DNA from: Pseudomonadota bacterium
GTDB taxonomy: Bacteria; Pseudomonadota; Alphaproteobacteria; Acetobacterales; Acetobacteraceae
Length of the DNA stretch: 48,006 bases
Reading direction: 5' to 3'
Assembly (NCBI GenBank): GCA_021846225.1
Contig: JAJZCG010000007.1
Span: 1-48,006, forward strand
Shown: piece by piece, positions 1-48,006 of the stretch
Layout of the letters: every line of letters begins with the position of its first letter
How positions within the stretch are numbered: the first letter of the stretch is position 1
The notes under the pieces: model-generated
What the model was told of the DNA's origin: nothing
What the model saw: the letters and a program-made list of their open reading frames with translations, nothing else
Databases searched by the model: none
Program-made: the position numbers and the translations under genes

Positions 1-248
1 ACCACGTCGAAATCGCGGATCATTCCCTCATTCTGGCCGAGAACACCCCGGCGGAAACCTTTGTTGACAACGTGGACCGCCTGAACTTCGACAACTGGGG
101 CGAACATGAAGCCCTGGTTGGCGCCACCGCCATCGCCGAGATGGAATACCCGCGCGCCAAATCCGCCCGCCAGCTGCCACAAGCCATCCGCCAGCGCCTC
201 GCCGGACGCGCCGCGGCAACACAGGCGCTAGCCAGCGCCGCCGCCTGA
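1..248 (+). CDS. C-terminal fragment of an unidentified protein
   Basis: The frame beginning at base 3 is open from the window edge to TGA at 246-248 and gives the last 81 residues of a protein whose start lies outside. The tail is soluble-looking, with an acidic first half (motif NFDNWGEHE) and a last 25 residues rich in Ala, Gln and Arg (motif YPRAKSARQLP, then an Ala-rich end). I do not recognise the family, and no catalytic motif can be named. The stop is followed after about 50 bases by the convergent rlmB gene, so this is the last gene of its transcription unit. Coding confidence rests on the open frame and on the alphaproteobacterial third-position GC pattern. Confidence 0.6.
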   Translation, partial: HVEIADHSLILAENTPAETFVDNVDRLNFDNWGEHEALVGATAIAEMEYPRAKSARQLPQAIRQRLAGRAAATQALASAAA

Positions 249-276
249 TCACCCGCGCTGGCGCGGAAACCAGGGT

Positions 277-295
277 GTTCAGCTACGCGCTGAAC
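277..295. terminator. small hairpin between convergent genes
   Basis: A 7-bp perfect inverted repeat (GTTCAGC at 277-283, GCTGAAC at 289-295, 5-base loop) fills the gap between the upstream gene fragment and the end of rlmB. There is no clear T-run, so a role as a shared terminator is only a guess. Confidence 0.3.
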
Positions 296-298
296 GCG

Positions 299-1264
299 CT
301 AAAACTTTCGCGTCAGCTCATACAGCGCAACAGCCCCGGCGGCGGAGACATTCAGGCTCTCCATGCCGCCCGGCATGCCCAGCGCCGCCACCTCGTCGCA
401 GGTCTCACGGGTCAGGCGGCGCATTCCCTCGCCCTCGCTGCCCAGCACCAGCGCCACCCGGCGCCCGCCGAAGGACTCCCCGTTCAGCTTGTTGGGTGAG
501 GCGCCATCCAGCCCCACAACCCACACATCCGCCGATTTCAGCACGATGAGCGCGCGCGAGATGTTCACGATCCGCAGCAGCGGGATCATCTCCAGCGCGC
601 CGGAGGCCACTTTCGCCAGCGCCCCGGTCTCCTCCGGCGCGTTGCGCTCCTGCGCGATCACCATGGCAGCGCCGAAGGCCTGCGCCGTGCGCATCAGCGC
701 GCCGATGTTGCGCGGGTCGGAAATCTGGTCGAGCACCAAAATCGGGCCCGGGCGCTTGAGCGCGTCCAGCAGCGGCGGCGCCACCAGCTGGTCGGTGAGC
801 AGCGCCACGCCCTGATGCACAATCCCGCTGCCCTGGCGCGCGCCCAGCAGCTGGTCCACCCGCTCGCGCGTGGTGATCTCAGGCTGAATCGGCCATGGCT
901 GCGGCCGCTCAGCGGCCAGCGCGGCCTGCGCGTCCTCGGTGATCACCAGCCGGCGCAGCCGCCGCGCCGGGTTGGCCAGCGCCGCCGCCACCGCATGGGT
1001 GCCATACAGCCACACCGCGCCCGCGGGCACGGCCGGGCTGCGCGCCTGCCCCCGCCCGGAATTTTCGCGCATCGGCGGCCGGTCGGTCGGCCGTTCTGGC
1101 TTCGGCCCGCGCCCGCCGGGCAGGCTCAGCTTCGGCCCATCAAATTTTTTTGGCCCGCCCTGCGCCCGCTCGCCCGGGCGGCCATGCGGCTTTTCCCCGC
1201 CGCGGCTTTGAGTTTTTTCGCCGGGACGGCCGGATTTTGATCTTGGGGGGCGATTTTGTGTCAT
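299..1264 (-). CDS. rlmB: 23S rRNA 2'-O-ribose methyltransferase, RlmB/TrmH (SpoU) family
   Basis: 321 residues. Members methylate the 2'-O of a guanosine in the peptidyl-transferase loop of 23S rRNA (G2251 in E. coli) using S-adenosylmethionine. Visible parts are the substrate-binding domain beginning WLYGTHAV at about residue 85 and the three SpoU motifs of the knotted domain: LDQISDPRNIGALMRTA, VLGSEGEGMRRL and MESLNVSAAGAVALYE. Residues 1 to about 80 form an extra basic, Gly/Pro/Arg-rich tail of low complexity absent from the about 245-residue E. coli protein; it may bind RNA. A start at Met65 (base 1072) would remove most of the tail, but ATG 1264 has a modest AGG upstream. The gene diverges from the tRNA-secE-nusG region. 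Confidence 0.9.
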   Translation of the reverse strand: MTQNRPPRSKSGRPGEKTQSRGGEKPHGRPGERAQGGPKKFDGPKLSLPGGRGPKPERPTDRPPMRENSGRGQARSPAVPAGAVWLYGTHAVAAALANPARRLRRLVITEDAQAALAAERPQPWPIQPEITTRERVDQLLGARQGSGIVHQGVALLTDQLVAPPLLDALKRPGPILVLDQISDPRNIGALMRTAQAFGAAMVIAQERNAPEETGALAKVASGALEMIPLLRIVNISRALIVLKSADVWVVGLDGASPNKLNGESFGGRRVALVLGSEGEGMRRLTRETCDEVAALGMPGGMESLNVSAAGAVALYELTRKF

Positions 1265-1333
1265 GCCTGCTTCACTATCCCCGCCGCATTACGTTGACAA
1301 CCAAAGCGTGATCGGGGAAATGACAGCCCATAC

Positions 1334-1416
1334 GGAAGGGTGCCCGAGTGGCTAAAGGGGGCGGACTGTAAATCCGCTGGCGTACGCCTACGTTGGTTCG
1401 AATCCAACCCCTTCCA
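1334..1416 (+). tRNA. tRNA-Tyr (anticodon GTA)
   Basis: Class II tRNA of 83 nt with a long variable arm. The acceptor stem GGAAGGG (1334-1340) pairs with CCCTTCC (1409-1415), and the discriminator is A1416. The anticodon loop CTGTAAA gives GTA. The T-arm contains GGTTCGAATCC. The 3' CCA is not encoded, since TAT follows. It is first of three tRNA genes leading into secE-nusG. Confidence 0.95.
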
Positions 1417-1445
1417 TATCCTGTGTTGATGTTTGTTTCAGTTTC

Positions 1446-1519
1446 GCGGGTGTAGCTCAACGGTAGAGTCCCAGCCTTCCAAGCTGGTTGTGCGGGTTCG
1501 ATTCCCGTCACCCGCTCCA
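1446..1519 (+). tRNA. tRNA-Gly (anticodon TCC)
   Basis: Cloverleaf with acceptor GCGGGTG (1446-1452) paired to CACCCGC (1509-1515), discriminator T1516 and encoded CCA at 1517-1519. The anticodon stem CCAGC/GCTGG encloses the loop CTTCCAA, so the anticodon is TCC (reads GGA and GGG). It lies 29 bases after tRNA-Tyr. A second glycine tRNA with anticodon CCC lies at 32447. Confidence 0.95.
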
Positions 1520-1599
1520 TGACGGCCGGGCATTTGCACCCGGAGACTTGACACAAGGCGCGCCAGCGTGTGGAACGCCGGTTTCGTGCTGGTTAGGAT

Positions 1600-1676
1600 A
1601 GGGGCGTAGCTCAATTGGCTAGAGCGCCGGTCTCCAAAACCGGAGGTTGAGAGTTCGAGACCCTCCGCCCCTGCCA
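1600..1676 (+). tRNA. tRNA-Trp (anticodon CCA)
   Basis: Cloverleaf with acceptor AGGGGCG (1600-1606) paired to CGCCCCT (1666-1672), discriminator G1673 and encoded CCA at 1674-1676. The anticodon loop TCTCCAAAA region gives CCA. It directly precedes secE, an order found in many proteobacteria and compatible with one shared transcript. Confidence 0.95.
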
Positions 1677-1717
1677 TCCACCCCAGCACATAACGGCTGT
1701 TTTCGGAGTTTGTCTCT

Positions 1718-1912
1718 TTGGCGTTCAACCTGGTTAAATTCTCGCGCGAAGTCCGTGCCGAAGCCACCAAGACCACTTGGCCCTCGCGCAAGGAAACCCT
1801 GCAGACCACGGGCATCGTGCTCGGCATGGTGGTGTTGACCGCGGTATTTTTTCTGACCGTTGATCAGATCATCGGCGCCGGCATGCGCGCCCTCTTCGGC
1901 GTCGGAAGTTAA
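1718..1912 (+). CDS. secE: Preprotein translocase subunit SecE
   Basis: 64 residues, the short single-span SecE typical of alphaproteobacteria. It clamps SecY in the SecYEG channel of the inner membrane. The N-terminal amphipathic part carries the family hallmark KTTWPSRKET (about residues 18-27), followed by one membrane helix (about residues 33-55). The start is TTG at 1718, supported by CGGAG at 1704-1708 nine bases upstream and by the family's usual N-terminus; no ATG is placed as well. It is followed 10 bases later by nusG, the usual pairing. Confidence 0.93.
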   Translation: MAFNLVKFSREVRAEATKTTWPSRKETLQTTGIVLGMVVLTAVFFLTVDQIIGAGMRALFGVGS

Positions 1913-1922
1913 GGAATTTTTT

Positions 1923-2453
1923 ATGGCCAAGCGTTGGTACGTCCTCCATGTGTATTCGGGCTTCGAGAAGAAGATCGCCACCCAGATCAAGGAACAGGCC
2001 GAGCTGAAGGGCTTGTCCGATGCCATCGGCGATATCGTGGTGCCGGTCGAGGAAGTGACCGAGATCCGCCGCGCCCAGAAGGTGAACACCGAGCGCAAGT
2101 TCTTCCCCGGCTACGTCCTCATCAACATGGACATGTCCGATGACGCCTGGCATCTGGTCAAGGATGTTCCCAAGGTCACCGGCTTTTTGGGCAGCAAAAC
2201 CCGCCCAAGCCCGATCCCGGATTCCGAGGCCGAACGCATCATGAAGCAGGCGCAGGAAGGCACCGAGAACCGCCGCCCCGCCGTTTTGTTTGAAATCGGC
2301 GAGCAGGTGCGCGTGGCCGACGGCCCCTTCACCAGCTTCAACGGCGTCGTCGAGGAAGTCGACGAGGACAAGGGCCGCGTCAAAGTCTCCGTCTCCATCT
2401 TCGGCCGTTCCACCCCCGTGGACCTGGAATACGGCCAAGTGGAGAAAGTCTGA
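1923..2453 (+). CDS. nusG: Transcription termination/antitermination factor NusG
   Basis: 176 residues. It binds RNA polymerase beta-prime through its NGN domain and couples elongation to Rho and the ribosome. The N-terminus has MAKRWYVLHVYSGFEKK. The central signature FFPGYVLI is at about residues 60-67. The C-terminal KOW domain (about residues 120-176) includes EQVRVADGPFTSFNGVVEEVD. The ATG at 1923 has AAGGA upstream (1912-1916 region). In most bacteria rplK-rplA-rplJ-rplL follows; here an efflux pair follows after 61 bases instead. Confidence 0.95.
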   Translation: MAKRWYVLHVYSGFEKKIATQIKEQAELKGLSDAIGDIVVPVEEVTEIRRAQKVNTERKFFPGYVLINMDMSDDAWHLVKDVPKVTGFLGSKTRPSPIPDSEAERIMKQAQEGTENRRPAVLFEIGEQVRVADGPFTSFNGVVEEVDEDKGRVKVSVSIFGRSTPVDLEYGQVEKV

Positions 2454-2514
2454 CTATCTTGTAATCGCCCGGGGCAGCCTTATGTGCGGGATCAAACTGC
2501 TTTAAGGGGTTCCC

Positions 2515-3528
2515 GTGTCTGACGTGACTGCATCGCCCCCCAAAAAGCGCTGGCCCCTGTTTGCCGGCGCTTTTCTTGTGTTTGCCGCCGGCCTCCTGTG
2601 GCTGGCCTATTATCTGCTGGCCGGACAGTACTTCATCAGCACTGACGATGCGTATATCGCCGCTGACTCCAGCCTCATCGCGCCGAAAATCAGCGGCTAT
2701 GTCACCGCCATCGCCGTGCGCGACGGCCAGAAAGTCCAGCAGGGCGCGCTGCTCCTCACCATAGACCCGCGCGACTACGAGATCGCCCAGGCCGCCGCCC
2801 GCGCCGCGCTGGCCACCGCCCAGGCCAGGCTCGCCCTGCAACAGCAGGTCATCGCCGCCGCCAGAGCCACCGTGCAGGGTGACGCCGCCCGCCTCGCCTT
2901 CGCCCGGCAGAACCAGAAACGCTACGCCAGCCTCTCCTCCACCGGCGCCAGCACCCAGCAGGACCGCGAGCAGGCCAACACCGGCCTTGCCACCGCCCAG
3001 GCCAGCCTCGCCGCCGCCCAGGCCAACCTCACCGGCGCCACCATGCAGGTGAGCGTGCTCACCGCCCGCCTCACCCAGGCCGAGGCCGCCGCCACCCAGG
3101 CCGCGCTCGACCTCAGCCACACGAAAATTTTCAGCCCGTTCAGCGGCACCGTCGGCGACAAATCCGTCGCCATCGGCGACTACCTGCAACCCGGCACCCA
3201 GATCATGGCCATCGTGCCGCTCTCCCAGGTCTATGTCGTCGCCAACTACAAGGAAAACCAGATCACGCGGATCCAGCCCGGCCAGAAGGTTGATCTGAGC
3301 GTGGATGCCTTCCCCAACCTCAAGCTCACCGGCAGGGTGGACTCCATCTCCCCCGCTTCCGGCCAGGAATTCGCCCTCCTCCCGCCCGACAACGCGACCG
3401 GCAACTTCACCAAGATCGTCCAGCGCGTCCCGGTGAAAATCGTCCTCAACCTGACCCCGGACGTCCTCGGCAAGCTGCGCCCCGGCCTCTCGGTGGAACC
3501 CTCCATCGACACCCGCTCCCAGCCGTGA
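2515..3528 (+). CDS. emrA: HlyD/EmrA-type membrane fusion protein of an efflux pump
   Basis: 337 residues. It is the periplasmic adaptor that links an inner-membrane pump to an outer-membrane channel. A single membrane helix spans about residues 13-37, followed by the family motif STDDAYIAADSSLIAPKISGYV, cited here by its key part TDDAYI (about residues 43-48). Then come the first half-lipoyl segment, a long Ala/Gln-rich coiled-coil hairpin (about residues 85-200), the second lipoyl half around KIFSPFSGTVG, and a beta-barrel with VVANYKENQI. The start is GTG 2515 with AAGGGG at about 2503-2508. It overlaps the next gene by 4 bases (GTGA), so the two are coupled. The substrate cannot be read from sequence. 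Confidence 0.88.
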   Translation: MSDVTASPPKKRWPLFAGAFLVFAAGLLWLAYYLLAGQYFISTDDAYIAADSSLIAPKISGYVTAIAVRDGQKVQQGALLLTIDPRDYEIAQAAARAALATAQARLALQQQVIAAARATVQGDAARLAFARQNQKRYASLSSTGASTQQDREQANTGLATAQASLAAAQANLTGATMQVSVLTARLTQAEAAATQAALDLSHTKIFSPFSGTVGDKSVAIGDYLQPGTQIMAIVPLSQVYVVANYKENQITRIQPGQKVDLSVDAFPNLKLTGRVDSISPASGQEFALLPPDNATGNFTKIVQRVPVKIVLNLTPDVLGKLRPGLSVEPSIDTRSQP

Positions 3529-5093
3529 CCAAAGCCGTGCCGCCGCCGCTGCCGCTGCGCACCAAAATCGCCATTGGCGGGGCGATGCTCGGCGCCTTCA
3601 TGGCGGTTCTGAACATCCAGGTCATCAACACCTCGCTGCCTGAGATCCAGGGCGGCATCGGCGCCGGCCTGGAGGACGGCGGCTGGATCTCAACCTCCTA
3701 TCTGATCGGCGAAATCATCGTCATCCCCCTCTCCGGCTGGCTGGTGGAGGTCTTCTCGATGCGCCGGTACTTCATCGGCAGCACGGCCCTGTTCCTGTTT
3801 TTCTCCGCCGCCTGCGGCCTCGCCGCCAATTTCCCCGAAATGGTGGTGCTGCGGCTGCTCCAGGGCTTCACCGGCGGGGCGCTCATTCCCCTGGCCTTCA
3901 CCTGCCTCATCACCCTGCTGCCGGAACGCGCCCGCCCCACCGGTTTCGCCGCTTACGCCCTCACCGTAACCTTCGCCCCCGCCATCGGCCCCACCATCGG
4001 CGGCGCGATCACCGATCTCTACGGCTGGCGCTCGATCTTCTTCCTCAATCTGGTGCCCGGCGCGGTCATGCTCTCGGCCCTGCTCTGGGGGCTCAACCCG
4101 GCGCCCATGCAGCTTAAAAAATTCCGCCGGGGAGACTGGCTCGGCATCGCCACCATCGCCATCGGGCTCGGCTCGCTGCAAATCGTGCTGGAGGAGGGCA
4201 ACAAGGACGACTGGTTCAGCTCCCCCCTCATTTTCCGCCTCTCAATCGTCGCGGCCATCGCGCTGAGCGCCTTTCTGTTTCAGGAGCTGCGGCCGGGCAA
4301 CCGCGCGCCGCTGGTCAACCTGCGGCTCTTCACCCGCTGGAATTTCGCCCTCGGCTGCTTCACCTCGGTCATCCTGGGGTTTGTCCTCTACGCCGCGGTC
4401 TATCTCATCCCGATTTATCTGGCCGAAGCCCACGGCTACAGCGCGCGCCAGGCCGGCAACGTCATGGCCTGGATCGGCCTGCCCCAGCTCATCATTATTC
4501 CCTTCATGCCCTATCTGATGCGCCGTTTTGACCCGCGATACCTGCTCATGGGCGGGTTTGTGCTGTTTTCCATCAGTTGCTTCTGGAACATCAGCCTCGG
4601 CCCGCAGGACAGCGGCCCGCAGCTGCTCATCCCCAACCTCATCCGCGCCCTTGGCCAGGCGATGATCTTCCCCCCCATCACCCTCATCGTCACCGCAGGC
4701 ATTCCCCTCGCGGATTCCGGCTCGGCCTCCTCGCTGTTCAACATGCTGCGCAATCTCGGCGGCGCCATCGGCATCGCCATGGTGCAAACCTTCATCACCA
4801 ACCGCGAAAAATTCCATTCCGCGATCATGATGCCCCATATCAGCCTGCTCAACCCGGCCACGCGCCAGCGCCTGGCCCTGCTGCAGCATTATTTCGCCGC
4901 CCGCGGCATCTCCGGCCCGCAGGATGCCCGCCACGCCGCCATCATCGCCATCGGCCACACCGTTCAGGCGCAGGCCTTCTACCTCGCCTATGGCGACGCC
5001 TTCGCGCTGCTCGGCGCTTTCATGCTCACCGGCGTGCTGGTGATCGCCTTTCTTCAAAAACCCGCCGCACGGGCCGCGCCCGGCGGCCATTAG
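3525..5093 (+). CDS. emrB: DHA2-family major facilitator drug transporter, EmrB-like
   Basis: 522 residues with about 14 predicted membrane helices, the DHA2 (EmrB/QacA) layout. It is a proton antiporter acting with the preceding adaptor. Visible landmarks are the first helix with AVLNIQVINTSLPEIQGG, motif A-like LVEVFSMRRYF after helix 2, and motif C-like FAPAIGPTIGGAI in helix 5, which marks antiporters. The start is GTG 3525 overlapping the emrA stop. Gene order adaptor-pump is as in E. coli emrAB, but no TolC-like gene or MarR-type repressor is adjacent. The following 170 bases before the reductase gene hold no ORF I would support. Confidence 0.88.
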   Translation: MTKAVPPPLPLRTKIAIGGAMLGAFMAVLNIQVINTSLPEIQGGIGAGLEDGGWISTSYLIGEIIVIPLSGWLVEVFSMRRYFIGSTALFLFFSAACGLAANFPEMVVLRLLQGFTGGALIPLAFTCLITLLPERARPTGFAAYALTVTFAPAIGPTIGGAITDLYGWRSIFFLNLVPGAVMLSALLWGLNPAPMQLKKFRRGDWLGIATIAIGLGSLQIVLEEGNKDDWFSSPLIFRLSIVAAIALSAFLFQELRPGNRAPLVNLRLFTRWNFALGCFTSVILGFVLYAAVYLIPIYLAEAHGYSARQAGNVMAWIGLPQLIIIPFMPYLMRRFDPRYLLMGGFVLFSISCFWNISLGPQDSGPQLLIPNLIRALGQAMIFPPITLIVTAGIPLADSGSASSLFNMLRNLGGAIGIAMVQTFITNREKFHSAIMMPHISLLNPATRQRLALLQHYFAARGISGPQDARHAAIIAIGHTVQAQAFYLAYGDAFALLGAFMLTGVLVIAFLQKPAARAAPGGH

Positions 5094-5263
5094 TACGCGA
5101 TTCAAACAATTCGGACATGAGATGGAAGCGCGCGGCCGAGGCGCCCCGGTATGCGTTTGAATATGCGGCTTAATATCGCCGGAAGTTTCACGCTAACCGC
5201 ATTTCCTGCCTTCCCGAGCATCACAAAATCGTTTAGCCTTCCCTAAAACCGGAGGAAAAACAC

Positions 5264-5986
5264 ATGGCGCGCATTGCATTGGTTACCGGCGGCACTCGTG
5301 GAATCGGGGCTGCCATCAGCATCGCACTTAAGCAGGCCGGGCGAACCGTCATCGCCAACTACGCCGGCAACACCGCGGCAGCCGAGGCTTTCACCGCTGA
5401 AACCGGGATCGAAACCATGCGTTTCGACGTTGCGGACTTTGACCAATGCCTCAACGCGGTTGACAGTATCGTTGCCAAACACGGCTCGCTGGATATCCTC
5501 GTCAACAACGCGGGCATCACGCGTGACACCGTCATCAGCAAAATGACCCGCGACATGTGGGACGCGGTGATCGACACCAACCTCGGCTCCTGCTTCAACC
5601 TTTGCAAAGCCGCGTTTGACGGCATGAAGGCCCGCAAGTTCGGCCGCATCGTCAACATCGGCTCCATCAACGGCCAGGCCGGGCAATACGGGCAGGTCAA
5701 CTACGCCGCCGCCAAATCGGGCATCCATGGCTTCACCAAGGCGCTGGCGCAGGAAGGCGCGCGCTACTCCATCACCGCCAACGCCATCGCCCCCGGCTAT
5801 GTTGATACCGACATGGTCCGCGCCGTCCCGCCCGACGTGCTGGAGAAAATCGTCGCCAAAATCCCCCGCGGCCGGCTCGGCAAAGCCGACGACATCGCCC
5901 GCGGCGTGGTCTTCGTCACCGCCGATGAGGCCGATTTCATCACCGGCTCCACCCTCTCCATCAACGGCGGCCAGCATATGTACTGA
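5264..5986 (+). CDS. phaB: Acetoacetyl-CoA reductase, short-chain dehydrogenase family
   Basis: 240 residues. Members reduce acetoacetyl-CoA to (R)-3-hydroxybutyryl-CoA with NADPH for polyhydroxybutyrate synthesis. Motifs: the Rossmann loop VTGGTRGIGAA at about residues 7-17, NNAG at about 82-85, catalytic Ser in NIGSINGQAGQYGQVNY and the YxxxK pair in NYAAAKSG (about residues 145-152). Q-Y-G-Q before the Tyr and the C-terminal STLSINGGQHMY are typical of PhaB rather than of FabG. The start ATG 5264 follows a strong GGAGG at 5252-5256. The thiolase and synthase partners are not nearby, so the gene stands alone. Confidence 0.85.
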   Translation: MARIALVTGGTRGIGAAISIALKQAGRTVIANYAGNTAAAEAFTAETGIETMRFDVADFDQCLNAVDSIVAKHGSLDILVNNAGITRDTVISKMTRDMWDAVIDTNLGSCFNLCKAAFDGMKARKFGRIVNIGSINGQAGQYGQVNYAAAKSGIHGFTKALAQEGARYSITANAIAPGYVDTDMVRAVPPDVLEKIVAKIPRGRLGKADDIARGVVFVTADEADFITGSTLSINGGQHMY

Positions 5987-6001
5987 GCCGTCCAGCCAGT
6001 G

Positions 6002-6027
6002 GTCATGCCAGCACAAGCTGGCATGAC
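6002..6027 (+). terminator. 11-bp perfect hairpin after phaB
   Basis: GTCATGCCAGC (6002-6012) and GCTGGCATGAC (6017-6027) form a perfect 11-bp stem with loop ACAA, 15 bases after the phaB stop. A T-run is absent. Palindromes of the GTCATGCC type are common between genes in alphaproteobacteria, so this may be a dispersed palindromic unit that also ends transcription. Confidence 0.5.
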
Positions 6028-6073
6028 GCGCTTGCCTAGAGCATCCGTATGGTCTCTGAATGCGCTAAAGTCT

Positions 6074-6122
6074 GATCGTTTGAGGTTGACGCGCGCCAGC
6101 GTGGCAACCGAAAGCGTGAATC
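6074..6122 (+). repeat. dispersed structured repeat, copy 1
   Basis: A GATCGTTTGAGGTT block and a CCGAAAGCGTGAATC block enclose a variable inner hairpin (GGTTGACGC pairs with GCGT-GG-CAACC). The same framework recurs at 29598-29642 and, more diverged and inverted, at 30428-30470. The outer arms can pair (GATCGTTT with AAAGCG-TGA-ATC, leaving a 3-base bulge). It lies between the convergent phaB and folC genes. Confidence 0.6.
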
Positions 6123-6138
6123 AGCCTCTTATCAAAGA

Positions 6139-6196
6139 GTTAGAGCGCGCGTTCGGGGGGCGCTCTTGCGTCAACCCAAACCTATCGCGCTCTAAC
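6139..6196 (-). terminator. long-loop inverted repeat at the folC stop
   Basis: GTTAGAGCGCG (6139-6149) is exactly repeated in inverted form as CGCGCTCTAAC (6186-6196), and the latter includes the folC stop codon (6192-6194). The interior holds a further GC-rich hairpin. It is probably the 3' end structure of the long minus-strand operon, but it lacks a clean T-run. Confidence 0.4.
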
Positions 6197-7454
6197 CCGC
6201 TTCCCCCGCATCCAGCTTCAAAACTTCCCCCGCCAGATACAGGCTCCCGCAGATCAGCACCCGCGTGGGTTCCGTAATCTGCGCCAGCGCGCCGCGCACA
6301 TCCGGCCCCACCACGGCCCGCCCGCCCGAGGCCGCGATAATCGCCTCCACCGGCAACGCCAGATGCTGCCCCGGCTCCGCCACCGCGAAAATCTGAGCCG
6401 CATGCGGCATCAAAATCCGCATCACCTCGCCCACGTCCTTGGCCTGCTTCATGCCCAGAATCAGCGTCGCCGCCCCGCCCCAGGCCCGCAGCTGCGCCGC
6501 CAGCGCCTCCGCCCCGCCGGGGTTATGCGCGCCATCCAGCCAAAGCTCCGAGCCTGGCGGCAGCAAGGCCAGCAACGCGCCATGCAGAAGCTGCAACCGC
6601 GCCGGCCACGCCACCCCGCGCAGCCCGGCCGCCAGCACCTCCGGCGAAAACGCAAACCCCGCCGCGCGCAACGCCATCATCGCAATCGCCGCATTCTCCA
6701 CCTGATGCACCCCAGGCAACCCCGGCGGCGGCAAATCCAGCCCCTCAAAGCGCAGCCCGCCCGGCACCGCCGCAACCTCCCAATCGCGCCCGCGCAGCAA
6801 CAACGGGGCCGCGGCCGCGCGCGCTTCGGCCATGATTGCCGCCATCGCCTCCGGCGCCTGCGCGCCCACCACCACCGGCACGCCGGGTTTGATGATCCCG
6901 GCCTTCTCCGCCGCGATCACCCCCAGCGTGTCACCCAGAAAATCCTGATGATCCATGGAGATCGACGCAATGGCGCAAGCCGCCGGGCGCACCACATTGG
7001 TCGCGTCGAACCGGCCGCCCAGCCCGACCTCAACCACGCATAAATCCGCCGGCACCCGCGCGAACAGCAAAAACGCCGCCGCCGTGATCGCCTCGAACAC
7101 GGTGATCTGGTTGCCCTCGTTCACCGCCTCTATCTCATCGAGCGCACCCGCCAGCGCCTCATCGCTCACCAGCTCGCCCGCCAGCCGGATACGCTCGTTG
7201 AATTTCACCAGATGCGGCGAAGTATAAACATGCACACGCAGCCCCGCCGCCTCGGCCATGGCGCGCACAAAGGCGCACACGCTGCCCTTGCCGTTGGTCC
7301 CCGCGACATGGATAACCGGCGGCAGCCGCAACTGCGGGTCGCCCAGCGCGCCCAGCAGGCGCACCAGCCGGTCCAGTTTCAGGTCAATGAGTTTCGGATA
7401 GAGCCGGTGCAACCTTTCCAGACTGGCGTCAAAACGCCCGCGCGCGGCGCTCAC
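6192..7454 (-). CDS. folC: Bifunctional folylpolyglutamate synthase/dihydrofolate synthase
   Basis: 420 residues. It adds glutamate to dihydropteroate and to reduced folates using ATP, in the cytoplasm. The Mur-ligase-like ATP loop HVAGTNGKGSVCAFV is at about residues 48-62. The second signature is SMDHQDFLGDTLGVIAAEKAG (key part DHQDFLG). The C-terminal domain starts near WLDGAHNPGGAEAL. The start is GTG 7454, overlapping the accD stop by 4 bases (GTGA), so it is coupled to accD. accD-folC is a widely conserved pair. Last gene of the que-accD operon. Confidence 0.93.
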   Translation of the reverse strand: MSAARGRFDASLERLHRLYPKLIDLKLDRLVRLLGALGDPQLRLPPVIHVAGTNGKGSVCAFVRAMAEAAGLRVHVYTSPHLVKFNERIRLAGELVSDEALAGALDEIEAVNEGNQITVFEAITAAAFLLFARVPADLCVVEVGLGGRFDATNVVRPAACAIASISMDHQDFLGDTLGVIAAEKAGIIKPGVPVVVGAQAPEAMAAIMAEARAAAAPLLLRGRDWEVAAVPGGLRFEGLDLPPPGLPGVHQVENAAIAMMALRAAGFAFSPEVLAAGLRGVAWPARLQLLHGALLALLPPGSELWLDGAHNPGGAEALAAQLRAWGGAATLILGMKQAKDVGEVMRILMPHAAQIFAVAEPGQHLALPVEAIIAASGGRAVVGPDVRGALAQITEPTRVLICGSLYLAGEVLKLDAGEAG

Positions 7455-8317
7455 GCGGCGGCGGGGTGCTTGTTGGCGGTCATCAGCCCGATCAGCCGCG
7501 CCAGCGTCGCCGTCAACTCATCGCGCTTCACCACCATGTCGATGATCCCATGCGCCAGCAGATATTCGGCCCGCTGGAACCCCTCGGGCAGCTTTTCGCG
7601 CACGGTCTGCTCGATCACCCGCGCGCCGGCGAAGCCGATCAGCGTATTCGGCTCAGCAATCTGCACATCCCCCAGCATCGCGAAGGAGGCGGTCACGCCC
7701 CCCGTGGTCGGGTCGGTCAGCACCACGATAAAGGGCAGCCCGGCTTCTTTCACCATCTGCGAGGCGATCACCGATCGCGGCATCTGCATCAGGCTCACAG
7801 CCCCTTCCTGCATCCGCGCCCCGCCGGAAGCGGTGTAGACAATAAGCGGCGCCGCCTGCAAAACCGCCAGCCGCGCGGCCGCCACCAGCCCATCGCCCAC
7901 CGCGCCGCCCATGGAGCCGCCCATGAACTCAAAAGACATCGCCGCCACAACGGTGCGCAGCCCGCCCACGGTGCCGTGCGCCACCAGCAGCGCATCGTCC
8001 TGCTTGGTGCTCTCGCGCGCGTCCTTCAGCCGGTCGGCATAGCGCTTCTGGTCACGGAATTTCAGCGGGTCCACCACCGCCTTCGGCAGGTCGATGCGGG
8101 TATAAACCCCGTCATCAAAGGTCCAGGCCAGGCGGTCCGCCGCGCTGGCGCGCATGTGGTGCCCGCAATGCGGACAAACCTTCAGCGCCGCCTCCAGCTC
8201 ACGATGAAAAATCATCTGCTGGCATTTCGGGCATTGCTGCCACAAATTATCCGGCGCCTCCTTGCGGCCCAGGAGGGTACGGATTTTTGGTCGGACAAAT
8301 TCTGTAAGCCAGCTCAT
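7451..8317 (-). CDS. accD: Acetyl-CoA carboxylase carboxyltransferase subunit beta
   Basis: 288 residues. With AccA it transfers the carboxyl group from biotin to acetyl-CoA, giving malonyl-CoA for fatty acid synthesis. The N-terminal zinc ribbon is complete: CPKC at about residues 29-32 and CPHC at about 48-51. The crotonase-fold core has MGGSMGGAVGDG and ASGGARMQEG. Length matches the family. It lies 27 bases downstream of queG and overlaps folC. The trp genes that precede accD in many alphaproteobacteria are replaced here by queuosine genes. Confidence 0.94.
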   Translation of the reverse strand: MSWLTEFVRPKIRTLLGRKEAPDNLWQQCPKCQQMIFHRELEAALKVCPHCGHHMRASAADRLAWTFDDGVYTRIDLPKAVVDPLKFRDQKRYADRLKDARESTKQDDALLVAHGTVGGLRTVVAAMSFEFMGGSMGGAVGDGLVAAARLAVLQAAPLIVYTASGGARMQEGAVSLMQMPRSVIASQMVKEAGLPFIVVLTDPTTGGVTASFAMLGDVQIAEPNTLIGFAGARVIEQTVREKLPEGFQRAEYLLAHGIIDMVVKRDELTATLARLIGLMTANKHPAAA

Positions 8318-8344
8318 GGAAAAGGATTTACCCGCTTTGTAAAC

Positions 8345-9394
8345 CTAAGGAAAGACCAGCCGCGCCGCCGCCCAAGCCCCCGCCTCGGCCACCACCGCGT
8401 CAGCGTCCCCCGCCAGCGCCCGCGCCACCTCCAGCAACCCCGCATCCCCGCTGTTGCCCACCGCAATCGCCACGTTGCGCGCAAACCTGTTGCGCCCCAC
8501 CCGCTTCACCGGGGAGCCTGCGAACATCGCCCTAAACCCGGCATCATCCAGCCCCGCCAGCGCCGCCAGCCGGGGCGCCACCAGCTCCTCCCGGTGCGCG
8601 AATTTCGCCTCCTGCCCGGCCTTGGCGAACTTGTTCCACGGGCAAGCGGCCAGGCAGTCATCGCAGCCGTAAATCCGGTTGCCCATTCCCGCGCGCAATT
8701 CCTCCGGGATCGGCCCGTCATGCTCGATCGTCAGGTAGGAGACACACCGGCGCGCATCGAGCTGGTAGGGTGCGGGGAACGCCGCCGTCGGGCAGGCGTC
8801 CAAACATGCCTGGCAGCTCCCGCACCTGTCCGCATGGGCCGCATCCGGCGCGATCTCGAGCGTGGTGAACACCTCGCCCAGAAACAGCCAGGAGCCATGC
8901 GTGCGTGACACCAGATTCGTATGTTTCCCCTGCCACCCCAGCCCCGCCAGCACCGCCAGCGGCTTCTCCATCACGGGCGCGGTGTCCACAAACACCTTCA
9001 CCCCCGCCCCGCGCGCCGCGATGAACTGCGCCAGGTGCTTCAACTTTCCCTTCACCACATCATGATAATCGCGCCCGCGCGCATAGACCGAGATATTGCC
9101 CACCCCGGAGGCGCCCACGCTGGCCAGCGCGTCGCCCTCCGGCGCGTAGGACATCCCGAGCGAGACCACGCTCATCGCCTCAGGCCACAACACCCGCGGG
9201 TCCGCCCGCTCATCAGCGCGCGCCGCCATCCAGCCCATGCCGCCATGGCGCCCGGCCGCCAGAAACTCCCTTAACCCCGCCTGGCGCTCCGGCGGCATCA
9301 CCGCGCGGGCAAACCCCACCGCCTCAAACCCCAACGCTGCCGCCCGCGCGCGTATCGCCGCCTTTACCTGGCGCGCAACATCACCCCCGGCCAC
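8345..9394 (-). CDS. queG: Epoxyqueuosine reductase QueG
   Basis: About 349 residues. It is a cobalamin- and iron-sulfur-dependent enzyme that reduces epoxyqueuosine to queuosine in tRNA anticodons. Two 4Fe-4S ligand sets are visible: [16 protein letters not shown] and [16 protein letters not shown]-terminal HEAT-like segment follows ([21 protein letters not shown] in part). The open frame extends to 9466, but the first 24 codons encode a basic, atypical stretch overlapping queF. GTG at 9394 (VAGGDVARQ) gives a normal N-terminus and a 14-base overlap with queF, so I prefer it. It completes a full late queuosine pathway with queA, tgt and queF. Confidence 0.88.
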
Positions 9395-9845
9395 GATACC
9401 CCGGCACACCCTGCTCGGGGATCCACGCCCCCTCCGGCGGCGCCCCGCTCTGCCAGAACACATCAATCGGGATTCCCCCGCGCGGATACCAGTACGCCCC
9501 GATCCGCAACCATTTCGGATTCAGCAACTCCACCAGCCGGTCCGCGATCATCATGGTGCACGCTTCATGAAACGCGCCATGATTCCTGAAGCTATGGAAA
9601 AACAGCTTCAGTGACTTGCTCTCAACCAGCCATTCGCCGGGGATGTAGTCGATCACGATATGCGCGAAATCGGGCTGCCCCGTCAGCGGGCAGAGCGAGG
9701 TGAACTCCGGCGTGGTGAAGCGCACCACGACATCCTTCCCGCCCGTCTGCGCCGCCACCCGCTCCAGCACGGCGCTCTCGGGCGAGGTGGGCGCCTGCGT
9801 GGCGCTGCCCAGCTGCTGCAAGCCGGCATAGCGTTCCTCAACCAT
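9381..9845 (-). CDS. queF: NADPH-dependent preQ0 reductase QueF
   Basis: 154 residues, the short (YkvM/QueF-I) form. It reduces the nitrile of preQ0 to the amine preQ1. The nucleophilic Cys is in [14 protein letters not shown] (about residues 44-57), and the QueF signature is ESKSLKLF with FRNHGAFHE following. The start is ATG 9845 ([14 protein letters not shown]), which overlaps the tgt stop by 8 bases. The longer open frame up to 9923 would run inside tgt and add an unrelated N-terminus. Confidence 0.93.
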
Positions 9846-10956
9846 GTTTCGCCTCCTCCCAGCCCGCGCGCGCGGCTTGGCAATATTCATCGTAATTGCC
9901 TGCCAGAATCGCCACCCGGCCATCCTGCATCAGGCGTTGATAATAGGTGAGGTTATGCATCGTCAGCAGCATCGGCCCCAAAATCTCCTGCGCGCGGAAC
10001 AAATGATGCAGATACGCCCGCGTATGGCGCGTGCAGCACAAGCAGCCGCAATTCGCATCCAGCGGCGTGCCATCATCAATAAACCGCGCGTTGCGCAGGT
10101 TGAACACCCCGTGCGAGGTGAAGCCCCGCGCCGTCCGCCCCGCGCGCGTCGGCATCACGCAGTCGAACATATCAACCCCGCGCGCCACCGAGCCCAGCAG
10201 ATCATCCGGCGTGCCGACGCCCATCAGGTAGCGCGGTTTTTGCCGGGGCAGCAAAGGTGCCGTGATATCCAGCATCGCATACATCATCTCCTGGCCTTCG
10301 CCCACCGCCAGCCCGCCGATGGCATAGCCCTCGAAGTTCAGCTCCCGCAGCGCCGCGGCTGATTCCTCGCGCAGATCCCTATAGACATTGCCTTGCACGA
10401 TGCCGAACTGCCCATAACCTTCCCGCGCCACGAAGGCGTCGCGCGAGCGCTTCGCCCAGCGGGTGGAAAGCCGCATGGATTTCGCCGCCTCCTCATGCGT
10501 CGCCGGAAATTTGGTGCATTCATCGAGCACCATCGTAATCGTGGCATCCAGCAGGTACTGAATCTCCATCGAGCGCTCAGGGGTCAGGTGATGCGCCGAA
10601 CCATCGATATGCGAGCGGAACGTCACCCCCGTCTCATCCATCTTACGCAGTTTGGCGAGTGACATGACCTGAAACCCGCCGGAGTCGGTCAGGATCGGCC
10701 CTGGCCAATCCATCATTTTATGCAACCCGCCAAGGCGCGCCACGCGCTCCGCGCCGGGACGCAGCATCAGATGATAGGTGTTGCCGAGCACGATCTTCGC
10801 ACCCGTCGCGCGCACGGCATCGGCGGTCATCGCCTTCACGGTTCCCGCCGTGCCCACCGCCATGAACGTGGGCGTCGGCACATCGCCATGCGCCGTATGC
10901 AGCATACCCGCCCGCGCCGCGCCATCCTGGCCCAGCAGATCAAATGAAAAACTCAT
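9838..10956 (-). CDS. tgt: tRNA-guanine transglycosylase
   Basis: 372 residues. It exchanges guanine 34 for preQ1 in tRNAs with GUN anticodons. Visible elements are the substrate site [11 protein letters not shown], the nucleophile region [15 protein letters not shown], and the zinc site [17 protein letters not shown] (three Cys and a His). The start ATG 10956 overlaps the queA stop (ATGA) and gives MSFSFDLLG. An upstream in-frame start at 10974 lies within queA and is less likely. queA-tgt coupling is the common arrangement. Confidence 0.95.
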
Positions 10957-11975
10957 GCTTTCTCCAGCAGACAAGCATCGCCATAGGAATAAAACCGGTA
11001 GCCCGCCGCAATCGCATGCGCATACGCGCCACGAATGCGCTCCACCCCCGCAAAGGCCGAAACCAGCATCAGCAATGTGGAATGCGGCAGATGAAAATTC
11101 GTGAACAGCAGATCCGAAATCTTGAAGCGATAGCCAGGCAGAATGAAAATATCCGTCTCACCGTCAAACGCCTGCACCAGCCCGTCATCGCCCGCGGCCG
11201 ACTCAATCACCCGCAGCGCCGTCGTCCCCACCGGCACAATCCGCCCGCCCGCGGCGCGCACCGCGTTGATCCGCGCCGCCGCTTCGGTGGATACATAGCC
11301 GCGCTCGGCATGCATCCGGTGCTCGGCCAGGTTCTCAACCCGCACCGGCAGAAACGTGCCCGCGCCCACATGCAGCGTCACGCGCACAATCTCGACCCCC
11401 GCCGCCGCCAGCGCCTCAGCCAGCGCCGGGGTGAAATGCAGCCCCGCCGTGGGAGCGGCCACCGCGCCCTCCTTGGCCGCGAACATGGTCTGATAATCCG
11501 CCTGGTCCTGCGCGGTGATGCCCTCCGGCCGTGCGATATAGGGCGGCAGCGCCAGCGCCCCGCTGCGCGCCAGCGCGGCGTAGAAATCATCCGCCGCAAA
11601 CCGCAGAAACGCCGCCCCGCCTTCCAAAACTTCCAGCACCTCGGCGGAGAATTGCGGATCGATCACCAGCACATCCCCGGCCTTCACCCGCCGCGCGTTG
11701 CGCAGCAAAACGCGCCAGCTGCCATCATCGCGGCGGCGGTCCAGCGTAATGCCGATCCGCGCCGCGCCGCGATAGGCGCTCAGCTGCGCCGGTATCACCC
11801 TGGTGTCGTTGACCACCAGCAAATCGCCACGCCGCAGCAGCCCCGGCAGATCGCGCACCCGCCAGTCGCGCAGCGCCCCGGCCACATGCAGCAGCCGCGC
11901 GCAATCGCGCGGGCGCGCGGGCTCGGTGGCAATGCACGCCGGCGGCAACTCATATCCAAAATCGGAGAGCTTCAT
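10953..11975 (-). CDS. queA: S-adenosylmethionine:tRNA ribosyltransferase-isomerase QueA
   Basis: 340 residues. It transfers and rearranges the ribosyl group of SAM onto preQ1-tRNA to make epoxyqueuosine. Family landmarks: [16 protein letters not shown] at the N-terminus, [19 protein letters not shown] at about residues 52-70, [15 protein letters not shown] in the middle, and [19 protein letters not shown] near the end. ATG 11975 is the only reasonable start, but it has no obvious Shine-Dalgarno sequence and lies in a 9-bp hairpin with a five-codon upstream reading frame (see the separate entry). Downstream genes tgt, queF and queG are overlapped or coupled. Confidence 0.95.
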
Positions 11976-11992
11976 GGGTGTCTACCCATGAA
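11971..11992 (-). promoter_or_regulatory. hairpin over the queA start codon with a five-codon leader ORF
   Basis: TTCATGGGT (11971-11979) and ACCCATGAA (11984-11992) form a perfect 9-bp stem with a 4-base loop. In the mRNA the stem contains the queA AUG (11975-11973) and a second AUG (11989-11987). The second AUG opens a frame Met-Gly-Arg-His-Pro-stop whose UGA overlaps the queA AUG (AUGA). A GGGGGA about 10 bases before the leader AUG could serve as its Shine-Dalgarno. This may be translational coupling or start-codon masking; function is inferred. Confidence 0.4.
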
Positions 11993-11993
11993 A

Positions 11994-12389
11994 TCAATCC
12001 CCCATATACGAGGCAAGTTCAATCAGGTTGCCATCCGGGTCCCGGCAATACACCGAGGAAATATCCCCCAGCGCGCCGATGCGCGAAACCGGCCCGCGTT
12101 CCACCGGCACCCCGCAGGCGTATAATTGCGCAATCGCGTCTTCCGGCCGCACCGCGATCACGAAACACAAATCCAGCGTCCCCGGCTGCGCGATTTCGGC
12201 ATGCGGCACCACCTCATGCCCCACCTCGTGCAGATTTATCTTCTGTGCGCCAAATCGCAGCGCCGTGCGGTTCTTGCCGCCGTATTCCTCGCGCTCCATG
12301 CCCAGCACCCGCTGGTACCAGGCCGCGGTCGCGTTCAAATCCCGGCAGGTCATCACCACATGGTCAATGCGATCGACGGTGAATTTCAT
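11994..12389 (-). CDS. VOC-superfamily (glyoxalase/dioxygenase-fold) protein
   Basis: 131 residues, a single vicinal-oxygen-chelate module. The N-terminal IDHVVMTCRDLNATAAWYQRVLG, a C-terminal VYCRDPDGNLIELASY and a metal-type His near residue 10 and Glu near the C-terminus fit members such as the virulence protein/YaeR group. The substrate is unknown; possibilities include small-molecule detoxification or an isomerase role. The start ATG 12389 overlaps the fumA stop (TGATG). An in-frame GTG three bases earlier is possible. It lies between fumA and queA, with only 18 bases to the queA start. Confidence 0.85.
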   Translation of the reverse strand: MKFTVDRIDHVVMTCRDLNATAAWYQRVLGMEREEYGGKNRTALRFGAQKINLHEVGHEVVPHAEIAQPGTLDLCFVIAVRPEDAIAQLYACGVPVERGPVSRIGALGDISSVYCRDPDGNLIELASYMGD

Positions 12390-14035
12390 CACGCAAGCTC
12401 GCTGAAGAAGTCATTGCCCTTGTCGTCCACCACGATGAACGCCGGGAAATCCTTCACCTCGATCTTCCAGACCGCCTCCATCCCAAGCTCGGGATACTCC
12501 AGCACCTCGACCTTGGTGATATTGTTCTGCGCCAGAACCGCCGCCGGTCCGCCGATGGAGCCCAGATAGAACCCGCCATGCGCCTTGCACGCATCGCGCA
12601 CCGCGCGCGAGCGGTTGCCCTTGGCCAGCATGATGAGCGAGCCGCCGGCCGCCTGGAACTCTTCCACATAGCTGTCCATCCGCCCGGCCGTGGTCGGGCC
12701 AAAGCTGCCGGTCGCCATCCCTTCGGGGGTCTTGGCCGGCCCGGCGTAATACACCGGATGGTTCTTCATATAATCGGGCATGCCCTCGCCGCGGTCGAGC
12801 CGTTCCTTCAGCTTGGCATGCGCGATATCGCGCGCCACCACGATCGTGCCGCTCAGCGCCACCCGGGTCTTGATCGGATACTGCGAAAGCGTCGCCAAAA
12901 CCTTGGCCATCGGCTGGTTCAGATCAATCGCCACCACCTCGCCGCCCAGATGCGCCTCGGTCACCTCCGGCAGATACTTCGCCGGGTCCGTCTCGAGCTG
13001 CTCCAGAAACACGCCGTCCTTCGTGATCTTGGCCTTGATCTGCCGGTCCGCCGAACAGGAAACACCAATGCCGATCGGCAGGCTCGCACCATGGCGCGGC
13101 AGGCGGATCACCCGCACATCGTGGCAGAAATACTTGCCGCCAAACTGCGCGCCGATGCCGATGCGCTGGGTCATCTCCAGCACGCGCGCTTCCATCTCCA
13201 CATCGCGGAAGGCATGGCCCAGCCTGCTGCCCTGGGTGGGCAGCGCATCCAGATATTTCGTGGAGCCCAGCTTCACCGTCTTCAGGTTCATCTCGGCCGA
13301 GGTGCCGCCGATGACGATGGAGAGATGATACGGCGGGCAGGCCGATGTCCCCAGCGTCTTGGTCTTCGCCTCGATGAAGGCCAGCAGCTTCTCAGGCGTC
13401 AGCACCGCCCGCGTCTCCTGGTACAGATACGTCTTGTTGGCCGATCCCCCGCCCTTGGCAATGAACATCAAATGAAACTCATCGGCATGGTGCTCGCCGG
13501 GTGCGGCCATGATATCGAACTGCACCGGCAGGTTATTGCCGGTGTTCACCTCGTCATACATGCCAAGCGGCGCCATCTGCGAATAACGCAGGTTGGTCTC
13601 GGTATAGGTGCGGTGCACCCCCCAGCTCAGCGCCTCTTCCTCATCGCCTTCCACCCAGACCCGCTGGCCCTTCTTGCCGAACACCAGCGCCGTGCCGGTA
13701 TCCTGGCACATCGGCAACACCCCCCCGGCGGCAATCGAGGCGTTCTTCAAAAACTCCATCGCCACGTAGCGGTCGTTCTCAGACGCCTCGGGGTCCTGCA
13801 AAATCTTCGCCAGCTGCGCCAGATGCGCCGGGCGCAGCAGATGCGAGACATCGTGAAACGCCGCGAACGCCAGTTCGCTCAGCGCCTGCGGGCTCACCTT
13901 CAACACCGTCTTGCCGTCCACCTCGATGGTGGACACGCCCCCGATATCCAACCTGCGATACTGCGTCGTATCCTCCCCCAGCGGGAGCATCGGCGAATAG
14001 GCAAACCCTGGTTTCAGCTGCGTTGTCACGTTCAT
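12389..14035 (-). CDS. fumA: Class I (iron-sulfur) fumarate hydratase
   Basis: 548 residues, full length for the homodimeric class I enzyme that interconverts fumarate and malate in the TCA cycle. The 4Fe-4S ligand cysteines are seen in [13 protein letters not shown] (Cys110), [17 protein letters not shown] and [10 protein letters not shown]. The C-terminal beta domain includes [18 protein letters not shown] and the closing [17 protein letters not shown]. The start ATG 14035 lies 3 bases after the sspB stop and there is no space for a promoter, so it is co-transcribed with sspB and with the downstream VOC and queA genes. Confidence 0.95.
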
Positions 14036-14038
14036 CTC

Positions 14039-14548
14039 TCAGGAATCTTTCTGTCTCTTCCGGAAGGCATCCAGGCTCACCACATCGGCTGGCCCGTCAT
14101 TGGGGCGCGAGGGCACATCATCACCCTCCGGCGCCGGTATATCCGCGACCTTGATCGGCTCTGGCACCGCAACCTCGAAATGCAGGCCAAAGCGCACTTC
14201 AGGGTCGGAAAAGCTGGTAATCGCCGCCAGCGGGATGGTCAGAATACTCGGCACCCCGCCAAAGGCGAGCCCCACATTCATCTCCGTGCCCTGCGCGTCC
14301 ACGCTCAGGCTATGGAACTGGTGCTGCAGCACGATGGTCATCTCACCGGGATATTGCGCGCGCAGCCGCTCGGGGATCTTCACCCCCGGATACGCGGTCT
14401 TGAACGTAATGTAGAAATGATGCCCGCCCGGCAGCCCCTCGGCCGCCGCATGGCGCAAGGCGCTCACCACCACATGGCGCAACGCTTCCTGCGTCCACTC
14501 ATCATACGGCAGCAGCGAATCCGGCACATTCAAATCGTCGTCAGCCAT
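14039..14548 (-). CDS. sspB: ClpXP adaptor SspB, alphaproteobacterial type
   Basis: 169 residues. SspB binds degradation tags and tethers substrates to ClpX. The folded N-terminal domain (about residues 1-125) contains FYITFKTAYPGVKIPERLR and the groove strand MTIVLQHQFHSLSV. It is followed by a flexible acidic/Pro-rich linker and a C-terminal ClpX-binding tail VVSLDAFRKR, the layout expected of the alphaproteobacterial orthologue (family formerly DUF1321-like). ATG 14548 is chosen over a TTG three bases earlier. In other alphaproteobacteria sspB also often neighbours a class I fumarase. Confidence 0.88.
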   Translation of the reverse strand: MADDDLNVPDSLLPYDEWTQEALRHVVVSALRHAAAEGLPGGHHFYITFKTAYPGVKIPERLRAQYPGEMTIVLQHQFHSLSVDAQGTEMNVGLAFGGVPSILTIPLAAITSFSDPEVRFGLHFEVAVPEPIKVADIPAPEGDDVPSRPNDGPADVVSLDAFRKRQKDS

Positions 14549-14584
14549 CAACCATCCCCCAAAGCCGCCTGCTCAACGCAGGCC

Positions 14585-15421
14585 TCAACGCGCTTCGCGC
14601 TCGTAATGCCGGTAATATTTATCCGTCACCAGATCCGTCTGCACCACCACGGCAATGTCGGTGGTGTTGAACTGGTGGTCGATCACCGCCCCGTCCCCCA
14701 CAAACCCGCCCAGCCGCAGATAGCCTTTTACCAGCGGCGGCAGGCGCAGCAATGCCTGCCTGGCGTCCAGCGCGGCCGGGTCGCAGCGGCGCATTTCCAC
14801 ATAGCGTTCGGGCAGGGCGCGCGGGCGTATCGCCTCGGGCGCCAGATGGTGCGTGGCCAGATACGTCAGCTCCAGCGCCACCGCGTCCGGGTCCGTCCCG
14901 CTCAGCGAGGCGCAGCCGAACATTATATCTATGCCATGATGGAAAACATAGGCCGCGATCCCGCGCCAGAGCAGTTGCAGCACCGCGCGCGAGCGATACG
15001 CCACATCCGTGCAGCTGCGCCCCAGCTCCAGCTTGCGTCCCGGGAAGCTCTGCAGTGCCGAAATATCATACTCTGCCTGGCTGTAGAACCGGCCGATCTT
15101 CGCCGCCGCCTCCTCGCGGATCAACCGGTACGTTCCCACCACCCCGGCCGCGCCCTCGCCCCGGTCATGGTCGATCACCAGCAGATGGTCCGCCAGCGCG
15201 TCAAACTCGTCGCTGTCGCGCCGCGCCGCCACCGCCACCGCATCCGCCTGCGCGCCCATCTCCTCGTAAAACACGCGGTAGCGCAGCGCCAGCGCGGCAT
15301 CCAGCTCGCCTGGCGTGGCCGCCAGCCGCACGCCGAGGTTCCCCGCGCGCAACTCAGCAAATCCTTGCGCCGCGCCGCCCGTGGCAACGCGAGGCGCTTG
15401 CGGCCTGATACTTTCATTCAT
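14585..15421 (-). CDS. olsB: L-ornithine N-alpha-acyltransferase (OlsB-like, GNAT fold)
   Basis: 278 residues. OlsB moves a 3-hydroxyacyl chain from acyl-ACP to ornithine, the first step to ornithine lipids, which are phosphorus-free membrane lipids common in acid-tolerant alphaproteobacteria. Seen: VRLAATPGELDAALALRYRVFYEEM at the N-terminus (key RYRVFYEEM), ELGRSCTDVAYRSRAVLQLLW in the acyl-CoA/ACP-binding region, MFGCASLSGTDP, and the C-terminal DHQFNTTDIAVVVQTDLVT with KYYRHY. The partner OlsA-type acyltransferase is not adjacent, though a PlsC-family gene lies at 41144. The start ATG 15421 overlaps the fur-like stop. Confidence 0.88.
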   Translation of the reverse strand: MNESIRPQAPRVATGGAAQGFAELRAGNLGVRLAATPGELDAALALRYRVFYEEMGAQADAVAVAARRDSDEFDALADHLLVIDHDRGEGAAGVVGTYRLIREEAAAKIGRFYSQAEYDISALQSFPGRKLELGRSCTDVAYRSRAVLQLLWRGIAAYVFHHGIDIMFGCASLSGTDPDAVALELTYLATHHLAPEAIRPRALPERYVEMRRCDPAALDARQALLRLPPLVKGYLRLGGFVGDGAVIDHQFNTTDIAVVVQTDLVTDKYYRHYEREAR

Positions 15422-15831
15422 TTTTTTATCCGCCGGCCAAATAGCTCGATTTTAATGATATCGACCTCAAACCCCTGCATCCGGGCCACATCGCGCAGCA
15501 GCGCCTCGGCCTGGGGCGAGGCAAACTCCAGCACCATGCCGCTTTCCTGGTCAACCAGATGAAAATGCGTCCGCTCCTGGGTCGGTTCATAGCGCGCGCG
15601 TTTCCCGCCCAGGTCCCGCCGCGCCAGAATGCCCTTGGCTTCCAGCAGACGCACGGTCCGGTACACGGTCGCCAAAGAGATCCGCGCGTCAACCTTGTTC
15701 GCCCGCCGATGCAACTCATCGACATCCGGGTGGTCGGTCGCCTCGGACAGCACGCGCGCGATCACCCGGCGCGGGCCTGTCATCTTCAGCCCGTTCTCTA
15801 TGCACAGGCGCTCGATGCTTATATCCATCAT
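15418..15831 (-). CDS. Fur-family metal-responsive repressor (Mur/Irr-like)
   Basis: 137 residues. A winged-helix DNA-binding domain is clear (MTGPRRVIARVL, DVDELHRRANKVDARISLATVYRTVRLLEAKGI). The dimerisation domain carries THFHLVDQESGMVLEF where Fur normally has HHDH...CxxC, and both C-terminal CxxC zinc motifs are absent. Lack of the cysteines is normal for alphaproteobacterial Fur/Mur/Irr, but the shortened His motif makes the metal uncertain. ATG 15831 (MMDISIERL) is preferred because AAGG precedes it; the frame runs upstream to 15894 across the divergent tusA promoter. First gene of a long minus-strand unit with olsB. Confidence 0.87.
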   Translation of the reverse strand: MMDISIERLCIENGLKMTGPRRVIARVLSEATDHPDVDELHRRANKVDARISLATVYRTVRLLEAKGILARRDLGGKRARYEPTQERTHFHLVDQESGMVLEFASPQAEALLRDVARMQGFEVDIIKIELFGRRIKK

Positions 15832-15881
15832 CTGCCTTGTGGCCCAAGTTTTTTCTCCGGTCCAGCCTTGCGAGAGACAGT

Positions 15882-16130
15882 ATGATGATAACAAGCCTCC
15901 CCGCGCACCATAAAGCCATCGACATCACGGCCGAAACCTGCCCCATGACCTTCGTGCGCACCCGTCTGGCGCTCGACACAATGCAGACCGGCGAGATCCT
16001 GCTGGTGCGCCTCAAAGGCGCCGATCCGCTGGCCAACGTCCCGCGCGCCGCGGCTGACCAAGGCCACGACCCGCTGGACCTGCTCGAGCAACCCGACGGC
16101 AGCTGGCTCCTGGTCATCCAGAAGGGCTGA
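15882..16130 (+). CDS. TusA-family sulfur carrier protein
   Basis: 82 residues with the TusA fold. The conserved Cys-Pro is present in ITAETCPMTFVRTRLAL (Cys about residue 19), and the rest fits the two-layer sandwich (GEILLVRLKG, WLLVIQKG). TusA-like proteins relay persulfide sulfur, for example to tRNA thiolation or sulfur oxidation; which applies cannot be told. The start ATG 15882 is preferred over earlier in-frame codons that would overlap the divergent fur-like start. It lies 50 bases from that gene and upstream of ctaA. Confidence 0.82.
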   Translation: MMITSLPAHHKAIDITAETCPMTFVRTRLALDTMQTGEILLVRLKGADPLANVPRAAADQGHDPLDLLEQPDGSWLLVIQKG

Positions 16131-16207
16131 ATCCCCCCGCTGCTGGCGAATTGCGCCGCCACGCCCTATATGCCGCCCGTACCACCGCGCCCAACAGGAG
16201 CCTGAGC

Positions 16208-17248
16208 TTGTCCAAATCCAGCGCCGCCGCCGCCGCAGGCCAAACCAACCGCACCGTTGTCTCCGCCTGGCTCTACCTCCTCTGTTTCATGATCTGGATC
16301 ATGGTCGGCATCGGCGGCTACACGCGCGAGACCGGCTCAGGCCTCTCCATCATGAACTGGGACCCCATCATCGGCACGCTCCCGCCCATGAGCGCCGCCG
16401 CCTGGAACGCCCTCTTCGCCAAATACCAAACCATCTCCCAGTACCAGATCCTGCACAAAGGCATGGACCTCGCCGGCTTCAAGCAGCTCTTCTGGCCTGA
16501 ATACACCCACCGCCTCTGGGGCCGCCTCATGGGCGCCGTCCTGCTGCTGCCGCTCATCGTCTTCGCCCTCACCGGCCGGCTTGAAAAACGGCTGATCCCC
16601 TGGCTGCTCCTGCTCTTCGTCATGGGCGGGCTGCAAGGCGCCATCGGCTGGTTCATGGTCTCCTCGGGCTTCTTCGCGGGCAGCACGGCGGTCGAGCCCT
16701 GGCGCCTCTCGCTGCATTTCTCCGCCGCCATGGTGCTCTATGTCTCCGTCCTCTGGACCGCACTCACCGTGCGACACCCCACGCCCACCGCCCCCTTCGC
16801 GCAGCGCGGCCTGCAACGCCTGACCATGCTGGCCATATTGCTGCTGTTCTGCACCATGTTCGCGGGCACCTTCGTCTCGGGCACCCACGCCATCTCGGTG
16901 TTCGACCCCGCAAAATCCATCGGCATCGGCATGCCCCCGCCGGGCTACCCGCACACCAGCTTCCTCTCCGACCAGGCGACCATCCTCTTCAATCATCAGG
17001 CCCTGGCCACCCTCACCACGCTGGTGCTGCTCATCACCGCCACCAAGGCCCTGCGCAGCAACGCCGGCACCCCCATCCGCGACGCCGGACTCGCCATCGC
17101 CTGCCTGGTGCTGCTGCAATTCACCCTGGGCGTCAGCGCCCTGGTCTCCAAAATGATCGACCTCGGCGTCGCCCATCAGATGAACGCGGTGCTGCTCCTC
17201 ACCGCCTGCATCCTGCTGCTGCACCGCCTGCGCGGCGCCACGGCATGA
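16208..17248 (+). CDS. ctaA: Heme A synthase, CtaA/Cox15 family, copy 1
   Basis: 346 residues, eight predicted membrane helices in two four-helix halves. Cox15/CtaA oxidises heme O to heme A in the inner membrane for aa3-type oxidases. The N-terminal half is canonical: GGYTRETGSGLSI (about residues 36-48), GMDLAGFKQLFWPEYTHR with the catalytic Glu98 and heme-ligand His101, and His170 in LSLHFSAAM. The C-terminal half keeps His263 and His323 but is altered: FNHQ replaces the usual QFxHR, and the usual FNTFPxMxG stretch is lost. The start is TTG 16208 with AGGAG at 16196-16200; earlier in-frame ATG 16151 has no such site. Coupled to the second copy. Confidence 0.87.
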   Translation: MSKSSAAAAAGQTNRTVVSAWLYLLCFMIWIMVGIGGYTRETGSGLSIMNWDPIIGTLPPMSAAAWNALFAKYQTISQYQILHKGMDLAGFKQLFWPEYTHRLWGRLMGAVLLLPLIVFALTGRLEKRLIPWLLLLFVMGGLQGAIGWFMVSSGFFAGSTAVEPWRLSLHFSAAMVLYVSVLWTALTVRHPTPTAPFAQRGLQRLTMLAILLLFCTMFAGTFVSGTHAISVFDPAKSIGIGMPPPGYPHTSFLSDQATILFNHQALATLTTLVLLITATKALRSNAGTPIRDAGLAIACLVLLQFTLGVSALVSKMIDLGVAHQMNAVLLLTACILLLHRLRGATA

Positions 17249-18369
17249 CCCGCGCGCGCGAAAACAACCCCACGCGCCCAAATAAGCCTGCGCGTGGGGT
17301 TGGCGGGGCGGCCACGCGCCCAAATAAACAAGTCGGCAACTGGCTCATCCTGCTCGCCTGCATGATCTTCGGCATGGTCATCGGCGGCGGCCACGCACGC
17401 ACCATCAACGCGGGTTTCTCCATTCAGGTCTGGCGGCCCATCACCGGCTTCATCCCGCCGATGACCGCGGCTGACTGGTCCTACCTCTTCGGCCTGTACC
17501 AAAAAACCGCGCTCTTCCAGTCCCACCCCATCAGCCTCGCCGCCTACAAGGCGCTGTTCTGGCCGATGTTCCTCGACCGCTGCTGGGGGCGGCTCATCGC
17601 CCTCACCTTCATCATCCCCTTCGTGTATTTCTGGTACACCGGGCAGCTCTCGCGGCGCCTCAAGCTCTGGCTCGGCGCCATCTTCCTGGCCGGCGCGGGC
17701 CAGGCCACCTACGGCTGGTACATGGTGCAAACCGGCATGTATCCCGGCGTGCTCTCACCGCCGCCCGCCTGGGCCGGGCCGCACCTCGTCTCCGCCATGC
17801 TGGTCCTCTTCGCCCTGCTCTGGACCGGTCTGACCATCCGCACCCCCACACCCGCGCATCTGCCCGGCGCCGCCCTGCTGCGCCGCCTCACCAGCGCCAG
17901 CCTCGCCCTCATCCTCCTCACCATGTTCTACGGTGCGCTGGTCGCCACCACCAACGCCATCACCGTGTTCAACACCTTCCCCACCATGGACGGCCAGTGG
18001 ATCCCCAAAGGCTTCCTCGCCATGCAGCCACTTTGGTGGAACTTCATCGCCAACCAGGCCACCGTGCAGTTCTGCCACCGGCTGCTGGCCACCATCACCG
18101 CGCTCACCGTGCTCGCCACCGCCATCCTCGGCCTGCGCGCCCCGCTGCCCCCGGCCCTGCGCGACAATTTTCTCATCGTCGCCGCCCTGGTGGCGTTGCA
18201 ATACCTGCTCGGGATGACCACCCTTATCCTGGCCGCGCCCGAGCTGGGCTATGTTCACGAACTCAACGCCGTGCTCCTGTTCGGCGCCACCACCCTGGCC
18301 CGCCACGGCCTGCGCGGCGCCACCGCGCAACACCGCCTCAGCCCATCCCTTGCCGTTGGAGCAGAATAA
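17245..18369 (+). CDS. CtaA/Cox15-family paralogue, copy 2, N-terminal catalytic residues lost
   Basis: 374 residues, eight predicted helices. ATG 17245 overlaps the copy-1 stop by 4 bases. In the N-terminal half the motif corresponding to WPEYTHR reads WPMFLDR, so Glu becomes Met108 and the heme-ligand His becomes Asp111, while His180 remains. The C-terminal half is textbook: FNTFPTMDG (about residues 242-250), PLWWNF, VQFCHR with His278, and VHELNAV with His338. The first 30 residues carry a duplicated TRPNK and lie over an inverted repeat. Alone it should not make heme A; a cofactor-holding partner of copy 1 is the inference. It could instead be a decaying duplicate, but the clean reading frame argues against that. 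Confidence 0.85.
   Translation: MTRARENNPTRPNKPARGVGGAATRPNKQVGNWLILLACMIFGMVIGGGHARTINAGFSIQVWRPITGFIPPMTAADWSYLFGLYQKTALFQSHPISLAAYKALFWPMFLDRCWGRLIALTFIIPFVYFWYTGQLSRRLKLWLGAIFLAGAGQATYGWYMVQTGMYPGVLSPPPAWAGPHLVSAMLVLFALLWTGLTIRTPTPAHLPGAALLRRLTSASLALILLTMFYGALVATTNAITVFNTFPTMDGQWIPKGFLAMQPLWWNFIANQATVQFCHRLLATITALTVLATAILGLRAPLPPALRDNFLIVAALVALQYLLGMTTLILAAPELGYVHELNAVLLFGATTLARHGLRGATAQHRLSPSLAVGAE
17266..17327 (+). repeat. inverted repeat plus 16-bp direct repeat in the ctaA copy-2 start region
   Basis: AACCCCACGCGC (17266-17277) and its exact inverse GCGCGTGGGGTT (17290-17301) form a 12-bp stem with a 12-base loop. CCACGCGCCCAAATAA occurs twice (17270-17285 and 17312-17327), producing the TRPNK duplication in the protein. 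A second, competing pairing is therefore possible, since both direct-repeat copies match the same complementary arm. Confidence 0.6.
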
Positions 18370-18370
18370 A

Positions 18371-19807
18371 TTGTCCGAAGCCCTGACCACCGCCGCCACC
18401 CTCTTCCACGGCACCAACGGGCTGGACCCGCACACCGCCGCCCGCCACATCGCCACCGCGACCGATGGCGCCGACGATGGCGAGCTGTTCCTCGAATACC
18501 GCGAATCCGAATCCATCAGCCTGGAGGACGGCCGCATCCGCGCCGCCAGTTTTGATACGCGCCGCGGCTTTGGCCTGCGCGCGGTGCTGGGCGAGGCCAG
18601 CTACTACGCCCATGCGGGCGAGATCACCGATGACGCCCTGGCCCGCGCCGCCGCCACCATCAAAGCCGCCAAATCGCTGGAACATTCCGCCACCGCCGCC
18701 GCCCCCGCCGCCGCGCAGGCCCCGCTCTACGCCGGGCTGAACCCCCTGGCCGAAATGCCGTTTTCCACCCGCGCCGGGCTGCTTCAGGAGATCGACGCCT
18801 TCGCCCGCGCGGCCGACCCGCGGGTCATCCAGGTCATGGCCAGCATCGCGGGTGAATGGCAGGCCATCGAGATCATCCGCGCCGATGCCACCCGCCTGGC
18901 CGACCTGCGCCCCCTGGTCCGCCTCAACATCTCCGTCGTGCTGGAACACAACGGGCGGCGCGAGTCCGGCTCGCACGGCGCGGGCGGGCGCACCTCCTAC
19001 GCCCCGCTCATCGCCCCGGCCTACTGGCAGGGCGCGGTGCATGAGGCCATCCGCCAAGCCGCCGTGAACCTTGAGAGCATCCCGGCCCCCGCTGGCGAAA
19101 TGCCGGTGGTCCTGGGCGCCGGCTGGCCCGGCATCCTGCTGCATGAGGCCATCGGCCACGGGCTGGAGGGGGATTTCAACCGCAAGCAGACCTCCGCCTT
19201 CGCCGGACTCATGGGCAGCCGCATCGCCTCCAAAGGCGTCACCGTGGTGGATGACGGCACCATCCCCAACCGCCGCGGCTCATTGACGATCGACGACGAA
19301 GGCACCCCCACCTCGCGCACCGTCTTAATTGAGGACGGCATCCTCACCGGCTTCCTGCAGGACCGCCAGAACGCCCGGCTGATGAACATGCGCGCCACCG
19401 GCAACGGGCGGCGCGAATCCTACGCCCACGCCCCCATGCCGCGCATGACCAACACCATCATGCTCGGCGGCGCGGCGAGCATGGACGACATGATCAAAAG
19501 CATCAAACGCGGCCTCTACGCGGTCAACTTCGGCGGCGGCCAGGTGGACATCACCTCCGGCAAATTCGTGTTCTCCGCCTCGGAGGCCTACATGATCGAG
19601 GACGGCAAAATCACCGCCCCGGTGAAGGGCGCCACCCTCATCGGCAACGGGCCGGACGCGCTGACCAAAGTGGAGATGATCGGCAACGACATGGAGCTGG
19701 ACCCCGGCATCGGCACCTGCGGCAAAAACGGCCAGGGCGTGCCCGTGGGCGTCGGCCAGCCGACCATGAAAATGTCCGGCCTCACGGTGGGCGGCACCGC
19801 CGCTTAA
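18371..19807 (+). CDS. tldD: Metalloprotease TldD
   Basis: 478 residues. TldD with TldE/PmbA forms a heterodimeric zinc protease that degrades unfolded peptides and matures some microcins. The zinc motif HEAIGH is present in LLHEAIGHGLEGDFNRK, and other landmarks are RRGSLTIDDEGTPTS, YAVNFGGGQVDITSGKFVF and GTCGKNGQGVPVGVGQP. The start is taken as TTG 18371 (LSEALTTAATLF), one base after the ctaA copy-2 stop, with GGAG at 18358-18361; the frame is open further upstream only through ctaA. The TldE partner is not in the window. Confidence 0.9.
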   Translation: MSEALTTAATLFHGTNGLDPHTAARHIATATDGADDGELFLEYRESESISLEDGRIRAASFDTRRGFGLRAVLGEASYYAHAGEITDDALARAAATIKAAKSLEHSATAAAPAAAQAPLYAGLNPLAEMPFSTRAGLLQEIDAFARAADPRVIQVMASIAGEWQAIEIIRADATRLADLRPLVRLNISVVLEHNGRRESGSHGAGGRTSYAPLIAPAYWQGAVHEAIRQAAVNLESIPAPAGEMPVVLGAGWPGILLHEAIGHGLEGDFNRKQTSAFAGLMGSRIASKGVTVVDDGTIPNRRGSLTIDDEGTPTSRTVLIEDGILTGFLQDRQNARLMNMRATGNGRRESYAHAPMPRMTNTIMLGGAASMDDMIKSIKRGLYAVNFGGGQVDITSGKFVFSASEAYMIEDGKITAPVKGATLIGNGPDALTKVEMIGNDMELDPGIGTCGKNGQGVPVGVGQPTMKMSGLTVGGTAA

Positions 19808-19845
19808 CCCCGCAAAACCAACCACTTCCCCAAAAAATTCCCCAA

Positions 19846-19863
19846 ACGCTCCACGTGGAGCGT
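19846..19863. terminator. 18-bp perfect palindrome between convergent genes
   Basis: ACGCTCCACGTGGAGCGT is fully self-complementary and sits in the 55-base gap between tldD (+) and the FGGY kinase (-), its last base being part of the kinase stop codon. It has no unpaired loop and no T-run, so a terminator role is uncertain; a protein-binding site is an alternative. Confidence 0.4.
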
Positions 19864-21350
19864 CACCTCACATCCCAAAGCCGGTGGTTAACCTCCACCA
19901 GCCCCGCCTGCGCATCCTTATAAATCGCGAACAACCGGCCATACATCTCATGCGCCGCCGCATCCGGCGCGGTCACGTCCAGCAGCCGCACGCACCGCGC
20001 CACCGCCTGCGCGGGTGAGGCAAACACCCCCACGCCAACCCCCGCCACCAGCGCCGCGCCAAACGAGGCATCGCCCGCCTCGGTCCGCTCCACCACCAGC
20101 CCGGTCACATCGGCGATGATCCTGCGCCAGGCCGCGCTGCGCGCCCCGCCGCCCATCAGCCGTATCACCCCAAATTCCAGCCCCAGCCCGCGCGCCGCCG
20201 TCAACAAATCATTGATCGAAAACGCAATCCCCTCATAGAGCGCACGGGCGAAATGCGCCCGCGTGTGGGAAATCGTCAGCCCGATGAAATCCCCGCGCAG
20301 CAGCGGGTCCCAATAGGGTGCGCGCTCACCCTGCAAATACGGGTGAAACAGCAGCCCCTCCGCCCCGGCCGGCACCTCGCCCGCCAGCATGTCCATTTCC
20401 GCGAACCCGCCCTGCGCGAACATCAAATCGCGCAGCCAGCGATGCGCCGAGGCGCAGGAATTCGTCCCCGTCGCGGTGTAGTACATCCCCGGCATGATAT
20501 GCGGATAACAGGACACCGGCGGGTTCACACTCGGCCCCTGCGTCGCCAGATACAACACCCCCGCCGTCGCCAGCTTCACCCCGCCCACCCCGGGCGTGAC
20601 AGCCCCCACGCCAAAAAACTCCACCGTGGTATCGTTCGCGCCGCACACCACCGGCGTTCCCGCCGCCAGCCCGCAGGCCGCCGCGGCGCCGGGCAACACG
20701 CCGCCCACCACCGATGCCGCCTCCACAATCGGCGGCAGGCGCGCCATGTCCCAGCCGATCAACCCGCAAAGCTCGGCTGACCAGCCGCGCGTGGCGTCCT
20801 CGGCCAGCAGGCTGCCCACCGCGTCGGAGAAATCCGTCTCCCATGTTCCGGTCAGGCAGTAACGCAGATAATCCTTCGCCAGATACAGCCGGCGCACCCG
20901 CGCCATCACCTCCGGCTCATGGTTCTGCAGCCAGGCCAGCATCGCCAGCGTCCAGGTCGGGTTCACCCGGTTCAGGCCGATCTCCACAATCCGCGCCCCG
21001 GCCCGCGCCTGCAACGCGGCCGCCTCGGCGGCGCTGCGCTGGTCGTTCCACATAATCGCCGGGCGCAGCACCTGGCCCGCCGCATCGCACAGCACCGGAA
21101 TATGCGCCCCGGCCGAAACGCCAACCCCCGCGATTTCCTCACCCCCGATCTCCGCCGCCGCCAGCGCCTCGGGCACCGCCCGGCACAACGCCGCGAACCA
21201 TTCCGCCGGGTCCTGCTCGGACCATCCCGGCCGCGCCACCACGGTGGTCACCGGCGCGCGCGCCTCGCCCGCAAGCTCCCCGGCCGCGTTGATGATCGAG
21301 ACCTTGAGGCTGCTCGCCCCCAGATCGATGCCGCACAGATATTTTCTCAT
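19863..21350 (-). CDS. xylB: FGGY-family carbohydrate kinase, xylulokinase-like
   Basis: 495 residues. FGGY kinases phosphorylate sugars or polyols with ATP. The N-terminal phosphate loop GIDLGASSLKVSI, the substrate-side stretch RPAIMWNDQR (about residues 96-105), the second-domain loop VVCGANDTTVEFFGVGA, the GERAPYWDP signature and the ATP-site MGGGARSAAWRRIIAD are all visible. WSEQDPAEWF and AIMWNDQR favour D-xylulose kinases, but specificity in this family is not secure from sequence. It overlaps murI by 4 bases at the end of the mreC-rodA-murI operon, an unusual place for a sugar kinase. Confidence 0.8.
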   Translation of the reverse strand: MRKYLCGIDLGASSLKVSIINAAGELAGEARAPVTTVVARPGWSEQDPAEWFAALCRAVPEALAAAEIGGEEIAGVGVSAGAHIPVLCDAAGQVLRPAIMWNDQRSAAEAAALQARAGARIVEIGLNRVNPTWTLAMLAWLQNHEPEVMARVRRLYLAKDYLRYCLTGTWETDFSDAVGSLLAEDATRGWSAELCGLIGWDMARLPPIVEAASVVGGVLPGAAAACGLAAGTPVVCGANDTTVEFFGVGAVTPGVGGVKLATAGVLYLATQGPSVNPPVSCYPHIMPGMYYTATGTNSCASAHRWLRDLMFAQGGFAEMDMLAGEVPAGAEGLLFHPYLQGERAPYWDPLLRGDFIGLTISHTRAHFARALYEGIAFSINDLLTAARGLGLEFGVIRLMGGGARSAAWRRIIADVTGLVVERTEAGDASFGAALVAGVGVGVFASPAQAVARCVRLLDVTAPDAAAHEMYGRLFAIYKDAQAGLVEVNHRLWDVR

Positions 21351-22126
21351 AACGCTCCCTGCCGGATCTCATAAAACCCGAATTCCGCCAGCCGCGGCCG
21401 CATGATCTCCAGATCCGGCAACGGCGCGGTGAACCACGCCGCCCCCGCGCGCGGCTCCGGCGCGGCGGATAATCCCTCCGTCACCGCCAGTGTGCGCCGT
21501 GCCACCCCCAGCGCCGGGTCAAACCACGTCACGCCCGGATAAAGCGCCTCGAACTCAGGGTGCAGAAACGTGTAATGCGTGCAGCCCAGGGCCACCGCGT
21601 CAATCCGCCCGGCGCCCGGCTGGTTGAACAGCGGCGCCACCGCACTGGCCACATCCACCGCCTGGCCGCGGAATTTCCGCTCCGCCAGCGCCGCCAGCGT
21701 GGGCGCACCCAGGCTGTGGATTTCACAATCGGGCGCGAAGGTTTCGATCAGCTCGCGCAGATATGCGCGGCGCACCGTCGCGGCGGTCGCCAAAACACCG
21801 ATCACCCTGGTTTTGCTCGCCGCCGCCGCCGGTTTGATCGGCGGCACGCAGCCGATGAAAGGCAGCGCATACGCCGCCCGCAACGCACCCAGCGCGATGG
21901 TGCTGGCCGTGTTGCACGCCACCACCACCGCATCCGGTTTCAAAAACGCTATGGCCTTGCCGATAAGCCCCACGATATGCGCCAGCAGCACCGCATCGGG
22001 TTTTTCGCCATAGGGGAAAAATCCGTTATCGGCGAGGTAGCTGATCCGCGCGCCCGGCTGCAACCGGCGGATCTCGCGCACCACCCCCAGCCCGCCAATC
22101 CCTGAATCAAAAACAAGCAGATGCAT
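21347..22126 (-). CDS. murI: Glutamate racemase
   Basis: 259 residues. It converts L- to D-glutamate for peptidoglycan stems using two cysteines. Both are present in family context: Cys71 in VVACNTASTIALG and Cys182 in LGCTHYTFLHPEF. The N-terminal FDSGIGGLGVVREI and ADNGFFPYGEK are also diagnostic. ATG 22126 lies 9 bases after the rodA stop. Its location behind mrdA-rodA ties precursor supply to the lateral-wall synthesis machinery. Confidence 0.94.
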   Translation of the reverse strand: MHLLVFDSGIGGLGVVREIRRLQPGARISYLADNGFFPYGEKPDAVLLAHIVGLIGKAIAFLKPDAVVVACNTASTIALGALRAAYALPFIGCVPPIKPAAAASKTRVIGVLATAATVRRAYLRELIETFAPDCEIHSLGAPTLAALAERKFRGQAVDVASAVAPLFNQPGAGRIDAVALGCTHYTFLHPEFEALYPGVTWFDPALGVARRTLAVTEGLSAAPEPRAGAAWFTAPLPDLEIMRPRLAEFGFYEIRQGAL

Positions 22127-22135
22127 GGCGGCGCC

Positions 22136-23296
22136 TCAGAACTCCTCGCTGGCGAATTCCACATCGCGATGCACATGCACCGACATCAACACGCCAAACC
22201 CCAGCATCACCGCCGTCAGCGCCGAGCCGCCATAGGAAATCAGCGGCAGCGGCACGCCCCCCACCGGGATCAGCCCCATCACCATCGAGAGATTGACAAA
22301 ACAGTACAGGAAAAAATTCGCAGCCACCCCCAGCGCCACCAGCCGCCCATACACATGCCCGCATGAAATCGCGGTATACAGCGCCATGGCGATAATGGAG
22401 AACAGCAGCACCAGCACCGCCATGCTGCCCAGAAAACCAAACTCCTCGGCGATGATGGTGAACACGAAATCGGTCTGTTTCTCGGGCAGGAAATTAAGCT
22501 GGTTCTGCGTGCCGTGCAGATACCCCTGGCCGGTCAGCCCGCCCGAACCCAGCGCGATTTTCGACTGGATGATGTTATACCCAGCCCCCAGCGGGTCCGA
22601 GCCCGGATTCAGGAAGGTGGTGATGCGCGCGCGCTGGTAGTCGTGCAGGTGATGGTAAAGCAGGGGGGCCGCCACCAGCATCACCCCCAGCAAAATCGCG
22701 AACTTCCACCAGCGCACCCCCGCCCCCAGCATCACCGTGGCGCCGATCATCGCGGTGATCACGGCGGTGCCCAGATTCGGCTCCTTCAATATCAGCCCAA
22801 CAGGCAGCAAAATCGCCGCCACCGCCGGCAGCAGGAACAAAGCCTCGTTCAGCCGCTCCTGCGTGGCGCGGCGGAAATACGCCGCCAGCCCCAGGGTGAG
22901 AAACAGCTTCATCAGCTCGCTCGGCTGAATTTCCATGCCCCCCACGGTCATCCACCGCTTCGCGCCCAACCCGGTATGGCCGAACTTCATCACCACCAGC
23001 AGCAGCAGCACCCCCAGCGCGTAGGCCGGCCAGGAGATTTTGGCGATCTGGCGAATATCCACCATCGCGATCCCCAGCATCAGCACCAGCGCGCCGATGA
23101 AGCGGAACAGCTGGCTGTCGGCATAGGGCCGGGGCGCGCCACCGGCGGCGGAATACAGCGCGGTATACCCCACCCCCGCCAGCAGGCAGACACACAGCAC
23201 GAACAGCCAGTTAACACGCAGGAGCTTGCGCATCAGGCCGAAGGAACGGTCGCGAAACGGCCGTTGCGGCGCCAGCCTTTCGGAATCCATCATCAT
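22136..23296 (-). CDS. rodA: Peptidoglycan glycosyltransferase RodA (SEDS family)
   Basis: 386 residues with about ten membrane helices. RodA polymerises glycan strands for cell elongation with PBP2. SEDS landmarks: GLGAKRWMTVGGMEIQPSELMKL (key GMEIQPSE) and KEPNLGTAVI with the catalytic Asp-region equivalent, then FLPEKQTDFVFTIIAEEFGF and GLIPVGGVPLPLISYGGSAL. Three consecutive ATG codons open the gene; the first overlaps the mrdA stop by 4 bases, so the two are coupled. Confidence 0.94.
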   Translation of the reverse strand: MMMDSERLAPQRPFRDRSFGLMRKLLRVNWLFVLCVCLLAGVGYTALYSAAGGAPRPYADSQLFRFIGALVLMLGIAMVDIRQIAKISWPAYALGVLLLLVVMKFGHTGLGAKRWMTVGGMEIQPSELMKLFLTLGLAAYFRRATQERLNEALFLLPAVAAILLPVGLILKEPNLGTAVITAMIGATVMLGAGVRWWKFAILLGVMLVAAPLLYHHLHDYQRARITTFLNPGSDPLGAGYNIIQSKIALGSGGLTGQGYLHGTQNQLNFLPEKQTDFVFTIIAEEFGFLGSMAVLVLLFSIIAMALYTAISCGHVYGRLVALGVAANFFLYCFVNLSMVMGLIPVGGVPLPLISYGGSALTAVMLGFGVLMSVHVHRDVEFASEEF

Positions 23297-25143
23297 GCCG
23301 CCCCGCCTCCCAACGGCACATCCCGCCCGGCGGGGTCATGGGTCAGCGCATGGGTCATCAACGCATTGGCGATCGGCGCCGCCGCCACCCCGCCGTAATC
23401 TCCATGCTCGATCACCACGGCCACCGCATAGCGCGGATTGTCATACGGCGCGTAGGCGACAAACAGCGCATTGGGCCGCTGCGCCCAGGCCATGGTGAGG
23501 TCGTTGAACCCCTGCCGCTTCTCCCTTGCGGTGTTGTCGTGCACCTGGGCGGTGCCGGTCTTGCCCGCCATCTGCACATCCGGCAGAGTAAGCCGGTCGG
23601 CATAGGCCGTGCCCGCCGGGGTGTTCACCACCTCGAACAACCCCTGGCGGACGATCGCCAGATGCGCCGGGTCAACATCGAGCACCGGCCAGTCCCCCGG
23701 GGTGGAGCCAATCTGCAACGTCCCGGCGATCCGCCGCGTGATATGCGGGCCAACCGCGCTGCCGGTCGCCACCCGCGCGATCATCGTGGCCAGCGCCAAC
23801 GGCGTGAGCTGGGTGTAGCCCTGGCCGATACCCTGCACCACGGTGCTGCCCTCCACCCAGTGAATCCCATGCTGGCGCGCCCAATCCAGCGTCGGCACCA
23901 ACCCCGTCTCGGCATCGGGCAGGTCCACGCCCAGATCCGTGCCAAGCCCCATCACCGTGGCCATCGCCGCGATCCGGTCGATCCCCACCCCCAGCGCCAC
24001 CTGATAGAAAAACACGTCGCAGCTCACCTGCAACGCCGTCGTCACGGTGATGGAGCCATGGGCCGTATGGTTGTCGCACCAGAACACATGGTCACCCAGC
24101 TTGAAAAACCCCGGGCAGGTCAAAATCGTCTCCGCCGTGAGGGTGCCCGCCTTCATCGCCGCCAGCGCCACGGTGGGCTTGAAGGTGGAGCCGGGCGCGA
24201 ACAAACCCGAAACCGCCTTGTTCTGCAACGGGTGGCCCGGATCGGCCATCCAGGCATTCCAGGTCGCCTGCGGCACGCCCTTGTCAAACAGCGACGGATC
24301 AAACGAGGGGCTGCTCGCCAGCGCCAGAATCTCGCCGGTGCTGGCATCGAGCATCACCACCGCCCCGGTCTGGTCTTTAAGCCCCTGCACCGCCAGCGCC
24401 TGCAACCCGGCATCCAGCGCCAGCGTCACCTCCTGCCCCGGCGTGCCCGGGTCATGCGCCACCTGGCGCACCACCTGGCCATGCACGTTGGTTTCCATCT
24501 GCACAAAGCCCGGCACGCCGCGCAGCACCGCGTCCTGCGCCGCCTCCGCCCCGGTGCGGCCAATACGCATGCCCGGCAGGCTGAGCACCGGGTCCGCCGC
24601 CGCCTCGCGCTGGTTGGGCCGGGCCACGTAGCCAACCGCATGCGCGAGCCCCGGGCCGAACGGGTAGGAGCGGCTGGCCCCCACCTCCACCACAACGCCG
24701 GGCAGGTCCGGCGTGTTCACCTCCAGCGCCGCCATGTCCGGCCAGTCCAGATAATCCTTCAGCAGCACCGGAATATAGCCGGGCCGATGCGCCAGCTCAG
24801 CGGCGATGCGCGCCTTCTCATCATCGGGCAGCGGCACCAGCCGGTAGAAATTATCCAGCACCGCCTGCGGGTCCGGCGCCAGCGCCTGCATGAAAAGCGC
24901 GCGCCAGTGCTGCTGGTTGCCCGCCAGCACGGTGCCGAAACGGTCTGTGATCAACCCGCGCAGCGGCGCTTCCAGCCGCTCGGAAATCGAGTTCTGCTCG
25001 GCCATCAGCGCGTATTTGCCGTGTTTGGCGACCTGCAGATTATACAGCCGCCCCGCGATGGCGCCAAAGATGCCAAATTGCGCCGTGCCGATGAGCAGCG
25101 CGCGGCGGGTAAAAGCGGCGCGGTCCTTGGCATCACGCTTCAT
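23293..25143 (-). CDS. mrdA: Penicillin-binding protein 2 (transpeptidase of the elongasome)
   Basis: 616 residues. One N-terminal membrane helix (about residues 14-33), a pedestal domain, then the transpeptidase. Active-site motifs: Ser319 in GSTFKP, the SxN-type motif in VSCDVFF, and KTGTAQV near residue 540. The family signature GLITDRFGTVLA is at about residues 63-74. Length is normal for class B PBP2. The gene is followed by overlapping rodA and preceded by mreD with a 36-base gap. Confidence 0.94.
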   Translation of the reverse strand: MKRDAKDRAAFTRRALLIGTAQFGIFGAIAGRLYNLQVAKHGKYALMAEQNSISERLEAPLRGLITDRFGTVLAGNQQHWRALFMQALAPDPQAVLDNFYRLVPLPDDEKARIAAELAHRPGYIPVLLKDYLDWPDMAALEVNTPDLPGVVVEVGASRSYPFGPGLAHAVGYVARPNQREAAADPVLSLPGMRIGRTGAEAAQDAVLRGVPGFVQMETNVHGQVVRQVAHDPGTPGQEVTLALDAGLQALAVQGLKDQTGAVVMLDASTGEILALASSPSFDPSLFDKGVPQATWNAWMADPGHPLQNKAVSGLFAPGSTFKPTVALAAMKAGTLTAETILTCPGFFKLGDHVFWCDNHTAHGSITVTTALQVSCDVFFYQVALGVGIDRIAAMATVMGLGTDLGVDLPDAETGLVPTLDWARQHGIHWVEGSTVVQGIGQGYTQLTPLALATMIARVATGSAVGPHITRRIAGTLQIGSTPGDWPVLDVDPAHLAIVRQGLFEVVNTPAGTAYADRLTLPDVQMAGKTGTAQVHDNTAREKRQGFNDLTMAWAQRPNALFVAYAPYDNPRYAVAVVIEHGDYGGVAAAPIANALMTHALTHDPAGRDVPLGGGAA

Positions 25144-25179
25144 GACGCACGTCCCCCGCCGGCAGGCGCAAACCCAGCA

Positions 25180-25704
25180 TCAGGCCAATTCAGCCGCCGC
25201 GGGGCCGCGATGCACACGAATGAACAGCGCCGCCAGCGCCGGATAGAGCAACACCGCGAATCCGGTTTGCGTCAGCACCGGGCGCAGCGGCAGCATGCCC
25301 TGCCCGAGCAGCGATTGCGCGCCCCAGGCCAGCACGAACGCCCCGGCGGCAAAGCCGGAAAAAACCGGCCAGGTGAATAAGAATCCCCGTTGCACCAACC
25401 GGCGGCGCAGCGCCAGCACCGCGCCGTGCAGCAGCAGCAGCAGCACCGCCCACAGCCCCACCGGCGAGAAGCCCAGCAGGTCCAGCAGCACCCCGCCCGC
25501 CATCACCGCTGGTGCTGGCAATGCGGACGGCCGGTACAGCGACCAGAAAAACACGCAGGCCAGCGCATAGACCGGGCGCAGCTGCGCCTGTCCGGGCAGG
25601 CCGAAATTCAGGCCGAGCACCACAAGCCCCGCCACCAGCGTGCCGAAGGGAACGGCATAACGCGCCGCCGCATCCAACCGGCGCCACAAACCTTGCCGCC
25701 GCAT
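25180..25704 (-). CDS. mreD: Rod shape-determining protein MreD
   Basis: 174 residues, five to six hydrophobic segments, mostly Ala/Leu/Gly. It is an integral membrane part of the elongasome. MreD is poorly conserved, so the call rests on size, membrane pattern (for example LVVLGLNFGLPGQAQLRPVYALA in the second helix region, key part PVYALA) and position directly after mreC and before mrdA. The ATG at 25704 is 3 bases from the mreC stop. An overlapping frame of similar length lacks the hydrophobic pattern. Confidence 0.85.
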   Translation of the reverse strand: MRRQGLWRRLDAAARYAVPFGTLVAGLVVLGLNFGLPGQAQLRPVYALACVFFWSLYRPSALPAPAVMAGGVLLDLLGFSPVGLWAVLLLLLHGAVLALRRRLVQRGFLFTWPVFSGFAAGAFVLAWGAQSLLGQGMLPLRPVLTQTGFAVLLYPALAALFIRVHRGPAAAELA

Positions 25705-25707
25705 GTG

Positions 25708-26595
25708 CTATTTTTTCCGGTGATGGGCGATGGCGGCGGGCTTGGCCTTGGTATGCGGGATCGGCGTCAGCACCGGCAGATTATCCGGGTAGCTGAACAG
25801 CCGCAGCAGGCGCAGCGAGTCCAAATCCGCCAGCGGCAGCACCACCGGCTGGTTCTGCGCATCGTAATGCACCACGCCAACCGGCAGACCGGCCGGAAAC
25901 GCGCCGCCAACCGCGCTGGTCAGCACCATCGCGCCTTCGGCGGGCGGCTGACCCGGCGCCCAGTAGAGCAATGCCGGGGTGGGACCATTGGTTCCGGCCA
26001 TCAGCGCGGGCGCGCCGCTGGCGCCCAGCGCCACGGGAATCCGGCTGTTGATATCGGTGATGAGCAGCACCCGCGCCGCGCGGCTCCCCGCCTCCACCAC
26101 GCGCCCCACGACGCCGCGCCCATCCATCGCCACGGCGCCCATCAACGGTACCGGGCTGCCGCCGGGCGGCAACACCACCAGCACCGAACGGTCATAAACC
26201 CCGCCCATATCGGCCACCACATCGCCGGTCGAAAACGCCGGCGCGGCGGGCGGCGTATAGTTCAGCGTGGCCTTCAGCGCGTTGTTCTGCGCCTCCAGCG
26301 CCATCGCCACCGCCTGCCATTGCAGCAGCTTGGCGTTTTCCGCGCGCAATTGCGCGTTCTCGGCGCTCAAGGAAAACAAATGCCCGATCGCTCCGGAGCC
26401 GCTCTCCGCCGCCGCAATCGGCCCCGCGAACACGCCGTATACCGGCGCCAGCACATCATCGAGCCCGGTGCGCAGCGCCCCGGAAATCCCCTGGTCGGCG
26501 CGGCCGATCAGCACAATACCAAACGACAGCATCAGCATCACCGGAAACGTGAGCCGCGATACAGCCTGCCGGAACGGGACCGATAATCTGATCAC
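25708..26595 (-). CDS. mreC: Cell shape-determining protein MreC
   Basis: About 295 residues. MreC is a bitopic periplasmic scaffold of the elongasome that activates PBP2. It has an N-terminal membrane helix (FPVMLMLSFGIVLIG region), a coiled coil with LSAENAQLRAENAKLLQWQ (about residues 80-98), and the beta-domain with VLLITDINSRIPVAL and GTNGPTPALLYW. Start choice: GTG 26595 is preceded by GGAG at a plausible distance; a TTG seven codons earlier has no such site. mreB, which normally precedes mreC, is not here. The next gene upstream is yggS-like. Confidence 0.87.
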   Translation of the reverse strand: MIRLSVPFRQAVSRLTFPVMLMLSFGIVLIGRADQGISGALRTGLDDVLAPVYGVFAGPIAAAESGSGAIGHLFSLSAENAQLRAENAKLLQWQAVAMALEAQNNALKATLNYTPPAAPAFSTGDVVADMGGVYDRSVLVVLPPGGSPVPLMGAVAMDGRGVVGRVVEAGSRAARVLLITDINSRIPVALGASGAPALMAGTNGPTPALLYWAPGQPPAEGAMVLTSAVGGAFPAGLPVGVVHYDAQNQPVVLPLADLDSLRLLRLFSYPDNLPVLTPIPHTKAKPAAIAHHRKK

Positions 26596-26698
26596 CGGGG
26601 GTGCTCTCCACAACAAAAATACAAATCGCTGAAACGAGCGCAGGCATTACAGCCAATTTACGCAAGCGGACAGGTCCAGCCGCGCCGATTCCACCCGC

Positions 26699-27394
26699 CT
26701 AAGTAAGATTTAATAATACGTTGCCGGAATCACGCGCCGGACGCGCGCCAAAAATCGCCGAGCCGACGCGCACATGCGTGGCCCCGGCCGCAATCGCGAT
26801 CTCGAAATCGCCCGACATGCCCATCGAGCGCACCGCCAGCCCATGCGCGTCCGCCATCGCGGCCAGGCGCCGGAAATAGGGCAGCGGGTCCACCCCCTCG
26901 GGCGGAATGCACATCAGCCCCTTCAGCGCCGCGCCAAAACGCGCCCGGCTGGCCTTTATGAACCCATCCGCCGCCGCCAAGGGCACGCCCGCCTTCTGCG
27001 GCTCATCGCCTATGTTCACCTGCACCAGCAGCTCCGGCAGCCGCCCCGCCGCCTGCGCCGCCTTGTCGATGGCATCGCTCAGCCGTTCGCGGTCCAGGCT
27101 GTCGATCGCATCGGCGAGGCGCACCGCCTGCGCCGCCTTGTTGGTCTGCAATGCGCCGATCAGATGCAGCTTCGCCCCGGGGATGGGGAATTTCGCCTCC
27201 GCCTCCTGCACCTTGTTCTCGCCGAACACCGCCTGCCCGGCCGCCAGCGCATCCAGCACCGCCGCGCGCGGGTGGGTTTTGCTCACCGCGATCAGCGTCA
27301 CATCCGCGGGGCCGCGCCCGGCGGCGCGCGCGGCGGCGGCGATGCGGGCATGAATGTTTTCCAGATTCGCCGCGATCATCGTAAGGTCAGCCAT
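26699..27394 (-). CDS. PLP-homeostasis protein, YggS/PLPBP family
   Basis: 231 residues, a single-domain fold-III pyridoxal-phosphate protein involved in vitamin B6 and amino-acid balance. The PLP lysine is in TLIAVSKTHP (about residue 38). FGENKVQEAEAKF, LHLIGALQTNK and SMGMSGDFEIAIAAGATHVRVGSAIFG (key MGMSGDFEIAI) are diagnostic. The start ATG 27394 fits the family N-terminus; Met6 (27379) is an alternative. The longer open frame to 27943 is antisense to the ThiE-like gene and is rejected. Its start codon overlaps that of the divergent ThiE-like gene. Confidence 0.9.
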   Translation of the reverse strand: MADLTMIAANLENIHARIAAAARAAGRGPADVTLIAVSKTHPRAAVLDALAAGQAVFGENKVQEAEAKFPIPGAKLHLIGALQTNKAAQAVRLADAIDSLDRERLSDAIDKAAQAAGRLPELLVQVNIGDEPQKAGVPLAAADGFIKASRARFGAALKGLMCIPPEGVDPLPYFRRLAAMADAHGLAVRSMGMSGDFEIAIAAGATHVRVGSAIFGARPARDSGNVLLNLT

Positions 27395-27992
27395 GGATAT
27401 AGCGTTAATCGCCTGGGGCCGGAGGGTAAAGCGGGGCGCCGCGCCGCCGCCGCTCTGGCTGTTCTCAGACCCCGCGCGCATGCCTGATCTGCTGGCGGTG
27501 GCGCGCGCGCTGCCCCCCCGGCTGTGCGGCGTGGTGTTGCGCCATGATGCCGCGCCGGACCGCGCCGTGCTGGGCGCGCAACTCGCGGCGCTGTGCCGCG
27601 CGCGCCACATCGCGCTGGTGGTGGCGGGCGATGCCCGGCTCGCGGCCGCCCTAAAAGCCGGGGTGCATCTGCGCGGCGGCCGGCGCGGCGGGGTTTTGCC
27701 ACTGCCGCGCCACGCGCTTGTTACCGCCTCGGCGCATAACCCGGCGCAGCTGCGCCAGGCCAAAAAGGCGGGCGCGCACATCGCCTTCATCTCCCCGGTT
27801 TTCCCCACCGCCAGCCATCCCGGCGCCCGGGTGCTGGGCAGCCTGGGCTTTCGCAATCTGGCGCGCCGCGCCGGGCAAACAAAACCCTTCGCGCTGGGGG
27901 GAATTAGCGGCGGAAGCATTCGCCAACTGGGCAAATTTTGCACCGGAGCGGGGGCAATCGAGGCTTTGGCAACCGCCGCCGCACGGCGATAA
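27393..27992 (+). CDS. ThiE/TenI-like protein (thiamine phosphate synthase fold)
   Basis: 199 residues with a TIM-barrel of the ThiE/TenI type. Signs are LWLFSDPARMPD at the first strand, AGVHLRGG, TASAHNPAQL (the HxxxE-like region), GAHIAFISPVFPTASHPGA (the phosphate-binding Ser/Pro stretch) and FALGGIS. The DLP segment after the GVHL strand seen in active ThiE is replaced by RRGGVLPLP, so catalysis is uncertain and a TenI-like role is possible. ATG 27393 with AAGG about 8 bases upstream is chosen. The CCATGG at 27391-27396 holds both this start and the opposite yggS start. Confidence 0.7.
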   Translation: MDIALIAWGRRVKRGAAPPPLWLFSDPARMPDLLAVARALPPRLCGVVLRHDAAPDRAVLGAQLAALCRARHIALVVAGDARLAAALKAGVHLRGGRRGGVLPLPRHALVTASAHNPAQLRQAKKAGAHIAFISPVFPTASHPGARVLGSLGFRNLARRAGQTKPFALGGISGGSIRQLGKFCTGAGAIEALATAAARR

Positions 27993-28303
27993 TGTGACGG
28001 TTATTGCCTACCGAATAAGTATACATACGCTTGTGAAACTGTAATAATATTCGAAATGTTACGGTTTTTCCACGTGATTTAGAATTCAAATTTCACACTA
28101 CTGTCATATACATGTGCTGTTTTCGCCACAGGCGTTACAAAACTCCCTAGCCTCACAATTACGAGATTGCCTCGGCGCCGGTATGCGGCTTTTAAGGGCG
28201 CATCCGAGCGGTCCGCCCCACGGCTGGCTGCTTAGAACCGGGTTTTTTAACCCGCCGCTAACGTATCCCGCCGGATCTCCGGCTTCATCAGAAGGATTTT
28301 TTC
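27993..28303 (+). promoter_or_regulatory. 311-base AT-rich upstream region of the porin gene
   Basis: No gene is supported here. The first 150 bases are markedly AT-rich for this genome, with stretches such as GTAATAATATTCGAAATG and CTGTCATATACATGTG; one 7-base CTGTCAT matches a PhoB half-site, but the second half is off spacing. A small hairpin CGGGTT-TTTT-AACCCG lies shortly before the porin ribosome-binding site (AGAAGGA near 28288-28296). A strong, regulated porin promoter with a long leader is the likely content; exact -35/-10 elements were not fixed. Confidence 0.45.
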
Positions 28304-29584
28304 ATGCGCAAACTGCTCCTGGCTTCCGCGGCCTCGATGGGCGCTCTGCTCGCCGCCACCTCCGGCGCCATGGCCCAGCCGGCCAAGCCGGTCGCCCCCG
28401 GCACCGTCGCCGTGCACCTGAACGGCTACCTGCAGTTCGCCATCGGCGCCGTTGGCGGCAACGGCATGACCGGCGGCACCGGCGCCACCGCCTACAAGCT
28501 GAGCCCGGTCGGCACCATCGGCGATGTCCGCCTGTACCCCGGCGTTGACGGCATGACCGACAACGGCATCGCCTACGGCGCCCAGGTTGAGCTGCGCACC
28601 ACCACCTCCAATGCCGGCAAGGGCGTGAACAACAACACCGCCAACAGCAGCGGCACCAGCGTGAACAGCATCTATGTCCGCCGCGCCTATGGCTATCTCG
28701 GCACGACCGAGTTCGGCTATGTCCGCTTCGGCCAGACCGACGGCGCCTTCACCCTGCTGCAGCGCGGCGTGATCGAGGCGTTCGGCGACGGCGCGCAGTG
28801 GACCGCCGAAGGCGCTCCGGTCAACCTGCTGCCGAGCGGCGCTCCCGGCCAGTTCATCTATGCCGACCAGGGCGCGCTCTACACCACTGACAAGCTGGTC
28901 TACATCTCCCCGGCCGTGGCCGAGCCGGTGCTCAACGGCAAGTTCAGCGCCGTCGTCAGCTTCGAGCCGAACTCCAACGGCATCAAGGAAGGCTACGCCA
29001 ACCTGGGCAGCGTTTACGGCGCGCAGGCGTCCTCCATCGCCGGTGGCAGCAACACCCGCCGCCGCAACACGTTTGACGGCATGGTCAACTACGGTGTGAA
29101 CCTCGGCGGCTTCGCCACCCAGGTCTCCGGCGGCTACCTGGCCTCCTCGCCGCTCGGCAACCTCACCGGCACGCAGGTTTACAGCAGCATGGGCGTGTTC
29201 CAGGCTGGCGCGCAGACCACCTACGGCGGGCTGACCGTTGGCGCCAACCTCAAGAGCGGCTCGGTTGAAGACGGCTACGCCTTCAAGCCCCGCGGCGGGC
29301 GCAACGCGCTGGCCTACACCGTGGGCGCCGTCTACGCTGTCGGCCCCTACTCGGTCGGCGCGTCCTACTTCAACTCGCAGACCGCCGGCGGCTGGAAGGC
29401 CACCAACGGCGACGCCCGCACGCTGAGCGAATACGGCTTCGCCACCGGCGCCAACTATGCGGTCGCCAAGCCGGTCTCGCTGTTCGTGGAATACATGTAC
29501 GGCCACGCGCACCAGCCGGCTGCGGCCACCAAGGGCAACACCCAGGCGCAGGTCGTCGCGGCGGGCGCCACCATCAAGTGGTAA
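28304..29584 (+). CDS. Outer-membrane porin, general diffusion type
   Basis: 426 residues. A Sec signal peptide spans about residues 1-24 with cleavage after AMA (MRKLLLASAASMGALLAATS start). The mature chain has alternating beta-strand pattern, many Gly, Tyr and Asn, and ends in a strand closing with Trp (GATIKW), the usual outer-membrane insertion signature of terminal aromatic residue. Strands such as GYVRFGQTDGAF and SVGASYFNSQ fit the 16-strand porin families of alphaproteobacteria. Codon use is more strongly biased than in its neighbours, which suggests high expression. Specificity is unknown. Two stem-loops follow. Confidence 0.88.
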   Translation: MRKLLLASAASMGALLAATSGAMAQPAKPVAPGTVAVHLNGYLQFAIGAVGGNGMTGGTGATAYKLSPVGTIGDVRLYPGVDGMTDNGIAYGAQVELRTTTSNAGKGVNNNTANSSGTSVNSIYVRRAYGYLGTTEFGYVRFGQTDGAFTLLQRGVIEAFGDGAQWTAEGAPVNLLPSGAPGQFIYADQGALYTTDKLVYISPAVAEPVLNGKFSAVVSFEPNSNGIKEGYANLGSVYGAQASSIAGGSNTRRRNTFDGMVNYGVNLGGFATQVSGGYLASSPLGNLTGTQVYSSMGVFQAGAQTTYGGLTVGANLKSGSVEDGYAFKPRGGRNALAYTVGAVYAVGPYSVGASYFNSQTAGGWKATNGDARTLSEYGFATGANYAVAKPVSLFVEYMYGHAHQPAAATKGNTQAQVVAAGATIKW

Positions 29585-29597
29585 AAGCCTGGAGCGC

Positions 29598-29642
29598 GAT
29601 CGCTTGAGGTTTGCTCAACTGAGCGAGCCGAAAGCGTGAATC
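29598..29642 (+). repeat. dispersed structured repeat, copy 2
   Basis: Same framework as 6074-6122: GATCGCTTGAGGTTT, then an inner 9-bp hairpin (GGTTTGCTC, loop AACT, GAGCGAGCC with two wobble pairs), then CCGAAAGCGTGAATC. Relative to copy 1 the inner stem differs in sequence but stays paired, and the outer arm change GTTT to GCTT keeps pairing. It starts 14 bases after the porin stop. Confidence 0.6.
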
Positions 29643-29653
29643 GCCCTCCAAAA

Positions 29654-29700
29654 AATGGCCAGAGCCTGATCGCACTTAAACCAGTCAGGCTCTAGCCATT
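29654..29700 (+). terminator. 16-bp inverted repeat after the porin gene
   Basis: AATGGCCAGAGCCTGA (29654-29669) pairs with TCAGGCTCTAGCCATT (29685-29700) over 16 positions with one mismatch and a 15-base loop. Strong 3' structure for the porin mRNA. No long T-run follows directly. Confidence 0.55.
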
Positions 29701-29717
29701 ACGGCACGGCAAACAGA

Positions 29718-29747
29718 GGGGTGGCGGGCAACCGCCACTCCTTTTTT
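29718..29747 (+). terminator. Rho-independent terminator
   Basis: A 10-bp stem (GGGGTGGCGG and CCGCCACTCC, loop GCAA) is followed immediately by six T residues (29742-29747). This is a standard intrinsic terminator on the plus strand, about 135 bases after the porin stop and before the lipoprotein gene. Confidence 0.8.
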
Positions 29748-29826
29748 GTGCCTTATGCCGCGCGCCCTTGGCGGATGCGCGCATGACGGCTAAACAGCAT
29801 GCAGTTTTACGCCTTGGAGAGCTGAT

Positions 29827-30366
29827 TTGCGAATTCTACGAAAATTTGCCGTCCCCGCCACCGTGGCCGTCAGCCTGCTCGCGCTGGCCGGTTGCAGCGG
29901 CGTGAAAACCTCGGCGGCGGACATCAACAGCCCGCTCGTCCCCCAGGGCAGCAGCCCCGCCCAGGTGGCGGACAGTTCCTCCGGAACACTCTTCACCTTC
30001 GGCCGGGGCTCCAGCGGCGGCGGCACCGCCCAGGCCACGCAAATCCAGGTCAACGCCTATCTCTGGCGCGCGACACTCAGCACGCTGGCGTTCATGCCGC
30101 TGGTCTCGGCGGACCCGTTCGGCGGCGTTGTCATCACCGATTGGTACACCCCCCCCGCCACGCCTGATGAGCGCTTCAAGGTGAACGCCTATATCCTCGG
30201 GCGCCAACTCACCGCCAATGCCATCCAGGTGAGCGTGTTCCACCAGACCGAGCAGAACGGCCAGTGGGTTGATACCCCCGCCGACCCGGCGACCGCCAGC
30301 GGGCTTGAAGACCGTATCCTGGCCAATGCCGCCGATCTCCAGGCAGCGGCGCAGCACACGAACTGA
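29827..30366 (+). CDS. DUF3576 lipoprotein
   Basis: 179 residues. The lipoprotein signal MRILRKFAVPATVAVSLLAL ends in a clear lipobox LAGC (Cys about residue 23). The mature part has a disordered Ser/Gly linker (about residues 35-68) and then a compact domain with VNAYLWRATLSTLAFMPLVSADPFGGVVITDWY (key parts AYLWRATLSTL and DPFGGVVITDWY) that matches the alphaproteobacterial DUF3576 family. Function unknown; an envelope role is inferred. The start is TTG 29827 with GGAGA at about 29816-29820. An intrinsic terminator follows 18 bases after the stop. Confidence 0.85.
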   Translation: MRILRKFAVPATVAVSLLALAGCSGVKTSAADINSPLVPQGSSPAQVADSSSGTLFTFGRGSSGGGTAQATQIQVNAYLWRATLSTLAFMPLVSADPFGGVVITDWYTPPATPDERFKVNAYILGRQLTANAIQVSVFHQTEQNGQWVDTPADPATASGLEDRILANAADLQAAAQHTN

Positions 30367-30383
30367 ACCCGCGCCAAAAATAA

Positions 30384-30418
30384 GGCCAGGCGGGCTTTGC
30401 CCCCTGGCCATTTTTTTT
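30384..30418 (+). terminator. Rho-independent terminator
   Basis: GGCCAGG (30384-30390) pairs with CCTGGCC (30403-30409), extended internally by GGGC/GCCC, and is followed by eight T residues (30411-30418). It ends the DUF3576 lipoprotein transcript. Confidence 0.85.
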
Positions 30419-30427
30419 CCGGAAACG

Positions 30428-30470
30428 CTCTACGTTTCAGCCCGCTCAGGTGAGCGCCGCTCAACCGATC
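30428..30470 (-). repeat. dispersed structured repeat, copy 3 (diverged, inverted)
   Basis: Read on the minus strand it has GATCGGTTGAG, an inner hairpin GCTCA-CC-TGAGC, and CTGAAACGTAGA at the far arm. Similar order and spacing to copies 1 and 2, but less conserved in the last arm. It sits between the terminator of the lipoprotein gene and the convergent acidic-protein gene. Confidence 0.45.
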
Positions 30471-30474
30471 GCGC

Positions 30475-30939
30475 TTACCCCACGGTGACAACAATCACAT
30501 GCCCCGCGTCGGCTTCGGCCAGCGCGGTGTGCAGCGCGGCGATGCCCGCCAGCATCATTTCGCCCGCGTCCTCGTCCTCTTCCTCGGTGAAGTCCTGATA
30601 GGCATCGCCCAACTCTTCCTCATCGAAATTATCCGGGTTCAGCGCCTCCAGATATTTTTCCTGGTCCTCGGCGGTCATGATGAACACCAGCGCCTCCGTG
30701 GCTTCGGCAATATCGGCCACCGCCTCGTTCTCGCTGGCTTCCAGCTCGATGTCATAGTCATCGGAGAGAATGGGCAGCAGCACCGGAAATACCGCCCCAT
30801 CGTAGTCGAAATCCGCCACAGTGGTGCCGTTGGCGGCGAGAAACGCCTGCAACGCCTGCGGGTCGTCATCCTGCGCGGCGGCCACCAGCTCGCCCAGATC
30901 CGCGCGCGGCAAACGAGTGAAAAGAGCAGTGGCCGCCAT
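30475..30939 (-). CDS. Acidic protein of unknown function
   Basis: 154 residues, family not recognised. It is strongly acidic: the central and C-terminal parts have runs such as DNFDEEELGDAYQDF and FTEEEDEDAGEMM, with few Lys or Arg. The N-terminal 40 residues look like short amphipathic helices (LGELVAAAQDDDPQALQAFL). No signal peptide or membrane helix is seen. ATG 30939 is preceded by GGGAGAT, a good ribosome-binding site. It lies 59 bases downstream of metZ on the same strand and could share its transcript. The reading frame and site support a real gene; role unknown. Confidence 0.7.
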   Translation of the reverse strand: MAATALFTRLPRADLGELVAAAQDDDPQALQAFLAANGTTVADFDYDGAVFPVLLPILSDDYDIELEASENEAVADIAEATEALVFIMTAEDQEKYLEALNPDNFDEEELGDAYQDFTEEEDEDAGEMMLAGIAALHTALAEADAGHVIVVTVG

Positions 30940-30998
30940 GTTTATCTCCCAATAATAACGGCCGTGAGCTTACCAGCCCGCCTGCCCTCTCGACAAGC

Positions 30999-32186
30999 TT
31001 ATCCGGCGCAGGCGAGCGCCTGAGTCAGATCATCAATGAGGTCGGCCGGATCTTCCAGCCCCACCGAGAGGCGGATGGTGCCATCGCTGATGCCAAGCCG
31101 CGCCCGCTCCTGCGGGCCGATGCGCATGTGGGTGGTGGTGGCCGGATGGGTCGCGAGGGATTTCGTATCGCCCAGATTGTTGGAAATGGTGATGATTTTG
31201 AAGGCGTTCATCAACGCGAAGGCCGCCGCCTTGCCGCCCTTCAGCTCGAAGGTGACCATGGTGCCGCCGCCGCTCATCTGGCTCATGGCGAGTTCGCGTT
31301 GCGGGTGCGAGGCCAGCGTGGGGTAGAGCGCGCGCGAGACCTTGGGGCTCTGTTCCAGAAACAACGCAATGGCCTCGGCGGCGGCTGACTGCGCCTTCAC
31401 CCGCAGCGCCATGGTCTCCAGCCCTTTCAGGATGACCCACGCATTAAAGGGCGAGAGCGCCGGGCCGGTGTTGCGGAAAAACGGCTGGAAAACCTCTTCC
31501 ATCCATTTCTTCGCCCCCAGCACGGCGCCGCCGAGCACGCGGCCCTGGCCGTCCATATGCTTGGTGGCGGAATACACCACCACATCGGCGCCAAATTCCA
31601 GCGGGCGCTGCAGCAGCGGGGTGGCGAACACATTATCCACCACCACGATGGCGCCGGCGGCGTGCGCCAGATCGCACACCGCGCGCAGGTCCACCATGTC
31701 GAGCATCGGGTTGGAGGGCGTCTCCAGCAGCACCATCGCCGCAGGGGTGGCCAGCGCCTCGGCCCAGGCGGCCATATCCGCGCCGTCCACAAACTCGGTC
31801 GCGATGCCGTATTGCGGCAGCAGGGTGCTCACAATCCAGTGACAGGAGCCAAACAGCGCGCGGGCCGCCACCACGCGGTCCCCCGCCTTTAGCCCGGCCA
31901 GCATGGCCGAGGAGACCGCCGCCATGCCCGTCGCCGTGCAGCGGCAGACCTCCGCCCCCTCGATGGCCGCGAGCTTCTGCTCCAGCATGCTCACCGTCGG
32001 GTTGGCGAAGCGCGAATACTGGTAATGCTGGATCTGGTTGGCGAACACCGCCTCGGCCATCTCCGCGCTCTCATAGGCGAAGCCCGAGGTCAGGAAGAGC
32101 GCCTCGGCGTTTTCGTCCAAATTCGTGCGGATACGCCCGGCGTGAATCAGCTTCGTCGCCAGCCGCTGGTTATCGGTATCGCTCAT
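30999..32186 (-). CDS. metZ: O-succinylhomoserine sulfhydrylase
   Basis: 395 residues, Cys/Met-metabolism PLP family. MetZ makes homocysteine directly from O-succinylhomoserine and sulfide. The PLP lysine is Lys209 in SATKHMDGQGRVLGG. Other landmarks are YSRFANPTVSMLEQKLAAIEGAE (key RFANPTV), ETPSNPMLDMVDL, and SLGDTKSLATHP-like NLGDTKSLATHPATTTH. Start ATG 32186 follows GAGGGG. A SAM-II riboswitch lies in the leader, which fits methionine-pathway control and supports the MetZ call over a cystathionine synthase. Confidence 0.93.
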   Translation of the reverse strand: MSDTDNQRLATKLIHAGRIRTNLDENAEALFLTSGFAYESAEMAEAVFANQIQHYQYSRFANPTVSMLEQKLAAIEGAEVCRCTATGMAAVSSAMLAGLKAGDRVVAARALFGSCHWIVSTLLPQYGIATEFVDGADMAAWAEALATPAAMVLLETPSNPMLDMVDLRAVCDLAHAAGAIVVVDNVFATPLLQRPLEFGADVVVYSATKHMDGQGRVLGGAVLGAKKWMEEVFQPFFRNTGPALSPFNAWVILKGLETMALRVKAQSAAAEAIALFLEQSPKVSRALYPTLASHPQRELAMSQMSGGGTMVTFELKGGKAAAFALMNAFKIITISNNLGDTKSLATHPATTTHMRIGPQERARLGISDGTIRLSVGLEDPADLIDDLTQALACAG

Positions 32187-32246
32187 CTCAAATCCCCTCG
32201 CTTCACAAACATGCCCGGCCGTCTCATGTCCAGCCGCGGGGGGAAG

Positions 32247-32266
32247 TGGCGCATAGCAGCGCCACA
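32247..32266 (-). promoter_or_regulatory. hairpin between SAM-II element and metZ
   Basis: GTGGCGC pairs with GCGCCAC over 7 bp with a 6-base loop directly after the SAM-II GCTAAA segment. It has no T-run; it may be part of the expression platform. Role inferred from position. Confidence 0.4.
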
Positions 32267-32345
32267 GCCTCTTTAGCGCGTTTATTTAATGGCATCCGCG
32301 GGGACGCCGCCTCGCCGCAATCCGGCCGGACAAATCACGAGGCAG
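32266..32345 (-). promoter_or_regulatory. SAM-II riboswitch upstream of metZ
   Basis: On the minus strand, stem P1 is GCCTCG (32343-32338) with CGAGGC (32314-32309). Its loop holds TGATTTG, an inserted TCCGGCCGGA mini-hairpin and TTGCGG. An A-rich stretch with AAATAAACGC leads to the invariant GCTAAA (32277-32272) and AGAGGC. This matches the SAM-II pseudoknot consensus known upstream of metA, metX and metZ in alphaproteobacteria. Binding SAM should mask or terminate the metZ leader. Confidence 0.82.
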
Positions 32346-32446
32346 CTTCCCGCCTAGACCCGCCCGCCCGGCCGGTCAACTCGTGGGACACGACCCTCGC
32401 GCCCGCTTGCGCAGTCCGGCGTGGCAGATTATGTGTGCGCTCATGA

Positions 32447-32520
32447 GCGGGTATGATGTAATGGTAGCCTGTTAGCTTCCCAAGCTTGATGCGCGGGTTC
32501 GATTCCCGCTACCCGCTCCA
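32447..32520 (+). tRNA. tRNA-Gly (anticodon CCC)
   Basis: Acceptor GCGGGTA (32447-32453) pairs with TACCCGC (32510-32516); discriminator T517 and encoded CCA at 32518-32520. The anticodon loop TTCCCAA gives CCC, reading GGG. The T-arm has GGTTCGATTCC. The anticodon stem contains a non-standard pair, but the overall cloverleaf is sound. It is a single gene, separate from the tRNA-Gly(TCC) at 1446. Confidence 0.93.
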
Positions 32521-32579
32521 AATTCCCCTTATCTCCCTGCGTTTTTGCTCCCGCCGCGCCGCAAAGTTTCTGGCGCCGC

Positions 32580-32707
32580 AAAAAAAAGACCCGCGGCCTA
32601 TGGGCCGGCGGGTCAAGTCAACAGGGAGGCTTCACGTCTGGGAGACGTTGGGACCAAGGTCCCAATCCAACCCTCGCGGGTTGAACGTGTCCGGCTCGCA
32701 CCGAACA
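32580..32707 (-). ncRNA. candidate small RNA with intrinsic terminator and a CCUCCC stretch
   Basis: Read on the minus strand, a structured segment of about 125 nt has no ORF. In order: hairpin CAACCC/GGGTTG (32683-32668), hairpin TTGGGACC/GGTCCCAA (32665-32648), hairpin ACGTCT/AGACGT (32648-32634), an unpaired CCTCCC (32629-32624) resembling an anti-Shine-Dalgarno, then a terminator stem GACCCGC/GCGGGTC (32614-32588) with eight T residues. An AT-rich block upstream with TATATA (32719-32714) may be the -10. The family was not identified. Ends are estimated from the terminator and the promoter-like block. Confidence 0.6.
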
Positions 32708-32853
32708 ATGTTGTATATAGGCCACAACCGAAAAATATTTAAGTGTTAATTTTGTAATGTCGGCCGTTTCGCAGCCCCCGGCCGCGCGCCTGCCACGCGC
32801 TTCATGCATAATCGCGCGCCGCTTCGCCTAAAAACCGTTCTTATCCGCCGGTT

Positions 32854-32890
32854 CCAGGGTGCGATGACACGAGATGCCATCGCACTCTGG
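32854..32890 (-). terminator. 13-bp hairpin downstream of the LysR gene
   Basis: CCAGGGTGCGATG (32854-32866) pairs with CATCGCACTCTGG (32878-32890) over 13 positions (one wobble pair) around an 11-base loop, 20 bases after the LysR-gene stop. No T-run on either strand, so it is probably a 3' stability structure or weak terminator. The rest of 32521-32909, apart from the small RNA and this hairpin, shows nothing I can name. Confidence 0.5.
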
Positions 32891-32909
32891 CAGTTTCCGG
32901 CCGACCCGT

Positions 32910-33821
32910 TCAGGGCTTGTGCGCGCCGCGCTCGGAGATGCTGTTGATCAGAAAATCCCGGAAAACCGAGACGCGCTTGCTGTTGCGCAGCTCTTCAGGA
33001 TACACAAAATACATCTCATTGGCCGGTTTTTTCAGATCGGGCAGCACATTCACCAGCCCGGTTGGGTCCTGCACCAGATAATCCGGCACCGCGCCAATGC
33101 CCATGCCATTGCGGATGCAAACCAGCATCGCCTGCAGGGAGTTCACCTCCAGCACGCCCCGGCGCGGCGTGCCGTCCTTGCGGCCCACTTCGGCCAGCCA
33201 GTTCACATCAGGCACCGGGGGCTTGCGGTCGCCAAAGAGGATCAGCTTGTGCTGGTCGAGATCCTCCACGCTCTGCGGCGTGCCGTTGGCTTTCAGATAT
33301 TCCGCCGAGGCCCAGATCTGGCTGCGGATTTCCCCCAGATGGCGCTGCACCAGGTCCGGCTGGCGCGGCGGGTGCATGCGGATCGCCACATCGGCCTCGC
33401 GCATCGCCAGGTCCAGATCGGTGTCATCGAGCAGCAGCGTCACCGTCACATCCGGATGCGCGGCGAGAAAGGTTTTCAGCCGCGGCGCCAGCCAGGTCAC
33501 GCCAAAGCTGTGCGTGGTGGTCACCTTCAGCCGCCCGGCCGGTTTTTCCTTGCTCTCGGCCAGCAACGCCTCGGTCATCGCCAGCTTGGCGAACACCTCG
33601 CGCACGGTGCGGTTCAGCGCCTCGCCCTGCTCGGTGAGGATCAGCCCGCGCGCATGGCGATGGAACAGCGGCACCGCGAGCGCCTCCTCCAGCGCCGAAA
33701 TCTGCCGCGACACCGCCGACTGGCTGAGGTTAAGCGTATCGCCCGCATGGGTGAAGCTACCCGCCTCGGCCACCGCGTGGAATACGCGCAGCTTGTCCCA
33801 ATCCATTTTCTGCCCCGTCAT
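32910..33821 (-). CDS. LysR-family transcriptional regulator
   Basis: 303 residues. The N-terminal winged helix spans residues 7-66 (WDKLRVFHAVAEAGSFTHAG, SQSAVSRQISALEEAL, LFHRHARGLILTEQG). The effector domain (about residues 93-300) has LKVTTTHSFGVTWLAPRL and GMGIGAVPDYL. Its ATG directly abuts the trxB stop (TAAATG), so it is co-translated with thioredoxin reductase. A trxB-lysR pairing recurs in alphaproteobacteria (recalled, not checked). The signal and targets are unknown; a redox link is inferred. Confidence 0.9.
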   Translation of the reverse strand: MTGQKMDWDKLRVFHAVAEAGSFTHAGDTLNLSQSAVSRQISALEEALAVPLFHRHARGLILTEQGEALNRTVREVFAKLAMTEALLAESKEKPAGRLKVTTTHSFGVTWLAPRLKTFLAAHPDVTVTLLLDDTDLDLAMREADVAIRMHPPRQPDLVQRHLGEIRSQIWASAEYLKANGTPQSVEDLDQHKLILFGDRKPPVPDVNWLAEVGRKDGTPRRGVLEVNSLQAMLVCIRNGMGIGAVPDYLVQDPTGLVNVLPDLKKPANEMYFVYPEELRNSKRVSVFRDFLINSISERGAHKP

Positions 33822-34787
33822 TTATGCTGCCTCACTTGCCTGCTGGGGTAACTGCGCCAGATATTTCTCCGCCTCCAGCGCTGCCATGCAGCCGGTCCCG
33901 GCGGCTGTCACCGCCTGGCGGAAAATTTTATCCTGCACGTCGCCCGCCGCGAAAACGCCGGGCACCGAGGTCTCGGTGCTGCCGGGTTTCGTTATAATGA
34001 ATCCCTCCGCGTCGGTGTTCACCTGCCCGCCGAAAACCGCGGTGGCGGGTGAGTGGCCGATGGCGATGAACACGCCATCCACGCTGATCTCCTGCGCGGC
34101 CCCGGTCTTCACATTGCGCAGCCGCGCCCCGGTAACAACCGCAGGGGTGCCGGCGCCCAGAATCTCATCCACCGCATGGTCCCAGATCACGGTGATCTTC
34201 GGGTTGGCGAACAGCCGGTCCTGCAAAATCTTCTCGGCGCGGAAACTGTCGCGCCGGTGCACCAGGGTCACATGGCTGGCGTGGTGGGTCAGGTAGAGCG
34301 CCTCCTCAACCGCGGTGTTGCCGCCGCCGACCACGGCCACGGCCTTGCCCCGGTAGAAAAACCCGTCACAGGTGGCGCAGGCGGAAACCCCGGCGCCCTG
34401 GTAGATCTTCTCCGAATCCAGCCCCAGCCAGCGCGCCTGCGCCCCGGTTGCGATCACCACGGCATCCGCCACGAATTCCACCCCGGCATCCGACCATGCG
34501 CGATAGGGCCGGGCGGAGAAATCCACCTTGGTGATGATATCGTAGATGACCTCGGTGCCGACATGCACGGCCTGCTTTTCCATCTGCTCCATCAGCCAGG
34601 GGCCCTGGATGGTCTCGGCAAACCCGGGATAATTCTCCACGTCCGTGGTAATCGTGAGCTGCCCGCCCGGCTGCAACCCAGCCACCATCACCGGCGCCAG
34701 ATTGGCGCGCGCCGCATAAATTGCCGCCGTGTAACCGGCCGGCCCCGCGCCGATGATCAGTATGCGGGTTTTCCTCACCTCAGCCAT
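33822..34787 (-). CDS. trxB: Thioredoxin-disulfide reductase
   Basis: 321 residues. This flavoprotein passes electrons from NADPH to thioredoxin. The FAD loop is IIGAGPAGYTAAIYAARA (residues 11-28). The redox-active disulfide is CATC at residues 137-140, and the NADPH loop VVGGGNTAVEEAL at 152-164. The C-terminal FAD segment GVFAAGDVQD is present. Length and motif spacing are those of low-molecular-weight TrxB. The 180-base gap to the divergent lrp gene must hold promoters for both; TTGACA occurs at about 34839. Confidence 0.95.
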   Translation of the reverse strand: MAEVRKTRILIIGAGPAGYTAAIYAARANLAPVMVAGLQPGGQLTITTDVENYPGFAETIQGPWLMEQMEKQAVHVGTEVIYDIITKVDFSARPYRAWSDAGVEFVADAVVIATGAQARWLGLDSEKIYQGAGVSACATCDGFFYRGKAVAVVGGGNTAVEEALYLTHHASHVTLVHRRDSFRAEKILQDRLFANPKITVIWDHAVDEILGAGTPAVVTGARLRNVKTGAAQEISVDGVFIAIGHSPATAVFGGQVNTDAEGFIITKPGSTETSVPGVFAAGDVQDKIFRQAVTAAGTGCMAALEAEKYLAQLPQQASEAA

Positions 34788-34967
34788 TTTCGTTTATCAT
34801 CCACTCAATTAATAAGAATCAGGAATGCAGCATATCTGTTGACATCGCGCCGATACAAGCGCGCGTTTATGGTACGGGACGCGGAAGTTGGCAATTTCCA
34901 CCCATGGTCAAATCCATTTGTGTAATTATATTGCGCGGAACCACCCGCCAGTGATTTAGGACCAGCC

Positions 34968-35459
34968 ATGCCAACCGACCCCGACCCGATCCAGCTCGAC
35001 GAAATCGACCGCAAGATCATCGCCGAGCTGCAGGAGGACGGCCGCATGACCAATGTGGAGCTGGCCCGGCGGGCCGGAATCTCGCCCCCGCCCTGCCTGC
35101 GCCGCGTGCGCCGGCTGGAGGAGGCCGGCTTCATTCAGGGCTACCACGCCCGCACGGACGGCCAGAAACTCGGCTGGCAGATCGCCTTCTTCGTCATCGT
35201 CGGGCTGGAGAGCCAGAAGCAGGCGGTGCTGGACGGGTTTGAAGCCCTGGTCGCCACCTGGCCGGAGGTTCGCGAATGCCACATGATCCGCGGCGGCGGC
35301 GATTTTCTGCTGAAACTGGTGGCGCGCGACGCAGCGCATGAAAACCAGCTCACCGCCCGGCTCACCGGCGCCGCGCATGTCGCGCGGGTGCAAACCCTGC
35401 AAACAATACGCACCAGCCGCGACCTCGCCGGCGTGCCGATGGACCGTTCAAATGCTTGA
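34968..35459 (+). CDS. Lrp/AsnC-family transcriptional regulator
   Basis: 163 residues. An N-terminal helix-turn-helix (about residues 9-60: LDEIDRKIIAELQEDGRMTN start, SPPPCLRRVRRLEEAG recognition helix) is followed by the RAM effector domain (about residues 72-150) with GWQIAFFVIVGLE and CHMIRGGGDFLLKLV. The ATG at 34968 has AGGA just upstream (TTTAGGACCAGCC). The gene diverges from trxB and overlaps ctaG by 8 bases. The effector is unknown, presumably an amino acid. Confidence 0.92.
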   Translation: MPTDPDPIQLDEIDRKIIAELQEDGRMTNVELARRAGISPPPCLRRVRRLEEAGFIQGYHARTDGQKLGWQIAFFVIVGLESQKQAVLDGFEALVATWPEVRECHMIRGGGDFLLKLVARDAAHENQLTARLTGAAHVARVQTLQTIRTSRDLAGVPMDRSNA

Positions 35460-36381
35460 TTTGTTGATTCTGCTGGCCGCCGTCATCGTCGACCTGCTGT
35501 GCCGCTACGTTCCAGCGCATCTGCCCTACCTGTTCCCCTTCGTCTTCAACGCGCCGGTGTTCCTCGGCAGCTGGTTCATGCTGCTGTGGTATCTGCGCGG
35601 CATGGCCCGCATCGCGCCGGAGAAAAAACCCGGCCGCCTGCGCCAGTGGTTCTTCCTGCTCGGCCTGGGCAGCATCTATTTCGTGCTGCAAACGCATTTT
35701 GAATACATCTCCCAGCACATGTTCTTTCTCAACCGCATCCAGGCGGTCACCATCGGCATGGCGGCGCCCTTTGGCATCGCCATCGGCTGGATGCCCGAGC
35801 TCTTGCGCCTTGGCGTCCCGCCATGGGTGCTGCGCGCCTGCCAGAGCCGGGTTGTGTACAGGCTCAGCCGCGTGCTGGCCCACCCGCTGCCCGCCATGGC
35901 GATCTTCCTCGTCACCACCGATGTCTGGCTGATCCCCGCGGTGCATTTCGCGGCCATGATCAACCCGCTCCTCTACGCGGTGATGAACATCTCCTGCCTG
36001 CTCGGCGGCCTGCTGTTCTGGCTCGTGGTGCTGGACCCGCGGCCAAAACCCGCCGCCCGCTTCTCCTACCTCACCCGCGCCGCCGCCGGCTTCCTGGTGA
36101 TGTTCCCGCAGATCGCCGTCAGCTCCTACATCGCGCTGAGCACCGATAATCTGTACTCTTTTTACACACTTTGCGGCCGGCTCTTTCCCTCCATTTCCCC
36201 GCTTTATGATCAAATGCTGGGCGGGCTGATCCAGTGGATCCCACCCGGCATACTCAACACCGCCGCCCTGCTCATCAGCCTCAACGCGCTGCGCCTCTCC
36301 GACATCAAAGCCGAAGAATCCTTTGTTCCACCTCCTGGCGCGAAGATTTACGAAGCCAAGTGGACCGGGCAGAAAAAATAG
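35452..36381 (+). CDS. ctaG: Cytochrome c oxidase assembly factor CtaG (caa3-type, CtaG_like)
   Basis: 309 residues with seven or more predicted membrane helices, the polytopic CtaG of Bacillus type rather than the single-span Cox11. It is needed for copper-site assembly in cytochrome oxidases. Motifs: THFEYISQHMFFLNRIQAVTI (key EYISQHMFF, near residue 85), WMPELLRLGVPPWVLRA, and AVHFAAMINPLLYAVMN with His and Met that may bind copper. ATG 35452 overlaps the lrp stop, and upstream in-frame starts run inside lrp. It is not next to cox genes. Confidence 0.85.
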   Translation: MLDLLILLAAVIVDLLCRYVPAHLPYLFPFVFNAPVFLGSWFMLLWYLRGMARIAPEKKPGRLRQWFFLLGLGSIYFVLQTHFEYISQHMFFLNRIQAVTIGMAAPFGIAIGWMPELLRLGVPPWVLRACQSRVVYRLSRVLAHPLPAMAIFLVTTDVWLIPAVHFAAMINPLLYAVMNISCLLGGLLFWLVVLDPRPKPAARFSYLTRAAAGFLVMFPQIAVSSYIALSTDNLYSFYTLCGRLFPSISPLYDQMLGGLIQWIPPGILNTAALLISLNALRLSDIKAEESFVPPPGAKIYEAKWTGQKK

Positions 36382-36394
36382 CCGGTTTTGTTGC

Positions 36395-36425
36395 GTTGCA
36401 GCACGGTTTTTTGTTGCGCTGCAAC
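36395..36425 (+). terminator. possible terminator hairpin after ctaG
   Basis: GTTGCAGC (36395-36402) pairs with GCTGCAAC (36418-36425), with a 15-base loop that contains a T-run; 14 bases after the ctaG stop. The sequence also holds a direct near-repeat of GTTGCG(T/C)TGCA. Not a standard intrinsic terminator, as the T-run is in the loop. Confidence 0.35.
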
Positions 36426-36560
36426 ATGCGTTTTCCCGCCTGCGCGATACCAGCGCAGCCCAGCTTTGAAATTTTGGACCAAGTTTCCGGGTAAATTTGA
36501 TCTAAGACAATCCCTCCCCGAGCGTGAGCGGCTAAAGCCCGTTCACATCAAAAATTATGA

Positions 36561-38093
<1,533 letters not shown>

Positions 38094-38111
38094 ACTTACA
38101 AGCAGCGACGC

Positions 38112-38135
38112 AAAAGGGGGCCACAGCCCCCTTTT
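38112..38135 (+). terminator. Rho-independent terminator after aarC
   Basis: AAAAGGGGG (38112-38120) pairs with CCCCCTTTT (38127-38135) with loop CCACAG, 18 bases after the aarC stop. The T-run is short but the A-run before the stem can make it work in both directions, serving the convergent zinc-ribbon gene too. Confidence 0.7.
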
Positions 38136-38176
38136 CACCGTCAGGTCAAATGCCGCGCCGCCTTATACGAACAGCC

Positions 38177-38731
38177 TTATACGATATGTCCAAAATGCCC
38201 GATGAAGGCCAGCCCCGCCAACCCGGCCACCAGCAGCAGCAGCAAAGTCAGCACCAGAGGCAGGTTGCTGATTTTAACCGGCGGCGGCGGCTGCTTTTCC
38301 GGCTCGTATTCAACCGCGTTGTTGCGCGCCGCGTGCACCAGATCCGCGAAGGAATCCCCCTGGCCGGGCTGATGCACCGGCGCCGCACCGTCATCGCCGC
38401 CGCTGGTCAGGAACATCGGCAACCCCAACGCCGGATCGGTCTCAATCACCGGCTCGCTCACCGCCCCGGCCTCAGCCAATGGCACATCGGCTAACGGGGC
38501 AATGGCTAACTGGACATCGGTGAACTGGGCATCGCCGTAAACAGCGGCCTGGGTTTCACCTGCCGTCTCCCGCGCCGCTGCAAAATCTGAAACCCCGGCC
38601 AGATCGGGAGCAAGCACCTCACTGCGCCAGCCGGTTCCGCACCGCGCGCACTGCAACTTGCGGCTACGCCCTGCCAGCGCCGCATCGGGCACTTCATACA
38701 CAGCTGAACAATTCGGGCATAAAAGACGCAT
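38177..38731 (-). CDS. MJ0042-type zinc-ribbon membrane protein
   Basis: 184 residues. The N-terminal zinc ribbon is MRLLCPNCSAVYEVPDAAL with the second pair CARCGTGW (about residues 28-35). A low-complexity acidic/Ala-rich middle (about residues 50-140) follows, and a single membrane helix near the C-terminus (PLVLTLLLLLVAGLAGLAFIG, key LLLLLVAGLAG, residues about 155-176). The start ATG 38731 places the ribbon at the N-terminus; the longer frame to 38800 adds an unlikely leader. Function unknown; it diverges from ftsE, a placement I recall from other alphaproteobacteria. Confidence 0.8.
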   Translation of the reverse strand: MRLLCPNCSAVYEVPDAALAGRSRKLQCARCGTGWRSEVLAPDLAGVSDFAAARETAGETQAAVYGDAQFTDVQLAIAPLADVPLAEAGAVSEPVIETDPALGLPMFLTSGGDDGAAPVHQPGQGDSFADLVHAARNNAVEYEPEKQPPPPVKISNLPLVLTLLLLLVAGLAGLAFIGHFGHIV

Positions 38732-38809
38732 GATCGGCTTTATGAATGGCATTTCTGGCGTGTTCGCGCAATAAGAACTTGCATGACCTTCGGCCGCCAA
38801 TCAATTCAA

Positions 38810-38838
38810 TTGACACAAATTCCGGTCTATCTAAACGT
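38810..38838 (+). promoter_or_regulatory. candidate promoter for ftsE
   Basis: TTGACA at 38810-38815 matches the -35 consensus. At a 16-base spacer TAAACG follows, a weak -10. The start point would be near 38845, about 95 bases before the ftsE ATG. The match is one strong box only. Confidence 0.3.
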
Positions 38839-38939
38839 TATCCATGCGCGGCAGTTTCAACGCCCGGGTACTCATCCAGGCCGCGGCCGCGCCGCCAAAG
38901 TCTGGTTAACCCCCTGGTGCAAAACAACTTTAAGGTACA

Positions 38940-39623
38940 ATGATTAGATTTGACGACGTCTGGTTGAAATACCGCCATCAGGACCGTGGCCCGGGCGCTT
39001 TGGCGCGCGATGTGCTGCGCGGTGTTGATTTTAAAATCCCCGATGGCGGTTTCCGCTGGCTCACCGGCCCATCGGGCGCGGGAAAAACCACCCTGCTCAA
39101 GCTCATCTACCTGGCCGAACACCCGACCCAGGGCCGGATTGACATCATGGGCACCCATGCCGCCAAAATCTCCCGGCGCGACGCCGCCCTGCTGCGCCGG
39201 CGCATCGGCGTGGTCTACCAGGATTTCCGCCTCCTCGCGCATCTCTCCGCGTATGACAACGTAGCCCTGCCGATGCGCCTGGCGCGGCGCGCCGAGCATC
39301 AGGTCCACGCCGATGTCACGGAAATCCTCCGCTGGGTCGGCCTCGCCAACCGGCTCGGCGCGCTGCCCGACGAACTCTCCGGCGGCGAGCAACAGCGCGT
39401 CGCCATCGCGCGCGCCGTGGTCGGGCGGCCGAAACTGCTGGTCGCCGACGAGCCCACCGGCAATCTGGACGATGAACAGGCCGGCCGGCTGATGACCCTG
39501 ATCACCGCCCTCAACCGGCTTGGCACCACCGTCATCGTGGCCACGCACAACCACGCGCTGGTTTCCGCCTACCCCGCCCCGCGGCTGGAAATGGCCGAAG
39601 GCCGGCTCACCGCGCATGGCTAA
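38940..39623 (+). CDS. ftsE: Cell division ABC-type ATPase FtsE
   Basis: 227 residues. With FtsX it forms the divisome complex that controls periplasmic amidase activation. Walker A is [13 protein letters not shown] (about residues 43-55), the Q-loop is in [17 protein letters not shown], the signature is [14 protein letters not shown] (about residues 142-155), Walker B is [12 protein letters not shown] and the H-loop His is in VATHNHALV. GxxYQDFRLL is typical of FtsE. The stop overlaps ftsX by 8 bases. Confidence 0.93.
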
Positions 39624-40518
39624 ACGCCATACCGACCCGCTGGGTCTGCACTCCGCGCTGGAGGACTGGATGCTGCCGGTCCTGGTCGCGGCCATGAGCT
39701 TCCTCGCCGCCCTGGCCGTGGCGGGGGCGCTGGCCAGCACAGTGCTCGCCGCGCAATGGCAAAACGATACCGCTGCCGCGCTCACCATCCAGGTGCCCCA
39801 GCCCGATGCGCCGGACACCGCCAACAACGCCACCCGCCTCGCCGCCGTGCAAGCCGCGCTGCAAACCATGCCCGGCGTCACCAGCCCGCGCCTGCTGAGC
39901 GTTGATGCGCTGAACCACCTGCTCGCCCCCTGGCTCGGCGCGGATGCGGCGGCGCTCGGCCTGCCGCTCCCCGCCGTCATCACCGCCACCTGGAGCGGCC
40001 CCGGCCCGGGCGATGCCATCGCCGCGGCGCTGAACAAACTAGCCCCCGGCACACTGGCGCAAACTGGCGTGCAATGGGCCGCGCGCGTCACCGCGCTCAC
40101 CGGCAGCCTGCAAACCTGCGCCGCCGCGGTGCTGGTCATCGTCGCCCTGGTCGGCGGCGCGCTGGTCGCGCTGGCCACCCGCGCGGGCCTCGCACAACGG
40201 CGCGAAACCATCGAGATCATCCATGGCCTCGGCGCGCAGGACGGCGACATCGCCAGCCGCTTCGCCAGCCGCGCCACCGTCCTCGCCGTGGCGGGCGCCG
40301 CCGCCGGGGCGCTGCTGGCGCTGCCCGTGCTGCTCTGGCTGGCCGCGCTGGCCGCGCCCTTCAGCGGGCTGCCCCAGCTTGGCGGCCTGCAACACGGGCT
40401 GGCCGGCCTGCCGCCCGCATTGTGGACGGCGCTGCCCTGCCTGCCGCTGGCCGCCGCCGTGATCGGATGGAGCTCGGCGCAGCTCACCGTGCGGGGCTGG
40501 CTGCGGAAACTGGTCTGA
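39616..40518 (+). CDS. ftsX: Cell division protein FtsX
   Basis: 300 residues. Four membrane helices: one at about residues 18-42, then an extracytoplasmic domain (about residues 45-170), then three at the C-terminus. The second half has ALATRAGLAQRRETIEIIHGLGAQDGDIASRF (key RETIEIIHGLGAQ), the cytoplasmic loop characteristic of FtsX. ATG 39616 is inside the ftsE end and fits the reading-frame overlap. Earlier in-frame codons lie well inside ftsE. It touches the next gene by one base. Confidence 0.9.
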   Translation: MAKRHTDPLGLHSALEDWMLPVLVAAMSFLAALAVAGALASTVLAAQWQNDTAAALTIQVPQPDAPDTANNATRLAAVQAALQTMPGVTSPRLLSVDALNHLLAPWLGADAAALGLPLPAVITATWSGPGPGDAIAAALNKLAPGTLAQTGVQWAARVTALTGSLQTCAAAVLVIVALVGGALVALATRAGLAQRRETIEIIHGLGAQDGDIASRFASRATVLAVAGAAAGALLALPVLLWLAALAAPFSGLPQLGGLQHGLAGLPPALWTALPCLPLAAAVIGWSSAQLTVRGWLRKLV

Positions 40519-41147
40519 TGCCCCGCGCCCGCCGCTTCCGCCGCCGCCGCCTCCCCGTGCTGGGCCTGCTCGCCAAGGGCTTCGTCCTGCTCGGCGGCCT
40601 CTGGCTGGCCGGTTTTGCCATCTTCCTCGCCGTGATCCTCACCGCCACGCCGCCCAACCCCATGCCCCATGCCGGGGGCATCGTCGCGCTCACCGGCGGG
40701 GATGACCGCGTCAGCGCCGCCCTGGCTTTGCTGGCTGACCGCGACGCCCCGCTGCTGCTCATCTCCGGCGCCGGGCGCGGCACCTATCTGGGTGACTTCA
40801 CCGCCGACGACGCCGCCGCCGCCACCCGCTATGCCAGCGCCATAACCCTCGGCCATATGGCAGGCACCACCCACGGCAACGCGCTGGAGACCGCCAACTG
40901 GGTCCGCGCCCACGGCATCCGCTCGCTCATCGTCGTCACCGCTGATTATCATATGCCCCGCGCCATGCAGGAGATGCGTCAGGCCCTGCCCGCTATCACC
41001 CTCATCGCCGCCCCGGTGCGCCCGCCCGCCATGCGCAACCTCTTCAGCCTGCCCACATTGCGGATGCTCGCCGGAGAATATAGCAAGTACCTCGTGGTGC
41101 GCTCAGGTCTCCGCCGGTTCGCCGCCCGCCTCATAACCCAGGATTGA
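40518..41147 (+). CDS. YdcF/SanA-family (DUF218) membrane protein
   Basis: 209 residues. One N-terminal membrane helix (about residues 18-40) is followed by a DUF218 domain with AGGIVALTGGDDRV, LLLISGAG, ETANWVRAHGIRSLIVVTADYHMPRAM (key VTADYHMPRA) and IAAPV. Proteins of this kind (ElyC, SanA) influence envelope polysaccharide biogenesis, but the chemistry is unproven. The ATG overlaps the ftsX stop by one base (TGATG) and the plsC start overlaps its stop, so ftsE-ftsX-ydcF-plsC is one operon. Confidence 0.85.
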   Translation: MPRARRFRRRRLPVLGLLAKGFVLLGGLWLAGFAIFLAVILTATPPNPMPHAGGIVALTGGDDRVSAALALLADRDAPLLLISGAGRGTYLGDFTADDAAAATRYASAITLGHMAGTTHGNALETANWVRAHGIRSLIVVTADYHMPRAMQEMRQALPAITLIAAPVRPPAMRNLFSLPTLRMLAGEYSKYLVVRSGLRRFAARLITQD

Positions 41148-41851
41148 TCAACCTGCGCCTGCTCCGCTCCCTCGCCTTCAACACCGTCATGTTCGGCACC
41201 GGCATCGTGCTCAGCCTTTGGGGCATCCTGCTCTGGCGGCTGGGCTATTCGCGGCTTGAGCGCGTGCCGATCCTCTGGGCCAGAATCTGCCTCGCCGGGC
41301 TGCGTCTGTTCTGCGGTGTCCGGCTGCGCATCGAGGGGCGCGAACACCTGCCGCCCCCTGGCGCCGCCATCGTCGCGGCGCAGCATCAATCCACCCTGGA
41401 TGTCCTCATCTGGCTGACCCTGCTGGCCCACCCCACCTTCGTTTTCAAGCGTGAGCTGGCCAAAATCCCGCTGTTCGGCGTGCTGCTGGAACCTACCGGC
41501 ATGGTCCCGGTGGACCGCGGCGGCGCCGGCAAGGCCCTGCGCAAAATGTTGTCGGACTGCGCCAAGGTCCTCGCCAGCGGCCGCCAGATCATCCTCTTCC
41601 CCGAGGGCACGCGCGTCCTCCCCGGCAAGCGCGCCCGCCTGCACCCCGGCATCGTCGCCCTGGCCAAGGCCAACGAACTGCCGCTCATCCCCGCCGCCAC
41701 TGATTCCGGCCTCTGCTGGGGGGCGAAAGCCTTCCGCATTTCGCCCGGCACCGTCACGGTGAAACTCTACCCGCCCATCCCGCCCGAAACCCCGCAGGAT
41801 GCAATGCTCGCCCACCTCGCCACCTGCTTTTATGATCCCGGCGTGGGGTAA
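41144..41851 (+). CDS. plsC: 1-acyl-sn-glycerol-3-phosphate acyltransferase
   Basis: 235 residues. It makes phosphatidic acid at the inner membrane. N-terminal membrane helix at about residues 11-32. The catalytic HX4D motif is HQSTLD (residues 81-86), the glycerol-phosphate motif is FPEGTR (152-157), and the third motif is PTGMVPVDRGG. The start is TTG 41144 overlapping the ydcF stop. OlsA-type enzymes of ornithine-lipid synthesis are in the same family; since olsB is present elsewhere in the window, that alternative cannot be excluded. Confidence 0.87.
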   Translation: MINLRLLRSLAFNTVMFGTGIVLSLWGILLWRLGYSRLERVPILWARICLAGLRLFCGVRLRIEGREHLPPPGAAIVAAQHQSTLDVLIWLTLLAHPTFVFKRELAKIPLFGVLLEPTGMVPVDRGGAGKALRKMLSDCAKVLASGRQIILFPEGTRVLPGKRARLHPGIVALAKANELPLIPAATDSGLCWGAKAFRISPGTVTVKLYPPIPPETPQDAMLAHLATCFYDPGVG

Positions 41852-41857
41852 AGCGCC

Positions 41858-43183
41858 TCACGCCGGCAGTTCGATCACCACGCGCAGGCCGCCGCCTGGG
41901 CGGTCCAGCAGAAAAATATCCCCGCCATGCGCGCCCACGATATCGCGGGCGATAGCCAGGCCCAGGCCGGTGCCGCCCGCCGAGGCCGTCTCGAACGGGC
42001 GGAACACGGTCTCACGCTGGCTGGCCGGAATCCCGGGGCCATCATCCTCAATCACAATCCGCAGCGTCCGCCCGCTCATCGCCGCGCCGAGCCACATCTG
42101 CCCTGCATGGCGGCGGGCGTTATCGATCAGGTTGGTCAGCACCCGGCGCATCGCCTCGGGGCGCAAGGTCGCGCTCAACCCCTCGGGAGCGTCGCAATCT
42201 ATCCGTGCCCCCGCCCGCCGCGCGGCCGCCGCCACATCCTCCAGCAACCCCGTCACATCGGTGGGCACGGCCTGTTCGCTGCCCTCGCCGCGCGCAAAAT
42301 TGAGATAAATGGCAATCAGCTGCTCCATCTCCTCGATATCGCCGGTCATCTCCGCCATTTCACCCGCATCGGCCTCCGGCAGCATCGCCAATGAGAGCCG
42401 CAGCCGGGTGAGCGGCGTGCGCAGATCATGCGAGACCCCGGCCAGCATGGTGGTCCGCTGCGCCAGGAATCGCCGCAGGCGCTCCTGCATCCGGTTGAAC
42501 GCCGCGGCCGCGCGGCGCACCTCCACCGCCCCCTCGGGCTTGATCGGCCCGGGGTCGCGTCCCATGCCAAAGGCCTCCGCCGCCACCGCGAGCCGGGTGA
42601 TCCCGCGCACCTGAGTACGCAAAAACAGCGCCGAGATGCCAAACAGCAGCCCGGCGGTGCCGATCACCCAGATCAGGAACAGATAAAACGTGCCGATATA
42701 GAGCCGCTTGCGCGACACATCGATGCTCAGTACCCCGTCAGCCATCTGCACATTGATCCGGATGAACCCCGGCGTGGTATTCCACGCGACATTGAACGGC
42801 CTGTGCAGATTCTGCGCCAGCCCGCGGGCAAGATCGTCATCCACCGGGCCCGGCGCATCGGGCGGCGGCATGCGCCGCAGCACCTGGTTGCGGAAAAACA
42901 CGGTGGTGAACTGAAAATACCGGTCGGTCTCCTTGATGATGAGCCCCCGCGTATCCGGCGCGCGGTCGATCTCATCGATCATGAACCCCACCTCGCCAGC
43001 CACCCCCCCGGCCAGGCGGCGGGAAAGCTCGTTGAGGTGATTGCCATAAAACAGCAGCAGCGCCACCGCCTGGAGCAGCACCAGCGGGATCAGCACGATC
43101 AGCAGCGAGCGGCCAAAGAGGGTGCGCGGCAGAAACCTGCGCAGCACCCGGTCGGCCGAAAATCCGCCGGGGCGTAATTTCAT
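41858..43183 (-). CDS. EnvZ-type sensor histidine kinase
   Basis: 441 residues. Two membrane helices (about residues 24-47 and 163-190) enclose a periplasmic sensor of about 115 residues. HAMP domain follows (about residues 190-243). The phospho-acceptor is His252 in [16 protein letters not shown]. The ATPase has N-box [12 protein letters not shown]1 IEDDGPGIP and G2 [13 protein letters not shown]. The ATG overlaps the response-regulator stop by 4 bases. Architecture is that of EnvZ; the stimulus is unknown. Only 6 bases separate its stop from convergent plsC. Confidence 0.92.
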
Positions 43184-43875
43184 GGCCCCGGTTTCAGCGT
43201 ATAGCCCTTGCCGCGCACGGTGTGCAGAAACCGCGGCTCACGCGGGTCCGGCTCTATCTTGCGGCGCAGGCGTGTCACCTGCACGTCGATGGCGCGCTCG
43301 TTCACATCATCCAACCCCAGGGCCGCCGCCAGCGCCTCGCGTGAGAGGATCTCATGCGGGCGGGCGGCCAGCGCCATCAGCAGCGCAAGCTCCGCCCCGG
43401 TCAGCCGCACCCGGCTGTTCGGCCCCACCAGCTCGGCGCGCGATGCGTCAAACATCTTGCCGCCCAGCTGCAACGGCCCGGCGGGCAATACCGGCGGCTG
43501 CGCGCGGCGCAGCATGGCGCGGATGCGCGCCAGCAGCACCCGCGGATCAAACGGCTTGCCCAGGTAGTCATCCGCCCCGGCTTCGAAACCCGCGATAATA
43601 TCCTCCGGCGCATCGCGCGCGGTGAGCAGCAGTATCGGCATATCGGGCGCGCGCTCGCCGCGCAAGCCGCCGGTCAGCTCCAGCCCGCTCTCGCCCGGCA
43701 TCATCACGTCCAGCACCATCAGGTCAAAATCCATGAAGCGCAGCTTGTCACGCGCCTGCGCGGCGGATTCCGCCATCGTCACCCGGAATCCCTGCTCGGT
43801 GAGGTAGCGGCTCAACAGCCCGCGCAGGCGCGGCTCATCATCAACGACGAGAATATGCGCCCCTTCGCTGCTCAT
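43180..43875 (-). CDS. OmpR/PhoB-family response regulator
   Basis: 231 residues. Receiver domain residues 7-120: acidic pair in VVDDEP, phospho-acceptor Asp56 in [10 protein letters not shown], Lys in [13 protein letters not shown] winged-helix effector (about residues 135-230) contains [23 protein letters not shown] (key HEILSREAL), [15 protein letters not shown] and VRGKGYTL. It is coupled to the kinase and lies 10 bases after a MarR gene. This MarR-regulator order recalls petP-petR of Rhodobacter (recalled knowledge; no pet genes here). Confidence 0.92.
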
Positions 43876-43885
43876 CGCACCGGCC

Positions 43886-44452
43886 TTAACGCGCGCCCCG
43901 GCTGCGGTGGGCGTCCAGGCTGTCGATATAGTCGCGCCCCTGCTTCAGGGTCAGCCCGCGCAGCACCCGGCGGAATCCTTCCACCGCCGGCCCGCCTGCT
44001 TCCCGGTAGGCCGCGAGAAAACGGTCCCGCTGGCAGTCGAACAGCCGCCGCTCCAACGCCTGGCCCTTCTCGGTGAGGGTGAGCAGCCGCTGCCGCCGGT
44101 CCTGCGCACCCGCCGTCTGCGCCACGTAGCCATCGCGGATCAACGGCCCCAGCACACGGGTCAGGCTCTGTTTGGTAATGCCCAGAAACGCCAGCAGCTC
44201 CCCCACCGTCAGCCCCGGCTTGCGGCCGATCCAGTGCAGCGTGCGATGGTGCGCCCGCCCCAGCCCAAACTCTGACAAAATCGCCAGCGGCGCGGCGGTG
44301 ATGTCGCGCATCGCGAAAAACATCATGTCCTGCGCAACCCGCAACTCCTCCTCGCGCAGAAACAACAAGCCCGCGCCCGGCTGCGCATGGGTCGAGCCGG
44401 CCGGCAGATCACGCTTCAAACGGTTAAGAACTTGAGTTGGAGTGTCTTGCAT
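43886..44452 (-). CDS. MarR-family transcriptional regulator
   Basis: 188 residues. The winged helix is at about residues 64-125: [42 protein letters not shown] (key [12 protein letters not shown]) and the wing [16 protein letters not shown]. The ligand is unknown. The start ATG 44452 is in a 209-base gap shared with divergent ilvE. First gene of the regulatory operon with the two-component pair. Confidence 0.9.
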
Positions 44453-44661
44453 GGCAGATTCGCAATCTTACGAGGTTTCCAGTACCTATTATGACAGTAT
44501 AGCTTACTTATCTACAAGGGGTTTCCGCCATAATATCACGGTGTATGATTGTTTTAGGATGATGCCCCCTGGCGTCAACTTAAAATTATGCGCTCATTTA
44601 CCGGCTCAAAACCGCCAACCCGCCGCCTGTTCGCCACCAGCCTTACCGGAGTTTTTTAACC
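44453..44661. promoter_or_regulatory. divergent promoter region of marR and ilvE
   Basis: 209 bases without a supported gene, AT-rich for this genome in the first 120 bases (for example CTATTATGACAGTATAG and CATAATATCACGGTG), which is where promoters in both directions must lie. The pattern TACCTATTATGACAGTATA has partial dyad symmetry and could be a MarR operator; unproven. A GGAG lies before the ilvE start. Confidence 0.45.
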
Positions 44662-45561
44662 ATGCCGCTTATCCCTTTCGACGATCGTGACGGATTCATC
44701 TGGTGGGACGGCAAGCTGATCCCCTGGCGCGACGCGAAGATTCATGTGCTCAGCCACGGGCTGCACTACGCCTCCGCCGTGTTCGAGGGCGAGCGCGCCT
44801 ATGCCGGCAACATCTTCAAGCTCCAGGCGCATACCGAGCGGCTGATCAATTCCGGCAAGGTCCTGGGGTTTGAAATTCCCTACACCGCCGATGAGATCAA
44901 CAAGGCGTGCTACGAAGTCATGGCCGCCAACAATCTGACCGACGCCTACATCCGCCCCATCGCCTGGCGCGGCACGGAGCAGCTCGCCGTCTCCGCCCAG
45001 CACACCAAAATCCACCTTGCCATCGCCTGCTGGAACTGGCCCAATTTCTTGGGCGCTGACCGTCTCAAGGGTGTGACCCTGCAAATCGCCCATTGGCGCC
45101 GGCCGCACCCGCAAACCGCACCCACCGCCTCAAAGGCGGCCGGGCTGTACATGATCGGCACGCTCTCCAAACACACCGCCGAGGCCGCCGGCTTCACCGA
45201 CGCGCTGATGCTCACCTGGGACGGTTTTCTGGCTGAATCCACCGGCGCCAACATGTTCCTGGCCATTGACGGCAAGCTCCATACCCCGATCCCTGACTGC
45301 TTCCTTGACGGCATCACCCGCCGCACGATCATTGCGCTGGCCAAGGCCCGCGGCATCGAGGTCATCGAGCGCCACATTCCACCTGAGGATCTCGCCTTGG
45401 CGCAGGAGGTTTTCCTCGCCGGTACCGCCGCCGAGGTCACCGCGGTCCGCCAGATCGACAATCACCACTTCACCCCCGGCCACATCACCGAGACCCTGCT
45501 GCACGACTACGAAGCCCTGGTTCTCATGGCGCCCGAGGAAGTCGCCAAGCGCGCCGCCTGA
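44662..45561 (+). CDS. ilvE: Branched-chain amino acid aminotransferase
   Basis: 299 residues, class IV PLP transaminase. It performs the last step of isoleucine, valine and leucine synthesis. PLP lysine is Lys158 in TASKAAGLYMIG. Other landmarks: FEGERAYAGNIFKLQAHTERL (key FEGERAY), RPIAWRG, and ESTGANMFLAIDGKL. The loop AGTAAEVTAVRQID is the phosphate-cup. ATG 44662 follows CCGGAG. A strong bidirectional terminator follows. Substrate preference (branched-chain versus D-amino acid) is inferred from overall pattern. Confidence 0.9.
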   Translation: MPLIPFDDRDGFIWWDGKLIPWRDAKIHVLSHGLHYASAVFEGERAYAGNIFKLQAHTERLINSGKVLGFEIPYTADEINKACYEVMAANNLTDAYIRPIAWRGTEQLAVSAQHTKIHLAIACWNWPNFLGADRLKGVTLQIAHWRRPHPQTAPTASKAAGLYMIGTLSKHTAEAAGFTDALMLTWDGFLAESTGANMFLAIDGKLHTPIPDCFLDGITRRTIIALAKARGIEVIERHIPPEDLALAQEVFLAGTAAEVTAVRQIDNHHFTPGHITETLLHDYEALVLMAPEEVAKRAA

Positions 45562-45573
45562 GGTCAATCAAAT

Positions 45574-45605
45574 AAGTAGAGGGCGATGACAATCGCCCTC
45601 TACTT
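45574..45605. terminator. bidirectional terminator overlapping a stop codon
   Basis: AAGTAGAGGGCGAT (45574-45587) and ATCGCCCTCTACTT (45592-45605) form a perfect 14-bp stem with a 4-base loop, between convergent ilvE (+) and the DUF299 gene (-). The stem contains the DUF299 stop codon (45600-45602). No T-run beyond TT, but stability is high. Confidence 0.7.
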
Positions 45606-46466
45606 GCCCTCCTCCGTGGGCTTGTCATGCTTGGCGTGCCAGGCATCCATGAGTTTAAGCACCGTGGCCGCCGTTTCCTCGATGGAGCGGCGCGTTACGT
45701 CGATAGCCGGCCAGCCCCGCGCGTTGCACAGCCGCCTGGCCCATAGCAGCTCCTTTTCCACCGCTTCAAAATCCACATATTCGCCGTTATCCTTCTGGGC
45801 AAAGCCCGGCTGCGCCCCCGCGCCGATCAGGCGCAGGCGGTGGCGGCGAATATCGATCAGCGATTTCGGGTCGATGGTCAGGCCGATCACCGGACAGCTC
45901 GGGTCTTTCAGCAATTCCGGCGGCTCAATTCCCGGCACCAGCGGAATATTGGCGGCCTTGATGCCTCTGTTGGCAAGGTAGAAGCAGGTTGGCGTCTTCG
46001 ACGAGCGGGAGACGCCAACAAGCACGACATCCGCCTCCGCCATGCCCCGGTGCGCCTGCCCGTCATCGTGCGAAATCACATAATGCATGGCGTCAATGCG
46101 GCGGAAATAATCGGCATCCAGCACATACTGGCGCCCTGGCTTATGCTTCGCCGGGGCGCCGAACTGCCCCTGCAGCAGCTCCAGCAGCGGGTCCAGCACA
46201 TGCAGCAGCGGCACGCCCAGGCGCGCGCAGGCCGCATCCAGCTCCTCGCGCAGCGCGGTATCCAGCAAGGAACACAATACCAGCCCCGGTTCGGCGTGAA
46301 CTCCCTCCAGCACGCGGTGCAGCTGCAATCGTGAACGAATCAACGACCAGCGATGGTAATTAACCTGGCTTTCATCAAACTGGGCCACAGCTGCTCTTGC
46401 CAGCGCACTTAATGTGTCGCCGGTCGCGTCGGATATCAGGTGTATATTGTGTTTATAACTTTCCAT
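45600..46466 (-). CDS. DUF299 kinase/pyrophosphorylase regulating PEP synthase or PPDK
   Basis: 288 residues. These proteins inactivate by ADP-dependent phosphorylation, and reactivate by phosphate-dependent removal, either phosphoenolpyruvate synthase or pyruvate phosphate dikinase. The N-terminal [12 protein letters not shown] (residues 8-19) and the P-loop [10 protein letters not shown] (151-160) are diagnostic, as are [17 protein letters not shown] and [17 protein letters not shown]. Which target applies is unclear, as neither is in the window. The gene diverges from hemE across the probable replication origin, a neighbourhood familiar from alphaproteobacteria. Confidence 0.9.
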
Positions 46467-46607
46467 GCCGCTGTTGATAGCGTGGATTGTTTTCCCGCGC
46501 GCGGAGAATTTTCCGGTGACCGGGGATAAAGTTACGAAACAATAAACTGGGGATGCTTCCGAGGGGGTCCCCTACTCACTTGTGGGAAAACTACCCCGAT
46601 ACGTTAG

Positions 46608-46620
46608 AATCAACAGCTTA
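46608..46620 (+). promoter_or_regulatory. IHF-binding site consensus in the origin
   Basis: AATCAACAGCTTA fits WATCAANNNNTTR at every position. It overlaps GAATC (46607-46611), a GANTC target of the cell-cycle methylase CcrM. It lies 15 bases before the perfect DnaA box. Confidence 0.6.
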
Positions 46621-46635
46621 AAGCTTGTATCTTGC

Positions 46636-46644
46636 TGTGGATAA
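46636..46644 (-). promoter_or_regulatory. DnaA box, perfect consensus
   Basis: TGTGGATAA, the exact inverse of TTATCCACA. Two weaker boxes follow within 20 bases, giving a cluster. Confidence 0.75.
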
Positions 46645-46680
46645 CCTTGTGGATTTTATCCATGCTTGCCTTAACCCCCG

Positions 46681-46689
46681 CTATCCACA
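46681..46689 (+). promoter_or_regulatory. DnaA box, one mismatch
   Basis: CTATCCACA differs from TTATCCACA only at the first base. It is in opposite orientation to the perfect box at 46636, as in clustered origins. Confidence 0.6.
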
Positions 46690-46819
46690 GGGTTCCACTG
46701 CCCCCCCCCTTCGTTTAACTTAAAAGAGATAAAGAGGGTGGTTTTCCCCCCTCCCCGCCATTCCCGATTTTTCTTCCCAATGGGTTTTAGAACCCGCCAT
46801 CTTGCTCTAAGCGGGGGTT

Positions 46820-47842
46820 ATGAAATTACTGCGTGTGTTGAACGGCGAGGCCATCTCGCCGCCGCCGGTGTGGCTGATGCGTCAGGCCGGGCGATATCTG
46901 CCTGAATACCGCGCCGTTCGCGGCCAGGCGGGAGACTTCATCTCGCTCTGCCTGAACCCGGAACTCGCCGCAGAAGTCACCTTGCAGCCCATCCGCCGCT
47001 ATGGGTTTGACGCCGCGATCCTCTTTTCCGACATTCTCATCCTCCCCATGGCTCTTGGGCAGGGTCTGCGCTTTGCCGAAGGCGAGGGCCCGCTCCTGCC
47101 GCCGCTGCAAAACACCGCCGGGCTGAACATAGCCGCCGCCCCAGGCGTCTATGCGCCGGTGCTGGAGACCGTGCGGCGTGTCCGTGCAGCCCTGCCACCG
47201 CAAACCGCGCTCATCGGCTTTGCAGGCGGCCCCGCGACCGTGGCTTGCTACATGCTGGACGGCAAAGGCGGCGGTGAATTTCCGCGCACCCGCGCCTTGG
47301 CGTATGAAAATCCCGCTTTGGTGCAATCGGTGCTGGATATTCTGGTGGAATCCACCATCACCTACCTGCAAGGCCAGATTACCGCCGGGGCCAACTGCGT
47401 CATGCTGTTTGAGAGCTGGGCCGGTATTTTCCCCGCCCCGCAATTCCGCCAATTCGTCATCGAACCGAACCGGCGCATCGTCTCCGCGCTCAAATCCGCC
47501 AATCCGGGCCTTAAAATCATTGGCTTCCCCCGGCTGTGCGGCCTGCTGCTGGGCGAATATGTGCGCGAAACAGGGGTGGACGCGGTCAGCCTGGACACGG
47601 TGACGGACCCGGCCGCCGCCATCGCCGCCTGCCCGCCCGGCACGGTGTTTCAGGGCAATCTGGACCCGCTGCTGCTCAAATCCGGCGGCCCGGCGCTGGA
47701 GACCGAGGTTGCCCGGCTGCTGCAAATCTTCCGCGGCACCCCTCACGTCTTCAATCTCGGCCACGGCATCACCCCTGATGTGCCGCCGGAAAATATCGCG
47801 CGGCTGATGGAACTGATCCGCAACAACGAGATGCCTGCATGA
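46820..47842 (+). CDS. hemE: Uroporphyrinogen decarboxylase
   Basis: 340 residues. It converts uroporphyrinogen III to coproporphyrinogen III in heme synthesis. Landmarks: the N-terminal PPVWLMRQAGRYLPEYRAVR (key RQAGRYLPEYR, the arginine pair binding substrate), AAILFSDILILPMALG with the catalytic Asp region, GFAGGPATVACYML, and FNLGHGITPDVPPENI near the end. ATG 46820 starts at the edge of the origin region. It overlaps hemH by 4 bases (ATGA). hemE at an origin is the Caulobacter-type layout. Confidence 0.95.
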   Translation: MKLLRVLNGEAISPPPVWLMRQAGRYLPEYRAVRGQAGDFISLCLNPELAAEVTLQPIRRYGFDAAILFSDILILPMALGQGLRFAEGEGPLLPPLQNTAGLNIAAAPGVYAPVLETVRRVRAALPPQTALIGFAGGPATVACYMLDGKGGGEFPRTRALAYENPALVQSVLDILVESTITYLQGQITAGANCVMLFESWAGIFPAPQFRQFVIEPNRRIVSALKSANPGLKIIGFPRLCGLLLGEYVRETGVDAVSLDTVTDPAAAIAACPPGTVFQGNLDPLLLKSGGPALETEVARLLQIFRGTPHVFNLGHGITPDVPPENIARLMELIRNNEMPA

Positions 47843-48006
47843 AAACCGCCATCGTCCTGTTCAACCTTGGCGGACCCGATAGCCCGGCGGCGATAAAAAA
47901 ATTCCGCGTCAATCTGTTTTCCGATAAAGCGATCATCCGCGCGCCGATTTTCATCCGTTTCTGGCTGGCCCGGCTCATCGCGCGGTCCTCAGCCAAGGCG
48001 GCGGAA
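47839..48006 (+). CDS. hemH: Ferrochelatase, N-terminal fragment
   Basis: The first 56 codons run to the window end. The start MKTAIVLFNLGGPDSPAAIK is the canonical ferrochelatase N-terminus (NLGGP motif), followed by VNLFSDKAII. Ferrochelatase inserts iron into protoporphyrin IX. The active-site His and Glu are beyond the window. The overlap with hemE supports one heme operon. Confidence 0.92.
   Translation, partial: MKTAIVLFNLGGPDSPAAIKKFRVNLFSDKAIIRAPIFIRFWLARLIARSSAKAAE

Follow-up and report, generated by a model that had tools for sequence, protein, structure and literature searches.

A conserved tandem pair of COX15/CtaA genes in Acidocella and Acidiphilium joins a complete-looking heme A synthase to a paralog without the catalytic glutamate

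The stretch of DNA analysed here (the window; 48,006 nucleotides) comes from a genome of the genus Acidocella (Acetobacteraceae). It carries two head-to-tail genes of the COX15/CtaA family that overlap by four nucleotides (Table 1), and both lie where the original prediction had placed two coupled Cox15/CtaA genes, at 16208..18369. The start of the first gene, copy 1 (ctaA1), is a TTG codon with AGGAG upstream; a longer TTG frame begins at 16151. The PF02628 profile matches both proteins over nearly their full length (E 1.9e-83 for copy 1 and 2e-79 for copy 2, ctaA2), and these are the only PF02628 matches in the window's own genome, a 2.69 Mb assembly that is 98% complete.

Table 1. Position of the tandem COX15/CtaA genes and their neighbours in the window
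Feature	Position	Strand	Basis or remark
TusA-family gene, upstream of copy 1	15837..16130	+	
Copy 1 (ctaA1), COX15/CtaA family, 8 TM, complete-looking heme A synthase	about 16208..17248	+	PF02628, residues, AF2 model
ATGA shared by the end of copy 1 and the start of copy 2; putative translational coupling	17245..17248	+	
Copy 2 (ctaA2), COX15/CtaA-family putative pseudoenzyme	17245..18369	+	PF02628, residues, AF2 model
tldD (PmbA/TldD metallopeptidase), directly downstream of copy 2	18371..19807	+	TTG start taken

The tight packing of the two genes extends well beyond the window: a possible copy 2 start at the same offset of -4 nt is present in 36 of the 46 distinct pair loci, and 43 of them have one between 12 nt ahead of the copy 1 stop and 10 nt beyond it. 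The overlapping start of copy 2 fits matched synthesis of both copies. RNA folding around the junction of the two copies gave nothing unusual (z -1.68 for the whole region). The N-terminal extension of copy 2 is about 30 codons long in the window and 3-12 codons in most relatives. Within it lie a 13-bp stem with a 12-nt loop at 17265-17302 (part of a noted region, 17265-17327) and a 14-base direct repeat at 17272 and 17314, two copies against 0.02 expected by chance; among the 186 loci checked, this repeat is confined to the window's own genome. The fetched flanks contain tldD at 46/46 pair loci compared with 16/40 single-copy ctaA loci, and a TusA-family gene at 6/46 and 0/40, respectively. 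The presence of tldD beside the pair and beside some single-copy genes fits a tandem duplication in place.

The pair was found in all 38 genomes of the Acidocella genus. Named records of A. aquatica, A. aromatica, A. facilis and A. aminolytica are among the relatives fetched, together with metagenome assemblies, to which the closest relatives belong. In the family sample, CtaA is present in 240 of 299 genomes, and tandem pairs occur only in g1, the Acidocella genus (7/7), g96, the Acidiphilium genus, to which Acidiphilium multivorum belongs (6/6), and their sister genus g24 (1/1). Contig C1 of G232 and NC_015178.1 of A. multivorum AIU301 show no difference over the 4000 bases tested. The two copies, whose co-occurrence had been put forward as a check, are thus found together in every genome of this clade that was examined. 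The 45 genomes concerned (38 of the Acidocella genus, 6 of the Acidiphilium genus and one of g24) have one gene of each kind apiece, apart from G321, which has two of each; in G302 copy 1 is split across contig ends. The two tandem pairs of G321, a genome of the Acidocella genus, lie near contig starts (C35:6-1978 and C34:945-2911; L043, L185). In one of them copy 1 is 89% similar to that of the window and copy 2 66%, while in L093, a record with a contig as long as that of the other pair, the values are 68% for copy 1 and 93% for copy 2. Either recombination or a chimeric assembly may lie behind this.

Outside these three genera, family genomes with at least two matches have a second match that is partial, weak or on another contig; one of them, G144, has two full-length CtaA genes on two contigs. 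In the class sample (CtaA in 111/142 genomes) the only full tandem pair is that of the window's own genome, and two other genomes have a partial second match. The phylum sample (CtaA in 195/299) contains 12 genomes with two matches and no further full-length tandem pair. Re-examination of ten of the 12 showed one gene hit in two pieces or two frames in six, a second match that is incomplete or weak in three and a distant additional copy in one; the remaining two are the window's own genome and G122, where the additional match is weak and interrupted. In one genome outside the class, a further full-length PF02628 protein, only distantly similar, is encoded on a separate contig (L168, G886:C64:12892-13809; E 5e-31) and is possibly another CtaA type. 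The DNA pattern for WPM..DR.WGR, an exact pattern of low sensitivity, occurs in one of 385 class genomes, the window's own; five of the 385 are from the family, the window's own included.

The roles of the Glu and His positions discussed below are taken from the accessible parts of PMC12808453, PMC13213658 and PMC7327177. Copy 1 of the window has the catalytic Glu and all four heme-ligand His, namely E98/H101 (WPEYTHR), H170, H263 (FNHQ) and H323. At H263/Q264 it has His-Gln for His-Arg, and NTFPxMxG is gone from the loop before TM6. Copy 2 has M108/D111 (WPMFLDR) where the family has the catalytic Glu and His; it keeps H180, H278 (VQFCHR), H338 and FNTFPTMDG, and His-Glu replaces His-Gln at its last ligand. 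The motif differences originally claimed for the two proteins are therefore real, and at the Glu and the TM2 His they are not chance, since they hold across 45 distinct copy 1 and 46 distinct copy 2 sequences. The catalytic Glu and the four His are present in copy 1 of Acidocella (38/38 distinct sequences) and of the Acidiphilium genus with g24 (7/7), and a reading genome by genome finds the Glu of the TM2 ExxHR motif in 46/46 copy 1 genes. Copy 2 has lost this Glu in 46/46 distinct sequences (44 Met, one Asn and one Asp), with the same result for the 46 gene copies read per genome; its TM2 His, the first substrate-heme ligand, is Asp in 46/46, and the other three His are kept in 46/46. These are not residues normally seen in single-copy relatives: the Glu, the TM2 His and the HR are present in 41/41 single-copy family CtaA, a count that covers the fetched and aligned sequences of the family rather than all its single-copy genes. 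For the alignment counts (133 of the 138 distinct core sequences, the other 5 being no longer than 280 aa) copies were assigned by overall similarity, and the per-genome reading split them by His or Asp at one position.

The C-terminal half differs between lineages. Of the 45 copy 1 genes whose C-half was scored, 38, all from the Acidocella genus, have HQ as in the window, and the other 7, from the Acidiphilium genus and g24, have HR; the loss of NTFPxMxG is likewise a trait of Acidocella and not of Acidiphilium. In copy 2 the C-half His is followed by Arg (HR) in 46/46 gene copies. Of the C-half motifs described as missing from copy 1, the loop motif and the Arg that follows H263 are indeed gone, but the ligands are not affected, since both axial His of heme b are kept. 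As these His are invariant in the copy 1 sequences read, copy 1 has probably not lost the ability to bind heme b. Copy 1 of the Acidiphilium genus and g24 has a change of its own, GxYVQNxNAG compared with GGxTRLTGSG of the family in the TM1/first-loop segment (L070, L073, L074, L086-L089), which is derived and differs from the change in Acidocella. Copy 2 has conserved segments specific to it: GGGHART, WPMFLDR and HELNA.

AF2 models of both copies are confident 8-TM folds (pLDDT 89.2 and 86.8), and their best PDB match is 6a2j, the B. subtilis heme A synthase, followed by 8aw5, the Aquifex trimer. A phmmer search of each protein against PDB sequences gave no match, and a profile search against PDB returned 8aw5 only (E 2.6e-6 for copy 2 and 0.56 for copy 1), with the C-half of copy 2 aligned to the N-half of 8aw5. 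The NCBIfam equivalog cut-off of 550 bits is missed by copy 1 (205) and copy 2 (173), and it is uninformative here because five single-copy relatives also fall below it (274-309). With PF02628, the two-bundle 8-TM fold, the catalytic Glu and the four His all in place, copy 1 is best read as a complete heme A synthase that would convert heme O to heme A. Copy 2 shares the domain and the fold and lacks the Glu and one of the four His.

Trees were built on reduced sets of 98 and 51 sequences, in which the single-copy members are mostly the best-scoring matches. In the larger tree the members of all pairs group together (SH-aLRT 99) within the single-copy CtaA of Acetobacteraceae, and copy 2 forms one clade (SH-aLRT 100) on a stem of 0.64. 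The more careful 51-sequence tree supports the pair group at 100/99 and the copy 2 clade at 100/100; across trees the copy 2 stem is long (0.64-0.83 changes per column). These topologies indicate that the pair arose by one tandem duplication of the ordinary ctaA of the family. In the 51-sequence tree Acidocella copy 1 groups with copy 2 (95/85) and not with Acidiphilium copy 1; the expected grouping of Acidocella and Acidiphilium copy 1 was not recovered and was not rejected either (p-AU 0.151). The trees appear not to separate fully a plain duplication history from gene conversion, which we count against the explanation favoured below.

Heme A is a pigment needed for breathing oxygen. A COX1-family oxidase subunit, from a family that includes quinol oxidases, is present in 35/35 genomes tested, and the window's own genome has one. 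That genome has one cox operon, coxB-coxA-ctaB-coxC-surf1 (COX2, COX1, a UbiA-family gene read as ctaB, COX3 and SURF1), and a gene for SURF1, the usual heme A insertion factor, is also part of the cox operon in g24. CtaD matches of 1.8e-212 or better were listed in the family table for seven g1 genomes, the g24 genome and five of six g96 genomes. Given that the two copies are the only CtaA genes found and that the oxidase is apparently normal, the pair is the only visible source of heme A. One genome of the Acidiphilium genus (G196) keeps the pair and has only weaker CtaD matches; this, too, counts against our explanation.

CtaG/Cox11, the CuB assembly factor, was found in 0/24 pair-holding genomes tested (17 of the Acidocella genus, 6 of g96 and one of g24) compared with 7/11 others, and it is absent although cox operons are present in pair holders (L125 G000:C5, L130 G023:C52). 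Across the family, 182 of 299 genomes have Cox11 and 184 have CtaD over the cut-off. The idea that copy 2 replaces Cox11 was dropped, because Cox11 is also missing from genomes with a strong CtaD and a single CtaA in at least g59 (5 genomes), g66 (1) and g98 (2), as read by eye from the tables; the loss of Cox11 is thus not tied to copy 2. A g98 sequence adjoins the pair clade in the 98-sequence tree. Cox11 is also missing from some further genomes, whose assemblies are incomplete or whose CtaD match is close to the cut-off.

What copy 2 may do can be judged from heme A synthases studied elsewhere. According to the accessible text of PMC13213658, the E166A change in yeast Cox15 abolishes activity and leaves oligomerisation intact, each of the four His is essential, and oligomers assemble whether or not the enzyme is active; the corresponding parts of PMC7327177 describe the Aquifex enzyme as a trimer whose core is made of the C-bundles. 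By these data, copy 2 should not make heme A alone and should be able to enter an oligomer with copy 1. The explanation that we favour, with moderate confidence, is that heme A synthesis is catalysed by copy 1, and that copy 2 is an inactive paralog kept as its non-catalytic partner. A mixed oligomer is the likeliest form of this partnership, because heme A synthases are homo-oligomers with a C-bundle core and inactive protomers still oligomerise; by this analogy copy 2 probably co-assembles with copy 1. In such a scheme, a single ancestral ctaA (type 2/class D) would have undergone tandem duplication before Acidocella, Acidiphilium and the sister genus diverged. Copy 1 would have stayed catalytic, converting heme O to heme A in the N-bundle through the Glu and the His pair and holding heme b in the C-bundle. 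In copy 2 the catalytic Glu and one of the substrate-heme ligands would have disappeared early, and with them the ability to make heme A alone; purifying selection would then have preserved the protein as a dedicated partner, its synthesis matched to that of copy 1 by the gene overlap. In the mixed oligomer it would contribute its C-bundle to the core, its heme b and possibly the handling of heme O or heme A. The faithful retention of copy 2 suggests that it assists the enzyme, as a partner or a helper, and is not a broken leftover.

Copy 2 could instead act alone in another step, which we count against the partner explanation. It would then be a separate membrane heme-binding protein that stores or regulates heme O or heme A, or transfers it to COX1, with no fixed complex with copy 1. 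We regard this as an unlikely alternative. Its three remaining His, the Met and Asp at the old site and a long stem followed by strong conservation of the copy 2-specific segments would suit such a protein, and the route of heme A to COX1 is described as unknown in the available part of PMC9145763. The tight overlap and strict co-occurrence of the two genes, however, fit a stoichiometric partner better, and with SURF1 encoded in the cox operon of both genomes mentioned above copy 2 need not replace it.

The original prediction went further than a partner role and read the pair as an obligate hetero-oligomer with reciprocal halves, in which copy 1 provides the catalytic N-bundle and copy 2 the heme-b C-bundle, neither being complete alone. 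Columns at least 95% identical in family single-copy proteins (68 in the N-half and 34 in the C-half) were compared by Fisher tests. In Acidocella the tendency is reciprocal: copy 1 keeps 51/68 N-half columns compared with 30/68 for copy 2 (p=0.0004), and copy 2 keeps 21/34 C-half columns compared with 12/34 for copy 1 (p=0.05). In Acidiphilium with g24 the N-half bias recurs (50/68 for copy 1, 32/68 for copy 2, p=0.003), but the C-half of copy 2 is no better than that of copy 1 (18/34 and 24/34, p=0.21). Over the 29 loci in which both copies were retained as distinct, mean p-distances are 0.234 (N) and 0.410 (C) for copy 1 and 0.301 and 0.347 for copy 2, which corresponds to N/C divergence ratios of 0.57 and 0.87 around the 0.69 of family single-copy genes; in Acidiphilium with g24 the distances are 0.145 and 0.236 for copy 1 and 0.302 and 0.306 for copy 2. 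ML partition rates for the same 29 loci, given without error bars, are 0.66 (N) and 1.14 (C) for copy 1 and 0.96 and 1.23 for copy 2, and thus do not make the C-half of copy 2 the slower one. Taken together, these comparisons indicate stronger constraint on the N-half of copy 1 in both lineages, and a reciprocal C-half pattern that appears in Acidocella only and by some of the measures.

Of the proposal that each subunit supplies one good half, then, a tendency in Acidocella has some support; the proposal is not supported in general, as the tendency is absent from Acidiphilium with g24 and copy 1 keeps its Glu and four His, including both heme-b His in every C-half read. Nor do the losses go together throughout: copy 1 of Acidiphilium and g24 has an intact C-half despite facing the same kind of copy 2, so the catalytic loss in copy 2 is independent of a changed copy 1. 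We consider an obligate complex of reciprocal halves improbable, and a partial division of labour between the halves possible in Acidocella only. The partner explanation has its own difficulty here, since the 30 of 68 N-half columns kept by copy 2 are more than a purely structural remnant might need.

Estimates of dN/dS are 0.04-0.44 for copy 2, compared with 8 relatives, and 0.06-0.66 for copy 1, compared with 7. The top values come from the copy 1 C-half against the two most distant relatives used (dS 0.65-0.75), and by these ranges neither gene looks to be decaying. Copy 2, which the original prediction allowed might prove sporadic and disabled, is conserved under purifying selection. Despite its lost catalytic residues, a redundant duplicate in decay is very hard to reconcile with a full-length frame, three His in all copies read, dN/dS well below 1 and presence in every clade genome examined.

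A more specific version of the partner explanation may be offered tentatively, and we would not put it above the doubtful. Acidocella and Acidiphilium may have an obligate two-gene hetero-oligomeric heme A synthase, made of a catalytic CtaA1 and a pseudoenzyme CtaA2, which would be required for activity through its oligomer core and the heme b of its C-bundle; Acidocella would be further specialised, with the C-bundle of CtaA1 drifting.

The mechanism of heme A synthase, the role of the C-bundle heme b and the reason for oligomerisation are listed as open questions in the accessible parts of PMC7327177, PMC9145763, PMC12808453 and PMC13213658. A natural pair of protomers, one with and one without the catalytic Glu, allows a direct test of the role of the second protomer, and the test is possible in named species (A. 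facilis, A. aminolytica and A. multivorum). For annotation, copy 2 should not be named heme A synthase without a test. The respiratory enzymes of Acidocella and Acidiphilium are discussed, and a Cox15 tree is mentioned, in PMC10715153, in whose main text, as far as available, we found no mention of a second Cox15; a two-gene heme A synthase was not found in the open-access literature searched.

Among known systems the pair is closest to the type 2/class D heme A synthases (alphaproteobacterial CtaA and mitochondrial Cox15), with which it shares the full-length PF02628 domain, the 8 TM and the two-bundle fold, as well as the Glu and four His in copy 1, and both copies are nested in Acetobacteraceae CtaA. 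Those enzymes are encoded by a single gene in the class and phylum samples (bar partial or distant second matches), whereas here a catalytically stripped paralog lies next to the complete-looking copy. The archaeal half-size (type 1A) heme A synthase is also built from more than one chain, being a homodimer, and in its extended variant with variable H3 the four His are not universal; as far as the available accounts go, however, these archaeal forms have retained the Glu and the half-size one is a homomer, whereas the pair consists of two full 8-TM proteins with residues that differ between them, and copy 2 is without the Glu. Pseudoenzymes, paralog subunits of homomer-derived enzymes that are catalytically dead, are a known kind of protein, with septins as an example. 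The literature searched gave no such case among heme A synthases, and co-assembly is here a proposal from the genes; the likeness lies in the course of events, in which one copy of a duplicated homo-oligomeric enzyme ceases to be catalytic and is kept alongside the active one.
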